Source: Brachyspira hyodysenteriae ATCC 27164 (GTDB taxonomy: Bacteria; Spirochaetota; Brachyspiria; Brachyspirales; Brachyspiraceae). Taken from it: a DNA stretch of 64,000 nucleotides. Of the stretch, positions 1-64,000 are shown in pieces (position 1 is the stretch's first letter; each line of letters starts with the position of its first letter). The notes under the pieces were generated by a model. It was given only the letters and a program-made list of their open reading frames with translations. It did no database searches and had not been told where the DNA came from. The stretch is taken from assembly GCF_001676785.2 (NCBI RefSeq), contig NZ_CP015910.2:806001-870000 (forward strand), read 5' to 3'. Made by a program: the position numbers and the translations under genes.

Positions 1-348
1 ATTTTTAGTTTTAGCTTTATCTATGATAGTTTGAGCAGCTTGAGGGTCTACCAAGTTAATAGCTAATGCTTTTGAATCTTTTTGTATCATAACATCAACT
101 TGGTCATTTTGCTGAGCTTGGTTGTTTTGAGAGTCATTGATTATCAAATTTGCTTTTCCGCTAATTCTAGTTTCAATGTTTCTTCTGTAGAAAGACATAA
201 AGTTATCATCGTAACGGTAAATTGTTACTCCGATAGTTGGACCATCAGTAGTTGTTGTGGATGATGAAGAAGATCCGCCTCCGCAAGATACTACGAAAAG
301 TGAAGACATTATGAATAATGCCGCCATAACAATAAATGACTTTTTCAT
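1..348 (-). CDS. mglB: MglB-like galactose/glucose-binding lipoprotein, C-terminus cut off by window edge
   Basis: Periplasmic sugar-binding subunit of an Mgl-type ABC importer, judged from the first 116 codons only. The start is ATG at 348, preceded by a good AAGGAG site. The N-terminus is a lipoprotein signal (MKKSF, hydrophobic core, lipobox ending VVSC) followed by a Ser/Thr-rich linker. The mature part begins [12 protein letters not shown] and continues with [15 protein letters not shown] and ALAINLVDP, closely matching E. coli MglB, whose Asp14 and Phe16 contact the sugar. It is the first of three tandem paralogues on this strand and is probably the lipidated main copy. It has its own promoter and is separated from the next paralogue by a terminator. 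Family is certain; sugar specificity is inferred. Confidence 0.9.
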
Positions 349-391
349 ATTAGAAAACTCCTTAAATTAATTAATATTCTCTTAGTTAATT

Positions 392-419
392 AGTATATAA
401 ATTTATTTTCTTAAATCAA
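392..419 (-). promoter_or_regulatory. Sigma70-type promoter of the first mglB copy
   Basis: On the minus strand TTGATT (419-414), a 16-bp spacer and TATACT (397-392) lie about 45 bp upstream of the mglB start at 348. Spacing and sequence fit a housekeeping promoter. The motif is seen in the sequence; activity is inferred. Confidence 0.55.
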
Positions 420-591
420 GTAAAATCACTTTTTTTGATTTTTGGATATTTATATAAGACTATTATTTTAATATTTATATGATTTTATGTAAACTTTTTG
501 ACTTTTATCTAGAAATTCATCAATTTAATGATTAAAAATTTATTATTTTTTTATTTTTATAATAAAATTATTTTTATTTTTTATCATAAAA

Positions 592-626
592 AAGGTAAGA
601 TATTAAAATTATCAATATCTTACCTT
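592..626 (-). terminator. Rho-independent terminator after the second mglB copy
   Basis: A perfect 13-bp inverted repeat (AAGGTAAGATATT at 592-604 and its complement at 614-626) with a 9-nt loop is followed on the minus strand by a T-rich tract. It lies about 40 bp past the stop at 667. The rest of the 349-666 gap holds only the promoter of the next gene and AT-rich sequence. Confidence 0.85.
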
Positions 627-666
627 CGTATAAATATTTGTGATTTAAAATTTAAATTATCAATAT

Positions 667-1695
667 TTATTTATATGCTTCAGCGGACTCATCTATGTTT
701 TCTAAAGTAATTGCTCTATAAGGAACTCTTACAGCTTTTACATCATCTAATTTGTATTCTGTGCCGTTTAATACATCTTTTCCGCTTGCTACATTAAGAA
801 CCATATCAACTATAGCTTTTGCCTGATCTTTAGGGCTTTGTAAAACTGTACCTACTACAGTTCCTTTTTTTATTTCTTCGATAACTTCAGGAATAGCATC
901 AACTCCTACTATAGGTATAAATTTATTGCTGTCTCCTATGTTATATCCCTGTTTTTGTATAGATTTTAATGCTCCTAAGGCCATAGCATCGTTATTAGAG
1001 AATATGAACTCTATATCATTTCCGTATTTTTCTATCCAAGAATCAGTAGCTGTTTGAGCTTGAAGTATATCCCAATTTGCTGTCTGTTCATCTAATTGTT
1101 CTATATTGATGCCGTTATCTGTTAAAACAGCCTTTATTCTTTCAGTTCTAGCTTCAGCATCTGGGTGTCCTGCTTCTCCTTTTAATAAAACATACTGAAT
1201 TTTTCCATCTCCATTTTTATCCCAAGCAGGGTTTGATGTCCAAGCCTTAACTACTATATCACCTTGTATATTTCCGGATTCTTCACTCAATGTACCTACA
1301 TACCATGCTTTATCATAAAGCATCATATCTTCTTTACTAGGTTCTTTATTGAAAAATATTACAGGTATTCCTGTAGGCTTTATTTTATTGATCATAAAGC
1401 TAGCTGATGCAGGATCTACCAAATTAATTGCTAATGCATCAACTTCTCTTTGAATAGCTGCATCTACCTGATCATTTTGCTTAACCTGATCATTTTCTGA
1501 GTCATTCATTACAAATTTTGCTTTTCCATTTAACATAGTTTCAATATTTCTTCTCATAAATGAAATAAAGTTGTCATCATATCTGTAAATAGTGATTCCA
1601 ACTTCTATCTCATCATTAGATTTTGAAGAATTGCCGCAGCTAATTAATGATATAAACAATAAAACTGATGAAATAATAACTATTGCTTTATTCAT
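667..1695 (-). CDS. mglB: MglB-like galactose/glucose-binding lipoprotein (second copy)
   Basis: Full-length periplasmic sugar-binding lipoprotein of about 342 residues, the ligand-binding subunit of an Mgl-type ABC importer. An in-frame TTG lies 12 bp upstream, but the ATG at 1695 is chosen because GGAG sits at ideal distance and MNKAIVII begins a proper signal peptide with lipobox LISC. Family hallmarks are visible: YRYDDNF, NDSENDQ, FFNKEPS, the calcium loop DKNGDGKIQ, the sugar-binding block GHPDAEART, the ANWD tryptophan and SNNDAMALGAL. All residues expected for glucose/galactose contact in E. coli MglB appear present. It lies 85 bp downstream of the third copy and is followed by a terminator, so the two probably form a unit. 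No permease or ATPase genes are nearby. Confidence 0.92.
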   Translation of the reverse strand: MNKAIVIISSVLLFISLISCGNSSKSNDEIEVGITIYRYDDNFISFMRRNIETMLNGKAKFVMNDSENDQVKQNDQVDAAIQREVDALAINLVDPASASFMINKIKPTGIPVIFFNKEPSKEDMMLYDKAWYVGTLSEESGNIQGDIVVKAWTSNPAWDKNGDGKIQYVLLKGEAGHPDAEARTERIKAVLTDNGINIEQLDEQTANWDILQAQTATDSWIEKYGNDIEFIFSNNDAMALGALKSIQKQGYNIGDSNKFIPIVGVDAIPEVIEEIKKGTVVGTVLQSPKDQAKAIVDMVLNVASGKDVLNGTEYKLDDVKAVRVPYRAITLENIDESAEAYK

Positions 1696-1780
1696 AAAAA
1701 ACTCCAATTTTTTATATAATAATATCCTAGTTTATTAAAAAAAAATATATAAGTCAAATTAAATTATGAAAAAATATAAT

Positions 1781-2797
1781 TTATTTGTATATTTTTATTG
1801 CTGTATCCAAATTATATTTAGTTATAGGTATATATGGTATAACAATATATTTTTCATTATAATAACTAATATGTAAACCATCTAAAGGAGATTTTCCACC
1901 TATTATATTACTAGAAACAGAGCATAAAGTTTCAGCCTGTATTTTAGGGTTTTGCATAACAGTAGCAAATATTCCATAATTATTTATTGCTTCTAAGCAT
2001 TCAGGTATACCATCTATTCCAACTATAGGTACATAATTGAGCATTCTGCTGCTGTTATTATATCCGATTTCTTTTAAAGCATCCAATGCTCCTAATGCAA
2101 TATAATCGTTATTGCATATAATATATTCTATTTTTTTACCATATTTTAATATTAAACTTTTCATTATCCTTGTTGATTCATCTCTTTTACCCATAGTAGA
2201 AATTTCAGCTAATATATCTAATTTGATATTATTAGAAGATATGTATTTTTTCATATACTCAGTTCTTTTTACGGTATCATTATCATTCAAATCGCCTTTT
2301 AATATAATACATTGTATTTTACCGTCTTCATTTTTATCCCAATTCATTCTATCTTTCCAGCTTTCTGCTATTATTCTGCCCTGAGCATATCCTGCTTCTT
2401 CACTTATTCCCCCAATATACCAAACTTTATCATAAGTTTTCATAACTTCTAAGCCAGGTTCTCTATTAAAAAATATTACAGGTTTATTATTTATGCTTAT
2501 TTTGTCTAATACTTTTTGAGCTTGAGTTTTATCTACCAAATTTATTGCTAATAGATTAACATTCTTTTGTAAGAACATATCTATCTGTCCGTTTTGAGTT
2601 GATTGACTATTATAAGAGTCTACCATAAGCAGGGAAGTATTTCTATTTATATTTTTTTCTATATATTGCTTTAAAAATTTCATGTAGCTGTCATCATATC
2701 TGTAAAGTGCCACACCTATAGAATTTGTTTTTCTTTGTGTATACAATAATACAGAAGATGATAATAATATTAATAATAAAATAATAAATCTTTTCAT
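1781..2797 (-). CDS. Diverged MglB paralogue lacking lipobox and some sugar-binding residues
   Basis: A 338-residue periplasmic-binding protein clearly related to the two neighbouring MglB copies: ALYRYDDSYMKF, FFNREPG, the calcium loop DKNEDGKIQ and CNNDYIALGAL. It has a hydrophobic N-terminal signal but no cysteine near its end, so unlike its neighbours it is not an obvious lipoprotein; it may be soluble or held by its N-terminal helix. The block that is GHPDAEART in copy two reads NDNDTVKRT here, so the sugar-contacting His is lost, and the ANWD tryptophan is replaced by a Met-Gly-Lys stretch. Start ATG with AGGAG and a near-consensus promoter upstream. Ligand probably differs; it could be a sensor rather than a transport subunit. 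Confidence 0.85.
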   Translation of the reverse strand: MKRFIILLLILLSSSVLLYTQRKTNSIGVALYRYDDSYMKFLKQYIEKNINRNTSLLMVDSYNSQSTQNGQIDMFLQKNVNLLAINLVDKTQAQKVLDKISINNKPVIFFNREPGLEVMKTYDKVWYIGGISEEAGYAQGRIIAESWKDRMNWDKNEDGKIQCIILKGDLNDNDTVKRTEYMKKYISSNNIKLDILAEISTMGKRDESTRIMKSLILKYGKKIEYIICNNDYIALGALDALKEIGYNNSSRMLNYVPIVGIDGIPECLEAINNYGIFATVMQNPKIQAETLCSVSSNIIGGKSPLDGLHISYYNEKYIVIPYIPITKYNLDTAIKIYK

Positions 2798-2826
2798 TTA
2801 TATATACTCCTAATAATGACTTTTAA

Positions 2827-2854
2827 ATTATAGTAAAATAGTTTTTATTGTCAA
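2827..2854 (-). promoter_or_regulatory. Near-perfect sigma70 promoter of the diverged mglB paralogue
   Basis: On the minus strand TTGACA (2854-2849), a 16-bp spacer and TATAAT (2832-2827) match consensus at both hexamers. They lie about 30 bp upstream of the start at 2797, with AGGAG in between. Confidence 0.8.
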
Positions 2855-3012
2855 GTTTATAAATATTCAAATATGATTTTTATATTATGAAAGTTTGTTT
2901 TTTATACTAGTTTTATATAAAAAATATAAAACTTTTTTAGTTATTATAAAATATAATTTTATATTTTTTTATTTTTGAAAATGATTTATAATGAACAAAA
3001 CAATAAAATATA

Positions 3013-4089
3013 ATGGATTTTAATGATATGAATAAAGTAGAAGTAAGAATACAAAATGATTCAATTATCAGTTATGATATTTTAGTTCAAAAGGGATTAA
3101 TAAAAGATACTGGTAAATTAGTAAAAAATATACTAAGAGGAAAAAGAGCTTTAATAGTTACAGATGACATAGTAGATAAACTTTATACTAATATAGTAAA
3201 AGAAAGTTTAGAAAAAGAAGATATTATCACTTCTGTATGCGTTCTTCCAAACGGAGAGCCTAATAAAAATATAGAAAGCATTAATAATATATTTTCATCA
3301 TTGGCAAAAAATGAATTAAGCCGCAAAGATATAGTAATAGCATTAGGAGGCGGAGTAATAGGAGATATGGCAGGATATGCTGCTGCTGTTTGGATGAGGG
3401 GTATAGATTTTGTACAGATTCCTACCACATTACTTGCATGCGTAGATTCTTCTGTTGGAGGAAAGACAGGTATTAATATAAAAGAAGGAAAAAATTTAGT
3501 AGGTGCTTTTCATAGTCCTAAACTAGTTATAATAGACAGTGATACTTTATTAAGCCTTCCTAAAAGAGAGTTTAATGAAGGAATGGCTGAAGTTATAAAG
3601 CATGCATTTTTATTTGATGAAGCACTTTTAGAATTGATAGAGGCACATATTCATAATAATAAGAATTTGGATATGGATTTTATATTAAAGAGAAACTGCG
3701 AATTAAAAGCTCATATTGTACAAATAGATTATAAAGAAAAGAAAGAAAGAATGTTTTTAAACTTCGGACATACTATAGGGCATAGTGTTGAGAATGCTGC
3801 TGGTTATGGGGTATTGCTTCATGGAGAGGCTGTTGCTATAGGTATGATTTTTGCTATAGAGTATGGTATTCGAAAAGGTATAACTAAAGACAAAAATATA
3901 TTAGAAAGAGCTAAAAATGTATTAAGCAAATTTTCTCTTCCAATATCAATACCTGATAACATTAATTTAAAAGACTCAATTAAACTCGATAAAAAAAGAA
4001 GCGATGATAAAATCAATTTTGTATTTTTAGAATCTATTGGAAAACCTTATGTTGAAAAAGTGAGTATTGATGATATTTTAAATGAATAA
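3013..4089 (+). CDS. aroB: 3-dehydroquinate synthase
   Basis: Cytoplasmic enzyme that converts DAHP to 3-dehydroquinate, second step of the shikimate pathway, using NAD and a divalent metal. The 358-residue length is typical. Recognisable blocks are ALGGGVIGDMAGYAAAVWMRG (NAD-binding region), PTTLLACVDSSVGGKTGIN, HSPKLVIID, EGMAEVIKHA with metal ligand Glu, and the metal histidines in NFGHTIGHSVENA and LLHGEAVAIGM. The start at 3013 has a poor ribosome site; a second ATG five codons on (3028) is an alternative and leaves all motifs intact. It stands alone among unrelated genes, with the broken lipoprotein gene overlapping its last 8 bp. Confidence 0.97.
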   Translation: MDFNDMNKVEVRIQNDSIISYDILVQKGLIKDTGKLVKNILRGKRALIVTDDIVDKLYTNIVKESLEKEDIITSVCVLPNGEPNKNIESINNIFSSLAKNELSRKDIVIALGGGVIGDMAGYAAAVWMRGIDFVQIPTTLLACVDSSVGGKTGINIKEGKNLVGAFHSPKLVIIDSDTLLSLPKREFNEGMAEVIKHAFLFDEALLELIEAHIHNNKNLDMDFILKRNCELKAHIVQIDYKEKKERMFLNFGHTIGHSVENAAGYGVLLHGEAVAIGMIFAIEYGIRKGITKDKNILERAKNVLSKFSLPISIPDNINLKDSIKLDKKRSDDKINFVFLESIGKPYVEKVSIDDILNE

Positions 4090-4320
4090 ATTTGCTGTGG
4101 TACTTATGCTTTTTATTGTTATGCTGATATTATGTGAGTCTAATACAAAATAAAAGCAGCAGATTCCGCTTCAGTTGATATAAAAGATAATAGTTACAGT
4201 CTAACTTTTCAGATAGATCCTAACACAGGAAAATTGTCATCACCTGAATATTTCTTTGATCATGACAATGTTATGATGAATGATATTGGTAATATTATGA
4301 GTATTATAATTAATAAATAA
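4082..4320 (+). pseudogene. Small lipoprotein gene interrupted by a one-base frameshift
   Basis: An ATG at 4082 overlaps the end of aroB by 8 bp and opens a lipoprotein-like signal, MNKFAVVLMLF followed by LILC, which stops at TAA 4151-4153. The next frame continues from about 4156 as AADSASVDIKDNSYSLTFQI and runs through PNTGKLSSPEYFF to a stop at 4318-4320. Inserting a single A in the A4 run at 4147-4150 would join both halves into one protein of about 79 residues ending just before a terminator. The two halves are seen directly; that they were one gene is inferred. It may be a true pseudogene, a phase-variable homopolymer or a sequencing error. Function is unknown. Confidence 0.6.
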
Positions 4321-4322
4321 TT

Positions 4323-4364
4323 AAGAGGCATTAACTTTTTTATAAGCTAATGCCTCTTTTTTGT
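4323..4364 (+). terminator. Rho-independent terminator after aroB
   Basis: A perfect 11-bp stem (AAGAGGCATTA 4323-4333, complement 4348-4358) is followed by a run of T on the plus strand. It lies between convergent transcription units. Confidence 0.9.
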
Positions 4365-4382
4365 TTTAGGATTTATTTAAAC

Positions 4383-4814
4383 TCATGCTTTCAATAATGT
4401 TTCACCCAAAGACTTACATTCATCAACTGCATTATCATCTGGAGCAAGATTAGCAATTAGTCCGTCTTTTACTAAAGAAGCACCTGAACTGCTTACATCA
4501 TCTTGCCAGTTTCTCATCCATTCTCCGTCGCCCCAATCGTAAGAGCCGAATAATGCAACTTTTTTACCTGATAAACTTCCTCTTATAGAATCATAGAAAG
4601 GCTGAAATTCTGATTCTTCTAAAACTTCAGCTCCCATAGCAGGACATCCTAAAGCTAATTTTGAATAGTTATTTATATTTGCTGCATCAAAACTAGATAC
4701 ATCAAAAATATCAGCTTCTCCTCCTGCATTTTCTACTCCTTTTTTTACATTCTGAGCCATAGTTTCTGTATTACCAGTACCGCTCCAATATATTACTGCT
4801 ATTTTATTACTCAT
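4383..4814 (-). CDS. Flavodoxin
   Basis: Small FMN-binding electron carrier of 143 residues. The phosphate-binding loop WSGTGNTETMA (residues about 10-20) is diagnostic of short-chain flavodoxins, and the FMN-flanking loops GCPAMGAE and GSYDWGDGEWM are also clear; the latter's Trp probably stacks on the isoalloxazine ring. The family replaces ferredoxin under iron limitation. A strong GGAGG precedes the ATG. It lies 29 bp downstream of the DUF3793 gene and is presumably co-transcribed from the palindrome-flanked promoter at 5427-5485. The electron partner is unknown. Confidence 0.93.
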   Translation of the reverse strand: MSNKIAVIYWSGTGNTETMAQNVKKGVENAGGEADIFDVSSFDAANINNYSKLALGCPAMGAEVLEESEFQPFYDSIRGSLSGKKVALFGSYDWGDGEWMRNWQDDVSSSGASLVKDGLIANLAPDDNAVDECKSLGETLLKA

Positions 4815-4843
4815 ATTATTACCTCCAATCTATATAATAATTA

Positions 4844-5425
4844 TTAATTTTGAATATACATTTTGTAATCGTCCATTATTTCTAATATGCCCTTGCCGTT
4901 TAAAAATGTATTTATATAAAAACTTCTGCATTCATTATATCTATTGAATGTTTTTATAGCTTCATTTTTATTATGATACACTTTCCAATATCCTGTATGC
5001 AGGCTGTTTTTGCCGTAATTATTTATAAAGCCGTATATGTCCATAAGAGGATACCCCAAAAATATTCCTATCTCATGAGGAAAATCTTTATTGTTTTGCA
5101 TTCTATATCTCAATAGTTCTATACACTTATACACATTTTTAGCTTCATATCCGTAATTCTCTAAAAAATCGAAAACATCATCATTCAAAATATATTCTTC
5201 AAGCCTTTTTTTATTATAAACATAAACTATAACTTTATTATCATAGTCTTTTATTATAGATACATTTATATTACGGCTGTTTAATATTTTATTGTATGAT
5301 GCAGCTTTTTTGTAAACCTCCCTTTTAGAGCTGTATTGATATGTAAATATATTGGCTATCTTTATGCCTGACAGAGCAGGTGCACAGTGATTTATAATTA
5401 ACTCATCAAAACTATATTCTTTCAT
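4844..5425 (-). CDS. DUF3793 family protein
   Basis: A 193-residue cytoplasmic protein with the features of DUF3793: NHCAPALSGIKIANIF at the N-terminus, PHEIGIFLGYPLMDIYGF in the middle, and a WKVY block followed by a Cys-containing RYNECRSFYINTF segment. Biochemical function is not known; family members are often next to flavodoxin or iron-transport genes, and here a flavodoxin follows at 29 bp. The ATG at 5425 sits about 3 bp from the predicted transcription start, with no Shine-Dalgarno sequence, so the mRNA may be leaderless. The conserved HCAP block near the N-terminus argues against a much later start. Confidence 0.85.
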   Translation of the reverse strand: MKEYSFDELIINHCAPALSGIKIANIFTYQYSSKREVYKKAASYNKILNSRNINVSIIKDYDNKVIVYVYNKKRLEEYILNDDVFDFLENYGYEAKNVYKCIELLRYRMQNNKDFPHEIGIFLGYPLMDIYGFINNYGKNSLHTGYWKVYHNKNEAIKTFNRYNECRSFYINTFLNGKGILEIMDDYKMYIQN

Positions 5426-5426
5426 T

Positions 5427-5485
5427 GTTAGAGTATTCTAACATATATTTTAGAATTGTCAATACTTTTGTTGGTATATTCTAAC
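5427..5485 (-). promoter_or_regulatory. Promoter of DUF3793-flavodoxin operon flanked by two palindromic operator-like sites
   Basis: TTGACA (5462-5457), a 16-bp spacer and TAGAAT (5440-5435) form a strong minus-strand promoter. A perfect palindrome GTTAGA-N4-TCTAAC (5427-5442) covers the -10 and start point, and a related copy GTTGGT-N4-TCTAAC (5470-5485) lies upstream of the -35. Their starts are 43 bp apart, about four helical turns, so dimers would bind on the same face. This suggests repression, perhaps by iron or redox given the flavodoxin; the regulator is not identified. Confidence 0.65.
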
Positions 5486-5644
5486 TTTTTTATTAATAAA
5501 TTCTATTTGATTATTTTTATATGATATTTAGAATTATTTAAATAGATAAAAAAATTATATTAAATATTTTACATTATTATCATTTATGCAATTATAATAG
5601 TTAATATATTTAATAAAAAATAGACATTATTTATTTTTTAATAA

Positions 5645-5671
5645 TTGATTTTTTTAATTTTTTGTTATAAT
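5645..5671 (+). promoter_or_regulatory. Candidate htpG promoter
   Basis: TTGATT (5645-5650), a 15-bp spacer and TATAAT (5666-5671) precede htpG by about 100 bp. The rest of the divergent gap 5486-5774 is AT-rich with no gene and no recognised heat-shock element such as CIRCE. Confidence 0.45.
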
Positions 5672-5774
5672 ATATATACATTCAATTTTTAGACTTTATA
5701 TATTCTCTTTAATACTTTTATATATTTAATCTTTAACCTGTAAAGAATTTTATTTAAAAATAAAGGAGTTTATT

Positions 5775-7694
5775 ATGGCAGAAAAACAAATACTCAATTT
5801 TGAAGCCGAAACTAAACAGATATTAAATTTGATGGTGCATTCTATATACACCCATAAAGAAATATTTTTAAGAGAACTTATATCAAATGCAAGCGATGCT
5901 TTGGATAAAGCAAGATTTGAATCTATAACAAACACAGATAAATATACAGATATAGATAATTTAAGAATAAAAATAGAAGTAGATGAGCAAAATAGAACAT
6001 TAACTATAAAAGATAACGGAATCGGTATGACTAGAGAAGATGTTATCAATAATATAGGTTCTATTGCAAGAAGCGGTACTAAAGCATTTTTAGAAAAAAT
6101 ACAAAAGGATAAAGAAGCATCAAAAGAAAGCGGAATAGATTTAATAGGGCAATTCGGAGTAGGTTTTTATTCAGCATTTATGGTTGCTGATGATATTATA
6201 TTGGAAACAAAGCATGTTGATAGTGAAAAAGGTGTTCGTTGGGAGAGTAATGGAGACGGTTCTTATTCTATAGAAGATATTGATAAACAAGACAGAGGAA
6301 CTACTATTACATTAAAATTAAAAGGAAAAGATGAGAAATTAGAAGAAGACGGTTTTGTTGATGATGATTACTGCAACAGATACACTTTAGAGAGTTTAAT
6401 ACACAAATATTCAAACTATGTTCATTATCCTATAGTAATGGATATGCCTATACCTAAGAAGGACGAAAAAGAAGTTCAGCAATATGAAGAAAAAACTATT
6501 AACTCTATGATTAGTATATGGCAGAAGTCAAAAAGCGATGTTAAGCCCGAAGAGTATAATGAGTTTTATAAAGAGCATTTCCATGATTATGCAGCACCTT
6601 TTGAAGTTATACATACAAAGGCTGAAGGTACTATAGAATATACAGCACTTTTATTCATACCTTCAAGGGCTCCTTTCAATTTCTTACATCCGGATTTTGA
6701 AAGAGGATTAGAGCTTTATTCTAGAAATGTATTTATAATGAGCAAGTGTAAAGATTTGCTTCCTGAATATTTAAAATTCGTAAGAGGTTTGGTTGATTCT
6801 CCTGACTTCTCTTTAAATATTTCAAGGGAGATTTTACAGCATAGTACTCAATTAAAAAGAATAGCTTCTAATGTTGAGAAGAAAATTTTAGATGCTTTAG
6901 AAAATATACTTAAAAATGACAGAAAGAGATATGAGAAATTCTTTAAAGAGTTCGGTGAGTCTATAAAAATAGGCATATATTCAGATTTTGATAAAAAAGA
7001 TAAATTAGCTAATCTTTTATTATTCCAATCTTCAAATACAGCTGATGATGAGTATACAACATTAGCAGAATATAAGTCAAGAATGAAAGAGGGACAGGAG
7101 TTTATATATTATGCTGCTGCTAAGGATAAATCTGCTATAGAAAAACTTCCTCATATGGAAGGTATGAAGGATAAAGGATATGAAGTTCTTTATTTCACTG
7201 ACAGAGTAGATGAATTTATGATTACTATGATGAAAGAGTTTGATGGTACTAAACTTCATTCTATACTTCAGGCTGATAATAGTGATTCTGAAAACAAAGA
7301 TGAAAATAAAGAGTCAGCTAATAAAGATATACTCAATGCCATAAAAGATGTATTAGGTGCGGACAGAGTTGCTGAGGTAAGAGAAACTAACAGACTTAAA
7401 GAAAGTGTTGTATGTTTATCTAATAAAGAAGATTCTATCAGCTTTAATATGGCTAAAGTTCTTGCTGAAACAGGTAATAATATGTTTGGAATGAAGCCTG
7501 AAAGAGTATTAGAGATTAATACTTCTCATGATGTTTTCAAAGCTATGGAAAAAGAATATCAGGCTAATAAAGTTTCAGATATGTTTAAAGAGTATAGCGA
7601 GCTTTTATATGATGAGGCATGCATACTTGAAGGACTTCCTCTTGAAGATCCTAAACTATTTGCTAGCAGAATGAGTAAATTAATGCTTAAATAA
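5775..7694 (+). CDS. htpG: Hsp90-family molecular chaperone HtpG
   Basis: ATP-dependent cytoplasmic chaperone, 639 residues, close to the usual bacterial length. The N-terminal GHKL ATPase domain (about 1-215) shows ELISNASDALDKAR with the ATP-binding Asn, DNGIGMTREDV, and the lid/phosphate loop GQFGVGFYSAFMVAD. The middle domain carries FLHPDFERGLELYSRNVFI and VDSPDFSLNISREILQ with its catalytic-loop Arg. The C-terminal dimerisation part is present, with an acidic, Lys-rich linker near residues 500-515. The start has AAAGGAG 7 bp upstream. It is monocistronic, ending in a terminator. Confidence 0.98.
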   Translation: MAEKQILNFEAETKQILNLMVHSIYTHKEIFLRELISNASDALDKARFESITNTDKYTDIDNLRIKIEVDEQNRTLTIKDNGIGMTREDVINNIGSIARSGTKAFLEKIQKDKEASKESGIDLIGQFGVGFYSAFMVADDIILETKHVDSEKGVRWESNGDGSYSIEDIDKQDRGTTITLKLKGKDEKLEEDGFVDDDYCNRYTLESLIHKYSNYVHYPIVMDMPIPKKDEKEVQQYEEKTINSMISIWQKSKSDVKPEEYNEFYKEHFHDYAAPFEVIHTKAEGTIEYTALLFIPSRAPFNFLHPDFERGLELYSRNVFIMSKCKDLLPEYLKFVRGLVDSPDFSLNISREILQHSTQLKRIASNVEKKILDALENILKNDRKRYEKFFKEFGESIKIGIYSDFDKKDKLANLLLFQSSNTADDEYTTLAEYKSRMKEGQEFIYYAAAKDKSAIEKLPHMEGMKDKGYEVLYFTDRVDEFMITMMKEFDGTKLHSILQADNSDSENKDENKESANKDILNAIKDVLGADRVAEVRETNRLKESVVCLSNKEDSISFNMAKVLAETGNNMFGMKPERVLEINTSHDVFKAMEKEYQANKVSDMFKEYSELLYDEACILEGLPLEDPKLFASRMSKLMLK

Positions 7695-7722
7695 TAATTA
7701 ATTAAAATACTAATAATTATAA

Positions 7723-7756
7723 AAAGGGCTGTATTAAAAATGCAGTCCTTTTTATT
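7723..7756 (+). terminator. Rho-independent terminator after htpG
   Basis: AAAGGGCTGTAT (from 7723) can pair with ATGCAGTCCTTT (ending 7751) through two G-U pairs, then a T run. It lies about 30 bp past the htpG stop. Confidence 0.8.
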
Positions 7757-8062
7757 TAAATTTTTAAACCTAAATAAAACTTGGGCGGGTATACTTTTAT
7801 TTGTAAATGAAGTTTAAAATATGTATGCAAATCAAAAAAACTATGGTGCGTGGTATATAGATAGATTTTTAAAGAAATGGGATATATGAAGTTATTTTTT
7901 AATAAATTTATGTTTTAATACTTTATTTAACTATTTTTAAAATTCAAAGCCATATATAATATATCAAAATTGTTTATTCATATATTTGCGGTAAGGTATA
8001 TATTGAAATCAGGTTTATATTTTAATTTAAAATTTGAATTTTAAGATATTATAAATGATTTT
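7757..8062. other. Gene-poor AT-rich gap with an isolated G-rich patch
   Basis: About 300 bp without a supportable gene. It contains the G-rich string TTGGGCGGGTATAC near 7789 in otherwise A/T sequence, resembling a G-rich patch in the guaA-murJ gap, and a 22-codon ATG frame at 7821-7889 with no ribosome site. No RNA gene was recognised. Confidence 0.4.
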
Positions 8063-8485
8063 TTAATCATCAAATTTCTGTCCTAGAAGCTGACCGCTGC
8101 TTGAATCTATATAAAGCTCCATCATATTATTTAATTTTACTTCGTATAGATTCCATTTCTTTTTTATTTTTGTTATTACTGTATTAGGGTAAGTTTTTGA
8201 AACAGTATTTGCTACAAGCTGAGGCAGTATATTAGAAGGCAGGGCAGTATAATTTCCATCTATTTCTTTTAATTCTCCGTTTCTAAAGAATTCTATTTCA
8301 ACCCCATTATCCAATGCAATTTCATATTTTTTTCTATCCATTTCAGCATACATTATAGAAGAATTTGGAAAAAATGTGTTTATAAATTGCAGTATATTAT
8401 TTGGAAGCTGATTAGGTGCTATATATACGTCAGCATATACACTAATTACTAAAATTAAAAATAAAAGTATTGTTTTTTTTATCAT
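8063..8485 (-). CDS. PepSY-like (DUF2874) periplasmic protein
   Basis: A 140-residue secreted protein with a clear signal peptide (MIKKTILLFLILVISVYAD). The mature part has two repeats of the PepSY-like fold: a helix LPNNILQFINTFFPNSSIMYAE with strand YEIALDNGVEIEF and an acidic turn, then VANTVSKTYPNTVITKIKK followed by YEVKLNNMMELYIDSSSGQLLG. Such proteins are common in the Gram-negative envelope; their function is poorly known, and binding or inhibition of periplasmic proteins has been proposed. It lies 14 bp downstream of a paralogue and both likely form one operon. Confidence 0.8.
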   Translation of the reverse strand: MIKKTILLFLILVISVYADVYIAPNQLPNNILQFINTFFPNSSIMYAEMDRKKYEIALDNGVEIEFFRNGELKEIDGNYTALPSNILPQLVANTVSKTYPNTVITKIKKKWNLYEVKLNNMMELYIDSSSGQLLGQKFDD

Positions 8486-8499
8486 ATATCCCCTTAAAA

Positions 8500-8913
8500 T
8501 TAATCTGGTACTTTTTGACCTATTAACATTCCTGCAAAATCTATGAATATATTTATGTAATTATCTAAGCTTATTACATACATATTCCATCTTTTCTTTA
8601 TTTTTATAATTGCGGCATCAGGATTTGTCTTTTTAACAGTGTTTAATACTTTCTTATCTATAAAATTTATAGGTATAGGAGATGAATTTCCGCTTACCTC
8701 CTGCCAATATCCGTCTAAATCAAAATGTATTACTATATCATCATTAAATGTAACTTCATAAAATTCGCTTGTTTTATATACATTTATTATATCATCATAA
8801 TTAAAATAGTCATTGATAAAATTTACTGACTTTTCAGGAAGCAGATTATTGTATGGAAATAAAGTCATACAAATAAGAATAAATAATAATACGTTTTCTA
8901 ATTTTCTGTTCAT
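8500..8913 (-). CDS. PepSY-like (DUF2874) exported protein, paralogue
   Basis: A 137-residue paralogue of the next gene with the same double-repeat layout: EKSVNFINDYFNYDDIINVYKTSEF, YEVTFNDDIVIHFDLDGYW, then LNTVKKTNPDAAIIKIKKRW and a final FIDFAGMLIGQKVPD. The N-terminus has a hydrophobic stretch (LLFILICMTLFPYN) acting as a signal peptide or anchor. The shared KIKK(R/K)WN motif ties the pair together. Its position as first gene of a two-gene unit suggests duplication. Ligand and role are unknown. Confidence 0.75.
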   Translation of the reverse strand: MNRKLENVLLFILICMTLFPYNNLLPEKSVNFINDYFNYDDIINVYKTSEFYEVTFNDDIVIHFDLDGYWQEVSGNSSPIPINFIDKKVLNTVKKTNPDAAIIKIKKRWNMYVISLDNYINIFIDFAGMLIGQKVPD

Positions 8914-9063
8914 TTTTCTTTAATTTAAGATTATATTACAAATATAACAAAAATTGCATAAATATCAATAAAAAATAATTAATTAAAAAATAAAAATAAA
9001 ACTAGTAATTAATGCAAAATAATATAAAATATCATAGAGTATAATTTGTTAATGGAATAGTAT

Positions 9064-10500
9064 ATGATAGTAGATTTAAAAAAATATTCTTTAATAGATT
9101 GGCAGCAAATAAAGGATAATATTGATAGCATAAAAGATATGCAGTTAGATATTATTGTTATTAATGAAGATGGTATACTGAGTGTTATACCTTATGAAAA
9201 GATAGAAGATGTTTTATTTCCATTAGATGGCTCAGAATATATTAAAAGATCTTCTATATATATAGATAAATCTTTGATTTCTATAATAGGTAAGCAATTG
9301 ACCATAGATTTAAATAAACAGCATGCTGATATACATGATGTTAATATTTTTTATTCACTATATAAAAACTGCAGATTTGAAACGGATAAGGATTATTATA
9401 ATAATCATTTCAATGAATTAATATCTATAAGAAATATAGAAAGAATAGATTATTTAAAAGAATTATTTAACAAATTAAAATTATTTACCACTCAAAATAA
9501 AGTGGATTTAGAATTAGCAAAATTAATAGGAAATATTTTAACTGATATAGGTATAATAGAAAGATTAAATTTAATATATCATTTAAATTATATAAAACAA
9601 AATAATATATCAGATTTAAAAAACTATCAAAATGTTAAGAAAGATGATCTTCTTTTTGCAGATATTATAGGTACTATAGTTAATATATTAGAAAAAGAAT
9701 ATAGTGATGCATATATATTTAGTAATATTTCATCGTTTAAAGATGATAATGTAATATGTCATAGCAATAGGGTATTTGTTATGATGGTAGAGTTTTTATA
9801 TTATTATAATGAAGAAATATCAAGAGGTGTAGCATCAAAATTAAGAGTAGATTATAAAAAGAAATATTATTCATACTATAATGAAATAGGAAAAAAATAT
9901 AATTTACTTACTAAGGCTGACAGAATAGAGGATATATCGAAGGTAGGATTTAGAAAAATAGAACAGAATGAAATAAAATATTATGCAAGAGCTGCTTTTT
10001 GGCATGATATAGCACTTGTTGATGTACTTCATAATATTCCTATAGCTGCAAACAATGAAGGAGACAGTCATTCTATATTAGGATTTAATTTGCTTAAATA
10101 CTGTATGGCTCAGAATGAATATACATATACTACAGTTGGACTTCATCATGAGTATTATGGAAATGGATACGGTACATTTACAAACATGTATAATAAGCAG
10201 TTTGCAAATAAGACTTATAATAATATAGAAAATATATTAACTTATGATGCTAATGATATTGAGAATTTAACAGCATTATCATATTTCCCTGCTAAGGCTT
10301 TAGAAATAATAGATTCTTATGATAGTTTATATACAAATGCTTATAAGAATAGCACAGGAAATATAGTTAATGAAGTTATAGCTTATATGTATGAAAATTT
10401 TTTGGGATATGATATAAAGATTGATCCTATAATTTTCTATATATTTATTAAATATTTAGAAAATGTAAAAAATGCAAGTATATTTGATTGTCCTTTATAA
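9064..10500 (+). CDS. HD-GYP-like phosphohydrolase domain protein, degenerate
   Basis: A 478-residue cytoplasmic protein. The C-terminal third looks like an HD-GYP domain, the family that hydrolyses cyclic di-GMP: FWHDIALVDV near residue 313 supplies the HD pair, HSILGF follows, and LHHEYYGNGYG near residue 361 resembles the HHE..DGxGYP signature, with Asp-Gly changed to Tyr-Gly-Asn and Pro changed to Gly. The usual GKIGIPD block appears altered to a VLHNIPIA stretch. The N-terminal ~230 residues are unrecognised. It may be a divergent phosphodiesterase or a catalytically dead c-di-GMP receptor. An 80-bp gap separates it from the sigma factor gene, so co-transcription is possible. Confidence 0.65.
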   Translation: MIVDLKKYSLIDWQQIKDNIDSIKDMQLDIIVINEDGILSVIPYEKIEDVLFPLDGSEYIKRSSIYIDKSLISIIGKQLTIDLNKQHADIHDVNIFYSLYKNCRFETDKDYYNNHFNELISIRNIERIDYLKELFNKLKLFTTQNKVDLELAKLIGNILTDIGIIERLNLIYHLNYIKQNNISDLKNYQNVKKDDLLFADIIGTIVNILEKEYSDAYIFSNISSFKDDNVICHSNRVFVMMVEFLYYYNEEISRGVASKLRVDYKKKYYSYYNEIGKKYNLLTKADRIEDISKVGFRKIEQNEIKYYARAAFWHDIALVDVLHNIPIAANNEGDSHSILGFNLLKYCMAQNEYTYTTVGLHHEYYGNGYGTFTNMYNKQFANKTYNNIENILTYDANDIENLTALSYFPAKALEIIDSYDSLYTNAYKNSTGNIVNEVIAYMYENFLGYDIKIDPIIFYIFIKYLENVKNASIFDCPL

Positions 10501-10580
10501 TTAAATATTTATTATATACTTGACAATTTGTAAAAATCTTATATCCTAATAGTAATATTTTTTTGTTTTAGGGAAAGTAA

Positions 10581-11510
10581 TTGTTAAAAAAAGATATTAA
10601 TCAAGAGTATAAAGGACCTGTTAGCGTATATTTAAAGCAAATAGGTGAAATAAGAAGACTCACTAAAGAAGAGGAACTTGATTTATGGCAGCGTCTTGAA
10701 GTTTGCCGAAATGATAGAGCATTGTTAGAAAATAATGATGATGAAGAGTCTTTAAAGAAAATAGAAGAGATAGATAAAGAAATAGATTCCATACAGCATA
10801 AGCTTGTAAAATCAAATTTAAGGCTTGTTATAAGTATAGCTAAAAGATATTATAATAGCGGAGTACCTTTTATTGATATTATAGATGAGGGAAATATAGG
10901 GCTTATAGAGGCTGTAAAAAGATTTGAATATAAAAAAGGATTTAAATTTTCTACTTATGGTGTTTGGTGGATAAAGCAGAGTATAGTAAAAGAAATATCA
11001 AGCAAAAGACATATTATAAGATTTCCTATGCATATAGCAAGACTTATTAAAAAGAGTATACAAACATCAAAAACACTCACTCAGAAATTAGGAAGAGATC
11101 CTACAATAGATGAAATATCTAAAGAAATGAAAATAGATAGAAAGACTTTATCTTATATTATGATATTTACTCAGGATACTGCCAGTGTTGACTCTTTTTT
11201 CAGAAATTCAGATAATAATGATATGACTTCTATAATAGAAGATAAAAATTTCCCATCACCTCATCAAAAAGCATTTATGGATAGTTTGAGAGATACTTTA
11301 ACAGAGGCGCTTAAATGCTTGGATGAAAAAGAGAGAACTGTTATTATATCAAGATATGGTTTATATGGAAAAGAGGCAAAAACTCTTGAAGATACAGGAA
11401 AAGAATTAAATATCACTAGAGAAAGAGTAAGACAGATTCAAATAAAAGCCATAAAGAAACTTGCAGGACTTAATTTATCTAAAGAATTAAAAAGCTTCTT
11501 ATGGGATTAA
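10581..11510 (+). CDS. Sigma-70 family RNA polymerase sigma factor
   Basis: A 309-residue sigma factor with regions 1.2 to 4: GPVSVYLKQIGEI with LTKEEELDL (1.2), NLRLVISIAKRYYNSGVPFIDIIDEGNIGL and the promoter-melting FKFSTYGVWWIKQSI (2.1-2.4), RDPTIDEISKEM (3), and DEKERTVIISRYGL with ITRERVRQIQIKAIKKL (4.1-4.2). It lacks region 1.1 and the long non-conserved insert of the usual primary sigma, so it is best called a group 1/2 (RpoD/RpoS-like) factor. The start is TTG with AGGGAAAG upstream; no in-frame ATG would retain region 1.2. Promoter specificity cannot be read from sequence alone. Confidence 0.93.
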   Translation: MLKKDINQEYKGPVSVYLKQIGEIRRLTKEEELDLWQRLEVCRNDRALLENNDDEESLKKIEEIDKEIDSIQHKLVKSNLRLVISIAKRYYNSGVPFIDIIDEGNIGLIEAVKRFEYKKGFKFSTYGVWWIKQSIVKEISSKRHIIRFPMHIARLIKKSIQTSKTLTQKLGRDPTIDEISKEMKIDRKTLSYIMIFTQDTASVDSFFRNSDNNDMTSIIEDKNFPSPHQKAFMDSLRDTLTEALKCLDEKERTVIISRYGLYGKEAKTLEDTGKELNITRERVRQIQIKAIKKLAGLNLSKELKSFLWD

Positions 11511-11606
11511 ATAATTTTCATTTCATAATTATATTTTTTTATTAAACAATTTATATTTTTACCGAAAAGTTAATATATAATAAAATATAATCATGGATGG
11601 GAATTT

Positions 11607-12476
11607 ATGTCTAACGAAATGAAAGCAAAATTAAAACCTATAATTATAATAGTAATATTACTTGTAATTTTAGTTGCAGGTTTCTTTATTACTAAAAGCA
11701 TATTGAGCAGTAATAATATACCTATTTTAGATTTCGGTGCTGCTGATACTAATGATATGCCGGCAGATACTTTAACAACAGATGATATATTCGGTGAGGA
11801 TATAACTCCTGAAGAAAAAGATTTCTTAGCTACAAATAACACCATATTGTCAGATAATAATACGAATACAAAATCAACAAATAAAGATTCTTCTATAAAT
11901 CTTACAGACAGCGGATTATATGAAGCTGGAAACAATCTTGATATACCAGATATACAGCCTCCTGCTACTAAACCAAATAATAGCAGTTCAGCTTATACTT
12001 ATAATACTGAAAATACAGTTTTAGTAACAAGTTCTAATACTCTTAGACCTAATGATAATATGATGATGGATACAGCTTCTACTGGAACAAATGTAAGAAT
12101 AAGCTCATTTATCATCAATTATAATGATAGATTTGTTGCTACTAGGACTAATCCTGTTTTAATAACTTTAGCTGTAAAATCTCCTGCTGAAGGAAAATAT
12201 GCTAAAATTAGAGTATATGCTAGAAGAGTAGATAACAATTACAATATATTAAGCAGAGACTTAGTATTCTATTTGCCTAAAATATATGTATTGGACGGAC
12301 AGGCTCAGACACAATTCTACTTTGCAGGAAGAACTTCTGCAAGCGGAAAGTATTTGCCTAAAGGAAGATACTTATTATATGCCGAAGCAGAAATTACAGA
12401 TGCTAACGGCAGATCAATTGGAAAAACAGGAAGATATCCTGTTCCTCAATGGAATTATGTTGTAACATTACAATAA
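11607..12476 (+). CDS. Membrane-anchored protein with low-complexity linker and beta-rich C-terminus
   Basis: Not a recognised family. The 289-residue product has a Lys-containing N-terminus, one transmembrane helix (about residues 11-30, IIIIVILLVILVAGFFI), a long Asp/Asn/Thr/Ser-rich linker to about residue 165, and a beta-strand-rich C-terminal domain of about 120 residues (VRISSFIINYN to the end). That domain contains RIYVYARR-like and GRYLLYAEAEITDANGRSIG segments, suggesting an Ig-like fold in the periplasm. This topology fits an envelope protein held in the inner membrane. It is followed by a strong terminator. Confidence 0.8.
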   Translation: MSNEMKAKLKPIIIIVILLVILVAGFFITKSILSSNNIPILDFGAADTNDMPADTLTTDDIFGEDITPEEKDFLATNNTILSDNNTNTKSTNKDSSINLTDSGLYEAGNNLDIPDIQPPATKPNNSSSAYTYNTENTVLVTSSNTLRPNDNMMMDTASTGTNVRISSFIINYNDRFVATRTNPVLITLAVKSPAEGKYAKIRVYARRVDNNYNILSRDLVFYLPKIYVLDGQAQTQFYFAGRTSASGKYLPKGRYLLYAEAEITDANGRSIGKTGRYPVPQWNYVVTLQ

Positions 12477-12499
12477 AAATATTTTGTTGTAATGCATTA

Positions 12500-12538
12500 A
12501 ACTCCCCATTATTATAAAAAATATTGGGGAGTTTTTTA
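12500..12538 (+). terminator. Rho-independent terminator overlapping the GNAT gene's end
   Basis: A 9-bp stem AACTCCCCA (12500-12508) and TGGGGAGTT (12525-12533) is followed by a T run. It serves the plus-strand gene and its T tract overlaps the stop of the convergent acetyltransferase gene. Confidence 0.88.
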
Positions 12539-12976
12539 TATAATTCTCATATGGATAATAGGAAAATTATTTCCTAGATCATCGTATTCATCTCTTTTAT
12601 AATCTTTAAAACCCATATGTTTATAAAAGTTATATGCATTTGTATTTTGTTCATTTACAGATACTTCTTTAATATCATAATTTTCAATTGCATATTTTAT
12701 TAATTCTTTTCCTATACCATTTCCTATTGCTTCAGGATCTAAAAAAAGCATTTCTAATTTTTTATTTTCTGTGCCCATAAAGCCTACAATATTATCTTCT
12801 ATTTCAGCAATTATTAAATGCTTTATATCTATTAAATATTTTTTAACGTATTTGGATATATTTATAATATCATCTTCTTTTAAAAATAAATGAGTTGCTC
12901 TTACAGATTTTTCCCATAGTATATAGAGTTTATCTATTATTTCATAATCTCTATTTTTTGTTTCATATATTGTCAT
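12536..12976 (-). CDS. GNAT-family N-acetyltransferase, YjaB-like
   Basis: A 146-residue acetyl-CoA-dependent acyltransferase. The N-terminal SVRATHLFLKEDDI segment is characteristic of the YjaB-type GNAT subgroup. Strand beta4 MLFLDPEAIGNGIGKELIKYAI holds the acetyl-CoA pyrophosphate-binding motif (Q/RxxGxG/A form, here G-N-G-I-G-K), and NEQNTNAYNFYKHMGF is the usual C-terminal motif B. Substrate is unknown. It is monocistronic and converges on the neighbour's terminator. Confidence 0.88.
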   Translation of the reverse strand: MTIYETKNRDYEIIDKLYILWEKSVRATHLFLKEDDIINISKYVKKYLIDIKHLIIAEIEDNIVGFMGTENKKLEMLFLDPEAIGNGIGKELIKYAIENYDIKEVSVNEQNTNAYNFYKHMGFKDYKRDEYDDLGNNFPIIHMRII

Positions 12977-13069
12977 AATATAAAAGTCCTAATAAAAAAA
13001 TATCTATGCAAATTAATTAAATTAACTTACATAGATAAAACATTTATTAATTATATATATTATTTCTAA

Positions 13070-13816
13070 TTATTGGAAATTCTTTTCTATTAATTTTTCA
13101 TAAGTACCATTTGTCATTACTTGAGAAAGTCCTGCATTAATTTTTTCTAAAAGAGCTGTATCTTCTTTTCTTAATGCAATTGCATAATTTTCTACTATAG
13201 CATCACTTTCTATTAATTTTATATCATCATTATATTTAGCAAAATTTTTGCAAGGTTCTTTATCAAATACAATAGCAGCGATTTTCTTTTCTTTTAATGC
13301 AAGTACAGCAGCAGCACCTGTATCAAATTTTTCATTATTTACTTCTTTGTTTTCTGTCATTATAGTATCACCTGTTGTACCTATAACCACACCTATATTT
13401 TTACCTGCTAAATCATCAAATGTTTTTATAGTATCATCATCTTTATGAACTAACATAACTTGGCTTGAAACATAATAAGGTTCTGAGAAATTAACAAACT
13501 GTTTTCTTTCTTCAGTAACAGTCATACCTGCTATTATAGCATCTATTTTTTTAGCCTGAAGTGCTGGTAAAAGTCCTTTAAACTGCATATGTGTGAACTC
13601 TACATTCAAACCAGATAATTTTGCCACTTCACTCATTATATCATAATCAAAGCCGCCTATTTTTCCATTACTGTCTAAATATCCAAAAGGCGGAAAGTCA
13701 ACATCTATTCCAACATATATTTTTTTATTTTCAGTTTCTGTTGTTTTTGCTGAATTACCGCATGATACAATGAGCATTGAAGAAATAATCATTATTAATG
13801 TTAGTATTTTTTTCAT
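13070..13816 (-). CDS. Polar amino acid-binding lipoprotein of an ABC transporter
   Basis: Family 3 solute-binding protein (HisJ/ArgT/GlnH type) of about 248 residues. The reading frame extends 63 bp upstream, but the ATG at 13816 is taken because GAGGG lies just before it and it begins a clean lipoprotein signal with lipobox LIVSC. The binding core shows VGIDVDFPPFGYLDSNGKIGGFDYDIM, the lobe segment IIAGMTVTEERKQFVNFSEPYY with ligand-contacting Arg, and GTTGDT. The Asp in FDYDIM and the Arg are the usual alpha-carboxyl/amino contacts, so an amino acid ligand is likely. No permease or ATPase is adjacent. Confidence 0.9.
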   Translation of the reverse strand: MKKILTLIMIISSMLIVSCGNSAKTTETENKKIYVGIDVDFPPFGYLDSNGKIGGFDYDIMSEVAKLSGLNVEFTHMQFKGLLPALQAKKIDAIIAGMTVTEERKQFVNFSEPYYVSSQVMLVHKDDDTIKTFDDLAGKNIGVVIGTTGDTIMTENKEVNNEKFDTGAAAVLALKEKKIAAIVFDKEPCKNFAKYNDDIKLIESDAIVENYAIALRKEDTALLEKINAGLSQVMTNGTYEKLIEKNFQ

Positions 13817-13840
13817 TTTTACCCTCTTTATAAAATAATT

Positions 13841-13899
13841 TATAACTATTAATAGTATTACTATGTAATATAATATCATTAATAGTTATAAAAGTCAAG
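13841..13899 (-). promoter_or_regulatory. Promoter of amino-acid-binding gene with 13-bp inverted repeat
   Basis: A perfect 13-bp inverted repeat, TATAACTATTAAT at 13841-13853 and its complement at 13878-13890, flanks a candidate promoter whose -35 is TTGACT (13898-13893) and whose -10 is TATTAT about 17 bp on. The arms lie in the spacer and in the early transcript, as expected for a repressor site. No terminator tract follows. Confidence 0.5.
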
Positions 13900-13920
13900 A
13901 ATAAAATTAATAAAAATATA

Positions 13921-13967
13921 GTTATCATAATATTGATATAATGATTATTTAATTATATAATCATTAT
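13921..13967 (+). promoter_or_regulatory. birA upstream region: recurring GTTATCATAATAT motif and start-abutting hairpin
   Basis: GTTATCATAATATTGATA (13921-13938) is one of three similar motifs in divergent gaps of this window. It is followed by an 11-bp perfect inverted repeat (ATAATGATTAT 13938-13948 and complement 13957-13967) that ends exactly before the ATG of birA. No Shine-Dalgarno is visible. The hairpin could control translation or be an operator. Confidence 0.45.
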
Positions 13968-14735
13968 ATGAAAGTTAACATATTTACAGAAAATTTAAAT
14001 ACTAAAATATACGGAAAAAATACTTTATTATTTGAATCATTAGAAAGTACAAATAAAAAAATGATAGAAGATTTAAATAATAAAGTGAAGCTGGAAGAGG
14101 GAAGTGTATATATAGCATTAGTGCAGACATCAGGAAAGGGAAGCTATGGTAATAAATGGGAATCTAATAATAATTTAGGTTTATGGTTTAGTGTTTTAGT
14201 TTACTCGCCATATAAAAAAGAGGCTTTAAGTTTTTTGCCTGGTATAGCTTTAAGTAAATGTTTGAGAGAGAAATATAATGTTGATGCTCATGTTAAATGG
14301 CCTAATGATGTTTTAGTAGGCAGTAAAAAGATATCAGGTACTCTTATACAAGTTACTCCTATTGAAAATATAAATGCATGTGTTATAGGAACGGGTGTTA
14401 ATTTATATCAAAGAAAAGAAGATTTTGATTTGAGTATAAGAAATAAAGCTACTTCATTATATATTGAAACAGGAAAAAAAGTAGAATTGAGTGATTTTTA
14501 TAAAAATTTGATTTATTATTTTGAAGATGTTTATACAGGAACTAAAAATCTATCAGAATATTTCAAAGAGTATAGCAAAATGATAGGCAGAACTATAAAA
14601 GCTATAAAAGATGATGCTGAAATATATGCTAAAGTAAAAGGAATAACAGAAGAAGGATATTTACAGGTTGAAGTTAATGGACAAGATGAAACTTGGATAT
14701 CAAGAGCTTCTTTGGATATAGATACAAACTATTAA
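13968..14735 (+). CDS. birA: Biotin--[acetyl-CoA-carboxylase] ligase, no DNA-binding domain
   Basis: A 255-residue cytoplasmic enzyme that forms biotinyl-AMP and attaches biotin to the carrier protein of biotin-dependent carboxylases. The motifs of the family are clear: TNKKM at the start, QTSGKGSYGNKWES (biotinyl-AMP-binding loop, RxGxG-like with Lys for Arg), KWPNDVLVGSKKISGTLIQ, and GTGVNL. The C-terminal SH3-like domain (WISRASLDID) is present. There is no N-terminal winged helix, so this is a group I monofunctional ligase and not a transcriptional repressor. A palindrome abuts the start codon. It is followed 23 bp later by a small membrane protein gene. Confidence 0.93.
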   Translation: MKVNIFTENLNTKIYGKNTLLFESLESTNKKMIEDLNNKVKLEEGSVYIALVQTSGKGSYGNKWESNNNLGLWFSVLVYSPYKKEALSFLPGIALSKCLREKYNVDAHVKWPNDVLVGSKKISGTLIQVTPIENINACVIGTGVNLYQRKEDFDLSIRNKATSLYIETGKKVELSDFYKNLIYYFEDVYTGTKNLSEYFKEYSKMIGRTIKAIKDDAEIYAKVKGITEEGYLQVEVNGQDETWISRASLDIDTNY

Positions 14736-14758
14736 AAATAAATAAACGGAAGGTAATT

Positions 14759-14998
14759 ATGAGAAAACCAATACCATATAAAAAACCAGAAGAGAAGAAA
14801 CATATAAATAAAAAAAGTATATTTTTGCTTATCATATTTGAAATAATTATTATAGTGCTTTCAATAGTTACTACGGCTATAATATCATTATTATTCGGAA
14901 TCAATCCTTATATAAGTGCGGGAATAAGTGCTGCTATACTTGTGGTATTTAGTGTATTTGTTGCTAAGGAGTTTTTATTTAGTATTAATAAGCGATAA
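14759..14998 (+). CDS. Small two-helix membrane protein
   Basis: A 79-residue protein of unknown function. The ATG at 14759 is chosen over an earlier in-frame position because GGAAGG precedes it. A basic N-terminus (MRKPIPYKKPEEKKHINKK) is followed by two hydrophobic helices, about residues 20-45 and 50-72, with a short Gly/Asn-Pro turn (FGINPY). The positive-inside rule places the N-terminus in the cytoplasm. It is probably co-transcribed with birA and ends in a terminator. Confidence 0.75.
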   Translation: MRKPIPYKKPEEKKHINKKSIFLLIIFEIIIIVLSIVTTAIISLLFGINPYISAGISAAILVVFSVFVAKEFLFSINKR

Positions 14999-15017
14999 GA
15001 TAAAATCTATAAAAATA

Positions 15018-15057
15018 CCTACCATATAATAAATGGGGTTTATTATGGTAGGCTTTT
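15018..15057 (+). terminator. Rho-independent terminator after the small membrane protein
   Basis: The 9-bp stem CCTACCATA (15018-15026) and TATGGTAGG (15044-15052) is followed by CTTTTT. Confidence 0.85.
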
Positions 15058-15170
15058 TAAGAAAACATATGATAAAAAATAAAAACAATCTATAATGTAT
15101 AGTATACTATATATAGTTTTTGTCAATATTATTTTTTAAAATATTAAAAAAATAAATGATATAATTTTAA

Positions 15171-15243
15171 AAAAAGCATGTATTTATTTTACATATAATA
15201 CAAATAAATAGCATGTTATATACTTATAATAGCATGTTATATA
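15171..15243 (-). terminator. Terminator-like hairpin of the ABC permease unit with a 21-bp-spaced direct repeat
   Basis: Downstream of the permease stop, minus-strand CATGCTATTTATTT can pair, with one bulge, with AAATAAATACATG, followed by CTTTTTTT (ending near 15169). AATAGCATGTTATATA occurs twice, at 15207-15222 and 15228-15243, exactly 21 bp apart. The hairpin explains only the first copy. Confidence 0.5.
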
Positions 15244-15247
15244 ATTC

Positions 15248-16912
15248 TTACAAAGTTATTTCCTTCTTATTGCTTATCTTAAAGAATATAACAAGCGATA
15301 TAATAGTTGTTAATGTAAGTATTGTAGAAAGTGCTGCTGCTGTTCCATAACTTGCTCTTATAACTTCCTGATAAATAGCCACAGACATAGTTCTTGATTT
15401 TGTTGTGTAAAGTATAACAGATGAGCTTAATTCGTTAATAACTGTTATCCAGCTTAATATAGCTCCAGATAATACACCTGAAAGCATTAATTTTGCCGTT
15501 ATATAAAAGAAGGTTTTTATTTCCGAAGCTCCAAGACTTATAGAAGCCTCATCTACATTTTTATCTATTTGATAAAGTATTGCTGAGCTTGATCTCAAAG
15601 TATAAGGAAGCCTTCTTATTACCAATGATATAATAATTATTATAGAACTTCCAGTCAGTATTATAGGAGGTTTATTAAAGGCAGTTAAAAATGTTATTCC
15701 TAGTACGGAACCCGGTATTATATATGGAAACATTGATACTATATCTATTATATTGGTTAATATATTTTTTCTTCTGATTGTTATATATGCTGTTAGCATT
15801 CCTACAATTATTATTACTGATATTGTGATTATTCCATATATATATGTGTTTTTTATAGAAGAGGCTAGAGAACGAAATATTGTTTCATAGCTTTCAAAAG
15901 AAAATTGACTAGTAAAAACGGATCTGTTTGTCTTTAGAAATGAAGTATATATAACTGTAATTTGAGGAAGTATAGAAATCAAAACTAAAATATATATTAT
16001 GCTATGAATCAATATAGATTTTATACCTTTTATATCTTTTGATTTTATACTGTTCATAGCGTTCATGGCATATGATCTTTTATTTACAATATATTTTTGA
16101 GATATAAACATTATAGTTGTAATTATTACCATTATAACGGACATTGAAGCGGAAAAGTTTGCATTGCTTCCTACTTCGCTTATGAACTCTGAATATATCA
16201 TAGTAGGCATAGTTCTGTATCCTTCGCCTATAAGCATAGGAGTACCGAAATCAGCCAATGCATTCATAAATACAATGAGTCCTGCTGAAACTATAGTTGG
16301 TTTTATTAGTGGTATAGTTACAGTCATATTTCTCATAAAACTAGAAGCACCTAGATTTTCAGAAGCCTCTAAAAATATATTATCAATTTTTCCTAAAGCT
16401 CCGTAAACATACATAAATATAAATGGATACAGTTTTAAAGAAAAAACTAAAAGTATGCCATCAAAACCATATATAGTTGGTATATTTATACCTATATATG
16501 AAAAAAATCTGGTAATAACTCCATTTCTTCCAAGAAGCAGTATCCAAGAATATGCACCTATAAATGCCGGCGACATCATAGATATTATTATTAGAATTTC
16601 TATGATTCTTTTGCCTTTTAAATTATACATTTTCATACAGTAGGCTAAAGGAGTTCCTATTAATACAGCAAGTATAGTTACAGAAGTTGTTACTACAAAA
16701 CTATTTATTAAAGTGCTGTAATAATATTTTTTGGTAAAGAATCTTATAAAATTATTTAATGTCCAAGCATCTGTTTTTATATCTTTAAAACTACTTAAAA
16801 ATAATGAAAATAATGGATAAACTAAAAATAATGCAAAGACAAATGTCATTATTATAGTAATATATGTCCAAAAGTCCATTTTTTTTAATATAGTTTTTAT
16901 TTTGTTTCTCAT
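15248..16912 (-). CDS. Iron(III)-type ABC transporter permease, fused double domain
   Basis: A 554-residue inner-membrane permease with two fused binding-protein-dependent transport domains, each of about six helices, as in FbpB/SfuB. Two EAA loops, which dock the ATPase, are visible: EASENLGASSFMRNMTVTIP (about residue 190) and DEASISLGASEIKTFFYITA (about residue 455). N- and C-terminal hydrophobic runs match. It is the last gene of a three-gene minus-strand unit with two binding lipoproteins. No ATPase gene is present on either side, so it must use one encoded elsewhere. Iron is the most likely substrate, but phosphonate or polyamine transport is not excluded. Confidence 0.85.
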   Translation of the reverse strand: MRNKIKTILKKMDFWTYITIIMTFVFALFLVYPLFSLFLSSFKDIKTDAWTLNNFIRFFTKKYYYSTLINSFVVTTSVTILAVLIGTPLAYCMKMYNLKGKRIIEILIIISMMSPAFIGAYSWILLLGRNGVITRFFSYIGINIPTIYGFDGILLVFSLKLYPFIFMYVYGALGKIDNIFLEASENLGASSFMRNMTVTIPLIKPTIVSAGLIVFMNALADFGTPMLIGEGYRTMPTMIYSEFISEVGSNANFSASMSVIMVIITTIMFISQKYIVNKRSYAMNAMNSIKSKDIKGIKSILIHSIIYILVLISILPQITVIYTSFLKTNRSVFTSQFSFESYETIFRSLASSIKNTYIYGIITISVIIIVGMLTAYITIRRKNILTNIIDIVSMFPYIIPGSVLGITFLTAFNKPPIILTGSSIIIIISLVIRRLPYTLRSSSAILYQIDKNVDEASISLGASEIKTFFYITAKLMLSGVLSGAILSWITVINELSSSVILYTTKSRTMSVAIYQEVIRASYGTAAALSTILTLTTIISLVIFFKISNKKEITL

Positions 16913-16930
16913 AATTATTTTCTCTTTTCA

Positions 16931-16961
16931 CTGCTGATAATGATATTTACTTTATCATCAG
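16931..16961 (-). other. Intercistronic stem-loop between binding protein and permease genes
   Basis: CTGCTGATAA (16931-16940) pairs with TTATCATCAG (16952-16961) with one mismatch, with no T tract. Such hairpins between binding protein and permease often stabilise the upstream mRNA or damp read-through; here that is an inference. Confidence 0.5.
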
Positions 16962-16990
16962 GATTTTAGTAAGAAAATATATAGATATTT

Positions 16991-18010
16991 TTAAATACCT
17001 GCTGTAACTATATTTTTAAATTTCTCAAGCCAAGCTTCTTTATTTTTATCAACCATTTCTTCATCTTCTTTTATATCATTTATATTTTCAAGAGGCATAA
17101 GTATTTGAGAACCTTCTAAATTTTTTATTATTGCTCTTGTGAATAATTCATCATTGATAATTTTTTGGGCATCATAGCTTGTTACAAAATCTACAAACTT
17201 TTTGGCATTTTCTAAGTTTTTAGCATTTTTTATTATAGCCATAGAATGTGCTTTAGTTAGTACGCCTTCTTTCATATATATAACGTCTATAGGTGATCCT
17301 GTATGTATATAGTTTGCAGCTGCACTTTCAAATGTAAGCCCTACAGCATATTCATTATCAGCAACACCTTTATATACTGCTGAAGAACTGCTTAAAAGTT
17401 TTCCGTCTAAATTAGCATACAATTTTTCTACATAATCCCATCCGTTTTCTGGATTACCGTTGCCCATAGCATAAAGCATATTAACTAACTGTTCAAAAGA
17501 TGATGATGAAGTAGTAGGATCATTAAATGCTATTTGTCCTTTTAAAGCAGGGTTAAGCAAATCAGCATATCCTTCTACTTTTATATCTTTTATTAAATTT
17601 GTATTTATTATTAATACGCTTGGACTTAGCATAAAGCCTGTTATGTATTTTTCTTTACTTCTGTAATCTTCGTATATGTTGTCATAATTTGTTGTAACAT
17701 ATTCTTGAAAAAGCTCTGAATTGTATTTTAGTATATTTTCATTAGCAGCAAAAAATATATCTCCTAGAGGATCATTTTTTTCAGCTTCTATTCTTTTTAT
17801 TATTTCAGCAGTACCTGCTATGATAATTTCTACATTTATATCAGGATTTTTTTTACCAAATTCTTCTACAAGTCTGTCAATAAAAAATCTAGTTGCAGGA
17901 GTGTATATTACCAGACTATTTATATTTTCTTCTTTTTTGTTGTTAGAGCATGAAAGAATTGATATTATTAATAATAAAGATACTAGAAATATTTTAATTG
18001 TATTTTTCAT
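16991..18010 (-). CDS. Iron-type ABC transporter substrate-binding lipoprotein
   Basis: A 339-residue solute-binding protein of the FbpA/AfuA (family 1) type. It has a lipoprotein signal ending in ISILSC. The mature start LVIYTPATRFFIDRLVEEFGKK, the block RIEAEKNDPLGDIFFAAN, GQIAFNDPTTSSSSFEQLV and VYKGVADNEYAVGLTFESAAANYI are typical of the family that binds ferric ions or small organic anions. It is about 60% similar by eye to the next gene, a tandem duplicate 23 bp upstream. Substrate is not proven. Confidence 0.88.
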   Translation of the reverse strand: MKNTIKIFLVSLLLIISILSCSNNKKEENINSLVIYTPATRFFIDRLVEEFGKKNPDINVEIIIAGTAEIIKRIEAEKNDPLGDIFFAANENILKYNSELFQEYVTTNYDNIYEDYRSKEKYITGFMLSPSVLIINTNLIKDIKVEGYADLLNPALKGQIAFNDPTTSSSSFEQLVNMLYAMGNGNPENGWDYVEKLYANLDGKLLSSSSAVYKGVADNEYAVGLTFESAAANYIHTGSPIDVIYMKEGVLTKAHSMAIIKNAKNLENAKKFVDFVTSYDAQKIINDELFTRAIIKNLEGSQILMPLENINDIKEDEEMVDKNKEAWLEKFKNIVTAGI

Positions 18011-18033
18011 ATTTTTATCCTCGTTTTTATTTT

Positions 18034-19077
18034 TTATAATTTATCTGTAATTATATTTTTAAATTTTTCAAGCCAAGCTTCTTGATTTTCTTTCACAAAA
18101 TTATCTATATATTCTAATTCTTCATTTGAAGTGATGGCATTTATATTTTTTATATCAACTAATATAGGAGATGCTCCTAAATCTTTTCTTACGGCTCTTG
18201 CATTAAGCTCATCATTCATTTTCTTTTGAGTATCAAAGCTAGTCATATAATCCAAAAACTTTTTAGCATTTTCCATATTTTTAGCATTTTTGATTATATA
18301 TATTCCGGCAGGCTCCATTATAACGCCTTCTTTCATATATACTAATTTCACAGGAGATCCAGAAACAGCATAATTGGCAGCTGCATTCTCAAATGTAAGT
18401 CCTACAGTATATTCATTATCAGCAACACCTTTATATACAGCAGAAGAACCTGTGAGTAATTTTCCGTCTAAATTGTCGCATAATTTATCAATATATTCCC
18501 AGCCTTTATTGATATCATCTTTTCCCATTGTATACAATATAGTAACTAAATGTTTGAAAGATGATGAAGATGTAGATGGATCATTGAATGCTATTTTTCC
18601 TTTTAGTTTTTCATTAGTTAAATCAGAATAGCCTTCTATATTTATGTTGCCTACAAGATTAGTATTTACTATTAATACGCTTGGGCTAATCATAAATCTA
18701 GTCATTGTACCTTCTACGTTTTTATAGCTGTCTAGTATTTCATTTTCATTTGTTGTTGTGTAATTTTCAAATAAATCCTGATTGTTCTTTACCAAATTAA
18801 TATTGGCTGCCATTAAAACATCGCATAAAGGATCATTTTTTTCTGTTTCTATTCTTTTTATTAATTCACCTGTTCCTGCGATTATTACTTCTACCTCTAT
18901 ATTTGGATTTTTGCTTTTGAAATCCTCTATTAAAGGATCTATAAAATCTCTTGAAGAAGGTGAATATATTACCAATGATGAAGTTTCAGATGTATTTTCA
19001 TTTTTGCTGCATGAAAATAGCATTATAGAAATTATTAAAATTATAATTATTCTTGTAAAAGTACCAAAAAATCTCAT
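18034..19077 (-). CDS. Iron-type ABC transporter substrate-binding lipoprotein, paralogue
   Basis: A 347-residue paralogue of the following gene with the same motif order: LVIYSPSSRDFIDPLIEDFKSK, RIETEKNDPLCDVLMAAN, KIAFNDPSTSSSSFKHLV and VYKGVADNEYTVGLTFENAAANY. An in-frame TTG exists at 19092, but ATG 19077 follows the GGGAT ribosome site and gives a better signal peptide, with lipobox LFSC. The two tandem copies and single permease may recognise different chelates or differ in affinity. First gene of the unit; it has a strong -35. Confidence 0.87.
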   Translation of the reverse strand: MRFFGTFTRIIIILIISIMLFSCSKNENTSETSSLVIYSPSSRDFIDPLIEDFKSKNPNIEVEVIIAGTGELIKRIETEKNDPLCDVLMAANINLVKNNQDLFENYTTTNENEILDSYKNVEGTMTRFMISPSVLIVNTNLVGNINIEGYSDLTNEKLKGKIAFNDPSTSSSSFKHLVTILYTMGKDDINKGWEYIDKLCDNLDGKLLTGSSAVYKGVADNEYTVGLTFENAAANYAVSGSPVKLVYMKEGVIMEPAGIYIIKNAKNMENAKKFLDYMTSFDTQKKMNDELNARAVRKDLGASPILVDIKNINAITSNEELEYIDNFVKENQEAWLEKFKNIITDKL

Positions 19078-19105
19078 AATTTTATCCCGCAATTAATTTT
19101 GCAAT

Positions 19106-19133
19106 AAAATATATTATATTGTGTTTTTGTCAA
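19106..19133 (-). promoter_or_regulatory. Promoter of the iron-type ABC operon
   Basis: A perfect -35 TTGACA (19133-19128) and a weaker -10 TATTTT (19111-19106) with 16-bp spacing. The weak -10 suggests a regulated promoter. No classical Fur box was recognised. Confidence 0.5.
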
Positions 19134-19212
19134 CAAAAAAATAAGCTTTTTAGTGCTATAAAGTGTAAATTAGTGCAAAAAGAGTTTACATAATAAAAAA
19201 ATGCTAATAAAA

Positions 19213-19236
19213 GTTATCATAATATCGATAATTATG
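19213..19236 (+). repeat. Second copy of the GTTATCATAATAT palindromic motif
   Basis: GTTATCATAATATCGATAATTATG (first 20 bases shared in outline with 13921 and 29255) lies in the divergent gap 45 bp upstream of the TPR gene. Its arms TTATC/GATAA flank an 8-bp centre. Possible regulator site; not identified. Confidence 0.4.
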
Positions 19237-19270
19237 TTAACACTTTAACATTAGGATTATAATACATAAT

Positions 19271-20383
19271 ATGAAAAGCAAAATAGCTGAAAAAGCGTAT
19301 ACTCTCATAAAAAAGAAGAAATATAAAAAAGCAAAAGAGATGCTTCTTAATAATAAAGTGAGAATGTCTCATGATGCGGAAGCTCTTGCTATGCTTTCAT
19401 TTGCTGATATATTTTTAAAAGATTTCTACGGTGCCGAAGAACTTTCAAGAAAGGCTCTTAGAGAGGATAATTTTTGCTTTAATGCTATGCTTGCAAAAGC
19501 TTATATTAGTTTGCATAATGGACATAGAGAAAATGCTTTAAGAGAGTATTTCAGAATATTAGATTTAGATCCTGAAAATAAAGTCGCTAAAGACAATATA
19601 GAAAGAATAAGATTTTTAACTAATAATGCTAGAGGCGATGAGATTAATCCAAGAGCATATTTACTTGGCAAGAAAAAATTATCAATGTCTAGATTTTTGG
19701 TGCTTATACCTATAGCATTCATACTCACATTTTTATCATACATAACAATAGACAGAGTTTATCCTAAAATAAGATATGTACTTCTTGATAAAGAGCAAAA
19801 AGAATTAAGAGAAAAACTTGAGAATGTATACTTATTTGAAGGATTGGAAGACGGCAAGATTCCAGAGAGTGCCAAGAGTCCCACATACTCACCACGTGAA
19901 GTAGCAGAGATGTTTGATAAGGCTAAAAACAATATGAGAAGTGCATCTGTTAATGAAGCTGTTATGATAATAAATGGTGCATTAAAGAGCGACATAAACG
20001 AATATTTAAAAGAGAGATTCAGAGTGCTTAAACAATTTGTAATAGCACCAGATTATAATATTTTTAGAGAGAGTCCTGACTATCTTACAGTAGTTGCAAA
20101 TTACGACTTATACAATGGCGGATATGTGAAATGGAAAGCCGATGTAAACACTGTAGGTCAAACCAATATAGACGGCATACCAAAGAAAAGAGCAAGACTT
20201 TTGATTTATGACACAGCCGACAAGAACATTGCAGGCGTTGCTGATTTAATAGTAAATGTTACTGTAACATTAGAGCCTAAAAACTATATAGAAGTGTACG
20301 GTAAGATTTTGGGCTATGATGCCAAGCAGAAATCAATACAGCTCGAAGGTCAGATTATAAAGCATTTGCCTAAGAAGAAGTAA
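19271..20383 (+). CDS. TPR protein with a single transmembrane helix
   Basis: A 370-residue protein. Residues 1-115 form three tetratricopeptide repeats (YTLIKKKKYKKAKEMLLNN; ALAMLSFADIFLKDFYGAEELSRKAL; AYISLHNGHRENALREYFRILDLDPEN). A hydrophobic helix follows at about 140-158 (FLVLIPIAFILTFLSYITI), then a C-terminal domain with a helical part (SPREVAEMFDKAKNN) and a beta part (YVKWKADVN; YIEVYGKILGYDAKQ). The TPR region is predicted cytoplasmic, with the rest across the membrane. TPRs mediate protein contacts; the specific role is unknown. Monocistronic, with a recurring motif upstream. Confidence 0.85.
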   Translation: MKSKIAEKAYTLIKKKKYKKAKEMLLNNKVRMSHDAEALAMLSFADIFLKDFYGAEELSRKALREDNFCFNAMLAKAYISLHNGHRENALREYFRILDLDPENKVAKDNIERIRFLTNNARGDEINPRAYLLGKKKLSMSRFLVLIPIAFILTFLSYITIDRVYPKIRYVLLDKEQKELREKLENVYLFEGLEDGKIPESAKSPTYSPREVAEMFDKAKNNMRSASVNEAVMIINGALKSDINEYLKERFRVLKQFVIAPDYNIFRESPDYLTVVANYDLYNGGYVKWKADVNTVGQTNIDGIPKKRARLLIYDTADKNIAGVADLIVNVTVTLEPKNYIEVYGKILGYDAKQKSIQLEGQIIKHLPKKK

Positions 20384-20448
20384 AAAACTATAATTGCATA
20401 ATCATCAAAAAACTATATAATAAAAAAATCTTATAAATAGGATTTTAT

Positions 20449-20685
20449 ATGTCTAAATATGATTTTAATATTATTATAGAGCAAGATGAAGATGGAATGT
20501 ATATAGCAACGGTTCCTGCATTAAAAAGCTGTTATACTCAGGCAAAATCGATAGATGAGCTATACATAAGAATAAAAGAAGTTATAGAGCTTTGTCTTGA
20601 AGTTGAAGAAGAACATAACTATTTGAAAGATAATTATAAATATAATAAACTCATAAAAGCTGACAAGGTAGAAGTTAGTATATGA
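20449..20685 (+). CDS. hicB: HicB-family antitoxin
   Basis: A 78-residue antitoxin with the HicB fold at its N-terminus: YDFNIIIEQDEDGMYIATVPALKSCYTQAKS followed by the amphipathic helix IDELYIRIKEVIELCLE. HicB neutralises the HicA RNase and usually represses its own operon, but this copy is short and lacks an obvious C-terminal helix-turn-helix, so DNA binding is uncertain. It overlaps the toxin by the ATGA junction. The order hicB-hicA is the reverse of the classical one. An RBS AGGA lies at 20434. Confidence 0.88.
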   Translation: MSKYDFNIIIEQDEDGMYIATVPALKSCYTQAKSIDELYIRIKEVIELCLEVEEEHNYLKDNYKYNKLIKADKVEVSI

Positions 20686-20912
20686 GCAAATTGTCCATAT
20701 GTGATTCAAAAACTATGATAAAAATTCTTATGTTATTAGGTTTCAAAGAATTAAGGCAAAAAGGAAGTCATAAATTTTTTATTAATGATAAAGGGCTTAC
20801 TACTGTTATACCTGTTCATAATGAAGATTTAACAAGAGGTTTAATCAGAAAAATTTTAAAAGATATCAATATAACTATAGATGAATATGAGAAATTAAAA
20901 AAATCAATTTAA
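20682..20912 (+). CDS. hicA: HicA-family mRNA interferase toxin
   Basis: A 76-residue double-stranded-RNA-binding-fold RNase that cleaves mRNA. The signature is present: DSKTMIKILMLLGFKELRQKGSHKFF, whose GSH histidine is the catalytic residue, then VIPVHNEDLTRGLIRKILKDI. Length is typical. It starts inside the end of hicB (ATGA overlap), so the two are translated in concert. Intact toxin residues suggest an active pair. Confidence 0.92.
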   Translation: MSKLSICDSKTMIKILMLLGFKELRQKGSHKFFINDKGLTTVIPVHNEDLTRGLIRKILKDINITIDEYEKLKKSI

Positions 20913-20923
20913 TTATAAGAATC

Positions 20924-22579
20924 TCAAGCCCCTTTAGCAAATTTCCTAAACGCCTGAACAGTCTGCACCGAGCCGTACCAAAAAGCAATTTTACCTATAA
21001 AATAACTTATTGCTCTAATAATAGTATTGTCTTTGTATATATAACTTTCATTAGTTTTATCTAATATTATTTGATTAAAATTTGTAGGTGTTATATATGA
21101 AAGAAGTTCTTTTATAAAACTTTTATTATCAATATCTATAAGTATACTAAAAATATAGTTCTGAATAGGAATGAATAATATTAAATATGTAAACATTGAA
21201 ATAAATATATATTTTGTAATCTTTGTATTATCACATAATGGTATAAAAAGAAATGAAATAAGTACAAATATAAAAATTGGTATATTATAAATATTATACG
21301 AAAGAGTAAAAAACACACTTGGAAAAAGAATAGTACAAATAAAAGCCTTAATCCAATTCTGCCCATTGTCGCTATATAAAGAACTTAATTCAATAGAAAG
21401 TATATCGCCGAAAGTTTTTAGATTTTTATTTTCTTTAAATTGCTCTTTTAATTCCTCTTTATGTAGTCTAGTTTCTTCTGCTTGATATTCTAATGCTTTT
21501 ATATAATTAGATTTTTTTAATTCTTCATTTTTTAGTATTCTTGCAGTTTCAGAATTTAATATATTATAAAAATTACTATCTAAGTAATAAAGATTATCCA
21601 TAATATATGTATTTTTAAGATTTATATTTTTTATATCTATATTTTTTAATATGATTTTTCCATTTATTCTTGTATTAAGAATAGATAATTTTTTGATACA
21701 TATTTTATTTTTTTGTGAGTTATTAATTAGTGAAATTGAATATTTATCATCTGTAAATATAATACTATTAAAAATTAATTCTGTATTTTCATTAACATTA
21801 AAATTATATAATTCAAAATTATTTTCTAATTTTAAATAATGAAATATTACTTGAGAATAAAAAATAGTTCCATTAAAACTAAAGTATTTGAAATGATTAT
21901 AATAATCTGGAAATTCTATATTTTTATTGAAATTAGCGTGATCAAAAAAAACTTTATTATTAAAATATGAACATAGAAGATTAACATCTCCATTAAATAT
22001 GGTACATTTAAAAGAAGTTTTTTCATAAAATGAAGTTTGAAACAATTCTAAATCACAATTAAATACAGAATTATCAAAATAAACATAGTTATAGAAATTT
22101 GTATCTGAAAAATCTACATCTGAAAAAATACAATTATTAAATTTAGTAATATCATCAAATTTACAATGCCAAAAATTAACACCTGAATTAAATATTGTAT
22201 TTGAAAAATTAACTGTTTTTTTAAAATTTGAACAAGAAAAATCTATAAATATGCTAAATTTAAATTTAGATAAATCAAAATATTTTTCAAAAATTAGAGT
22301 TGATAAATTTATGTAATCAAGATTTAAATATTCAATTTTTTCTATAGATAATAAATTTATAATTTTTCCTATATCAAAACTAAAGTTAACCTTAATAAAT
22401 TTATCTAAAGTTACATTTATAGGATTTTTATAACCTATGTTCAAAACTAAATCTTTGTTTTCTACTTCATTAATATCAATATTTTTTTCTTTAGATATTT
22501 CTTTTTTTTGTTCATTTAAATCATAGATTAACCATTTTATTAATTCTTGTTCATTATTATATTCTTTAGGTTGTTCCAT
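20924..22579 (-). CDS. Pentapeptide-repeat membrane protein
   Basis: A 551-residue protein. Residues about 95-330 are rich in A(D/N)LXX-like pentapeptides in which Phe or Ile occupies the central position and Asn/Asp or Cys the next (SNFKKTVNFSNTIF, CIFSDVDFSDTNFYNYVYFDNSVFNC), predicted to form a right-handed quadrilateral helix. The C-terminal 140 residues carry about three transmembrane helices and end with WYGSVQTVQAFRKFAKG, a motif found in membrane pentapeptide-repeat proteins that resemble ion channels. Function is unknown; some such proteins accompany defence genes. The ribosome site is weak. Confidence 0.8.
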   Translation of the reverse strand: MEQPKEYNNEQELIKWLIYDLNEQKKEISKEKNIDINEVENKDLVLNIGYKNPINVTLDKFIKVNFSFDIGKIINLLSIEKIEYLNLDYINLSTLIFEKYFDLSKFKFSIFIDFSCSNFKKTVNFSNTIFNSGVNFWHCKFDDITKFNNCIFSDVDFSDTNFYNYVYFDNSVFNCDLELFQTSFYEKTSFKCTIFNGDVNLLCSYFNNKVFFDHANFNKNIEFPDYYNHFKYFSFNGTIFYSQVIFHYLKLENNFELYNFNVNENTELIFNSIIFTDDKYSISLINNSQKNKICIKKLSILNTRINGKIILKNIDIKNINLKNTYIMDNLYYLDSNFYNILNSETARILKNEELKKSNYIKALEYQAEETRLHKEELKEQFKENKNLKTFGDILSIELSSLYSDNGQNWIKAFICTILFPSVFFTLSYNIYNIPIFIFVLISFLFIPLCDNTKITKYIFISMFTYLILFIPIQNYIFSILIDIDNKSFIKELLSYITPTNFNQIILDKTNESYIYKDNTIIRAISYFIGKIAFWYGSVQTVQAFRKFAKGA

Positions 22580-22668
22580 AAAAAACTCTTAAAAAATTTA
22601 TGATTCAATTATAAACTAAATAATTAAATCATCAACAATATATAAGATAATTAAAAAATTCTAAACAA

Positions 22669-22827
22669 GGGCTAACAGCCCGCATGCTAATATAGATTAG
22701 TTTATATTTTTGAGGCTTGCTAGAAATATAAGGCTGTCCCTTAATGATGTAATTGTTTTTTGTTTCTTTTTTACAAAAAAGAAATGCCATTTTTTTGGTT
22801 CTTTTTTTGGGCAAGCAAAAAAAGAAC
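22669..22827. repeat. Cluster of three perfect hairpins after the restriction-modification gene
   Basis: Three hairpins lie between the Type IIG-like gene and the pentapeptide gene: GGGCT-N3-AGCCC (22669-22681), TTTCTTTTTT-N2-AAAAAAGAAA (22763-22784) and a 12-bp stem GTTCTTTTTTTG-N6-complement (22798-22827). A further 8-bp palindrome (TTACTTTA-A-TAAAGTAA) sits at 22842-22858. They may form a composite terminator for the minus-strand gene or a dispersed intergenic repeat; the T tract and paired A's fit either. Confidence 0.6.
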
Positions 22828-22859
22828 GATAACAATTTGATTTACTTTAATAAAGTAAG

Positions 22860-25295
22860 TCATTCTTTCAAAAATCCATGCTCATACACCTTAACAGCAA
22901 TCTTTTTAGCAAGAATATCGAGATTGAATTTAAGGTCGGCAAGTAAAGAGTTGTAAGTCTCATCTTTGGAAGTAGGATTCATACGCCCCTTATCGTTAAA
23001 TTTTTGGAAAAACGCACGTATATCATAATATGACGCATTAACATTTATGAGATCGAAAGAATGATAATACTTCCATAGTGATAAACCAGCCTTAAAAACC
23101 GCCTTAGCCTCTTTAGAAAATTTCAAAGGCTTTGAAGATTTTGTATTGCTAGTAAATAAATCGCCTGAACTATTACTGCTCTTAATTTTGCCTGATAGGA
23201 AATCAGTCATGAAATGTGAAGAGAAAGAGTCTTTTGCATCAACTTCAGCTTCAGTGAACGGTATCCAGTGGTTTACAGTATCTTTACCAGATATATGATT
23301 TCTTGAATGGAACAAAGCGAAAGCAACACAGTCATTCTGAAACTCGGTGTCATCTTCCCAAGAGCTATTAGGATAAAAAAATTGGTCATTATGATTAATC
23401 CAAGTATGATCTATACAATGGCGAACAGATAATGCAATCATAACTTCTATTAGATTATTAGGAGATATATGTATTTTTTGATTATGCTGTGAATCGGATA
23501 CATAATTAGCAATAAATACTAAATTTTGTTGTTGAAAATCAGCCCCACCTATATTTAACATTCCTAAATCTTGATAATCTCCTTGTGGTCTCAATTCTGA
23601 AATCCATTGAGAAAACATTTTTAAATTATCATATGCATAAAAATTTTTTTTGCTATAAATATTTGAATTTTCATTAATGATATCCAATTTTACATTTGTT
23701 ATTTTTTGTTTTTTAGAGGTATCCCAAATTAAAAATCCTATAGGAAATTCTCCTTTTACATTATCAAATGTATTAGCTAATACAATAAATCCTTTTAAAA
23801 AGTTAGGCTGAAATATTTCTCTAAATTTTTTAAAATTAATAGAATTAATATATTTTAAAGTTGAAAAAGAAGCCAATATACAATTATTTATTTCTTTATA
23901 AGCTCTTATAAAAAAATGAGCAAAAAGTTCATTACTTGCCTTACTTAAAATTTCTTTGTATTTAAAATATGTATTATTTTCTGTTGTAACTTTATCTTTA
24001 TGTTCTCCGCTTGATGACATTTTCTTTCTATTTCCAGATTCAGCGTAAGGAGGGTTGATATATATTACTAATTTCTTTCTTTTCTCTTCATCATCTATTA
24101 TAGCTTTCAAGTCTTTAGGGAGTTTATCAAATTCATCATTCAAAAAATCGAATTGAAATATATGATTTTCAAGCAGGTTAGCTCCGTTCTTTACTCTCTC
24201 TTTCATTATTTCTACATCTGCCTTGTCTAAAGTAGAAGCCCAGATATTATATTTATTCGTAAGTCCTGCAAGCAAATTACCTGTACCTGCAGCACAGTCC
24301 CATATATAATATTCGTCCTGCCAATTCTCGCCCAATGCTTCTGCAATATATTCCTGACTCTTTTCAACCCATATCTGAGGTGTGAAAAATGAGCCTTTTC
24401 TCTCCCTTATATCCTGCGGTACTAATAAATCGCGTCTTTCTATTATATAATCCCAATATTCCTCTTTCGGCGGTCTTTGATATCTTTTCCAAAACTCATT
24501 ATGTGCCTTCTGCTTATCATAAAAATGTGCTTCCTTACTTGAGGCTAATCCCATATCGTCTATTTTTCTGTCAAGCTCATAATGATCTTCTTTAAGTATT
24601 ACATATAGTTTTTCTTTTAATGTTAAATTATTTTCGCTTAATAAATCCGCTAAATAAAAATCGGCATCTATTATACCGTATGTTTTAGCCTTGTCCCAAT
24701 CTACAGATATAGATGTTTTTACAGCATTAAGCCATTTTGAATATATATTAACAAAATTATTCTTATCAATCTGCACTTTCGATAAAGAGTTTTTACCGGC
24801 TATAAAATTAACCCTTATAAACTCTTTTAATTCCGTATCATCATCATCAAATTTATAAATATAGCTTTCATTTTTCAAAGTATCTTCTACTAGATTATAA
24901 AGCTGTTTAAACTCTTTAGACTCATGATCTGAAGGCGTTACATTCCAATTAAAATCATTTTGATTAAATACATCAAGAACTTTATAATATTGAATAAAAG
25001 CTATTTTTTCTGCATCAAAAGCTCCCAAAAATGGGGGAGGCAAATGCTTATCAAAAACTCTTTTCTTTCCTATAGTAAGTATCAGCTGCACAAAAGATTC
25101 ATAAATATCGTTTTTATTTCCTTTTTTAGCTTCCGCCCACAAAAAATATTCTGTTTCTTTTTTGTCTGCTTCTTTTTTAGGTGCAATACTGAAATCAATC
25201 TCTTCTATGATTTGAGTATTATCGAAAGAGTGAAAATAATCTCTTGCTACTTTATTTTTTAATTCTTCTTCTCTGATAGTTTTACTGTAAGACAT
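22860..25295 (-). CDS. Type IIG-like restriction endonuclease fused to N6-adenine methyltransferase
   Basis: An 811-residue protein. Methyltransferase motifs are clear: GSFFTP (motif X, 301-306), WDCAAGTGNLL (motif I, S-adenosylmethionine binding, 333-341) and NPPY (motif IV, 414-417), the gamma-type order. Near the N-terminus, D34 and E55-A-K57 (in WAEAKK) fit a PD-(D/E)xK nuclease, so one chain may both cleave and methylate. The 570-790 region would then hold target recognition. The start ATG at 25295 has little upstream signal. No separate endonuclease or specificity gene is adjacent. Recognition sequence is unknown; a methylase-only role remains possible if the nuclease is inactive. Confidence 0.82.
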   Translation of the reverse strand: MSYSKTIREEELKNKVARDYFHSFDNTQIIEEIDFSIAPKKEADKKETEYFLWAEAKKGNKNDIYESFVQLILTIGKKRVFDKHLPPPFLGAFDAEKIAFIQYYKVLDVFNQNDFNWNVTPSDHESKEFKQLYNLVEDTLKNESYIYKFDDDDTELKEFIRVNFIAGKNSLSKVQIDKNNFVNIYSKWLNAVKTSISVDWDKAKTYGIIDADFYLADLLSENNLTLKEKLYVILKEDHYELDRKIDDMGLASSKEAHFYDKQKAHNEFWKRYQRPPKEEYWDYIIERRDLLVPQDIRERKGSFFTPQIWVEKSQEYIAEALGENWQDEYYIWDCAAGTGNLLAGLTNKYNIWASTLDKADVEIMKERVKNGANLLENHIFQFDFLNDEFDKLPKDLKAIIDDEEKRKKLVIYINPPYAESGNRKKMSSSGEHKDKVTTENNTYFKYKEILSKASNELFAHFFIRAYKEINNCILASFSTLKYINSINFKKFREIFQPNFLKGFIVLANTFDNVKGEFPIGFLIWDTSKKQKITNVKLDIINENSNIYSKKNFYAYDNLKMFSQWISELRPQGDYQDLGMLNIGGADFQQQNLVFIANYVSDSQHNQKIHISPNNLIEVMIALSVRHCIDHTWINHNDQFFYPNSSWEDDTEFQNDCVAFALFHSRNHISGKDTVNHWIPFTEAEVDAKDSFSSHFMTDFLSGKIKSSNSSGDLFTSNTKSSKPLKFSKEAKAVFKAGLSLWKYYHSFDLINVNASYYDIRAFFQKFNDKGRMNPTSKDETYNSLLADLKFNLDILAKKIAVKVYEHGFLKE

Positions 25296-25375
25296 AAGAT
25301 TATAATAGTATAATTTATGTCGAAAGTCAATATTTTTGCACTGTTAAAATTACTCAAAAAAAGATAATTTTCTAT

Positions 25376-25403
25376 TTGTGAATTTTTTATTATATAGTAT
25401 AAT
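25376..25403 (+). promoter_or_regulatory. Promoter of the 51-residue small protein
   Basis: TTGTGA (25376-25381), a 16-bp spacer and TATAAT (25398-25403) precede the small gene by 42 bp, with AAAAGGAG just ahead of the start. Confidence 0.65.
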
Positions 25404-25444
25404 ATCTAAAGGACAAAGCTATATTTTAAAAGGAGTTTACAAAT

Positions 25445-25600
25445 ATGGTTACAGCTATTACTACTACTGACACAACTAATACTTATGTTACGTCAATAGG
25501 CGGGGTAAATATCACTGTCAGAAGCAATTTCTCTGACAAAACAGCTACTGTTGAAGTAGAGCCGAAAATTACGGGGGGTGCTTTAAATGTGCAAGGGTGA
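25445..25600 (+). CDS. Unrecognised 51-residue small protein
   Basis: ATG at 25445 has a strong AAAAGGAG site 8 bp upstream. The product is Thr-rich at its start (MVTAITTTDTTNTYVTS) followed by a short beta-like segment (GGVNITVRSNFSDKTATVEV) and ends KITGGALNVQG. Promoter, ribosome site and terminator all fit a real, separately transcribed unit of about 300 nt. No family was recognised. The coding part is unusually G-rich locally (a run of six G at 25574-25579). A long 3' untranslated stretch of about 78 nt precedes the terminator, so the transcript could also act as RNA. Confidence 0.7.
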   Translation: MVTAITTTDTTNTYVTSIGGVNITVRSNFSDKTATVEVEPKITGGALNVQG

Positions 25601-25677
25601 TTTCCCCCTTATCGCATTTATATTATCGGTTCTTTAATTTAATACTTTAGTAAAGTTTTTGTTCAATTATTAAAAGT

Positions 25678-25712
25678 AATGGAGTTGTTCGTGGGAGACA
25701 GCTCCATTTTTT
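25678..25712 (+). terminator. Rho-independent terminator of the small-protein unit
   Basis: AATGGAGTTGT (25678-25688) pairs with ACAGCTCCATT (25698-25708) through one G-U pair, followed by TTTTTT. Confidence 0.85.
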
Positions 25713-25803
25713 ATGCTTGAATTATTGATATTTTTGTTTATACTTTTATATTATCTTATATATTTTCTATAGTTATATAAGATAAATTATAAAGGCGGAA
25801 TTT

Positions 25804-26337
25804 ATGAATAATAAATATAATGAAAATAAAAAATATGAAACTATAGTGCATTATATAATAAATAGCTGCGATGATATTAGAAAGCTTGGAAGTATTAAAT
25901 TAAACAAAATACTTTTTTATTCTGATTGTGATATGTTTATCAGAAAAAATAAAACTATCACTAATGATAAATATATAAAAAGACAATATGGACCTGTTCC
26001 TAAAAAAATATTGACAATATTGTCAAATCTAGAAAAAAAGAAAAAAATTTCTATAAGAAAGCCTTCTCAAAATAGATTATATGATACAACATTATATTTT
26101 AGTTTGACTGATGATATGGATTTGGATATTTTAACAGCAGAAGAGGTTTCTATATTAGAACATTATTTAAAAATTATATCAAATAACTATACAGCTAAAG
26201 AAATAAGTGAAATATCTCATGATAGAATATGGGAGTTAGCAGATTTAGGCGAAGAAATACCAATATATACTATACATGCTTCAGAAACTGAAGAAATAAA
26301 TGCAGATGATATAGAGGCTTTAAGTGCAGCATTATAA
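25804..26337 (+). CDS. Panacea-domain (DUF4065) protein, probable antitoxin
   Basis: A 177-residue protein whose first 90 residues show the Panacea/SocA-type domain: IKLNKILFYSDCDMFIRKNKTITNDKYIKRQYGPVPKKILTIL, containing the family's KLxKLLY-like block and the conserved GPVP. These domains neutralise many unrelated toxins in known toxin-antitoxin pairs. The C-terminal half is helical and acidic. The next gene begins 14 bp before this one's stop, typical of a coupled pair. A GGCGG ribosome site lies just upstream of the ATG. Antitoxin role is inferred from domain and context. Confidence 0.82.
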   Translation: MNNKYNENKKYETIVHYIINSCDDIRKLGSIKLNKILFYSDCDMFIRKNKTITNDKYIKRQYGPVPKKILTILSNLEKKKKISIRKPSQNRLYDTTLYFSLTDDMDLDILTAEEVSILEHYLKIISNNYTAKEISEISHDRIWELADLGEEIPIYTIHASETEEINADDIEALSAAL

Positions 26338-26641
26338 TATTGAAGTTAATCAAAAAGTATATGATTTTATAGAAAAATATAAACCTATATATTCTGATTT
26401 ATCTATTCTTTATGATGCGGCTTATTGGAGATTGCAAAGAGATGAAGAAGATTATTTCAATGATAAATTGCAATTGTATATATTAAAAGTAGGTTCAAAA
26501 AGCAGTCAAATATCATTATGTTTAGCTTTTGAGAAAGGTATTCAAAAATTAAGCAAAAATACATTTGAAGAAACAAAATTAATTGTTTCAGCTTCTATAA
26601 CAGATAAAAAAACAAATAAAATTATACAAATTAAAAAATAA
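26324..26641 (+). CDS. Unrecognised 105-residue partner of the Panacea protein, candidate toxin
   Basis: Starts at GTG 26324, inside the Panacea gene (14-bp overlap), with GAGG upstream at 26313. The product (MQHYNIEVNQKVYDFIEKYK...) is soluble and mixed alpha/beta, with an N-terminal helix pair and a central helix YDAAYWRLQRDEEDYFNDKLQ, then strands LYILKVGSKSSQISLCLAFEKG and a Lys-rich tail. No known toxin family was recognised. Tight overlap with a Panacea gene makes it the prime toxin candidate; it ends 3 bp before a convergent methyltransferase gene. Confidence 0.65.
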   Translation: MQHYNIEVNQKVYDFIEKYKPIYSDLSILYDAAYWRLQRDEEDYFNDKLQLYILKVGSKSSQISLCLAFEKGIQKLSKNTFEETKLIVSASITDKKTNKIIQIKK

Positions 26642-26644
26642 TAA

Positions 26645-27619
26645 TTATTGATTGACATTTTTTATTTTTTTCTGCATTGATATAGTGTTGCGCTCCCAAA
26701 ATACACTATCTGTATAGCCCTGTATTTCTTTATTGTTTTCAGCATTTTCGATTCTTTTTTCAGCCCAAGCACAATAGGTTTTATGCTGTTCTATCCCTGA
26801 ATAATTTCTACCTAATTTCTTAGCTACCACCGAAGTAGTACCGCTTCCCAAAAAAGGATCAAATATAAAATCATTGGCATTAGAGCTTGCTAATATCAAT
26901 TTCGCTATTAACTTTTCAGGCTTCTGAGTAGGGTGAGCAGTGTTTTCTGACATAGACCAATAAGGTACTGATATGTCATCCCAAAAATTAGAAGGGCATG
27001 TGTCTCTAAAATTTCCATCTTCCGTTTCTACCCAATCTTTAGGCTTTCCTTCTATTCTGTATGGAGCTATTACTTTTCTTCTTGTTTTAACATCATCTAC
27101 ATTGAATGTGTATTTATTGGATACGGTAGCAAACCATATATCTTCCATTCCATTCTTCCAATTATTTTTAGCCCCTCTGCCTTTCTCTCTCTGCCAAGTA
27201 ATTCTGTTTTGTATGTTAAAATATTTTTCTAAAACATTTCCTATTACAAGACTAGACTTCCAATCACAGCATACATATATAGAAGCCTCTTTTTTTAATA
27301 TTGGAATAATGCTTTCTACCCATAGATGAGTATATTTTTCATAGCTTAAATTATCTATGTCTTTGAATTTATACCCATGATAATTTTTTGATATATTATA
27401 AGGCGGATCAACTATCATTAAATCAGCTATATTTTTTTCTATTTTTTTTAATACATCAAAAGTATTGCCGTTTATAGTTTTATTTATAATATCTTCTTTT
27501 TTGTATTCTATTATATTTTCATTGTCTATAATACATTTGTCTAGATATGATTTACCTTCTTCTGTATTTATATCAAAATCAATAGTTTTATTTTTGACTG
27601 ATTTAACTTTAGTATTCAT
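26645..27619 (-). CDS. Site-specific DNA N6-adenine or N4-cytosine methyltransferase, beta class
   Basis: A 324-residue SAM-dependent DNA methyltransferase. The catalytic motif IV VDPPYNISKNYHGYKF (about residue 93-108) precedes motif I DPFLGSGTTSVVAKKLGRNYSGIE (about residue 255-278), the beta-class permutation. DPPY favours adenine-N6 methylation. The W-S-M-S-E-N-T-A-H-P-T-Q-K-P-E segment is characteristic of this group. No cognate endonuclease is next to it (the convergent gene is the Panacea partner), so it is an orphan or works with the Type IIG-like system nearby. ATG with GCGGA upstream. Confidence 0.93.
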   Translation of the reverse strand: MNTKVKSVKNKTIDFDINTEEGKSYLDKCIIDNENIIEYKKEDIINKTINGNTFDVLKKIEKNIADLMIVDPPYNISKNYHGYKFKDIDNLSYEKYTHLWVESIIPILKKEASIYVCCDWKSSLVIGNVLEKYFNIQNRITWQREKGRGAKNNWKNGMEDIWFATVSNKYTFNVDDVKTRRKVIAPYRIEGKPKDWVETEDGNFRDTCPSNFWDDISVPYWSMSENTAHPTQKPEKLIAKLILASSNANDFIFDPFLGSGTTSVVAKKLGRNYSGIEQHKTYCAWAEKRIENAENNKEIQGYTDSVFWERNTISMQKKIKNVNQ

Positions 27620-27641
27620 GTATTTTCCGCGATTATAAAAA

Positions 27642-29186
27642 TTATTCCCATTCTATAGTAGCAGGCGGTTTTGAAGATATATCATAAACAACGCGGTTAA
27701 TACCTTTAACTTCATTTATTATTCTGTTTGATATTATACCCAAAACATTATAATCAATTTTAGCCCAATCAGCAGTCATAGCATCAACACTTTCAACAGC
27801 TCTTATAGCACAAACCTGCTCATAAGTTCTTCCGTCGCCCATAACGCCAACACTTTTTACAGGAAGAAGTATAGCAAAAGACTGCCATAATTTTCTATAA
27901 AGTCCTGCTTTCTTTATCTCGCTTACAACTATATCATCAGCTTCTTGAAGTATTTTAACTCTCTCTTCTGTGATATCGCCTAATATTCTAACTGCCAAAC
28001 CAGGACCAGGGAAAGCCTGTCTGTATACAATATCTTCAGGTAATTTTAATTCTAAACCTATCTCTCTAACTTCATCTTTAAATAATTCTCTGAAAGGCTC
28101 TAAAAGTTCAAATTTCATGTCCTTTGGAAGTCCGCCAACATTATGATGGCTTTTTATAACAGCAGAGCTTCCTCTTAAAGATACACTCTCTATAACATCA
28201 GGATAAAGCGTACCTTGTGCTAAAAATCCAACATTCTCAATCTTTTTAGCCTCATCATTAAACACGCTTACAAATTCATGACCTATTATCTTTCTCTTTT
28301 GTTCAGGGTCTGTAACTCCAGCTAATTTATCTAAAAATCTCTTTGAAGCATCAACATAAATTAAATCAATATTGAAATTATCTCTAAATACTTCAACAAC
28401 TTTTTTATCTTCATCTTTTCTAAGAAGTCCATTATTAACGAATATACATTTTAATTGCTTTCCTATAGCTTTTTCTATTAATACAGCAGCTACAGAAGAA
28501 TCAACTCCTCCAGAAAGTCCTAATATTACATTTTTATCGCCTACAGTTTCTCTTATTCTTTTTATTTCATATTCTATAAAAGAGCCCATATTCCAATTTC
28601 TTTCGCATTTACAAATATTAAATAAGAAATTTTCTATGATTTTTATACCATTTTCAGTATGAACTACTTCAGGGTGAAACTGTATAGCATAAATATTTTT
28701 TTGTTTATTTTCTATAGCAGCGAGTTCAGTATTCGGAGTTTTTGCTATAAGTTCAAAACCTTCAGGTATAGATTTAATACTATCTCCATGACTCATCCAT
28801 ACTATATTGCTTTTACCAAATGATTTAAATATGCTTTCATGATTAGTAATTTCAATTTCAGCTTTTCCATATTCACGTTTTTCTGCACCTTCAACTTTTC
28901 CGCCCATAGAATAAACTATTATCTGCATACCATAACATATTCCTAGTATAGGCACTCCAAGTTCAAATAACTCTTTATCTACTTTTGGAGCATCTTCTTC
29001 ATATACGCTTGAAGGTCCTCCTGAAAGTATTATTGCCTTAGGATTAAAATTCTTTATAAAATCTATTGAAACATGAAATGGGTGAATTTCTGAATATACA
29101 TTTAATTCTCTTATTCTTCTTGTAATAAGCTGTGTAAATTGTGAGCCGAAATCTAGTATTAAAACCTTATCAATATTGTTTTGCAT
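27642..29186 (-). CDS. guaA: GMP synthase (glutamine-hydrolysing)
   Basis: Converts XMP to GMP with glutamine and ATP, the last step of GMP synthesis. The 514-residue length is standard. The N-terminal class I glutamine amidotransferase has GICYGMQ (catalytic Cys in GxCxG) and the FHPEV His; the ATP-pyrophosphatase domain has [15 protein letters not shown] (P-loop) and the C-terminal dimerisation segment ends [16 protein letters not shown] and [23 protein letters not shown] site precedes the ATG. No guaB is adjacent. Confidence 0.98.
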
Positions 29187-29668
29187 ATATTTCCTCTTTT
29201 ATAAAACTATGAATTTCATTATATTATATTAAAATAATAAAATTTCAATTAATAGTTATCATAATATTTTGATAATTACGCACGGTAAGCTGATTTTTAT
29301 ATAATGAGAATTGCTTTACTCATAACAATTATTATGTATAAAATATTAATCGTGCCTTAATTAGAGCACTAAATTTAAATAATACTAGGGTGGGTGTTCT
29401 TATTCATATTAAAGCAATAAAGATAAAGAAAATTATAAATTCAAAATTAAGTATTAAATATAAAAGGGCGGGGAGTGAGAATAAAATTTAAAATCTAATT
29501 ACATAATAGTTTATAATATTAGTTTAAAAATATTATGTTAAGTAAAATATATTGATTGTTTTTTATTACTTTTTGATTTATATTTTTTATAGTATGTTTG
29601 ATGTACTGTTATAATTAATTATATTTAAAAATAAAAACTATTAGCAGTTTATTTATAATAGAGGCAAT
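29187..29668. other. Divergent 482-bp guaA-murJ gap with palindromic motif and G-rich patches
   Basis: The gap holds the third GTTATCATAATAT motif at 29255-29278 (TTATCA-N8-TGATAA arms, near guaA), GCACGG (29281-29286) with a distant CGTGCC, and two G-rich patches, TAGGGTGGGTG near 29386 and AGGGCGGGGAGTG near 29464, set in AT-rich sequence. No purine riboswitch was recognised and no coding frame is convincing. murJ has GAGG just before its start. Confidence 0.5.
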
Positions 29669-31282
29669 ATGTCAGAGAATAAAACAGTAAGTAAAGAAAA
29701 GATAGCTAAATCATCATTAAAAATGTCATTGGTAACTACTGTAAGCAGAGTATTCGGACTTGTAAGAGATCAAATACAGGCGGCTTTGCTTGGTACTACA
29801 TTCATAGCAGATGCTTTTGCAATAGGATTTATACTTCCAAATTTATTGAGGCGATTATTTGCTGAAGGCAATATGGTTGCAAGCTTTATACCTGTATTTA
29901 CAGAGCTTGAAAAAGAAAAAGGTATTGAAGAATCAAAGAAATTTTTTAGGGCAGTTTTTACATTATTGGGATTAATACTTATAGTAGTTGTAGGCATCGG
30001 AATAATAATATCTCCTTTGCTTGTAAAAATACTTTATAAATCTGCACATAATAATATAGAAGCACTTAATTTGGCATCGGATCTATCAAGAATAATGTTT
30101 CCTTATCTTCTATTTATATCTTTGGCAGCTTTGATGCAGGGCGTACTTAATATAAGAGGCTATTATTCAATATCAGCTGCAAGTCCTATACTTTTAAATA
30201 CTGTAATTATATCTATGGCTTTGTTCTTTAAATTCTTTTTACCTAATTTTTTTAATAATATGGCTTATGTATTTGCATTTGCTGTGCTGCTTGGTGGATT
30301 CGTACAATTTGCCTATCAAATGCCTTTTGTACATAAACAAGGTTTTAGTTTCAAGCCTTATTTTCATTTTAAAGAACCCTATGTCATAAAGATGATAAAA
30401 TTATTTGCTCCTGGTATTTTCGGAGCTAGTATATATCAGATAAATTTGCTTGTTTCTACTGCATTTGCTGGAGCTATTGGAGAGGGCAGGGTTTCAGCTG
30501 TTACTTTTGCTACTAGAATACATGAATTTGTTTTGGGCGTTTTTGCTGTGAGTGTGGCAACTGTTATGCTTCCTACTTTAAGTAAATTAATAGCTGATAA
30601 TAAAAAAGATGAAGCTGTTGAAAATTTAGGATATTCTTTAAGGCTTGTTGCTTTAGTTACTATTCCTTCTACTTTCGGATTTGTGGTACTTGGCAGAGAA
30701 ATTGTAAGAATGATATTTGAATATGGAGCTTTTTCTTCAAAATCTACATATTTAGTATCGAGTGCTTTAAGATATTTATCCATATCCTTATTCTTTGTGG
30801 CAAGCTATAGAATACTTGTACAGTCATTTTATGCTATGAAAGATATGAAAACTCCTGTATATGTGGCATTTTTTACCTTTATTATTAATGCTGTTAGTAA
30901 TTATTTATGTGTTTATATATTTAAATTCGATATTATAGGAATATCTATATCAAGTGTTGTTGCAAATATTGTATCTTTTTGTATACTATATATATTGCTT
31001 ATAAAGAGAATGGCAGTGAAATCGATAATAAATAAAAAAATTGAGGTTGTAAAGACATTGGCTGCTAGTTTATTTATGGCTGCTTCTGTCTATGGAATGA
31101 AATATTATTTATTATACAGCAATGCCGATTCTAGGATAATTTTTATAATTAAAGTATTTATAGTGATATTATTAGGAGTTGTTGTTTATTCTATAATGAA
31201 CATTATATTAAGAAATGATGATTTTGTTTCCTTTATTAGTATGTTTAAAGGCAGATTATCAAGAAAGTTTCTGAAAAAATAA
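29669..31282 (+). CDS. murJ: Lipid II flippase MurJ
   Basis: A 537-residue polytopic inner-membrane protein of the MOP superfamily that moves lipid II across the membrane for peptidoglycan synthesis. Characteristic features are SSLKMSLVTTVSRVFGLVRDQ at the N-terminus, FAIGFILPNLLRRLFAEGNMVASFIPVF (the conserved Arg-Arg helix 2), LFAPGIFGASIYQINLLV and FYAMKDMKTP. About 14 transmembrane segments are visible. The start ATG has GAGG upstream. It is the first gene after the divergent gap and is followed by a motility gene with its own promoter. Confidence 0.97.
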   Translation: MSENKTVSKEKIAKSSLKMSLVTTVSRVFGLVRDQIQAALLGTTFIADAFAIGFILPNLLRRLFAEGNMVASFIPVFTELEKEKGIEESKKFFRAVFTLLGLILIVVVGIGIIISPLLVKILYKSAHNNIEALNLASDLSRIMFPYLLFISLAALMQGVLNIRGYYSISAASPILLNTVIISMALFFKFFLPNFFNNMAYVFAFAVLLGGFVQFAYQMPFVHKQGFSFKPYFHFKEPYVIKMIKLFAPGIFGASIYQINLLVSTAFAGAIGEGRVSAVTFATRIHEFVLGVFAVSVATVMLPTLSKLIADNKKDEAVENLGYSLRLVALVTIPSTFGFVVLGREIVRMIFEYGAFSSKSTYLVSSALRYLSISLFFVASYRILVQSFYAMKDMKTPVYVAFFTFIINAVSNYLCVYIFKFDIIGISISSVVANIVSFCILYILLIKRMAVKSIINKKIEVVKTLAASLFMAASVYGMKYYLLYSNADSRIIFIIKVFIVILLGVVVYSIMNIILRNDDFVSFISMFKGRLSRKFLKK

Positions 31283-31295
31283 TATATATCATTCT

Positions 31296-31322
31296 TAATA
31301 ATAAGAAAAAAGTATCCGATAA
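31296..31322 (+). promoter_or_regulatory. Candidate sigma-28 (FliA) promoter of the MCP gene
   Basis: TAAT-N15-TCCGATAA lies at 31296-31322, 40 bp upstream of the chemoreceptor gene, and fits the flagellar sigma-28 form TAAA-N15-GCCGATAA. The same pattern occurs before the FlgJ-type gene and a YjfB-like gene. Confidence 0.6.
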
Positions 31323-31362
31323 TTTAAGCAGTAATTTTTTTATTTAATATAAGGTTTTTTCT

Positions 31363-34257
31363 ATGAGTCTAAAAAATAAGGTACTTTTATTAGTTATTAT
31401 AGTTGTAATTTTAGCATTATCACCAACAATTTTTATAAATACTAGAACCAATAGAGAAGCATTATATAATTCTGCTATGAATATATCGCAGAACTATTTT
31501 TATGATGTATCTTCTACTTTTGATAATATATTTACTTCAACTACTGTAGGCACTGTTTCTTTATCGGATATAGCTACTGTATCTTATGATTTATATTCTA
31601 CAGGAAGTGTTACAGATGTTGCTACTAATTTAAGAAAAATAATATATAGATTCCATAAATCCCAATTAGGTTTGCATCATGTTATAGCAAATGGTATATA
31701 TTTTGAACCGGATATTATAGAAAATAACCCTTATATGAGAGGACTTTATTCTCTATACTTGTATGATATAGGAAATACAGGTAATATGCAGCCAAAAATA
31801 GAAAGTGCTAGTGATAATTATAATCAGGAAGAATTTTATTATTTGGCTCTTCCTGAAAATTGGAATAGAGAAGCTAAAAGACCTAGAACTGTTTATTATT
31901 CTTCTCCATATTTAAAAAACATTGATAAGCCTCAAAAAGTTATTTCTTTTTCTTCTCCTATATATTCAAGTATTAATGATAATCTTATAGGAGTATCTTT
32001 ATCAGATGTTTCTTTGGAAATAGTTCATGAAATGTTTACAAATATAGTAAAAACAGGACCTTTTAATACTGTTATATTTGATTCTAGAAATAAAAAAATA
32101 GTTTATCATGATAATCCTAACTATATATTAAGCGATTTGAAGGATATAGAATGGATTAATAATGCAATAGATAATACAACATTTTACACTAATACTAGAA
32201 TAAGAGAAAATTACCGTGTAGGCGATAATACATATACTTTATTTTTTAAGCAGTTTGATAATGGTTTTTATAATATATTTATGTATGTTCCTACTAGCTT
32301 CTTCTATAATGTATTGGTTACAACTAATAATACTATATTTATAATATTAATATTTGCAATTATAGTCATAATAGTAGTTTTGAATATCACTATACCGATA
32401 TCGTTAAAACCTTTAGATAAGATATCTCAGGAATTAGAATCAGGGGTATTTGATAATAATATATTTGTTAATGTGAGTAAGATTAATTCTAAAGACTCTC
32501 TAGGCGATTTAAGTACATGGATAAGAATATTCTTCGATATGGTTCAGCATGTATTTTCAAGCGTATCAAAAACTCTTAAAGTATCAAAAGAGCAAAGTAA
32601 TGCTTTAAAAGTTAAGATGGTTGATATATCAGAAGCTGCAGGATCTATGACTGAGTCTGTAAGTATGATAATAGATAATATATCATCTCAGCAAACAGAA
32701 TTTAAACACGTAGAAACAAGTAATTTGGAAATATATAAAATTATAGCTTCCAGCTTGGCTGAATTAATTTCTATTGATGATATGACTAATAATCTTCAAA
32801 GTAAAATTGATGATCAGTCTGTAAGTATAAATCAAATTAATTCATTAACTATGACTATGCAGAAAGATATGCAGGAAGTATCTCTTTCTGTAGGTAAGGC
32901 TAAAGAGGAATCAGAACATGTAGTATCTTTAGCAGAAGACAGTAAAGAAAAAATAGTAAAAACAGAAAATATTACAAAATCGCTTATAACTTCTATAAGA
33001 GGTATTACAGACTTCGTAAACTCTACTATAGATATATCTCAGCAGACAAATATGTTAGCGATGAATGCTGCTATTGAGGCGGCACATGCTGGCGAACAAG
33101 GTAAAGGATTCGCAGTTGTTGCTGAAGAAATTAGAAAATTAGCAACTACAACAAATTTGCAGTCTGAAAAAGCTTGGAAAATATTAAGAGATATAGAAAA
33201 AGAAATGAATCAGATTATGTCAAGTATGACAGAAAGAATAATAACTACAGAAGATATGTTAGTTAAGCTTCAGAATTTTGTTAATACTATGACTAAAGTT
33301 AAAAAAGTTGCAGATGAAAAATATGATTCTACAAAAGAAATAAGTGTTTCAATAGAAAGTTTATATAATGCAGTTAAAGAAATTAAAGAACAATATACTA
33401 ATTTACATGGCCGAATATCTGTAGCTAAAGATGATTTAGTTAATCTTTCAGATTTCTCTAAGAAAAATGATGAGGCTATGAAGCTTGTATCTGAAAATAG
33501 TGATGATATAGTTAGTAAAACACAGGATATGGGAAATCAAATAGGAAATGTATTTGGTCTTATCAAAGAAATAGAACAGCTTTCTAATGTGGCAAGCGAT
33601 TCTGTGGATATGTTAGAAAAAGAAATGTCTAATTATGTTATCAAAGATTTTGAGGATGTTATTAAAGAGAAAATCAAAATCATTAATGAAGGCGATAGAG
33701 CATACAGCAGACATGCATTTGTTCAAAGTATTTATAAATTTGTTGTTGCTACTTTTGGAAAAGAGAAATTCCAAGCACTTTTGGATCAAATGCCTGAAGA
33801 ATGCAAAAAAATATTTAGAGATGTTAAAAAGACTAAATTTAGAAAGAAATATCCTTTATCTACATCCTGCTTTATACCTATGACATCAATAATGGATGAG
33901 TTTTATGACGGAGCTAGAGAAGGAATTAGAGAAAAAGCTAGATATGACTTTAAAAAGTTTCATTTTACTACAAAATTATTTATAAAAGTTGCTAAGAAGA
34001 ATGCTTTAGCTGATGTATTCGTTAATTTCACTAAGAAAATGTTTAAAAATATACATGTAGAAGTTGTTAAAGCAGAAAAGAAACGTATTATTTATCATCT
34101 TCATTATTTCCCTAATTATGATTCTATGATAGAAACTTATTATGATGAGATGATAAAAAATATATTCAGATTCAAATATCCTAATGGATCTAAAGTAAAA
34201 ATGACTAAGTCAATAAGTAAAGGATATATTTATACCGAGTATATAGTAACTTGGTAA
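31363..34257 (+). CDS. Methyl-accepting chemotaxis protein with an unusual C-terminal domain
   Basis: A 964-residue chemoreceptor. A transmembrane helix at residues 5-23 is followed by a periplasmic Cache-like sensor domain (about 30-320) and a second helix (about 325-347). The cytoplasmic part has the receptor hairpin tip [20 protein letters not shown] followed by [18 protein letters not shown] (about 557-595), which binds CheA/CheW. After the signalling helices, residues about 775-964 form an extra globular domain ([56 protein letters not shown]) that resembles 4VR/TIGR02265-like folds but is not firmly recognised. A sigma-28-like promoter precedes it. Confidence 0.9.
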
Positions 34258-34273
34258 TTAAATAATATATATA

Positions 34274-34304
34274 AAGCCTGAATCTTAATGGTTCAGGCTT
34301 TTTT
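34274..34304 (+). terminator. Rho-independent terminator after the MCP gene
   Basis: AAGCCTGAA (34274-34282) and TTCAGGCTT (34292-34300) form a 9-bp stem followed by TTTT. Confidence 0.88.
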
Positions 34305-34309
34305 ATTGC

Positions 34310-34336
34310 TAATATAATTTTGATCATTTCCGATAT
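34310..34336 (+). promoter_or_regulatory. Candidate sigma-28 (FliA) promoter of the FlgJ-type gene
   Basis: TAAT (34310-34313), exactly 15 bp, then TCCGATAT (34329-34336), about 34 bp upstream of the start, with GGAAA as ribosome site. Confidence 0.6.
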
Positions 34337-34369
34337 AATTAACGATATAATTTTATTATAGGAAATATT

Positions 34370-34753
34370 ATGAATATAACTGATAAATATAATTTAAGCA
34401 TGGGCAGTGCCAATTTGACTAAATTAGAAAATGCTAAAAAACAATATGGAAATGCTAAATTCTCTATAGATGAAACTACAACTGAAAATGTAAATAAAGC
34501 AATATCTAAATATGATAAGGATTTTGAAAAAAAACGTTTGAGACAAGTATCTGAAGATTTTGAAGCTTTGATGATTAATCAAATGCTTAAAGAAATGAGA
34601 AAAACTGTTAATAAGACTGGTTTGATAGATGGCGGTATGGCAGAGCAGATATTCGAAGATATGCTTTATGATGAATATGCAAAAGAATTCTCAAAAACAA
34701 AAACTTTCGGACTTGCTGATATCATATATAATCAAATGGAAAAATATGTATAA
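34370..34753 (+). CDS. flgJ: FlgJ-type flagellar rod-binding protein, no muramidase domain
   Basis: A 127-residue protein matching only the N-terminal rod-capping part of FlgJ: LRQVSEDFEALMINQMLKEMRKT followed by GMAEQIFEDMLYDEYAKEFSKTKTFGLADIIYNQM. The C-terminal muramidase of E. coli FlgJ is absent, as in other spirochaetes that use the short form. It acts in the periplasm on the assembling flagellar rod; spirochaete flagella are periplasmic. A sigma-28-like promoter precedes it, consistent with a flagellar role. Confidence 0.88.
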   Translation: MNITDKYNLSMGSANLTKLENAKKQYGNAKFSIDETTTENVNKAISKYDKDFEKKRLRQVSEDFEALMINQMLKEMRKTVNKTGLIDGGMAEQIFEDMLYDEYAKEFSKTKTFGLADIIYNQMEKYV

Positions 34754-34789
34754 TATAGTTTTAATTTATAAGCATAATAATTTAATATT

Positions 34790-35233
34790 ATGATAAAAAT
34801 TTTAAAACTTTTATTAATATCTTTTGCAGCATTTTTTATAATCTATGACAGCAATAAACATTTTGATAAATATCATATAGCAATAGATAGATTATGTATG
34901 ATAAGAAATGTTACCGGATTTCCATGTCCAGGATGCGGAATGACAAGAGCACATATAGAGGTTTTAAAGTTAAATTTTAAAAGAGCTTTTTATTATCATC
35001 CATTATTCATATTTCCAAGTATTATTTTCTTTATAATCATATTCAAAAAAAAATTCAAAATAGCAAATTATATTTATAATAATAATTATATTATAATGGC
35101 TATGTTATTGATATTTATAATAGTATATATTGTCAGATTTGTATTATTATTTCCAAATGAAGAACCTTTCACATATAATTATGATAGTGAATTTTACAAA
35201 ACATTCAAAATTATAAAATATATACTTAAATAG
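34790..35233 (+). CDS. DUF2752 family membrane protein
   Basis: A 147-residue inner-membrane protein. The signature FPCPGCGMTRAHIEVLKLNFKRAFYYHP (about residues 42-70) is the DUF2752 motif, with its CPxCG cysteine pair and conserved Thr-Arg. It has an N-terminal helix (LLLISFAAFFIIY) and two to three later helices. Function is unknown. It sits 36 bp after flgJ; co-transcription is possible. Confidence 0.85.
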   Translation: MIKILKLLLISFAAFFIIYDSNKHFDKYHIAIDRLCMIRNVTGFPCPGCGMTRAHIEVLKLNFKRAFYYHPLFIFPSIIFFIIIFKKKFKIANYIYNNNYIIMAMLLIFIIVYIVRFVLLFPNEEPFTYNYDSEFYKTFKIIKYILK

Positions 35234-35339
35234 CTATAATATGTAAATTTGTTTTACAATATTGATTTTTCAAATTTCTATTTTATTGGTTTAATTTTAT
35301 GCATTGTTTAACGATATAAGTGAGATAGGAATTTAAAAT

Positions 35340-36680
35340 ATGACAGCTTTATTAATGATATTGTTATATATATTTTTGTCTTTTCCTATTTATGCTGAAG
35401 ATGAAATTCCATTTGACTATGAAGCTATACAAGAAGAAACAAATGAAATTCAGGCATCTCATAAAGAAAAACAATTTCTTTTAGATAGATCCATTTATAT
35501 AAGAAAAAGTCAAATTAAATCATCTAAGTCAAGAAATATGGCTGAACTGATAAAAGAATATTCTAATATAGATATAAAAAATAAAACAGTATATTCTCAG
35601 TCTACATTTATATTGAACGGAAAAGTACTTAATAATGATGAAAAAAAAGTATACTTATTTTTGTATGATAAAAATAATATAGATTCAATAAATATTAATT
35701 ATTATGCATCAAGAGGAAGAATAGTATATGATATCTTAAGTAAAAAGTATTCTAAATCTGAAGAACTTTTATACACGAAATTATCAAGAGATATTAAGCT
35801 TGAGGCAGATCAGACAATAAAATATGTAAAAACTCAAACCAATGAAAGTAAATCTTCTGGTAAAATGAATTTGCTTGAGTATAATTTAAAAAATCAGAAT
35901 AACAGCTCATTAAACTTTAATTTAGACACTTCTGGTGAAGAGAGAGGATTCAGCAGCAGAAAAAGTAAAACAGCAGATTTTAGATCATATGTTAATGGAA
36001 ATGTTAATTTTAAATTAAATCCTGTAAAACAAGTAAGTTTAACAGGTAAATATTTTGTTAATATGCAGACAGATATTGCTATGCTCAATAAGGGATATAC
36101 TAATAATATAAAAAATCAAAATCTTTATCAGGGAGGAAATATAGGTATATCATTAAAACCGCATGATATAGTTACTTTAGAAGCATTATATTTCATAAGT
36201 TCAAAAAAAGATTTAATTACAAATAATAATCAGTATCTTACAACTCAGGGAAGTAAAACAAGTATAATATTTAATATACCAATAAAAGATATTAGTTCAA
36301 CTATAAGAATAAAAGGGAATTATTCATATTTGGTAGGTAAAAATTTATATAATGTAAGTGTTAATAATAATGATTTGCCAGGACTTCCTAAACATCAGTT
36401 TAATACCTCATTAGAATATATATATAGCAGAAATTCTGATTTTGAATCTAGTATACTTTTGAATGTTCAGTATATAGGTAATCAATATAATAATACAACT
36501 AAAACAGATCTGGATAAAGCTTATACTACTTTTGATATAATAAGTTCATTTGTATTTAAAAAATATACATCATTAAAGTTTGGTGTAAAAAATATATTAG
36601 ATGTTAAATATGAAACTATTAAAGGTTATCCTATATCCAGCAGAGAATATTTTGTAAATGTTACATCAAAATTTAAATAG
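35340..36680 (+). CDS. Short TonB-dependent receptor-like outer membrane beta-barrel
   Basis: A 446-residue exported protein with a signal peptide (LLMILLYIFLSFPIYAED). The C-terminal part is a run of amphipathic strands ending in FGVKNILDVKYETIKGYPISSREYFVNVTSKFK-type sequence (aromatic C-terminus Phe-Lys), the hallmark closing strands of TonB-dependent receptors. Ordinary receptors have about 600-800 residues with a ~130-residue plug; here the N-terminal ~200 residues are only partly plug-like (FILNGKVLNNDEKKVYLFLYD) and the barrel seems to have fewer strands. It may be a minimal receptor or remnant; start ATG and no frameshift are seen. Substrate is unknown. Confidence 0.72.
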   Translation: MTALLMILLYIFLSFPIYAEDEIPFDYEAIQEETNEIQASHKEKQFLLDRSIYIRKSQIKSSKSRNMAELIKEYSNIDIKNKTVYSQSTFILNGKVLNNDEKKVYLFLYDKNNIDSININYYASRGRIVYDILSKKYSKSEELLYTKLSRDIKLEADQTIKYVKTQTNESKSSGKMNLLEYNLKNQNNSSLNFNLDTSGEERGFSSRKSKTADFRSYVNGNVNFKLNPVKQVSLTGKYFVNMQTDIAMLNKGYTNNIKNQNLYQGGNIGISLKPHDIVTLEALYFISSKKDLITNNNQYLTTQGSKTSIIFNIPIKDISSTIRIKGNYSYLVGKNLYNVSVNNNDLPGLPKHQFNTSLEYIYSRNSDFESSILLNVQYIGNQYNNTTKTDLDKAYTTFDIISSFVFKKYTSLKFGVKNILDVKYETIKGYPISSREYFVNVTSKFK

Positions 36681-36735
36681 TTAATTATAATTCTATATTT
36701 ACTTATTTCCAATAAAATAGTATAATGACAATATT

Positions 36736-39498
36736 ATGAAAAAGACATTTCTTATTATTGATGCTTTTGGTATACTTTATAGATACCATTTTATATTTTT
36801 GAAAAGACCTCTTTTAAACTCTAAGGGTCAGAATGTTTCATCTATTAACGGTTTTATGAGAACTTATTTTTCGCTTATTAATACATATCCGGCAGAATAT
36901 GTTGCTATAGCTTTGGATAGTTCAAGAAAAACTTTTAGAAATGAAATATATAAAGAGTATAAAGAGAATAGAGAAAGTATGCCTGATGATTTAAGAAGCC
37001 AAATACCTATACTATATAATCTTATAGATGCTTTGGGTATATCAAGAATAGTTTTGGATAATTATGAGGCTGATGATATAGTAGGTACTATTGCTGAGAG
37101 AAATAAAAAAGAGAATATAAAGACTATAATTTATTCTCCTGATAAAGATATACTTCAGCTTGTGGATGATGATGTAAAGGTTGTTGCAAGTAATAAAGAT
37201 AATGAACTTATGGAATATGATGCTCAGGCTGTTAAAGAAAAAAGAGGAGTTTATCCTAATCAAATAATAGATTTACTTTCTCTTATGGGAGATGCTTCTG
37301 ATAATATACCAGGAGTTAAAGGAGTAGGAGAGAAAACTGCTTTAAAACTTCTTGATGAATATAAAAGCTTAGATGGTATATATGAGAATATTGATTCTAT
37401 CAAGGGTAAGATTCAGGAAAAATTACTTGAATCAAAAGATATGGCATATATGAGCTATAAACTTGCTACCATTGAAAGAAATATAGAAGGTTTTAATTTA
37501 GATTATAATGAGATAGCAAGCAGTAAAATAAATATCGATGAAGTTAATAAAATATTAGATGAATTAGAATTAAAACAAATTAGAGATAAAATCAATTCTT
37601 ATATATACGGTTCTTCTAAAAAAGAAGATAAAGTAAAAATATCTAATGATAAAATAAACAAAGATAATGATTCAAAAACTGAAGAGGCTCCTATATTAAG
37701 CGCCAAAGATAATAAATCAAGCTATTATTTGATAGAAAATGAAACAGAATTAGAAAATCTTTTAAAAGATATTAATAGCAAAAAACTTGTATGCATAGAC
37801 TTTGAAACTACAGGACTTGATACTTTTAAAGATACTATTATAGGAATTTCATTTGCCATAAAATCTAATGAAGCATTTTATTTAGATTTAAGCGGCAGAA
37901 CAAAGATAGATAAAGATAAATGTATGAATCTTGTATTTGATACATTGGAAAAAGAAGATATAAAGGTTATAGGACATAATCTTAAATATGAATACAAGAT
38001 GATGAGAGCAATAGGCAAAAGTATAGGCAATATGTATTTTGATACTATGGTTGCTGCATATTTGATTAATCCTACAAGAGGAAGATATAATATGGACGAT
38101 TTAGCTATTGCTTATCTTTCATACAATACTATCAAATATAGCGATTTAACTGATAATGCTAAAAAGACATTATTAGATGCACCTTTAAAAGATGTTGTAG
38201 AGTATGCTTGTGAAGATGCTGATGTAACATTTAGATTCTATGAATGTTTTGCTCCATTACTTAAAACACATAATCTTGAAGAATTATTTTTTAATATAGA
38301 AATGCCTTTAGTTAGCGTACTTGCTGACATGGAATTTGACGGTGTTTATATAAGCAGTGAAAGAATGAAGGCTTTATCTGATGAATATTCTTCACTTTTA
38401 GAAAAAACAAAAGAGAAAATATATGCAGAGGCTGGAGAAGAGTTTAATTTGCAGTCTCCTAAACAGCTTGAATACATACTATTCGATAAAATGGGAATAC
38501 CTCCTACTAAAAAAACTAAAACAGGTTTCTCAACTGATGAAGAAGTATTAACAGAGCTTTCTCAAAAATACAAAATAGCAGAATACATGCTGACATATAG
38601 GAAATATGCAAAATTAAAAAATACTTATCTTGATGTATTCCCTACTTTGATAAATGAAAAAACAGGAAGAATACATGCTTCATTCAATCAAACTGTAACA
38701 GCTACAGGACGTTTATCATCATCAGAGCCTAACTTGCAGAATATTCCAGTGAGAGGTGAAGAGGGCAGAGAGATAAGAAATACATTCATACCAGAAAAAG
38801 GTAATTTGCTTATAGCTGCCGACTATTCTCAAATAGAATTAAGATTATTGGCACATTTCAGTAATGATCCTGCATTGGTTGAGGCGTTCAAAAATAATGA
38901 TGATATTCACAGAAAAACAGCAATGAAAATATATTCTGTAAGTAAAGAGCATGTAACTGCTTCAATGAGAAATATTGCTAAGATAATAAACTTCTCTATT
39001 ATTTACGGTAAAACAGCATTCGGACTTTCAAAAGAGCTTGGAATAAAAAGAAAAGAAGCTGAAGATTTTATAAAAGGATATTTTTCAACATATTCAAGAG
39101 TAAAACCTTTCTGTGAGGAAGTTGTTGAGGAAGTGAGAAATAAAGGTTTTGTAAGAACTATGTGCGGAAGGATTAGGGATCTATCAAAGACTATAAATTC
39201 TTCAAATGCTATGGCTAGAAATGAGGCTGAAAGAATGGCTTTAAATACTCTTATTCAGGGAAGTGCTGCTGACATGATAAAGGTTGCTATGGTAGCTATA
39301 CATAAAGAGTTTAAAAATCATTTGAAAACAGCAAAAATAGTTATGCAAGTTCATGACGAATTAGTAGTTGAAGTTTCAGAGGCAGAAGCAGATAAGGCTA
39401 TGACTATAATGAAAGAGATAATGGAGCATTCTGTCAAAGCTAATGTACCTATAACTGTTGATATACATAAAGGAAACAGCTGGGGAGAAGTTCATTAA
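36736..39498 (+). CDS. polA: DNA polymerase I
   Basis: A 920-residue enzyme for Okazaki-fragment processing and repair. Three domains are seen: the 5'-3' exonuclease (ALDSSRKTFRNEIYKEYK; MGDASDNIPGVKGVGEKTA, about 1-290), the 3'-5' proofreading exonuclease with intact DEDD residues (CIDFETTGLD; GHNLKYEYKMM; YACEDADVTF, about 350-540), and the polymerase with motif A AADYSQIELRLLAHFS, motif B region RNIAKIINFSIIYGKTAFGLS and motif C QVHDELVVEV. All catalytic residues are present. Monocistronic, ending 5 bp from the convergent nuclease-like gene. Confidence 0.98.
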   Translation: MKKTFLIIDAFGILYRYHFIFLKRPLLNSKGQNVSSINGFMRTYFSLINTYPAEYVAIALDSSRKTFRNEIYKEYKENRESMPDDLRSQIPILYNLIDALGISRIVLDNYEADDIVGTIAERNKKENIKTIIYSPDKDILQLVDDDVKVVASNKDNELMEYDAQAVKEKRGVYPNQIIDLLSLMGDASDNIPGVKGVGEKTALKLLDEYKSLDGIYENIDSIKGKIQEKLLESKDMAYMSYKLATIERNIEGFNLDYNEIASSKINIDEVNKILDELELKQIRDKINSYIYGSSKKEDKVKISNDKINKDNDSKTEEAPILSAKDNKSSYYLIENETELENLLKDINSKKLVCIDFETTGLDTFKDTIIGISFAIKSNEAFYLDLSGRTKIDKDKCMNLVFDTLEKEDIKVIGHNLKYEYKMMRAIGKSIGNMYFDTMVAAYLINPTRGRYNMDDLAIAYLSYNTIKYSDLTDNAKKTLLDAPLKDVVEYACEDADVTFRFYECFAPLLKTHNLEELFFNIEMPLVSVLADMEFDGVYISSERMKALSDEYSSLLEKTKEKIYAEAGEEFNLQSPKQLEYILFDKMGIPPTKKTKTGFSTDEEVLTELSQKYKIAEYMLTYRKYAKLKNTYLDVFPTLINEKTGRIHASFNQTVTATGRLSSSEPNLQNIPVRGEEGREIRNTFIPEKGNLLIAADYSQIELRLLAHFSNDPALVEAFKNNDDIHRKTAMKIYSVSKEHVTASMRNIAKIINFSIIYGKTAFGLSKELGIKRKEAEDFIKGYFSTYSRVKPFCEEVVEEVRNKGFVRTMCGRIRDLSKTINSSNAMARNEAERMALNTLIQGSAADMIKVAMVAIHKEFKNHLKTAKIVMQVHDELVVEVSEAEADKAMTIMKEIMEHSVKANVPITVDIHKGNSWGEVH

Positions 39499-39503
39499 TA
39501 ATA

Positions 39504-40106
39504 TTAAAAATATTTTAATATAAAGTCTTTTTCAAAACTTTCAAAAGATGATATTTTGACATCTTTGAAATAACGGCTTTTATAATCTGTTGTCAATCTT
39601 GCACAATCTTCGTTCATGTTAATTCTATTTCTATTTTCTTTATTTTCTGAAGTATTGTTTTCTGAATTTTCATTTGCTATTAGATAATAATATATATTTA
39701 AATCCAAAATAGAATTAAATTTAATATTTGCATCTATCATTTTATTAATTATTTTATGTATTGTTATTAAACTTTCTATGCCTTTTAATTTTATTTCATT
39801 TTTTAATTTTTGCTTAAAATCTTTACTGTTTTCTGAATTTATTAATAAAGATGTATTTTTAAATTCTATTAAATATATTATATTATTCTGTATATGTATC
39901 ATATCAGCTGATTTTGGTCTGTTATTCTTTTTTATATTAAGAGTTATTTTATCAAAATCAAAAACTTCTGTATCAGAATTTATTTTGCTTATATCTTTAT
40001 CAAAATCTTTGCATACTTCTGATATTTTATCTTTACAATTATTAAAATCTGTATTTAATATATTATTTAATTGATTTGTAATATAGTTTATTTGTTCTGA
40101 TGTCAT
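39504..40106 (-). CDS. Putative PD-(D/E)xK nuclease partner of an ABC-type ATPase
   Basis: A 200-residue protein of no known family. Residue D68 in KSADMIHI, then E81 and K83 in YLIEFKN, make a D-X12-EFK pattern of the PD-(D/E)xK nuclease core, on predicted beta strands. Helices fill both ends; the middle includes a low-complexity Asn/Glu segment (NENSENNTSENKENRNR). It overlaps the upstream ATPase gene by the ATGA junction (40103-40106), so the two are a translationally coupled pair. A nuclease effector role is inferred, not shown. Confidence 0.6.
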   Translation of the reverse strand: MTSEQINYITNQLNNILNTDFNNCKDKISEVCKDFDKDISKINSDTEVFDFDKITLNIKKNNRPKSADMIHIQNNIIYLIEFKNTSLLINSENSKDFKQKLKNEIKLKGIESLITIHKIINKMIDANIKFNSILDLNIYYYLIANENSENNTSENKENRNRINMNEDCARLTTDYKSRYFKDVKISSFESFEKDFILKYF

Positions 40107-41440
40107 TTTTCTGATTCATTCCATAATGTATCTTCATCTAATTTTCTGTAGGCATCAGCTAAAGTTTTGTATATACTTTCTATATCATCATTAACATTTT
40201 TTATTACAGCATAGCCATCATCTTGTTTTTCACTTAAATAAAAATTAGTTTTATCGGCAATTTTTTCTGACTTTTCAGAATATTTTTGTATAGCTTCTAT
40301 AAAGTATGGGCTATGAGAATTAATTAAAATTTGTATATCCAATTCTTCAGCCATTTTTACCATAAGTTTAGCATATTCAATTTGCCATTTAGGATGTAAA
40401 TGCACTTCAGGCTCATCAAGTATTAAAATATGTTTATCATTGAAAATTCCTGCTTTAAGAAGTAAATCTATTATAGCAAAAGATTTTATTCCTACAGCAG
40501 TATTTGAAAGTTCTATATAATTATTATTTTTCTTGAAGAACATTGTATCTTTTATGTTATCATATTCTATAGACCCATTTATATTGTTTTGTATTTTATC
40601 CGATATTCTTTTTATTTTATTAAATTCTTCAAAAAGAGAATAATCAGTATCTATAATAGATTTATTCCTATTTTCAATTATTTTTTTACTTAAATCTATT
40701 AAATGATTATCAACTGTATATTTTTTTAATTTATAAGGAGTTATATAATTTTCTATTATATTAAATATAAATGGAGTTTCTATATATGTTATATTAGATG
40801 CATATACATTGCCTATTAATTCATCATCATTAAATTGATTATTTATAATATCTATGTTTATAATTTTATTATTATCTTCTAATATAGATATATTTGATTT
40901 TTCACAATTAAAAGATTGTATATTATTTTTTAATTCATTTAATATATGCTGCTTGATACTATAATGTTTTATTTCATTAATGTTTGGTTTATTTGCCAAT
41001 ATATTAAAATATTCTTTTATATCATTTTCTATACAGTTATATAAATCATATTCCTGAAGATTTTTTTTATATTCGTTAAAAAAATTATTATTTAAATTAT
41101 TTGTATCAAAAATAAAATGTTCTAATGTTTCACCTATATATTGCTGAAATCCTACAAAATCTAAGTCTCTTATTCTAATTAAAGAATGTTCATCTTTCCA
41201 TTTTTTTAAAAATTCATTTTCTAATTTTCTTACTATATTTCTTAATATTGGATATATTTTTATTTCTTCAACATATTCTTTGTAGTTTTTTTCAGCATTG
41301 TTTAAACCAGCAACAACAGAATATAAAGCTTTTCCAACTGTACTTTTTCCTGTATCATTTTCACCAGCTATTAAAGTAAGCCCATCTAATGTGATATCAG
41401 CTTCTTTGATCATTCCTATATTTCTTAATTGAAGTTCCAT
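40103..41440 (-). CDS. AAA_21/OLD-like ABC-type ATPase, candidate defence component
   Basis: A 445-residue ABC-superfamily ATPase without membrane segments. The P-loop AGENDTGKSTVGKAL (residues 25-39), signature-like ELSNTAVGIKSF, Walker B HILILDEPEVHLHPKWQ (about 338-354) and H-loop ILINSHSPYFIEA (about 372-384) are all present. The central ~250 residues form a coiled, Asn/Ile-rich insert. Homologous ATPases act as sensors in anti-phage systems (for example AriA of PARIS, PtuA of Septu, GajA-type OLD). The partner here is a putative PD-(D/E)xK protein, different from those systems' partners. It has its own promoter in the tail of the amidase gene. Confidence 0.85.
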   Translation of the reverse strand: MELQLRNIGMIKEADITLDGLTLIAGENDTGKSTVGKALYSVVAGLNNAEKNYKEYVEEIKIYPILRNIVRKLENEFLKKWKDEHSLIRIRDLDFVGFQQYIGETLEHFIFDTNNLNNNFFNEYKKNLQEYDLYNCIENDIKEYFNILANKPNINEIKHYSIKQHILNELKNNIQSFNCEKSNISILEDNNKIINIDIINNQFNDDELIGNVYASNITYIETPFIFNIIENYITPYKLKKYTVDNHLIDLSKKIIENRNKSIIDTDYSLFEEFNKIKRISDKIQNNINGSIEYDNIKDTMFFKKNNNYIELSNTAVGIKSFAIIDLLLKAGIFNDKHILILDEPEVHLHPKWQIEYAKLMVKMAEELDIQILINSHSPYFIEAIQKYSEKSEKIADKTNFYLSEKQDDGYAVIKNVNDDIESIYKTLADAYRKLDEDTLWNESEK

Positions 41441-41477
41441 ATTGATTCCAAGTTATTATTAAATGATTTAGTATATT

Positions 41478-41506
41478 ATTATATATTCAAAAAATTATTT
41501 TGTAAA
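41478..41506 (-). promoter_or_regulatory. Promoter of the ATPase-nuclease pair inside the amidase gene's end
   Basis: TTTACA (41506-41501), a 17-bp spacer and TATAAT (41483-41478) lie 38 bp upstream of the ATPase start. The -35 overlaps the amidase 3' end. No terminator separates the two genes. Confidence 0.55.
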
Positions 41507-42442
41507 ACCTTTAGTTTTCTCAAAAAGTTCTATGTATTGCTTTATACCTTCGGCAGTTGCTTTTACCATTTTTAGTCTTGTTTCTTTAGTGTTCATAAAC
41601 TTAGCATCATCAGGATTTGTTATGAATCCTAATTCTATTAATGTTGAAGGCATAACAGCACCTTTAAGAACATAAAATAAAGCATTCTGTACAGGTTTAG
41701 TTCTTCTTGCCACCCCTGAAACTTTAAGAACTTCTTCTGTGATTGATTCAGCTAATAATTTACTTTCCTTTTGATACTGTTCTATAAGCATAGAGTTATG
41801 AGTTATCTGTGAGGAATCTTTTTCATATTTTGAAGTGTCTATATTATCAAACTTTACCAAAGCCTCATTTTCAAACATAGAAACTGCTCTTGCATATTCG
41901 CTTGACTCCTGAGCACTAACAAAATAAGCCTCAAAACCTCTAGCACTCGGACTGAATGAAGCATTGGCATGTACACTTACAAATAATGCATTTTTTGCTT
42001 TATCAGTATTTATTTTTGCAGCATCATTAGCTATTTCAAAACGCTTTTCAAGAGTAGGGTAGGTGTCTCCTGTTCTTGTAAGTACTATTTTTACATCTGG
42101 GAGTATTTCTTCCAATTCTTCTTTTAATTCTAATGAAAAGGCTAAAACTATATCTTTTTCAAATAATTTATTTACTCCAACAGCTCCTGGGTCTTTTCCT
42201 CCATGGCCTGGATCTATAATTATTGTAGATATAGTTTTCTCGCTGAATTTACTTACAGCAGGATTAAAAGCCTCTTTCAAATCTTCTACTTTTATATTTA
42301 AATTATTTAATTTTATCTTGTCATTATTTTGCGGATAAAGTAAATAACAAGTATTAAGCAGAGTTAATACGATAATTAATATTAATGTTATTCTTCGTCC
42401 TCTTTGATTTCCTCCGAATAACCGCAATCTTCCTTGATACAA
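41495..42442 (-). CDS. N-acetylmuramoyl-L-alanine amidase (Amidase_3, AmiC-like)
   Basis: A zinc-dependent periplasmic enzyme that cleaves peptidoglycan stem peptides, useful in cell separation. About 315 residues with an N-terminal membrane/signal helix (ITLILIIVLTLLNTCYLL). Zinc and catalytic motifs are IIDPGHGGKDPGAVG (His), LFEKDIVLAF (Glu), FVSVHANASFSPSARG (His) and STLIELGFITNPDDAKFM (catalytic Glu). The start is uncertain: no suitable ATG exists and TTG at 42442 is used, overlapping the end of topA by 55 bp, so translation coupling is likely. Confidence 0.9.
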   Translation of the reverse strand: MYQGRLRLFGGNQRGRRITLILIIVLTLLNTCYLLYPQNNDKIKLNNLNIKVEDLKEAFNPAVSKFSEKTISTIIIDPGHGGKDPGAVGVNKLFEKDIVLAFSLELKEELEEILPDVKIVLTRTGDTYPTLEKRFEIANDAAKINTDKAKNALFVSVHANASFSPSARGFEAYFVSAQESSEYARAVSMFENEALVKFDNIDTSKYEKDSSQITHNSMLIEQYQKESKLLAESITEEVLKVSGVARRTKPVQNALFYVLKGAVMPSTLIELGFITNPDDAKFMNTKETRLKMVKATAEGIKQYIELFEKTKGFTK

Positions 42443-44538
42443 ACCTTAAACAATCCTTTGTTTTTAATATTCTTCTCAACCATGAGTCCGCCGCATTTAG
42501 GACAAGGTTCTTGAAGAGGTTTATCCCAACTTACGAAATCGCATTTAGGATAATTAGAACAACCATAGAATTCTCTTCCTCTTTTTGAACGTTTTAATGT
42601 TATGTCGCCTCCGCATTTAGGACAAACACCAAAAGATATTCCTTTAGTATTTTTACATTCAGGGAATCCGGAACAAGCTATAAAATATCCGTATCTTCCC
42701 AAACGTTTAATCATCTTCTTACCGCATTTTTCACATACGAAATCAGTTTCTTCATTGAAAAAGTCTTTCATATTGTTAATATTTTCAGTAGCTGTTTTCA
42801 ATGTATCCAAAAAATGAGGATAGAATTCTTTTAATATATTATTCCATTCTATATTATCGTCTTCTATTTTATCAAGTTTACTTTCCATGTCGGCAGTAAA
42901 GTTAATATTTACAAGTTCAGGGAAATTTTCGCTTATGAGCTCATTAACAAGCTTTCCTAATTCTGTAGGTACTAATTGTTTTCCTTTTCTCTGTACATAA
43001 TGCCTTGATATTATTGTTTTAATAGTTGGGGCATAAGTAGAAGGTCTTCCTATTCCTGATTCTTCTAATATTTTTACTAATGAAGCATCTGTATATCTTG
43101 GAGGAGGTGTTGTGAAATGCTGCTGAGGATTATTTTCAACAAATTCACATACATCATCTTTTGATAAATTAGGCATTTTTGAAGCTTTTTCTTTATCTTC
43201 TTTGTCTATTGTAAGAACTTTCATAAATCCGTCAAATTCTATTTTTGAAGAAGAAAGAGAAAACTCACAATCGCCTGCAACTATTATAGCTCTTGTATTT
43301 TTCATTTTTGCTGGAAGCATTTGAGATGATACAAATCTCTCCCATATAAGTTTATACAGTTTATATTGATCTGTTTTTAAATATTCTTTAATGCTGTCTG
43401 GAGTTAAAAATACATTAGTAGGTCTTATAGCTTCGTGAGCGTCCTGAGCATTCTTTTTTACTGAATATGTAGGAGGTTCTGGAGGTAAATAATTGCTTCC
43501 GTATTCTTTTTCTATAAACTCTTTAGCCTGTTCCTGAGCAACAGGAGATATCCTTACACTGTCAGTACGCATATAAGTTATTAAACCAGTTGCCTCTCCT
43601 GCAATGTCAACACCTTCATAAAGTGACTGAGCTACCTGCATAGTTTTTGAAGCACTGTATCCTAATGCACTGCTTGCCGCCTGCTGAAGTTTACTTGTAG
43701 TATATGGAGCTGTAGGGTTTCTTAATCTGTCTTTTACTTCTATACTTGCAACAGTATAAGTTTTGTCTTTAAGATGCTCCATTATATCTTCAACATCTTG
43801 TTTAGTTTTTAAATCTGGCTTTTCGCCTTTATATTTTTGAAGTTCTGCTAAAAACTCTTTATTTTTATGCTTTAAAAATACTCCGAAAGTCCAATATTCT
43901 ACAGGTACAAAAGTTTCAATTTCATCTTCTCTATTACAAATAATAAGCAAAGCTACATTCTGTACTCTTCCTGCAGAAAGTCCTCTTTTTATTTTATCCC
44001 AAAGTAAAGGGCTTAAATTATAACCGATAAGTCTGTCTAATACTCTTCTTGCCTTTTGAGCATTAACTTTTGAAATATCTATATCTCTAGGCTGATCAAT
44101 AGCTTCCTTTAATGCATCTTTTGTTATTTCATGGAAAACTATTCTTTTTATAGGAACAGCTGAGTTTACACCTCTTATTTTATTTCCTATATGCCAAGCT
44201 ATACTTTCTCCCTCTCTATCATCGTCGGCAGCTAGCAAAACTTCTTCCGCTTTTTTTGCCTCTTTTTTCAAATCATTTAATATTTTAGCTCTTCCTCTTA
44301 TAGTGATGTATTCAGGTTCAAATCCATGATCTACATCTATAGCCAGTCTGCTTCTAGGCAAATCTATTAAATGCCCCATTGATGACATTACAAGATAATC
44401 AGAGCCTAAATATCTATTAATTGTTTTAGCTTTCGCCGGAGACTCCACTATAACAAGTTTTTTCTTTTTAGACTCTTTTTTATCTTTTGTCTTTTTACTT
44501 GTTGTTTTTTTTACTTTTTCCTCTGTTGTTGTAGCCAT
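42388..44538 (-). CDS. topA: DNA topoisomerase I
   Basis: A 716-residue type IA topoisomerase that relaxes negative supercoils. A Lys-rich leader is followed by the TOPRIM domain (LVIVESPAKAKTINRYLG; AADDDREGESIAWH), and the active-site Tyr lies in GLITYMRTDSVRIS. Three C-terminal zinc ribbons are seen: C-E-K-C-G to C-S-G-F-P-E-C, C-P-K-C-G to C-S-N-Y-P-K-C and C-P-K-C-G to C-I-K-E-D-C. An AAAAGGAG site precedes the ATG. It follows dprA by 42 bp, a common bacterial arrangement. Confidence 0.98.
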   Translation of the reverse strand: MATTTEEKVKKTTSKKTKDKKESKKKKLVIVESPAKAKTINRYLGSDYLVMSSMGHLIDLPRSRLAIDVDHGFEPEYITIRGRAKILNDLKKEAKKAEEVLLAADDDREGESIAWHIGNKIRGVNSAVPIKRIVFHEITKDALKEAIDQPRDIDISKVNAQKARRVLDRLIGYNLSPLLWDKIKRGLSAGRVQNVALLIICNREDEIETFVPVEYWTFGVFLKHKNKEFLAELQKYKGEKPDLKTKQDVEDIMEHLKDKTYTVASIEVKDRLRNPTAPYTTSKLQQAASSALGYSASKTMQVAQSLYEGVDIAGEATGLITYMRTDSVRISPVAQEQAKEFIEKEYGSNYLPPEPPTYSVKKNAQDAHEAIRPTNVFLTPDSIKEYLKTDQYKLYKLIWERFVSSQMLPAKMKNTRAIIVAGDCEFSLSSSKIEFDGFMKVLTIDKEDKEKASKMPNLSKDDVCEFVENNPQQHFTTPPPRYTDASLVKILEESGIGRPSTYAPTIKTIISRHYVQRKGKQLVPTELGKLVNELISENFPELVNINFTADMESKLDKIEDDNIEWNNILKEFYPHFLDTLKTATENINNMKDFFNEETDFVCEKCGKKMIKRLGRYGYFIACSGFPECKNTKGISFGVCPKCGGDITLKRSKRGREFYGCSNYPKCDFVSWDKPLQEPCPKCGGLMVEKNIKNKGLFKVCIKEDCGYSEEIKEDEE

Positions 44539-44580
44539 AGTTAAATCTCCTTTTATAAATCCTAAAGTTATATATATTTT

Positions 44581-45855
44581 TTATTTTTCTATAGTATAAT
44601 ATTTTCCTGAAAGCTGCTTTATAATTCCTTTTATTTCTAACTGCATTAACATAGAAGTTACAGCCTGCACTTTCATTTTGCTTTCCTCTATAACTTCATC
44701 AATATGTATTTTGTCATTTTGTTTTATTATATTATAAAGCAATGCCTCATCTTCCTGTAAAGCACTTATAATAGATTCATCATTTTGTTTTGATATTTTA
44801 TTTTTTTTCTTTTCCTTTTTATCTTTTACTTCTTCTTTTTTTGTTTCTTTCTTTTCTTTACTATTATTATTTTCACTTTTTATAGAATCATTTTTTAAGG
44901 ATTTCGATTTTATGTCTCCGCCTTCAAAATATTTTAATTTCATTTTCACATAATCATCATCATTTGAGAATATTGAATCAAAATCTTCAAGTATATCCAT
45001 ATAATTATATGCTATTTTAGCACCGTCTTTGTATAGTTTATGATTTCCAAAATAACAGCTTTTCTTTTCATCATAAGGTGCAATATAAACATCTCTTCCT
45101 TGATTAAGAGCATAATCAACAGTAATCAAAGCTCCTGATTTGCTTGCAGCTTCCACCATAACAACAGCATAAGAAAGTCCTGATATTATTCTGTTTCTTC
45201 TAGGGAAATTCATTCTGTCAGGCTTTCTTCCTATTTCGAATTCGCTTACTATTAAACCTTTTTCTGATAATTTATTATATATCTGCAAATTTTCAGAAGG
45301 ATAAACATTATCAATTCCATTTCCTAAAACAGCTACAGTATTAATATGAGATGATATTGCCCCAAGATGTGCCTCTCTATCAACTCCTTTAGCCATTCCT
45401 GATACAACAGATATATTCAAAGATGATAATTTACTAGCAAGCTCGAAAGAATATTTACGGCTTTCATTTGTAGGCTCTCTAGTACCTACTATTGCTATAG
45501 CATTTCTTCTTAGCTTTTTTAAATCTCCCTTATAATAGAGTATATATGGCGGATTATCTATTTGTTTTAAATTAAATGGATAATCTTCATCAAATAAACT
45601 TAATATTCCTATACCATAGTTATTTGATTTTTCTACTATCGTATTTGCTTTATCTAATATCTCATTTTTATCAAAATTACCTATTTGAGATTTAAATTTT
45701 TTTTCTAATAATTCCTTTATATTTTCTTCTTTATCATCAAAAATATTTTCTACAGATTCATAATGATTAATAAGCTCGGATATTCTTTTATCTCCTACTT
45801 TATCAATTTGATTTAGGGCAATCAAATAAGTTTTAATATCATAAGTCCTACTCAA
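44581..45855 (-). CDS. dprA: DNA-processing protein DprA
   Basis: A 424-residue DNA-binding protein that loads RecA on incoming single-stranded DNA in natural transformation. The Rossmann core shows AIVGTREPTNESRKYSFELA, VVSGMAKGVDREAHLGAI, AVLGNGIDNVYPSEN, FPRRNRIISGLS and EAASKSGALITVDYALNQGRDVY. A Lys/Glu-rich linker (about 325-350) precedes a C-terminal winged helix (IDEVIEESKMKVQAVTSMLMQLE). It overlaps the upstream lipoprotein gene by ATGA and leads into topA. Confidence 0.96.
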   Translation of the reverse strand: MSRTYDIKTYLIALNQIDKVGDKRISELINHYESVENIFDDKEENIKELLEKKFKSQIGNFDKNEILDKANTIVEKSNNYGIGILSLFDEDYPFNLKQIDNPPYILYYKGDLKKLRRNAIAIVGTREPTNESRKYSFELASKLSSLNISVVSGMAKGVDREAHLGAISSHINTVAVLGNGIDNVYPSENLQIYNKLSEKGLIVSEFEIGRKPDRMNFPRRNRIISGLSYAVVMVEAASKSGALITVDYALNQGRDVYIAPYDEKKSCYFGNHKLYKDGAKIAYNYMDILEDFDSIFSNDDDYVKMKLKYFEGGDIKSKSLKNDSIKSENNNSKEKKETKKEEVKDKKEKKKNKISKQNDESIISALQEDEALLYNIIKQNDKIHIDEVIEESKMKVQAVTSMLMQLEIKGIIKQLSGKYYTIEK

Positions 45856-46565
45856 TTTCTCTGTCCTATAATTTGTTCGATATTTTTTAAAACCGTCTCT
45901 TTCACATTATTTTCAACAGGAAGATTGAGTATTTTTCTGTATGATGCAACAGCTTCATTATAATTTCCTCTGCTGTATTGTATTCTTGCAAGCAGCATTA
46001 GATAGTCTGCATTATCAGGACTCATTTCTACAGCTTTTTTTATATTTTCAAATGCTTCTTCATAATTTTCTTTTTGTATTCCTTGTAATGAAGCTAAGGC
46101 TGCATAATAGTTGGCATTATTAGGATCTTTACTTATAGCAAATGTTATATTGCTTTCGGCTCTTTGTATGAAATTACTTTTTTTCTCTTGTGTATCAGCA
46201 CTTTCTGCTAAATTGGCATAAGATAAACCTAATCCGTATCTTAAATATGGACTGTTGGGAAGTATTTTTAAAGCCTCAGTAAAATATTTTGCTGAATATC
46301 CATACTGCTGTTTTACTAAGCTTCTTTCTCCTAATGTTCTATATACTGATGCTAATCTATCCTGAGCATATATTTTTTGATTTATAATGTCATTATAAGT
46401 GGAGGTTATTTCAAGCAGAGCTTTATCATCATCTGCATTTTTGCCTTTTTCATATAGATTATAAGCTCTGTTTAAATTAAATCTATTGAAAATTACCTGC
46501 TTATCACATGATATGATAGATAAAAAACAAATTATTAATGTAAAATATTTTAAAATTACTTTCAT
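45852..46565 (-). CDS. TPR lipoprotein
   Basis: A 237-residue protein with a lipoprotein signal ending ISC (MKVILKYFTLIICFLSIISC) and four or five TPR units: YSAKYFTEALKILPNSPYLRY, YANLAESADTQEKKSN, ANYYAALASLQGIQKENYEEA and LARIQYSRGNYNEAVASYRKI. It is anchored on the envelope side and probably a scaffold. It overlaps dprA by 4 bp as first gene of the dprA-topA-amidase unit; a functional link is not evident. Confidence 0.85.
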   Translation of the reverse strand: MKVILKYFTLIICFLSIISCDKQVIFNRFNLNRAYNLYEKGKNADDDKALLEITSTYNDIINQKIYAQDRLASVYRTLGERSLVKQQYGYSAKYFTEALKILPNSPYLRYGLGLSYANLAESADTQEKKSNFIQRAESNITFAISKDPNNANYYAALASLQGIQKENYEEAFENIKKAVEMSPDNADYLMLLARIQYSRGNYNEAVASYRKILNLPVENNVKETVLKNIEQIIGQRN

Positions 46566-46718
46566 TTATTTTCCTCACAATTATAATATATACAATATAA
46601 TAGAAAAAAGTAAAGAAAATTATTAATATAATAGAAATAATTAATAAAAATATATCATTATAATATATAAATATACTATATTTTATAACAAAAAAGATTA
46701 AAAGTTAATAAAAATATA

Positions 46719-49700
46719 TCATTTTAAGAATATAATATCAGTTTTTATTTTATTTTTATCTATATCAGCATTATTTGTTTTCATAACTTCTTCAAACATA
46801 AATTTATAACTATTTAATTGATATTGATATTTATTTATATTATACTCGCTTTCTTCTGCTACTTTATAGTCTAGAATATAATATTCATCATTTTTATTTT
46901 TGGTTATAATATCAATTTTTCCTGTTATTAAATCTTTTCCGTCATAATGTTGGAAGGTATGCTCTCTTGATACTATTTCCTCATTTCCATTGAGTATATT
47001 TTTTATATGATTATTTTCAAATAGCTTTTTGAATGCTGTGTTCAAACTTTCTGTTAATTGCTCTTTGCTATAATGATTATTGCTTTTTAGAGTATATGAT
47101 TTTACTTTTTCAAGGTATGCTTCTTTTTCTTTTATGTATTTATCAAAGTTAAAATATTCAAGCATTTTATGTATTATTGTTCCTATATCTTTGTACGATA
47201 TAAGTTCTATGTCTTCATTGTATTCGTTATCTGTATTATTTATATCATTTTCAAGTTTTGATATTTGTCTATTTAGAAGATCAGATATGTTAACATAATT
47301 TTTACTAAGTTTGTTATTTTTATTTAATGACGGATTAATATTTTTTATATATTCGCTGTAATTTACTTTTTTATTTTCTTTTGAAATATTTTTAATCTTT
47401 TCTTTAATTGTCTGAGAATCAATGATATTTATTTCTTCTTCAGGCTTTATTGCAAGACCATATAAATATGAATCAATGAATTTATTTTCTATATCATCAA
47501 TTTTTATTAATCCTTCAGTATCTTCGCTTATAATATTATATTCATACTTTTTTATCTCATCATTAAAATATTTATTTAAATATGATCTATAGCTTTCTCC
47601 TTTAGAATGTTCTCCTGAAAGTATTAAATTATTTGATGCTCTAGTTAATGCCACATATAATAATCTTCTTTTTTCAGATGTTTCACTTTTTTTATTATCA
47701 TCTGTATTTGATGCAGAGAAATCTATATTATAATGTTTATTTCTTACAGGAAGTCTTATAAAAGGAGAATCCTCTATAAAATCAAAATCAGATAAATAAG
47801 ATCTTATATAATTTCCCATTCCTGCAACAAATACATTATTAAATTCAAGTCCTTTAGATTTATGTATAGTCATTATTTTCACAGATTCAACTGATAATTT
47901 TGGTATGGCAGAATAAGGTTCATTATCATTAGTATTTTTTAGATTAAGTACAAAATCATATATATTATTGCCTGTTTGATTTTCAAAATCATTTGCTATT
48001 TTTTTTAATTTTTCTATATTAGCATAAGAGATTTCTGCATCATTCATAGTCATTAAATAATTATAGAAATTAGTATCAATGCATATAGTTTCTATTATTT
48101 CATTAGCATTCATCATAGGTATTTTACTTTCTATATTATTTAATATTTCTTTTGCTGTTTTTAATTGATTATAATAACTTTTTGATTTGGCTATATCTTC
48201 TATTTCTTTATATTTATTTTCATCATAAACCATTTTTGGGAAATAATCTTTTATATCTAAATTCTTTACATACAAGCTGAATAAAAAATCTGATAAATTT
48301 CCTATATCAATATCGAATAACTCGCTTCTAAGTATTTCAGGAAGTTTTGCATGATCTCTCAATATTAAGTATTCTAAAAATGTTTTTATTAATACTATTT
48401 CTTCTCTTGAATAGAATTTATTTCCGCCGTCTATATAATATGGTATTTTATAATCAGATAATGCCTGTAAATACTTATCCAATCTTTTAAATGTTTGAAG
48501 AAGTATAACAGTGTTTTTATAATCATTGCTGTAATTATTTTTTATATATTCAGCTATTGCATAGGCCTCTAATTCTGTTTTATCATCTGCATATAGATGA
48601 ATATTCTCATCTTCTATATTATTATTGAATATTAGTAAAGATACAGCTTTATTCTCTGTTTTTTTATTGTAATCCAAATCATCTTCATCTTTATAATTAA
48701 TATCATCATTTACAAATACAGTGCTTTTGAATAAATCATTAAAGAAATCTATCAGCATAGAATTGCTTCTGTAATTATCTTTTAAATATCTTACATAATT
48801 ACTGAAATTTTCTTGTACATTAGTGAATGCATTTACATCAGCATTTCTGAATCTATATATTGATTGCTTTCTGTCTCCTACTATCATCAATTTTTTATCT
48901 GTTTTTGATTTGCTTGTTATTTCTCTTTGTCCGAATACTATTAAATTTATGAAATCAAATTGTAAAATGCTTGTGTCCTGTGCCTCATCTAGTATTAATG
49001 ATGATATATTATCTCTTATTTCTTTTGATATGGCATCGTTTTCTAATGCTTCTATAGCTTTGTACATCATATCTTCATGAGAGTATATGCCTATATTAGA
49101 TTTTACTTTTTCTATATGATTGTATGTTTCTTTTATAAAATCTATTACTGCTTTATAATTTTCTTTATTGTATAGTATGTTAACATAATTAAGCATAGAT
49201 ATAGTGCATTGTTTTAAATCTTCTAATACAGCTCTAAACTCATCATGTTTTGTATTCCCCAATTTTGCATTAGATACATCAGACAATGCAATTCTCATAT
49301 ATTCATAATCTTCTGATGATAATTCTTTTACTTTTTCTATATTTTTTATTAAATCTATTTTTTGCAAAAGCAAAGATATTCTATTTTTACATTCTATTAT
49401 AAATTTTCCGCTTTTTAAATTATCATTTATAAGTTCTATGCTGTAATTATATATATTATTGTATAATTTATCATATTCTTTATCATCTATTTTTATTATT
49501 TCCAATGCTTTTTCTTCAAATCTGTTTATATTTTCTAGTCTAGGCTTTATTTTTAATAGGAAATGCAGTATTCTTTGAGCAAATTGATTTTTACTATCTT
49601 CTGTGGATATTCTATATAGAGATCTTATAATTTCAGCATGTTTTGATTGTCTTAAAATATTTAAAATTTCACTTTTTAATGTTTCCTGAATATCAATGCT

Positions 49701-50114
49701 GTCTTCCAATATTGACATATTAGGTGGTATAGAAAGATACATTGCATTTTCCATAGCTATAGAATTTGCAAATGCATTTATTGTTGAAATTTTTGCACTT
49801 GTAAGTATATCTTTATAAACATTCTGCCAATATTTCTTTTCTTTTATAGATTTTTCATCATTTGTATTTTTTATTTCATCTATTTTATTTCTTACTTTTG
49901 ACCTTATTCTGAAAAGCATTTCATTAGCTGCTGCTTTTGTGAAAGTGATTACTACTATATTTGATACTTTTTCTTTATTTTCTAATAATTTTAAATATAT
50001 TTCTGTTATAGTGCTTGTTTTTCCTGTACCTGCCGATGCATTAACAAAACATAAGCCATTATCTTCAAAGCATTTTATTATATCTTTTTGCTTATCATTT
50101 AAATTGAATACCAT
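46719..50114 (-). CDS. addA: AddA-type helicase-nuclease
   Basis: An 1131-residue UvrD/RecB-type helicase with a C-terminal nuclease, working in double-strand break repair. Helicase motifs: I NASAGTGKTSTITEIYLKLL, Ia VVITFTKAAANEM, II DEAQDTSILQ, III GDRKQSIYRFRNAD, IV DNYRS, V SVKIMTIHKSKGLEF and VI EKRRLLYVALTRASN. The RecB-like nuclease at the end has ITGKIDIITKNKND, YILDYKVAE and YQYQLNSYKFMF. No addB is adjacent. Length is somewhat below 1200 but all motifs are intact. Confidence 0.93.
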   Translation of the reverse strand: MVFNLNDKQKDIIKCFEDNGLCFVNASAGTGKTSTITEIYLKLLENKEKVSNIVVITFTKAAANEMLFRIRSKVRNKIDEIKNTNDEKSIKEKKYWQNVYKDILTSAKISTINAFANSIAMENAMYLSIPPNMSILEDSIDIQETLKSEILNILRQSKHAEIIRSLYRISTEDSKNQFAQRILHFLLKIKPRLENINRFEEKALEIIKIDDKEYDKLYNNIYNYSIELINDNLKSGKFIIECKNRISLLLQKIDLIKNIEKVKELSSEDYEYMRIALSDVSNAKLGNTKHDEFRAVLEDLKQCTISMLNYVNILYNKENYKAVIDFIKETYNHIEKVKSNIGIYSHEDMMYKAIEALENDAISKEIRDNISSLILDEAQDTSILQFDFINLIVFGQREITSKSKTDKKLMIVGDRKQSIYRFRNADVNAFTNVQENFSNYVRYLKDNYRSNSMLIDFFNDLFKSTVFVNDDINYKDEDDLDYNKKTENKAVSLLIFNNNIEDENIHLYADDKTELEAYAIAEYIKNNYSNDYKNTVILLQTFKRLDKYLQALSDYKIPYYIDGGNKFYSREEIVLIKTFLEYLILRDHAKLPEILRSELFDIDIGNLSDFLFSLYVKNLDIKDYFPKMVYDENKYKEIEDIAKSKSYYNQLKTAKEILNNIESKIPMMNANEIIETICIDTNFYNYLMTMNDAEISYANIEKLKKIANDFENQTGNNIYDFVLNLKNTNDNEPYSAIPKLSVESVKIMTIHKSKGLEFNNVFVAGMGNYIRSYLSDFDFIEDSPFIRLPVRNKHYNIDFSASNTDDNKKSETSEKRRLLYVALTRASNNLILSGEHSKGESYRSYLNKYFNDEIKKYEYNIISEDTEGLIKIDDIENKFIDSYLYGLAIKPEEEINIIDSQTIKEKIKNISKENKKVNYSEYIKNINPSLNKNNKLSKNYVNISDLLNRQISKLENDINNTDNEYNEDIELISYKDIGTIIHKMLEYFNFDKYIKEKEAYLEKVKSYTLKSNNHYSKEQLTESLNTAFKKLFENNHIKNILNGNEEIVSREHTFQHYDGKDLITGKIDIITKNKNDEYYILDYKVAEESEYNINKYQYQLNSYKFMFEEVMKTNNADIDKNKIKTDIIFLK

Positions 50115-50235
50115 TTTTATATGATAACATAAATATATAATAATTCAAATTAAAATGCTTGAAAAATATATTATATATATTATTATTAAAATCCTAATTA
50201 ATCTTATTAATTAGATTTTTTATTTTGGAGATTTT

Positions 50236-51354
50236 ATGAATAAAAACAATATAGGCTACATTTTCTTTATAGCTTTTATATTCCTGTCTATATTTATAAT
50301 GTACAAATTATTAAGACCTTTCGGCATGATAATATTTTTTGCCGTTGTTTTTTATGTCATATTAAATCCTCTTTTTATAAGGGCTATGGGGAAGAGCTAC
50401 AAAAAAACAGATAAACTTTCTATAATTAAAAAGAATACTTTAGCTTTGCTCTTTTCTCTTATATCTTTAATTATATTTTTAGTTCCTACAAGTATACTAG
50501 CCTATACTATAATAGTTCAGCTTATAGATATTTCAAATATTGGTATTAAATATTTTATGAATTTAGATGTTAATGAGGTTATTAATAATTCTAATATAAA
50601 TAATTTTCTTAAATCTCTGCCTATAGATGTATCTATGGAAACTATATTAAAAAGAATACAGGATTCTTCGCTTTCAAATTTAACATTCATAAGTTCATAT
50701 CTTACTCAGAATGTAGCCGGTTTATTAAAAAGTACAGGCGGATTTGTAAGCTCGTTTATATTTATGATGTTTTCATTGTTTTTCTTTTTTGTAGACGGAG
50801 AATATTTGATAGGACAGGTAAGGACATTAGTTCCTATAGATGCAAAATATCTTGACAGACTTATAAAGCAGGTTTCTGAAGGTATAAAAGGAATAGTATT
50901 TGGAAATTTATTTACAGGTATATTTCAGGGTTTTTGTGCTTTTATAGTATATACTGTATTTGGGGTTACAAATTCATTTACATTTGCATTTCTTACTATA
51001 ATAGCATCTTTTATGCCTATAATAGGAACTACTATAATATGGATACCTTTGGGAATATTATTTTTAATAAATGGAGAAATTATTAGGGCTATTATATTTA
51101 TAGTATGTTCATGGTTCTTTATTACAATACCTGATAATTTTGTGCGTCCTTTGCTTCTTGGAAACAGAATAGAACTTCATCCATTATTTATTTTCTTTGC
51201 TATACTTGGCGGAGTATTATTTTTTGGACTTTCAGGAATAATATTAGGACCTTTGAGCTTTATACTATTCTTTGAGATAATGAAAATATATAATGAAGAA
51301 AGATTATTAGAGGCAAAAAAAGAAAGAATTGCCAAAAAAAGAAGATTATCATAA
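50236..51354 (+). CDS. AI-2E family transporter (PerM/YdiK-like)
   Basis: A 372-residue inner-membrane protein with about eight helices. The N-terminal pair of helices, a large soluble loop around residues 90-145 and the C-terminal helical block with VDGEYLIGQVRTLVPIDAKYL and GVTNSFTFAFLTIIASFMPIIGTTI are typical of the AI-2E family. Members have been linked to export of autoinducer-2 or cations; the substrate here is unknown. GGAG site precedes ATG. It starts a cluster with the GT9 gene 29 bp downstream. Confidence 0.93.
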   Translation: MNKNNIGYIFFIAFIFLSIFIMYKLLRPFGMIIFFAVVFYVILNPLFIRAMGKSYKKTDKLSIIKKNTLALLFSLISLIIFLVPTSILAYTIIVQLIDISNIGIKYFMNLDVNEVINNSNINNFLKSLPIDVSMETILKRIQDSSLSNLTFISSYLTQNVAGLLKSTGGFVSSFIFMMFSLFFFFVDGEYLIGQVRTLVPIDAKYLDRLIKQVSEGIKGIVFGNLFTGIFQGFCAFIVYTVFGVTNSFTFAFLTIIASFMPIIGTTIIWIPLGILFLINGEIIRAIIFIVCSWFFITIPDNFVRPLLLGNRIELHPLFIFFAILGGVLFFGLSGIILGPLSFILFFEIMKIYNEERLLEAKKERIAKKRRLS

Positions 51355-51383
51355 TTAAATAATAATTATCAAGAGTTTTATCT

Positions 51384-52373
51384 ATGACAAAGATATTGAT
51401 TATAGGAATGAATTATATAGGAGATACTATATTTATAACTCCTCTAATAAGAGCCGTAAAAAAACATTATAATGACTCTACTATTGATGTTGTAAATGGT
51501 GCTAGAGGAATAGATATTTTAAAAGAGAATCCATATATAAATAATATTATAGTTAGAGATGATAAAGTATCAGAATATATAAAAAATCAGAATTATGATA
51601 TAGGTATTACTGCTACAACAGCATTTTACGGAGCTTCACTTTTATATAAAGCAAAAATACCAATAAGAGCAGGGGTAAACAGTGAATGCCGAGGATTTCT
51701 GCTTAATAAAAAAACTTCTTGGAAAAAGCATAAAAGGCATATAGTAGATACAATACTTTCTATATTAAAACCTATGAATATAGAAACTGACGGCATTAAT
51801 ACAGAAATATTTTTATCTGAAGAAGAAAATAATTTTGGTATTGATAAAATGAAAAATTATAAAAATGCTTTGCTTGTTCATGGCGGTGCAACTAGAATAA
51901 GTAAAAGGTATGGTATAGATAATTTTTCAAAACTTATAGATATGTTTTATAAAGAAAAACAAGTCCCTATAATACTTATAGGATCTAAAGATGATTTAGA
52001 TTTTTCTGAAGAGATGAAAAAAAGATTAGGAAATATAATAGCTGATGATTTTACTAATAAATTGAGTATAAGAGAACTTATATCAGTAATAAAACATTCT
52101 TATGCATTGATTGGAGGAGATAGTGCCCCTCTTCATATAGCCAATGCCAGCAATATATATTCTATAGGTATATTCGGAGATACTTTGCCTTTGATTTATG
52201 GAGCCAGAGGCGATAAAGCTATAAATATAGAAGCTAGAAAAAAATACTGCACAGCATTAAAAAGTTTTCATTGCGAGTATATGAAAAGAGGATGCAAAAC
52301 TATTGACTGCTTAAAAAAACTTGATCCTGAAGAAATTATGCCTTCGCTTTTATCTGTTTATAAAGATATTTAA
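51384..52373 (+). CDS. Glycosyltransferase family 9 (heptosyltransferase-like)
   Basis: A 329-residue GT-B enzyme that transfers a sugar from a nucleotide donor onto lipo-oligosaccharide or glycan. Family features: N-terminal ILIIGMNYIGDTIFITPLIRAV with the conserved Gly-Asp, the central donor-binding region LLVHGGATRISKRY and LIGSKDDLDF, and IGGDSAPLHIANASN with the GDSGPxH-like motif. Lipo-oligosaccharide is expected in this organism type. Acceptor is not known. It likely shares a transcript with the AI-2E gene. Confidence 0.9.
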   Translation: MTKILIIGMNYIGDTIFITPLIRAVKKHYNDSTIDVVNGARGIDILKENPYINNIIVRDDKVSEYIKNQNYDIGITATTAFYGASLLYKAKIPIRAGVNSECRGFLLNKKTSWKKHKRHIVDTILSILKPMNIETDGINTEIFLSEEENNFGIDKMKNYKNALLVHGGATRISKRYGIDNFSKLIDMFYKEKQVPIILIGSKDDLDFSEEMKKRLGNIIADDFTNKLSIRELISVIKHSYALIGGDSAPLHIANASNIYSIGIFGDTLPLIYGARGDKAINIEARKKYCTALKSFHCEYMKRGCKTIDCLKKLDPEEIMPSLLSVYKDI

Positions 52374-52438
52374 GATATATTTTATATAAAATTTATTTTT
52401 AATTATATAATAAAAAATCTGTAATTGTAAGGATATAT

Positions 52439-53089
52439 ATGTTTAATAAAATAGATTTAAATAATTATAACAGAAAAGAGCATTATGAAATGTATATGAA
52501 TAATATTCCATGTACATATAGCATAACAGTGCCTTTAAATATTACAAAATTTAAAAAAACTGTCAAAGATAAAAATATTAAATTTTATGCCTCTGTTATT
52601 TACTTAATATCAAAAGTTGTAAATAAATATAAAGAGTTCAAAATGGCATTGAATGATAATAAAGAACTTGGTTATTATGATATTATTAATCCAAGCTATA
52701 CCATATTTCATAATGATACAAAAACTTTCTCATCCATTTATACAGAATATAATGAAAAATTTGATTTGTTTTATAAAAATTATATTTCAGATATAGAAAC
52801 TTATGGAGAAAATAAAACTTTTTTAGCTAAGCCATGTAGTATAAATAATATATTTAATATTTCATCACTTCCATTATCAGCTTTTACTAGTTTTAATCTT
52901 AATTTACCAAATAGCTTTGAGTATTTAGCACCAATATTCACTATAGGAAAATACTATACAGATGATAAAAATAATATAATGATGCCTTTATGTTTACAAA
53001 TACATCATAGTGTATGCGATGGATATCATGTGGGTATTTTCTTTGAAGATTTACAAATGGAATTTAATGAATTCAATTTATTATATTGA
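52439..53089 (+). CDS. Chloramphenicol acetyltransferase-like enzyme (type A CAT)
   Basis: A 216-residue trimeric acetyltransferase of the CAT family. The catalytic motif LQIHHSVCDGYHVGIFFEDLQ (about 191-210) matches HHAVCDGYH, with catalytic His. Other family blocks: MYMNNIPCTYSITVPLNIT, KFYASVIYLISKVVNKYKEF and PLSAFTSFNLNLPNS, where the usual PWxSFT Trp is replaced. Resistance to chloramphenicol is possible, but the altered Trp region makes it a CAT-like acyltransferase until tested. AAGGA site precedes the ATG. Confidence 0.82.
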   Translation: MFNKIDLNNYNRKEHYEMYMNNIPCTYSITVPLNITKFKKTVKDKNIKFYASVIYLISKVVNKYKEFKMALNDNKELGYYDIINPSYTIFHNDTKTFSSIYTEYNEKFDLFYKNYISDIETYGENKTFLAKPCSINNIFNISSLPLSAFTSFNLNLPNSFEYLAPIFTIGKYYTDDKNNIMMPLCLQIHHSVCDGYHVGIFFEDLQMEFNEFNLLY

Positions 53090-53216
53090 ATTCTTTCTTG
53101 AAAAAATATAACTTTATTATAAAATATATGTTAATAACATTATATTTAATTAAAAATTTTATTTTTTATTGATAATAAGAGTTTTATAGTTAATATTAAT
53201 TGAGGTTTATGATAAT

Positions 53217-54458
53217 ATGAAATTTATATTGAATAAGTTATATCTATTTATATTTTTATCTTTATTTTTTATATCATGTGCTACAACTTCTAAAAGTACA
53301 TCAAGCGGTGGAGTATATGTAGGAGAAGATACCGGAGAAATAGGAATAGTTAATAATTGGAAGAATCCTGATTTCAAAGGTGGAAAAACTACAAAAATAA
53401 TCGCTGAAGGTTATGCATCTGCTGATGGAAGAGGTGAGGCTGATGCTATAGAAAGATCCATTGAAAGTGCTAAAAGAAATGCAGTAGAGCAGGCAGTTGG
53501 TTCTATAGTTAATGGAAGTACTTTAGTTGAAAATAATAGACTTATAAGTTCTAAAATATATGACAATACAACAGGTTATATATCTTCATATAAAGTGATT
53601 AATATATCCAAATCCGGTTCTGTTTGGTATTCTAAGATAGAGGCTACAGTTGGCGTTGATATGCTTCAGGATAATCTTCAGGCTATGGGCATACTGATGG
53701 ACAGAAAAAATCTTCCTCTTATAGTTGTGCTTGTTACAGATGAAACAGGAAATTTAAGCGAATCTTTTAACGTGGAATTAGAAAAAAATATGAGTGAGAA
53801 AGGATTTAAATTTGTTAGTCCTTCATCACTTCAAAATGTTATGAGAAAAGAAAATATAAGTTATGAAGATACAAGAGGTTCTCGTTCGTCAGCTTCAATA
53901 AAAAAGATAGCTGATGCTACAGGGGCACAAATAGCTATAATAGGTAAAGCGGATGCGGCTTTCTTCACAACTATACAAGGCACTGCTATGAAAAGTTATA
54001 GAAGCGATGTTGCAATAACTGCTATTAATATATCTGATTATACTACCATAGCAAGAGCTACACATCAGGCAGGCGGTGTAGGAGGAAGCGATAAGGATGC
54101 ACATTCCATAGCTTTGGTTAAATCAGCAGATTATGTATCAGATGATTTTGTTAATCAGATAGTTAATAAATGGCAGAGTGAAGTTCAAAACGGTACAGAG
54201 TATACTATATATGTAAGCGGACTTGATTTTAATGAATCTATAGGTTTTGAAGAGGCTTTAAAAAAGAATATAGGCGGATTAAAAAATATTTATAATAGAG
54301 GAGTATCTGGAGAGTCTTCTAGGTATGTTGTTACTTATGTAGGAAGCAGCAGAGATTTAGCAGTTGATATTAATTCTAAAGCTAAAAGTATGGGATATCA
54401 AGTAATAATAAGTAGTTTTGATGATAAAACTATTACTTTAAAGGCAAGTAAGAGGTAA
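53217..54458 (+). CDS. LPP20/FlgT-like lipoprotein
   Basis: A 413-residue lipoprotein with lipobox FFISC near residue 22. After a Ser/Gly linker come KTTKIIAEGYASADGRGEAD and AKRNAVEQAVGSIVNGSTL (about 60-110), a block resembling the LPP20/FlgT N-terminal domain, followed by a domain with FNVELEKNMSEKGFKFVS and IADATGAQIAIIGKAD, a FlgT-middle-like fold. The C-terminal part has YTIYVSGLDFNESIGFEEAL repeats. Likely an outer-membrane-facing periplasmic protein; flagellar roles exist for relatives, but no σ28 motif is seen upstream here. Start ATG 53217. Confidence 0.72.
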   Translation: MKFILNKLYLFIFLSLFFISCATTSKSTSSGGVYVGEDTGEIGIVNNWKNPDFKGGKTTKIIAEGYASADGRGEADAIERSIESAKRNAVEQAVGSIVNGSTLVENNRLISSKIYDNTTGYISSYKVINISKSGSVWYSKIEATVGVDMLQDNLQAMGILMDRKNLPLIVVLVTDETGNLSESFNVELEKNMSEKGFKFVSPSSLQNVMRKENISYEDTRGSRSSASIKKIADATGAQIAIIGKADAAFFTTIQGTAMKSYRSDVAITAINISDYTTIARATHQAGGVGGSDKDAHSIALVKSADYVSDDFVNQIVNKWQSEVQNGTEYTIYVSGLDFNESIGFEEALKKNIGGLKNIYNRGVSGESSRYVVTYVGSSRDLAVDINSKAKSMGYQVIISSFDDKTITLKASKR

Positions 54459-54468
54459 TTTTCTTATT

Positions 54469-55014
54469 ATGGAAATTAAAGAAAAATTAGTTGTTCATAC
54501 TTGCTGTGCTGTTTGTATGAGTTATCCTCGTACTATTTTAGAGGATTATGATACAGTATTTTATTTCTATAATCCTAATATATATCCTATTGAAGAATAT
54601 AAAAGAAGAAAAGATGAGTTTATAAATTATACTAATAATTTAGGCATAAAAACTTATATATCTGAAGAAGATGATGATGTTGCCAAATGGTATAATGATA
54701 TAAAAGGTTTTGAAAATGAACCTGAAAAAGGGGCAAGATGCAGTATTTGTTTTAAGCATAGAATGAAAAAGGCTTTTGAATATGCTAAAAGTATAAATGC
54801 AAAATATGTTGCTACTGTAATGACTGTAAGCCCTCATAAAAACAGCAAAGTTATTGAAATGATAGGCAAAAGTTTAGCAGAGAATTATGAAGGAATAGAG
54901 TATTTGCATTTTGACTTTAAGAAAAAAGACGGATTTAAAAAGACTAATATAATAGCTAATGAAGCGGGACTCTACAGACAGAATTATTGCGGATGTGAAT
55001 TTAGTATAAGATAA
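54469..55014 (+). CDS. queH: Epoxyqueuosine reductase QueH
   Basis: A 181-residue enzyme that reduces epoxyqueuosine to queuosine in tRNA wobble positions, the cobalamin-free replacement of QueG. Cysteine motifs are complete: VVHTCCAVCMSYP, GARCSICFKHRM and YRQNYCGCEFS, supplying the iron-sulfur ligands, with TVMTVSPHKNS in between. Length fits the family (older name DUF208). It starts 10 bp after the lipoprotein gene and is probably co-transcribed. Confidence 0.95.
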   Translation: MEIKEKLVVHTCCAVCMSYPRTILEDYDTVFYFYNPNIYPIEEYKRRKDEFINYTNNLGIKTYISEEDDDVAKWYNDIKGFENEPEKGARCSICFKHRMKKAFEYAKSINAKYVATVMTVSPHKNSKVIEMIGKSLAENYEGIEYLHFDFKKKDGFKKTNIIANEAGLYRQNYCGCEFSIR

Positions 55015-55023
55015 TTTAATATA

Positions 55024-55386
55024 TTATTCGTTCTTTTCTTCATTTTTTATTATGTTGTTTAAATGATCTATCATATTTCCTATAAAATCTAATTTATTTT
55101 CTTCAAATTTTTTAAGTTTTTCTGATATGGCAAATATTTTTTCTTCTGAAGATTTTAAATTGTATGGCTTCATATTTAATAATGTATCTGGAGAAGTTTC
55201 TAATGCTTTGCAAATTTTATTTAGATTTTTAATTGATATATTTCTATTTCCAACCTCAACACCTTGTAGATATTTTCCGGAAAGTGAAGATTTTTCAGCT
55301 AATTCATCTATAGTCATTTTTTTGTTTTTTCTTAATTCTCTTATATTTTGACCTAAATTTTTTAATACTACTTCTGTATCCATCAT
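55024..55386 (-). CDS. XRE-family helix-turn-helix regulator
   Basis: A DNA-binding protein of about 120 residues. The HTH_3 domain is LGQNIRELRKNKKMTIDELAEKSSLSGKYLQGVEVGNRNISIKNLNKICKALE (residues about 8-60), followed by a helical tail (EKIFAISEKLKKFEENKLDFIGNMIDHLNN). An ATG lies 12 bp upstream, but GGAG falls ideally before ATG 55386, so the shorter form is given. Target genes are unknown. It is convergent to queH. Confidence 0.9.
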   Translation of the reverse strand: MMDTEVVLKNLGQNIRELRKNKKMTIDELAEKSSLSGKYLQGVEVGNRNISIKNLNKICKALETSPDTLLNMKPYNLKSSEEKIFAISEKLKKFEENKLDFIGNMIDHLNNIIKNEEKNE

Positions 55387-55541
55387 AAAAAACTCCATTC
55401 ATACTTATGTCTATTTGTTCATTTATGATATATAAAATTTTAATTAAAAAAACAATTTATAATTTGACTATTAGTGAAAAAAGTATATTTTTGGTGTTTT
55501 ATAGTGGGTATATTAAAGCTATTTACTATATAAATAAAAAA

Positions 55542-55566
55542 GCTGCCAATAATAAATATCAGCAGC
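55542..55566 (-). terminator. Rho-independent terminator after the YjfB-like gene
   Basis: On the minus strand a 10-bp stem with two G-U pairs (arms 55557-55566 and 55542-55551) is followed by TTTTTTATTT. Confidence 0.85.
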
Positions 55567-55589
55567 CTTAAAAAATTACTTTACTTTAA

Positions 55590-55778
55590 TTAAGCATAAG
55601 TGCTTAATCTTTCACCTACACCAGGTCTCATAGGTGCAGAAACAGCTTGAGGCTGAATGCTAGTCATAATTTTATCAACAGCTTGAGCCTGCATATCTGA
55701 AGTTTTTCTTATCATGCTTAAAGAAATATCTTGTTTAAGCATTCCAGTAGAATAAGAACTATAAGCTGAAAGATCCAT
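55590..55778 (-). CDS. YjfB-family putative motility protein
   Basis: A 62-residue protein MDLSAYSSYSTGMLKQDISL... with the YjfB outline: an N-terminal helical segment, LSMIRKTSDMQAQAVDKIMTSI, then a Pro/Ala linker and a PGVGERLSTYA ending that matches the PxxGxxxDxxA-like tail. YjfB is a small motility-associated protein of unknown mechanism. A GGAGG site precedes the ATG. It is followed by a strong terminator. Confidence 0.75.
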   Translation of the reverse strand: MDLSAYSSYSTGMLKQDISLSMIRKTSDMQAQAVDKIMTSIQPQAVSAPMRPGVGERLSTYA

Positions 55779-55946
55779 GATTATACCTCCATTTAATTTA
55801 TAAATTTAAAACTAATTTACTATATAATTGTAAATCAATGTAATATTAAATCAAGAAAAATATTTAAAAATATTAAAAAATAAAAGCTATAGAATGTGTT
55901 ATGATAACAATATGGTTTACATAATGTATTTTTTGCTTAAAAATTA

Positions 55947-56016
55947 TGACCAATTATGTTTTCATTATTTTTATTTTTTATCAACTTACAGAGCAGAACT
56001 TTCACATAATTGGTCA
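55947..56016 (-). terminator. Long-loop inverted repeat after the second YjfB-like gene
   Basis: A perfect 13-bp inverted repeat, TGACCAATTATGT (55947-55959) and its complement (56004-56016), with a 44-nt loop, just downstream of the minus-strand gene ending at 56027 and followed by a T-rich stretch. The rest of 55779-55946 is AT-rich without a gene. Confidence 0.5.
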
Positions 56017-56026
56017 AAACTAATAA

Positions 56027-56230
56027 TTAAGCATATACATCCAAAGTCTTTCCAATATTGTTATTTATAGGAGCAGATGATCCCTGAGGAGTTACTATGC
56101 TTGCAACTTTATCAGCAGACTGAGCTGAGCCGTATGCAGAAGAGTTGTAAACATTTAATCCTGCAGAAGTCATATGTCTAGTCAATGGAAACATATCGGA
56201 TGAATAAATAGAGTTAAGTGAAACACCCAT
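56027..56230 (-). CDS. YjfB-like putative motility protein, paralogue
   Basis: A 67-residue protein with the same plan as its neighbour: MGVSLNSIYSSDMF, a central SAQSADKVASIVTPQGSSAP segment and a tail NNIGKTLDVYA that aligns with the neighbour's GVGERLSTYA. Both are small and probably cytoplasmic. A sigma-28-like promoter (56262-56288) precedes this copy, supporting a motility role. GGAGG site precedes the ATG. Confidence 0.65.
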   Translation of the reverse strand: MGVSLNSIYSSDMFPLTRHMTSAGLNVYNSSAYGSAQSADKVASIVTPQGSSAPINNNIGKTLDVYA

Positions 56231-56261
56231 TTAAAACCTCCAAAGACTTATTATACATATA

Positions 56262-56288
56262 ATATCGGAATATTTATTATTAAAATGA
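56262..56288 (-). promoter_or_regulatory. Candidate sigma-28 promoter of the second YjfB-like gene
   Basis: On the minus strand TCAT (56288-56285), exactly 15 bp, TCCGATAT (56269-56262), about 32 bp upstream of the start. Third occurrence of the pattern in the window at a motility-linked gene. Confidence 0.55.
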
Positions 56289-56380
56289 ACATAATTATAG
56301 AATTTGAATAAAATGTATAAAATTTATCGTATATTCGTAATTTCAATTTTAAGTGAAAATAGAATGCGTTATTATTGCAT

Positions 56381-56450
56381 CAATATTATTTAATATATTT
56401 TTTATTAAATAATATTGACTTATTTTTTAATAATACATATACTAGGTATA
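56381..56450 (+). promoter_or_regulatory. CoA-disulfide reductase promoter with two inverted repeats
   Basis: TTGACT (56415-56420), a 17-bp spacer and TATACT (56438-56443) form a strong promoter. A perfect 15-bp inverted repeat (56381-56395 and 56403-56417, 7-nt loop) ends within the -35, and TATAC-TAG-GTATA (56438-56450) overlaps the -10. Both look like operator sites; the CstR-like protein encoded downstream is a candidate regulator. Confidence 0.6.
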
Positions 56451-56484
56451 TTATAAAATAAAATATTATCTGGGAGTTTGTACT

Positions 56485-58173
56485 ATGAAAAAAATATTAA
56501 TAGTAGGAGGTGTTGCAGGCGGTGCTTCTGCTGCAGCAAGACTTAGAAGATTAAATGAGGAAGATAAAATAATAATGTTTGAAAAGGGGCCTCATGTGTC
56601 TTTTTCTAATTGTTCTCTTCCTTATCATATAGGCGGGCTTATTCCTAATGAAGAAACTTTACTTTTAATGAATCCTGAGAAATTTTTAAAGCAGTTTAAT
56701 GTAGATGCAAGAGTTAATAGTGAAGTTGTTGCTATAGATAGAAAAAATAAAGAAGTTACAGTTGTATCTGAAGGCAGAGAGTATAAAGAAAGTTATGATA
56801 AGCTTATACTTTCAATGGGTGCTAAACCTATAGTACCTCCTATAAAGGGAATTGAAAAAGTTAATGTATTTACTGTAAGAAATGTTGTTGATATAAGCAA
56901 AATACATAACTTTCTTAAAGGAAAGTCAAATGCTAAGGTATCTGTTATAGGCGGCGGATTTATAGGTATTGAAATGGCTGAAAATTTGAAGAAGGTTGGA
57001 TATGATGTAACTATAGTAGAAGCATTACCTCAAATAATGAAGCCTTTCGATTATGATATGGTTCAAATTTTGCATAGAGAAATTATGGACAATGGAGTTA
57101 ATTTGATAGTTAATGACAAAGTTGATAGTTTCGATACAAATACAGTAATTTTAGGTTCAGGCAAAAAAATAGAAGCTGATGCTGTTATACTTGCTATAGG
57201 CGTTTCTCCTGAAACTGATATTGCTGCTAAAGCTGGAATAGAATTAGGAAAAACTAAAGGCATAAAAGTAGATTCAACATACAGAACTAATGATAAAGAT
57301 ATTTATGCAGTTGGAGATGCTATAGAGGTTTATAGTCCTTTATTCAATGATTATTACAGACTTCCTCTAGCAGGACCTGCTCAGAAACAGGCTAGGGCAG
57401 TTGCTGATCATATCAATGGAAGAACAGTTGATAATAGAGGATTCATAAGTTCATCAGTTATTAAGGTGTTTGGATATAACGGAGCTTCTACAGGACTTTC
57501 TGAAGGCTTCATTAAAGCTATGAATTTGAATATAGATTATGATACTGTTGAAATTATTCCTTTTGATGGCGTATCAATTATGCCTACAGCAAGATTAATG
57601 CATTTCAAACTCATATATGAAGTACCTACAGGAAAAGTATTGGGTGCTCAGGCTATAGGTAAAGGAAATGTTGATAAGAGAATAGATGTAATAGCAACTA
57701 TTATAAAATTCGGAGGAACTATAGATGATCTTAAAGATTTAGAATTATGCTATGCTCCTTCATTCGGAACTGCTAAAGATGTTGTTAATTTTGCAGGTTA
57801 TGTTGCTTCTAATTTAAGAAATGGAGATTATAAACAGGTTCATTATAGTCAAGTTAGAGAATTGGTTGAAAAAGATGCTTATTTCTTAGATGTAAGAATG
57901 CCTGAAGATTTTGCAGTAGGACATTTAGAAAAAGCTGTTAATATACCTCTTGGAGCTTTAAGAAGCAGATATAATGAGATACCTAAAGATAGAACAGTAT
58001 ATATAACTTGTAAAACTGGTCTTACTAGTTATACAGCATGCAAAATACTTCAAAATATCGGATTTAATAATGTTGTAAATGTTTCAGGCGGATTTATCGG
58101 TTTATCTCAGTATGAATATTTTAATGATAAAACTACTGGAAGAAAACCTATATTGACAGGATATTTCGGATAA
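56485..58173 (+). CDS. cdr: CoA-disulfide reductase with C-terminal rhodanese domain
   Basis: A 562-residue FAD/NAD(P)H-dependent oxidoreductase that reduces CoA disulfide or CoA persulfide, keeping thiol balance in bacteria using CoA rather than glutathione. FAD-binding GGVAGGASAAARLRRL is at the N-terminus; the active cysteine is Cys43 in FSNCSLPYH; the NAD-binding site VIGGGFIGIEMAENL is near residue 155. Residues about 455-560 are a rhodanese domain with DVRMPEDFAVGH and ITCKTGLTSY (sulfur-carrying Cys). The full-length domain order equals the CoADR-RHD type. GGGAG site precedes the ATG. Confidence 0.95.
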   Translation: MKKILIVGGVAGGASAAARLRRLNEEDKIIMFEKGPHVSFSNCSLPYHIGGLIPNEETLLLMNPEKFLKQFNVDARVNSEVVAIDRKNKEVTVVSEGREYKESYDKLILSMGAKPIVPPIKGIEKVNVFTVRNVVDISKIHNFLKGKSNAKVSVIGGGFIGIEMAENLKKVGYDVTIVEALPQIMKPFDYDMVQILHREIMDNGVNLIVNDKVDSFDTNTVILGSGKKIEADAVILAIGVSPETDIAAKAGIELGKTKGIKVDSTYRTNDKDIYAVGDAIEVYSPLFNDYYRLPLAGPAQKQARAVADHINGRTVDNRGFISSSVIKVFGYNGASTGLSEGFIKAMNLNIDYDTVEIIPFDGVSIMPTARLMHFKLIYEVPTGKVLGAQAIGKGNVDKRIDVIATIIKFGGTIDDLKDLELCYAPSFGTAKDVVNFAGYVASNLRNGDYKQVHYSQVRELVEKDAYFLDVRMPEDFAVGHLEKAVNIPLGALRSRYNEIPKDRTVYITCKTGLTSYTACKILQNIGFNNVVNVSGGFIGLSQYEYFNDKTTGRKPILTGYFG

Positions 58174-58200
58174 ATTTATATTTGTATACCTTTATAATAA

Positions 58201-58234
58201 AAAGAGCCGTTTTTTATGAAATGGCTCTTTTTAT
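58201..58234 (+). terminator. Rho-independent terminator after the CoA-disulfide reductase gene
   Basis: AAAGAGCC (58201-58208) pairs with GGCTCTTT (58223-58230), followed by TTTATT. Confidence 0.82.
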
Positions 58235-58290
58235 TGTTAATAATATATAGAATTCAAATTTTTTCTTAAAAAAAGATTTTATAATTTTAT

Positions 58291-58338
58291 TTTTTTTATA
58301 TTATATTATATAATATTATATAATATAATATAAAAAAA
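58291..58338. repeat. Perfect 48-bp A/T palindrome upstream of the rhodanese-CstR gene
   Basis: Bases 58291-58338 read the same on both strands over all 48 positions with no loop (T7 at one end, A7 at the other, only A and T between). It ends 27 bp before the start codon at 58366. It may be an operator, a cruciform-prone element or a hairpin in the 5' leader. Confidence 0.9.
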
Positions 58339-58365
58339 GAGATATACTTTTAACAAGGATGAAAT

Positions 58366-58971
58366 ATGTTAATAGAAAATGATTTAAAGATATTATCTCC
58401 TTCGGAGGCTGGTGAAATTATCAGTAATACAGACAATATAGTAATATTGGATGTTAGAACGGAGATGGAACATAATTATGAAGGTATGATTGAAGATTCT
58501 ATTTCTATGGATTTCCTTAAACCAAGAGTCTTTAAAAGAGAAATATCTAAATTAGACAAAGAAACTCCGTATTTATTGTATTGTTCTATTGGTAAGTTAA
58601 GTATAAAAGCAGCAGAATATATGAAAGAAGAGGGATTTAAAAATCTATATATATTAGAAGGCGGATTAAAGGCTTGGAATAAACATTTTGGAGATAATAA
58701 TAAAGTTTCTAAATTTGATAGAGAAGAGGCTGTAGAAAGAAGAAAAAGACTTATTATTAGATTAAATAGAATTGAAGGACAAATTAAAGGTATGAAAAAA
58801 ATGCTTGCTAAAGGTGAATATTGCGGAGATATACTCAATCAATCTTTGGCTGTTAAAGCTGCTATGGGAAGTGTCAATCAAGAAATTATGGAAGTGTTTT
58901 TGAATACCTGTATGATTTCACCTAAAGAAAAAGAAGATTTCTTTAGATATATGAGAAAACTAATAAAATAA
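58366..58971 (+). CDS. Rhodanese domain fused to a CstR-like (CsoR family) repressor
   Basis: A 201-residue fusion. Residues about 8-110 are a rhodanese fold (ILDVRTEMEHNYEG; active-site Cys73 in YCSIGKLS). Residues about 120-201 are a CsoR-family DNA-binding domain: RLNRIEGQIKGMKKMLAKGEYCGDIL and AVKAAMGSVNQEIMEVFLNTC. The two cysteines C153 and C182 are 29 apart, the spacing of the persulfide sensor CstR. The histidine that copper-sensing CsoR has four residues before its second Cys is Phe178 here, so copper sensing is unlikely. The gene lies next to the CoA-disulfide reductase-rhodanese gene, supporting control of sulfane sulfur. Confidence 0.85.
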   Translation: MLIENDLKILSPSEAGEIISNTDNIVILDVRTEMEHNYEGMIEDSISMDFLKPRVFKREISKLDKETPYLLYCSIGKLSIKAAEYMKEEGFKNLYILEGGLKAWNKHFGDNNKVSKFDREEAVERRKRLIIRLNRIEGQIKGMKKMLAKGEYCGDILNQSLAVKAAMGSVNQEIMEVFLNTCMISPKEKEDFFRYMRKLIK

Positions 58972-58980
58972 TTATTTTTT

Positions 58981-59008
58981 AAGCAAGGGATAATCCCTTG
59001 CTTTTTAT
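58981..59008 (+). terminator. Rho-independent terminator after the rhodanese-CstR gene
   Basis: AAGCAAGGGA (58981-58990) pairs perfectly with TCCCTTGCTT (58994-59003) across a TAA loop, followed by TTT and a T-rich tract. Confidence 0.92.
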
Positions 59009-59024
59009 TTTTTTTAAATTTTAT

Positions 59025-60380
59025 TTATTTTCCCCAAGCATCAGGATTTTTATTCCATTCTAAAGCTTTGGATAATTCTTCTTCTGTTATGTACTTTTCA
59101 TCTTTAGCTATTTCCATAAGAGATGAGAAATTAGAAAGAGATGAGAATTTAATTCCAGCTTCTTCAAAGTTTTTATATGCTTTTTCAAATTCATAAGTAA
59201 ATATTGATATAATTTCAAGTCCTATAGCTCCTTCAGCTTTAGCTGCTTCAAATGCCTTTATAGAACTTCCTCCTGTAGATATCAAATCTTCTATCAATAT
59301 TAATTTCTTACCATCACACTCAGCACCTTCTATCTGTTTTCCTCTTCCATGTTCTTTTTTCTCTGCTCTTATATAGCATAAAGGTTTATTAAGTTCATAA
59401 GCTATGAAAGAAGCCCAAGGTATTCCTGCTGTTGCAGTACCAGCTATAACATCAAAATCTTTATCTTTTAAAATACTTACAAAAGCATCAACTATAACCT
59501 TTCTTGCTTCAGGGAATCCTATTACATATCTGTTATCGCAGTATATAGGGCTTTTTATTCCTGATACAAATGTGAAAGGCTCTTTAACATTAAGTTTAAC
59601 CGCTTTAGTTTCTAATAAAGCACCTGCTATCAATCTTGATTTTGCCTTTTTATTATTCTCCATACCTTCAGCAATTTCTTCAACAATCATTTTGCAGGCT
59701 TTTACTCTGTCTTCATTTCTTGTAATAGGTCTTCCAACAACAAGATAATCACATCCATTTTCAATAGCTTCTTTAGGAGTCATTACTCTTTCCTGATCAT
59801 CAGTGCTTGCCCATTTAGGTCTTACACCTGGACAAATTGTTCTGAAATTCTCTCCGCATTCTCTTTTTATAACAGCTGCTTCTTTAGGAGAGCATACAAC
59901 ACCATCAAGTCCGGATTCTTTTCCTAATTTAGCCCAATTAACTGCCAAATCTGTAAGAGGCAAATTAGAGCTGAACATATTTTTTACATCATTTTCAGAA
60001 AGGCTTGTTAATATTGTTACGCCTATTATTAAATTATCTTTATTAAGTTTTTTTATCTCTTGTACAGTTTTTTCCATCATCTTTTTACCGCCGCTTGTAT
60101 GTACATTGAACATAAATACATTCTGTTTAGCAGCGAATAATGAAGCCATAGCTGTAGTATTAGGTATATCATGGAATTTTAAGTCTAAAAATACTTTTTT
60201 ATTTTTACTAGCTAAATATTCTATTATTTCACCTTTAGTGTATAAAAAGAGTTCTAGTCCTACTTTATAAAATACAGCCTCATCTCCAAGCTCATCTATA
60301 AGTTTTGTAGCTTCTCCCATAGAATTAAAATCTAATGCTATGATTAATCTTTCTTTTGGGTTTTCAGTTAATTTTGTCAT
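59025..60380 (-). CDS. pyrF-pyrE: Fused orotidine-5'-phosphate decarboxylase and orotate phosphoribosyltransferase
   Basis: A 451-residue bifunctional enzyme for the last two steps of UMP synthesis. The N-terminal decarboxylase (about 1-240) has ALDFNSMGEA, the catalytic Asp-Lys-Asp triad in VFLDLKFHDIPNT (D66, K68, D71) and GCDYLVVGRPITR. The C-terminal transferase (about 250-445) has VIAGTATAGIPWASF, YIRAEKKEHGRGKQIEG and the PRPP motif LILIEDLISTGGSS. Order is decarboxylase then transferase, the reverse of animal UMP synthase. The gene is last of the pyrK-pyrD-pyrFE unit. Confidence 0.97.
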   Translation of the reverse strand: MTKLTENPKERLIIALDFNSMGEATKLIDELGDEAVFYKVGLELFLYTKGEIIEYLASKNKKVFLDLKFHDIPNTTAMASLFAAKQNVFMFNVHTSGGKKMMEKTVQEIKKLNKDNLIIGVTILTSLSENDVKNMFSSNLPLTDLAVNWAKLGKESGLDGVVCSPKEAAVIKRECGENFRTICPGVRPKWASTDDQERVMTPKEAIENGCDYLVVGRPITRNEDRVKACKMIVEEIAEGMENNKKAKSRLIAGALLETKAVKLNVKEPFTFVSGIKSPIYCDNRYVIGFPEARKVIVDAFVSILKDKDFDVIAGTATAGIPWASFIAYELNKPLCYIRAEKKEHGRGKQIEGAECDGKKLILIEDLISTGGSSIKAFEAAKAEGAIGLEIISIFTYEFEKAYKNFEEAGIKFSSLSNFSSLMEIAKDEKYITEEELSKALEWNKNPDAWGK

Positions 60381-60450
60381 AATTTATCCTTTTATATTTT
60401 TTATAATCAAATTATTTATTATATTTTAAAACTTAAATATTTTGATAAAG

Positions 60451-61374
60451 TTATAAATGTGCTGCTCCTATTATATCTTTTATATTGCTGATATTATTTT
60501 CTTTAAGATAATTATCTATTCCATTTATAACCTCTATAGGAAGAATAGGGTTTGAAAATATTCCGGCACCTATAGAAACTAAAGATGCACCAGCAAGTAT
60601 AAACTCTAAAGCATCATTATAATTAGTGATACCGCCCATACCAACAATAGGTATTTTTACTGCCTTATATACTTGATAAACCATTCTTACAGCTATAGGA
60701 CGTATGCATGCACCTGATAATCCACCAAATATATTTCCAAGTAATGGTTTTCTAGTTTTAGTATCTATTTTCATAGATAAGAATGTATTTACAAGTGATA
60801 CACTGTCAGCCCCAGCATCTTCAACTGCTTTTGCTATACTTGCTATATCTGTAACATTCGGAGATAATTTTACTATTAAAGTCTTTTTGCTAAGAACTTT
60901 TTTTACAGCCTTTGTAGTAGATTCGGCACTTTCACAGCTTGCTCCAAATGCCATTCCTCCATTTTTTACATTAGGACATGATATATTAAGCTCTATAAAA
61001 TCAACTCTTTCTATTTCATTTGCTATTTCAGCTACTTTTACATATTCATCTATAGTAGCACCATTTATATTGAGTATTATAGGGGCAGAATATTTTATAT
61101 TTTTTATTATATTATCTTTAAAATACTCTATTCCAGGATTTTCAAGTCCTATGCAGTTTATCATACCTGAAGGAGTTTCCGCTATACGAGTACCTTTATT
61201 GCCGTCTTTTTTATTTAATGTTATGCCTTTTAAGTTAACTGCTCCAAGTTCATTAACATCAAAATAATTGCTGTATTCTTCACCGAATCCGAAACAGCCT
61301 GAAGATGTTATAACATTATTTTTTAATTCTTTTCCTAAAAAATTTATATTTAATCTGCTCATAAATTTATCCAT
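60451..61374 (-). CDS. pyrD: Dihydroorotate dehydrogenase, class 1B catalytic subunit
   Basis: A flavoenzyme of about 307 residues oxidising dihydroorotate to orotate. FMN-site and substrate blocks: ELNISCPNVKNGGMAFG (Cys in the active loop, class 1), LIVKLSPNVTDIA, GMGGITNYNDALEFILAGASLVSIG. The PyrK subunit next to it marks class 1B, which passes electrons to NAD. Start: ATG 61374, or ATG four codons on (61362), which has a GGAT-like site; motifs are unaffected. Confidence 0.96.
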   Translation of the reverse strand: MDKFMSRLNINFLGKELKNNVITSSGCFGFGEEYSNYFDVNELGAVNLKGITLNKKDGNKGTRIAETPSGMINCIGLENPGIEYFKDNIIKNIKYSAPIILNINGATIDEYVKVAEIANEIERVDFIELNISCPNVKNGGMAFGASCESAESTTKAVKKVLSKKTLIVKLSPNVTDIASIAKAVEDAGADSVSLVNTFLSMKIDTKTRKPLLGNIFGGLSGACIRPIAVRMVYQVYKAVKIPIVGMGGITNYNDALEFILAGASLVSIGAGIFSNPILPIEVINGIDNYLKENNISNIKDIIGAAHL

Positions 61375-61387
61375 ATATTGTAATAAT

Positions 61388-62155
61388 TTAAAAGTTTAAT
61401 AATTCAGCATTGAATACAGGGCCGTCATGACAAACTTTTTTAAGTATATATCCAGACTTTTCATCTTTTATTTCTATATTGCAGCCTAAGCATGCATTAA
61501 CTCCGCAAGCCATTCTCTCTTCAAGTGAGGCATAGCAAAGTATATTATTTTCTTTAGCCGTTTTAATCAATGCTTTCATCATAACCGTAGGGCCGCAAGT
61601 GTATATAATATCAAAAGTTTTTTCTTTTAATAATTCTTTAGTTTTATCAACTGTATTGCATTTATCACCGACAGAACCGTCATCAGTTGTAATGTGTAAA
61701 TCAATATTATTGGTATTGAATCTGTCCATTATTTTTATTGCACTTGAATCGGCGCCGCCCATTATCAATGTTATAGAGTTATTGGAATTGTTTAATTTTT
61801 CTATTAAAAGTTTAATAGGGGCTATTCCCATTCCTCCTGCTACTATTAATATTTTTTTATTATTGATATTTGTATCAAATCCGTTTCCTAATGGCCCTTG
61901 AATATTAATAGTATCATTTTCTTTTAATTTTGATAAATACTCTGTGCCTTCGCCTTTTACTTGATAATAAAATTCAAGTATATCATTATCGATATAATGC
62001 AGACTTATTGGACGTCTTAAAAAAGTATTACTTTTAAGCATGAAGAATTGTCCTGCTTTGGCATGTTTATAGCTTTCTTTTGATTTTACTCTAATCAGAT
62101 ATTTATCATTTGATATTTTTATATTATTTATTATTATGCAATCTTCTAAAAACAT
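61388..62155 (-). CDS. pyrK: Dihydroorotate dehydrogenase electron transfer subunit
   Basis: A 255-residue FAD and [2Fe-2S] protein that takes electrons from PyrD to NAD. The N-terminal FAD-binding barrel includes FLRRPISLHYID, the NAD region LIVAGGMGIAPIKLLIEKL, and the C-terminal iron-sulfur cluster cysteines are in ERMACGVNACLGCNIEI and KKVCHDGPVF. Spacing of 13 bp to pyrD places them in one operon. Upstream lies the terminator of the ferredoxin gene. Confidence 0.95.
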   Translation of the reverse strand: MFLEDCIIINNIKISNDKYLIRVKSKESYKHAKAGQFFMLKSNTFLRRPISLHYIDNDILEFYYQVKGEGTEYLSKLKENDTINIQGPLGNGFDTNINNKKILIVAGGMGIAPIKLLIEKLNNSNNSITLIMGGADSSAIKIMDRFNTNNIDLHITTDDGSVGDKCNTVDKTKELLKEKTFDIIYTCGPTVMMKALIKTAKENNILCYASLEERMACGVNACLGCNIEIKDEKSGYILKKVCHDGPVFNAELLNF

Positions 62156-62196
62156 TTTATGAACCTTTCTTATTATAATAAATATTTTTATTTTTA

Positions 62197-62244
62197 TATA
62201 AAAAAAGAATACTCCTTCTTATTTAAGAGAAGATAGTATTCTTT
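62197..62244 (-). terminator. Rho-independent terminator after the ferredoxin-like gene
   Basis: AAAGAATACT (62204-62213) pairs with AGTATTCTTT (62235-62244); on the minus strand the hairpin ends in a run of seven T. It lies 93 bp past the stop at 62337. The stretch 62156-62336 has no gene. Confidence 0.85.
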
Positions 62245-62336
62245 GAATTTTTTATTATAATTTTAATATAAATATATGCTTCATATAAAATTACTATATC
62301 ATATATTTATAAAAATTCAAGATGTGAAAAAAATCA

Positions 62337-63152
62337 TTAAATTATATGGCCATCTATTGAAATTATATATTCCTTAATTATTATGTTCTTATTAGCAATT
62401 TCAAGTGCTTTCTGAACTATCATTTCAACTCCTCCGCAGCAAGGAACTTCCATTCTTACTATGGATATAGATTTAATATTTTTGTTTGTAAATATGTTAA
62501 CTAGTTTTTCTATATAACTGTCTATATCAGTATCTAATTTTGGGCAGAACATCAAAAGAGTTTTATTTTTCAAAAATCTAGAATGAAAATTCGGATAAGA
62601 AAAAGGCACACAGTCAGCAGCTATAAGTAAGTCGGCATTATCTAAATAATTAGCATTAGGATTCATTAATTTTAATTGTATAGGCCAATTTCTTAATTCT
62701 GAATTCATTTGTATATTGTTATTATTATTTTCTCCTCTGAATTGATTTCTCATATCTTTTTGCATGCTTCCTGGACATCCGCATTGTTTATTTTCTTCCA
62801 TATTAGGAACCTCCATATTATGATCTTTTAAATATTTTACAGCTTCATTAAAGAGCTTATCTTCTCCATGATCTCTTAAATGTTCAAGATGTGCTTTTAT
62901 AACATTTGCACCGCCTTTTACAATATTTTCCATTACTTTACTTTCATCATATTCTTCAGCTTCTCTTTCTTCTATCTCCATAGCATTTTCAGGACAAGCC
63001 TTTATACAAGCACCAAGCCCATCGCAGAATAAATCGCTTATAAGTCTTGCCTTTCCGTCTATTACCTGCAAAGCTCCTTCTGGGCAATCTGGTATGCATA
63101 TTCCGCAGCCTGTGCATTTATCTTCATCAATTTTTATTATTCTTCTTTTCAT
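62337..63152 (-). CDS. 4Fe-4S dicluster ferredoxin-like protein
   Basis: A 271-residue protein. The N-terminus has a 4Fe-4S motif DKCTGCGICIPDCPEGAL (residues about 12-29) and a second LFCDGLGACIKACPENAM (about 42-60), although the latter's C-x-x-G pattern is altered. The middle has a conserved Glu-rich region and a CGCPGS motif (about residue 128), and the C-terminus (about 180-270) has ADLLIAADCVPFSYPNFHS, MFCPKLDTDI and RMEVPCCGGVEMIVQKAL, suggesting a further cluster or cysteine-based site. It may be an iron-sulfur electron-transfer protein of anaerobes; partner unknown. Confidence 0.85.
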   Translation of the reverse strand: MKRRIIKIDEDKCTGCGICIPDCPEGALQVIDGKARLISDLFCDGLGACIKACPENAMEIEEREAEEYDESKVMENIVKGGANVIKAHLEHLRDHGEDKLFNEAVKYLKDHNMEVPNMEENKQCGCPGSMQKDMRNQFRGENNNNNIQMNSELRNWPIQLKLMNPNANYLDNADLLIAADCVPFSYPNFHSRFLKNKTLLMFCPKLDTDIDSYIEKLVNIFTNKNIKSISIVRMEVPCCGGVEMIVQKALEIANKNIIIKEYIISIDGHII

Positions 63153-63368
63153 TTATAAAATCCTTTATTATCTTCTAGTATCTTATGAAAAGAATGATAG
63201 AATATTTATATATAAAATTCTATTGCTAAAGCAACATTAATTGAAAATTGAAATATTGTTTTTAATATATTTTAAATATAATGGTTATTATTATGAAAGA
63301 TTAGCGTATTGATATTATACCAAATATAGGTATAATATTAATAATATTTTATTTTAAATGGAAATGAT

Positions 63369-64000
63369 ATGTTTTTTGGAGATTTTAAATTTATTGTTTT
63401 ATATATATTTCTTCCTGTACTGATAATTTTATTTATTATGTCTAGAAGAAAAGTGCATAAAGTTTTATCAATATTTACTAAAAACTTGAATTTTCAAAAT
63501 GATAAAAATTATAAAAGAATATCAAATTTGAGAATATTTTCTATTATATTTATGATACTTGCATCTGCAAGCTTGGTATTTGCTTTGATGCAGCCTAAAT
63601 GGGGAATAATAGAGCAGAAAATTAAAACAGATAATTATATGGTAACGATCGCATTAGACTTATCAAGATCAATGGATGCTGACGATGTATGGCCTTCAAG
63701 ACTTGAAAGGGCAAAATTAGAAATAGAAAAATTTGTTAAAAAAACCGATAATTTATCTGTAGCATTGGTAGGTTTTGCAGGAACTAGTTTTATAGCTTCT
63801 CCTTTTACTCAGGATATGGAAACATTTACTTATATACTTGATAATTTGACAACTAAATCAGTTACTTTACAAGGTACTAGAATAGCAGATGCTTTAGTTA
63901 CAGCTAAGAATACTTTTAATGTTGATGCTGTAAGTAAAAAATCTATTATATTAATAACTGACGGTGAAGATCATGGCGGTTATTTTGATGATATATTAAA
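63369..64000 (+). CDS. VWA-domain membrane protein (BatA/BatB-like), 3' end cut off by window edge
   Basis: First 210 codons of an inner-membrane protein of the aerotolerance Bat group. A short N-terminal helix (VLYIFLPVLIILFIM), a basic loop and a second helix (SIIFMILASASLVFALM) precede a von Willebrand A domain with an intact MIDAS: ALDLSRSMDADD, then SVALVGFAGTSFIASPFT and LITDGEDHGG. BatA/BatB proteins usually neighbour MoxR ATPases; none is visible here because the window ends. ATG 63369 with GGAAA upstream. Confidence 0.88.
   Translation, partial: MFFGDFKFIVLYIFLPVLIILFIMSRRKVHKVLSIFTKNLNFQNDKNYKRISNLRIFSIIFMILASASLVFALMQPKWGIIEQKIKTDNYMVTIALDLSRSMDADDVWPSRLERAKLEIEKFVKKTDNLSVALVGFAGTSFIASPFTQDMETFTYILDNLTTKSVTLQGTRIADALVTAKNTFNVDAVSKKSIILITDGEDHGGYFDDIL

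Follow-up and report, generated by a model that had tools for sequence, protein, structure and literature searches.

CstR, known from Staphylococcus aureus, Enterococcus faecalis and Streptococcus pneumoniae, is a repressor of the DUF156 fold that has lost the copper-ligand His of CsoR; in the references we used, its two thiols are 29 residues apart. It is linked to genes for CoA-persulfide reductase (CoAPR) and rhodaneses, as in the cst-like operon of E. faecalis, where it controls CoAPR and two rhodaneses (PMC9405070). Interprotomer polysulfide links form between its two cysteines (PMC9405070, PMC9774590). The CsoR copper sensors of Mycobacterium tuberculosis, Geobacillus and Streptomyces have a Tyr-Cys motif and operators built of TAC/GTA inverted repeats, a pattern known from CsoR-family sites (PMC10318464). 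TTHA1953, a CsoR-family repressor of the Sox genes in Thermus thermophilus, also has cysteines 29 residues apart (C39 and C68), and its 20-bp operator has no long G/C tract and consists of doubled TAC/GTA repeats. Rhodanese domains occur in one chain with a partner that either uses persulfide sulfur or delivers it (CoADR-RHD, CoAPR and the persulfide dioxygenase-rhodanese fusions), but the partner is an enzyme, whereas in the protein described here it is a DNA-binding repressor. Neither CstR nor TTHA1953 has a rhodanese domain.

The fusion gene lies at positions 58366-58971 (plus strand) of the window, by which we mean the whole 64,000-nucleotide stretch of the Brachyspira hyodysenteriae ATCC 27164 genome that was analysed. 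From an ATG start it encodes 201 amino acids plus a stop. A rhodanese domain (residues 12-106, positions 58399-58683, plus strand; Pfam PF00581, E 2.4e-15) is followed by a three-helix CsoR/DUF156 domain (residues 126-190, positions 58741-58935, plus strand; PF02583, Trns_repr_metal, E 5.6e-20, 72 bits vs a curated cut-off of 22.8), which bears out the domain pair that an earlier note had read from the sequence alone. The only cysteines of the chain are C73 (codon 58582-58584), in the rhodanese active-site loop CSIGKL, and the first and second sensor thiols C153 (codon 58822-58824) and C182 (codon 58909-58911). As the same note had it, the sensor thiols are exactly 29 residues apart, and the copper His of CsoR, four residues before the second thiol, is replaced by Phe (F178, codon 58897-58899; all codons on the plus strand).

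An AlphaFold2 model of the fusion (20-row alignment, mean pLDDT 81.6, pTM 0.65) consists of an alpha/beta rhodanese followed by helices at residues 119-149, 153-181 and 186-200. In the model C153 opens the second of these helices, as expected of the first sensor Cys in the CsoR/RcnR family, and the linker at about residues 110-120 has low confidence. The first half of the model superposes on known rhodanese domains: on that of CoADR-RHD over 104 residues (Z 14.9, rmsd 2.4), on that of E. faecalis CoAPR over 95 residues (Z 14.6, rmsd 1.6) and on E. coli GlpE over 102 residues (Z 14.8, rmsd 2.5). The Foldseek/VIA match lists were taken up by the rhodanese half, and the CsoR fold therefore rests on the HMM match and the pattern of helices. 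The rhodanese half has the PF00581 fold with an active-site Cys loop; Cys73, whose conservation the earlier note had singled out for checking, is invariant in 20/20 aligned fusions from two phyla, as is G76 of the loop. Rhodanese loops often end in Arg, and the last position of CSIGKL has none, so that catalysis by the fused domain is not assured. PADLOC returned no match.

The position of the copper His is occupied by Phe in 20/20 fusions vs His in 21/21 standalone homologues. An intact metal ligand set would speak against the CstR-like repressor that the earlier note proposed; the Cys-His-Cys set for Cu(I) is broken by Phe178 in every aligned fusion. That proposal holds insofar as the copper His is lost (Phe in the fusion, Asn in two CstR references) and the gene is linked to CoAPR, and fails as a sequence grouping. 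A 49-row tree places the fusions in a single clade (100/99) that excludes the CstR proteins of S. aureus and S. pneumoniae, which pair apart from it (99/93). The two groups also differ at the His site, with Phe in the fusions and Asn in the CstR references, and in the residue preceding the first Cys, which is Tyr in the fusions and Asp in the CstR references. The letters used for S. aureus CstR in alignment and tree are what we take to be its sequence. Those of S. pneumoniae CstR come from PDB 7mq1; figure 6 of PMC9774590 gives the name CstR to the sister entry 7MQ2. The CsoR half was aligned to check its cysteine spacing, and 29 residues are kept; the same spacing is present in 21/21 His-containing CsoR homologues and in the structures of CsoR and InrS. 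It is thus common to most of the family and not diagnostic, and we rejected it as a mark of CstR. C153 and C182 align with C31 and C60 of CstR, weak evidence given that CsoR has Cys there too. Among solved structures the top match by phmmer score is the copper CsoR 4m1p; unlike the copper sensors, the fusion has a C-terminal helix region about 10 residues shorter. Judged by sequence, its CsoR half is not a CstR and stands in a clade of its own. Because the 88 columns of the tree leave the order of the deep nodes unresolved, they do no more than suggest an origin independent of CstR.

A search for the domain pair in other genomes, as the earlier note had advised, showed that the fusion recurs. 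Of 26 Brachyspira genomes, 22 encode it intact, one (G001) has a frameshifted copy and three (G006, G009 and G021) are without it. Identity is 91-100% in 18 of these genomes (the window's own included) and 74-75% in the four others, which make up the B. pilosicoli clade. Fusions with 46-60% identity to that of the window were found in 12 of 98 Fusobacteriota genomes searched. The fusion is thus carried by relatives, and its conservation across Brachyspira and Fusobacteriota rules out a spurious or mis-annotated gene. Cys153, Phe178 and Cys182 are, like Cys73, invariant in the 20-fusion alignment covering both phyla, and between the two Brachyspira clades the CsoR half is better conserved than the rhodanese half. 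The fusion is the sole CsoR-family protein encoded in its genome. In a GTDB scan of about 85,000 species with two peptide patterns, which distant fusions would escape, fusions occur only in Brachyspira and Fusobacteriota. No full-length fusion was found on 72,556 plasmids or in 50,697 phage records, and none from non-Brachyspira genomes of a 296-genome Spirochaetota draw was among the matches listed. The frameshift in B. pilosicoli T010 (L022, G001:C290) falls at a one-base-shorter A-run just before the CsoR half; the assembly is in 460 contigs, and a sequencing error is possible.

Immediately upstream of the fusion gene in the window is the gene for CoAPR (positions 56485-58173, plus strand), its putative main target. 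The earlier note had placed beside the fusion a CoA-disulfide reductase that itself ends in a rhodanese domain, and this is what Pfam identifies: a flavoprotein with PF00581 at residues 456-537 and with C43 and C509 at the catalytic positions. Of the 26 Brachyspira genomes, 22 encode CoAPR, and each of these also has the fusion gene, frameshifted in one of them; the three genomes without the fusion have no CoAPR. The fourth genome lacking CoAPR, B. pilosicoli PC5538III-hc (G114), has the fusion, and its CoAPR gene has been deleted; the CoAPR promoter, the palindrome described below and about 16 codons are left (L160, G114:C38 about 53,140-53,210). The two genes are unlinked in the B. pilosicoli clade, and in ten Fusobacteriota genomes the fusion adjoins CoAPR or lies within a few genes of it. 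A YedE-like transporter is encoded near the fusion at eight of the loci (L075, L077 and L151-L156; PF04143 was tested on L075, the others were judged by eye). The most diverged fusion, L157 (G351:C2:295800-315700), has rhodanese genes as neighbours and sits in a cluster with an 863-aa ORF and several ORFs that resemble rhodaneses. On an Ilyobacter plasmid (L040) there is a similar cluster of rhodanese and FAD-dependent oxidoreductase genes without CsoR.

Brachyspira CoAPR shares 66-69% identity with the enzyme of one fusobacterial group, whereas the CoAPR proteins of the two fusion-bearing fusobacterial groups are only 47-50% identical to each other. These sequence identities suggest that sensor and target were transferred laterally, in one direction or the other, between Fusobacteriota and Brachyspira. 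The deepest fusion branch in the tree is the fusobacterial L157.

CoAPR and the fusion gene are separated by a terminator-like hairpin (AAAAAGAGCC...GGCTCTTTTT, positions 58199-58232, plus strand), which was read from the sequence; a 14-nt loop places it beyond the settings of the hairpin scan. Its presence makes transcription of the fusion gene on its own the likelier arrangement, and probably the actual one, and disfavours read-through from CoAPR. A second terminator-like hairpin, identified by the scan, lies 3' of the fusion gene (positions 58981-59003, plus strand). Convergent with the fusion gene is a minus-strand gene for an orotidine-5'-phosphate decarboxylase fused to a phosphoribosyltransferase (positions 59025-60380; PF00215 and PF00156). 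Two short, similar ORFs are located on the minus strand before CoAPR (positions 55590-55778 and 56027-56230), the former with a borderline match to YjfB_motility (PF14070, 26.5 bits vs a cut-off of 27).

CoAPR is preceded by a sigma-70-type promoter (TTGACT, 17 nt, TATACT; positions 56415-56443, plus strand), and over its -10 box lies a 17-bp palindrome of the form ATAC-N9-GTAT, the putative operator ATACATATACTAGGTAT (positions 56433-56449, plus strand). The palindrome is present at 22/22 Brachyspira CoAPR promoters, as ATACATATACTAGGTAT or, in the B. pilosicoli clade, as ATACCTATACTATGTAC with the right end GTAC. In all Brachyspira CoAPR loci except L058 the palindrome was read as covering the -10 box, the promoter being of TTGACT/TATACT type. 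The strict pattern ATACMTATANTAKGTAY has 48 matches in the 26 Brachyspira genomes vs 18 for a reversed control, and no match in the three genomes that have neither fusion nor CoAPR; related genomes in these counts are non-independent samples. In the window's genome there are three strict matches vs 0 for the reversed control. One lies before CoAPR, one before a lone rhodanese that shares 43% identity with the fused domain, and one before a thioredoxin-like ORF that contains TGA in frame; no copper transporter gene directly follows any of them. The CsoR site of Bacillus subtilis is similar, a 17-bp ATACC-N7-GGTAT. The Brachyspira palindrome is without the G/C tract of most CsoR-family sites, and several fusobacterial sites have GGG.

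The palindrome recurs in the second phylum. TAC-N9-GTA is found in 10/10 CoAPR promoters of fusion-bearing Fusobacteriota (eight with the exact ATAC-N9-GTAT) vs 0/20 CoAPR-like promoters of fusion-less Fusobacteriota, which include CoAPR relatives 69-76% identical (Fisher p 3e-8, uncorrected for kinship). When each fusobacterial promoter was shuffled by dinucleotides, the exact motif arose in 0-14 of 2000 cases. Taken with the co-occurrence of the genes, the shared palindrome predicts a regulon of CoAPR and rhodanese genes of the kind linked to CstR. A search ahead of the fusion gene itself revealed no such palindrome in Brachyspira or Fusobacteriota, and thus there is no sign of autoregulation in either phylum.

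The thioredoxin-like ORF is the first of two consecutive genes (PF13192; G000:C1 about 491,400-492,400, minus strand; L162, L109), both with an in-frame TGA, in the contexts MAIEKIQFG[TGA]GCLPDPLE... and MSLKDILFGKGGCG[TGA]GPSITP.... The same palindrome precedes the first of them, whose TGA is conserved in nine genomes. A tRNA-Sec match above the Rfam cut-off was obtained in 25/26 Brachyspira genomes. On these sequence features both are candidate selenoprotein genes.

We propose, with moderate confidence for the explanation as a whole, that the fusion represses genes for persulfide clean-up, responds to reactive sulfur and brings a sulfurtransferase domain of its own. The proposal builds directly on the domain architecture, conservation, co-occurrence and shared promoter palindrome, and from these we infer binding of the fusion to the palindrome, its effector and a hand-over of sulfur. 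With its thiols reduced, the CsoR-type domain (expected to be a tetramer) would bind ATAC-N9-GTAT over the -10 box and block transcription of CoAPR; in part of the genus, it would similarly repress the lone rhodanese and the thioredoxin-like gene. Upon a rise in persulfide or polysulfide, C153 of one protomer and C182 of its neighbour would be bridged by a di- or polysulfide, lowering the affinity for DNA and allowing expression of the clean-up genes. That the reduced form would repress and the sulfurated form release is taken from the analogy with CstR. Repression of CoAPR by the fusion is very likely, and sulfane sulfur is the probable effector. In the fused rhodanese C73 would accept sulfane sulfur, which would then move on to C153/C182. 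The conservation of C73 fits such loading within the same chain, a step that is plausible while falling somewhat short of probable.

The same repressor of CoAPR could also carry a rhodanese that is no donor (it might be a passenger, serve in oligomerisation or docking, or act as an ordinary sulfurtransferase), with the sensor cysteines reacting directly with small persulfides, as in CstR, which works without a rhodanese (PMC9774590, PMC9405070). The stronger conservation of the CsoR half and the low-confidence linker, which implies no fixed geometry, fit this arrangement. We consider it unlikely, as a mere scaffold would not need the C73 and G76 that all 20 aligned fusions of both phyla retain. 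Less likely again is a general sensor of thiol oxidation, responding to disulfides, electrophiles or nitroxyl and not to sulfane sulfur. There are precedents in the interprotomer disulfides that TTHA1953, a two-Cys CsoR protein, forms with oxidants (PMC10318464) and CstR with nitroxyl (PMC5480029), and the thioredoxin-like gene has the same site; however, the constant neighbours of the fusion are CoA-persulfide reductase, rhodaneses and a sulfur transporter. A metal sensor of the copper type, to which both Cys ligands, the Tyr before the first of them and the 4m1p match would point, was rejected on its ligand set and is very improbable, with the third ligand His being Phe in every member and the palindrome marking sulfur and thiol genes.

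Returning to the sulfur-responsive repressor, the fusion differs from the copper sensors in its predicted sulfur regulon as well as in its rhodanese and Phe, and from TTHA1953, which likewise represses sulfur genes, in the regulon it would control. Both domains and the logic of the regulon were already known, and the new element is their covalent pairing. In the open-access literature we found no sulfurtransferase and CsoR-type sensor in one chain; the main CstR papers lie outside that search, and a published mention is possible. We hold as tentative the wider reading that a persulfide sensor loaded by an enzyme domain of the same chain evolved apart from CstR, on a scaffold resembling that of the copper sensors, and was exchanged together with CoAPR between Fusobacteriota and Brachyspira. 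If this is true, sensing would be set by the sulfur-donor preference of the rhodanese and not by the inherent reactivity of the sensor thiols.

The selectivity of persulfide sensors for sulfane sulfur and their loading by sulfurtransferases are usually studied with separate proteins. Here a candidate donor and a sensor are combined in one short chain with three cysteines, so that single Cys mutants can answer such questions directly. The fusion suggests a second route from the copper-sensor fold to a sulfur sensor. For Brachyspira, which are gut bacteria, it gives a predicted sulfur-stress regulon that includes one candidate selenoprotein, and together with the palindrome at the CoAPR promoter it suggests a sulfur-stress switch with a built-in sulfur carrier.
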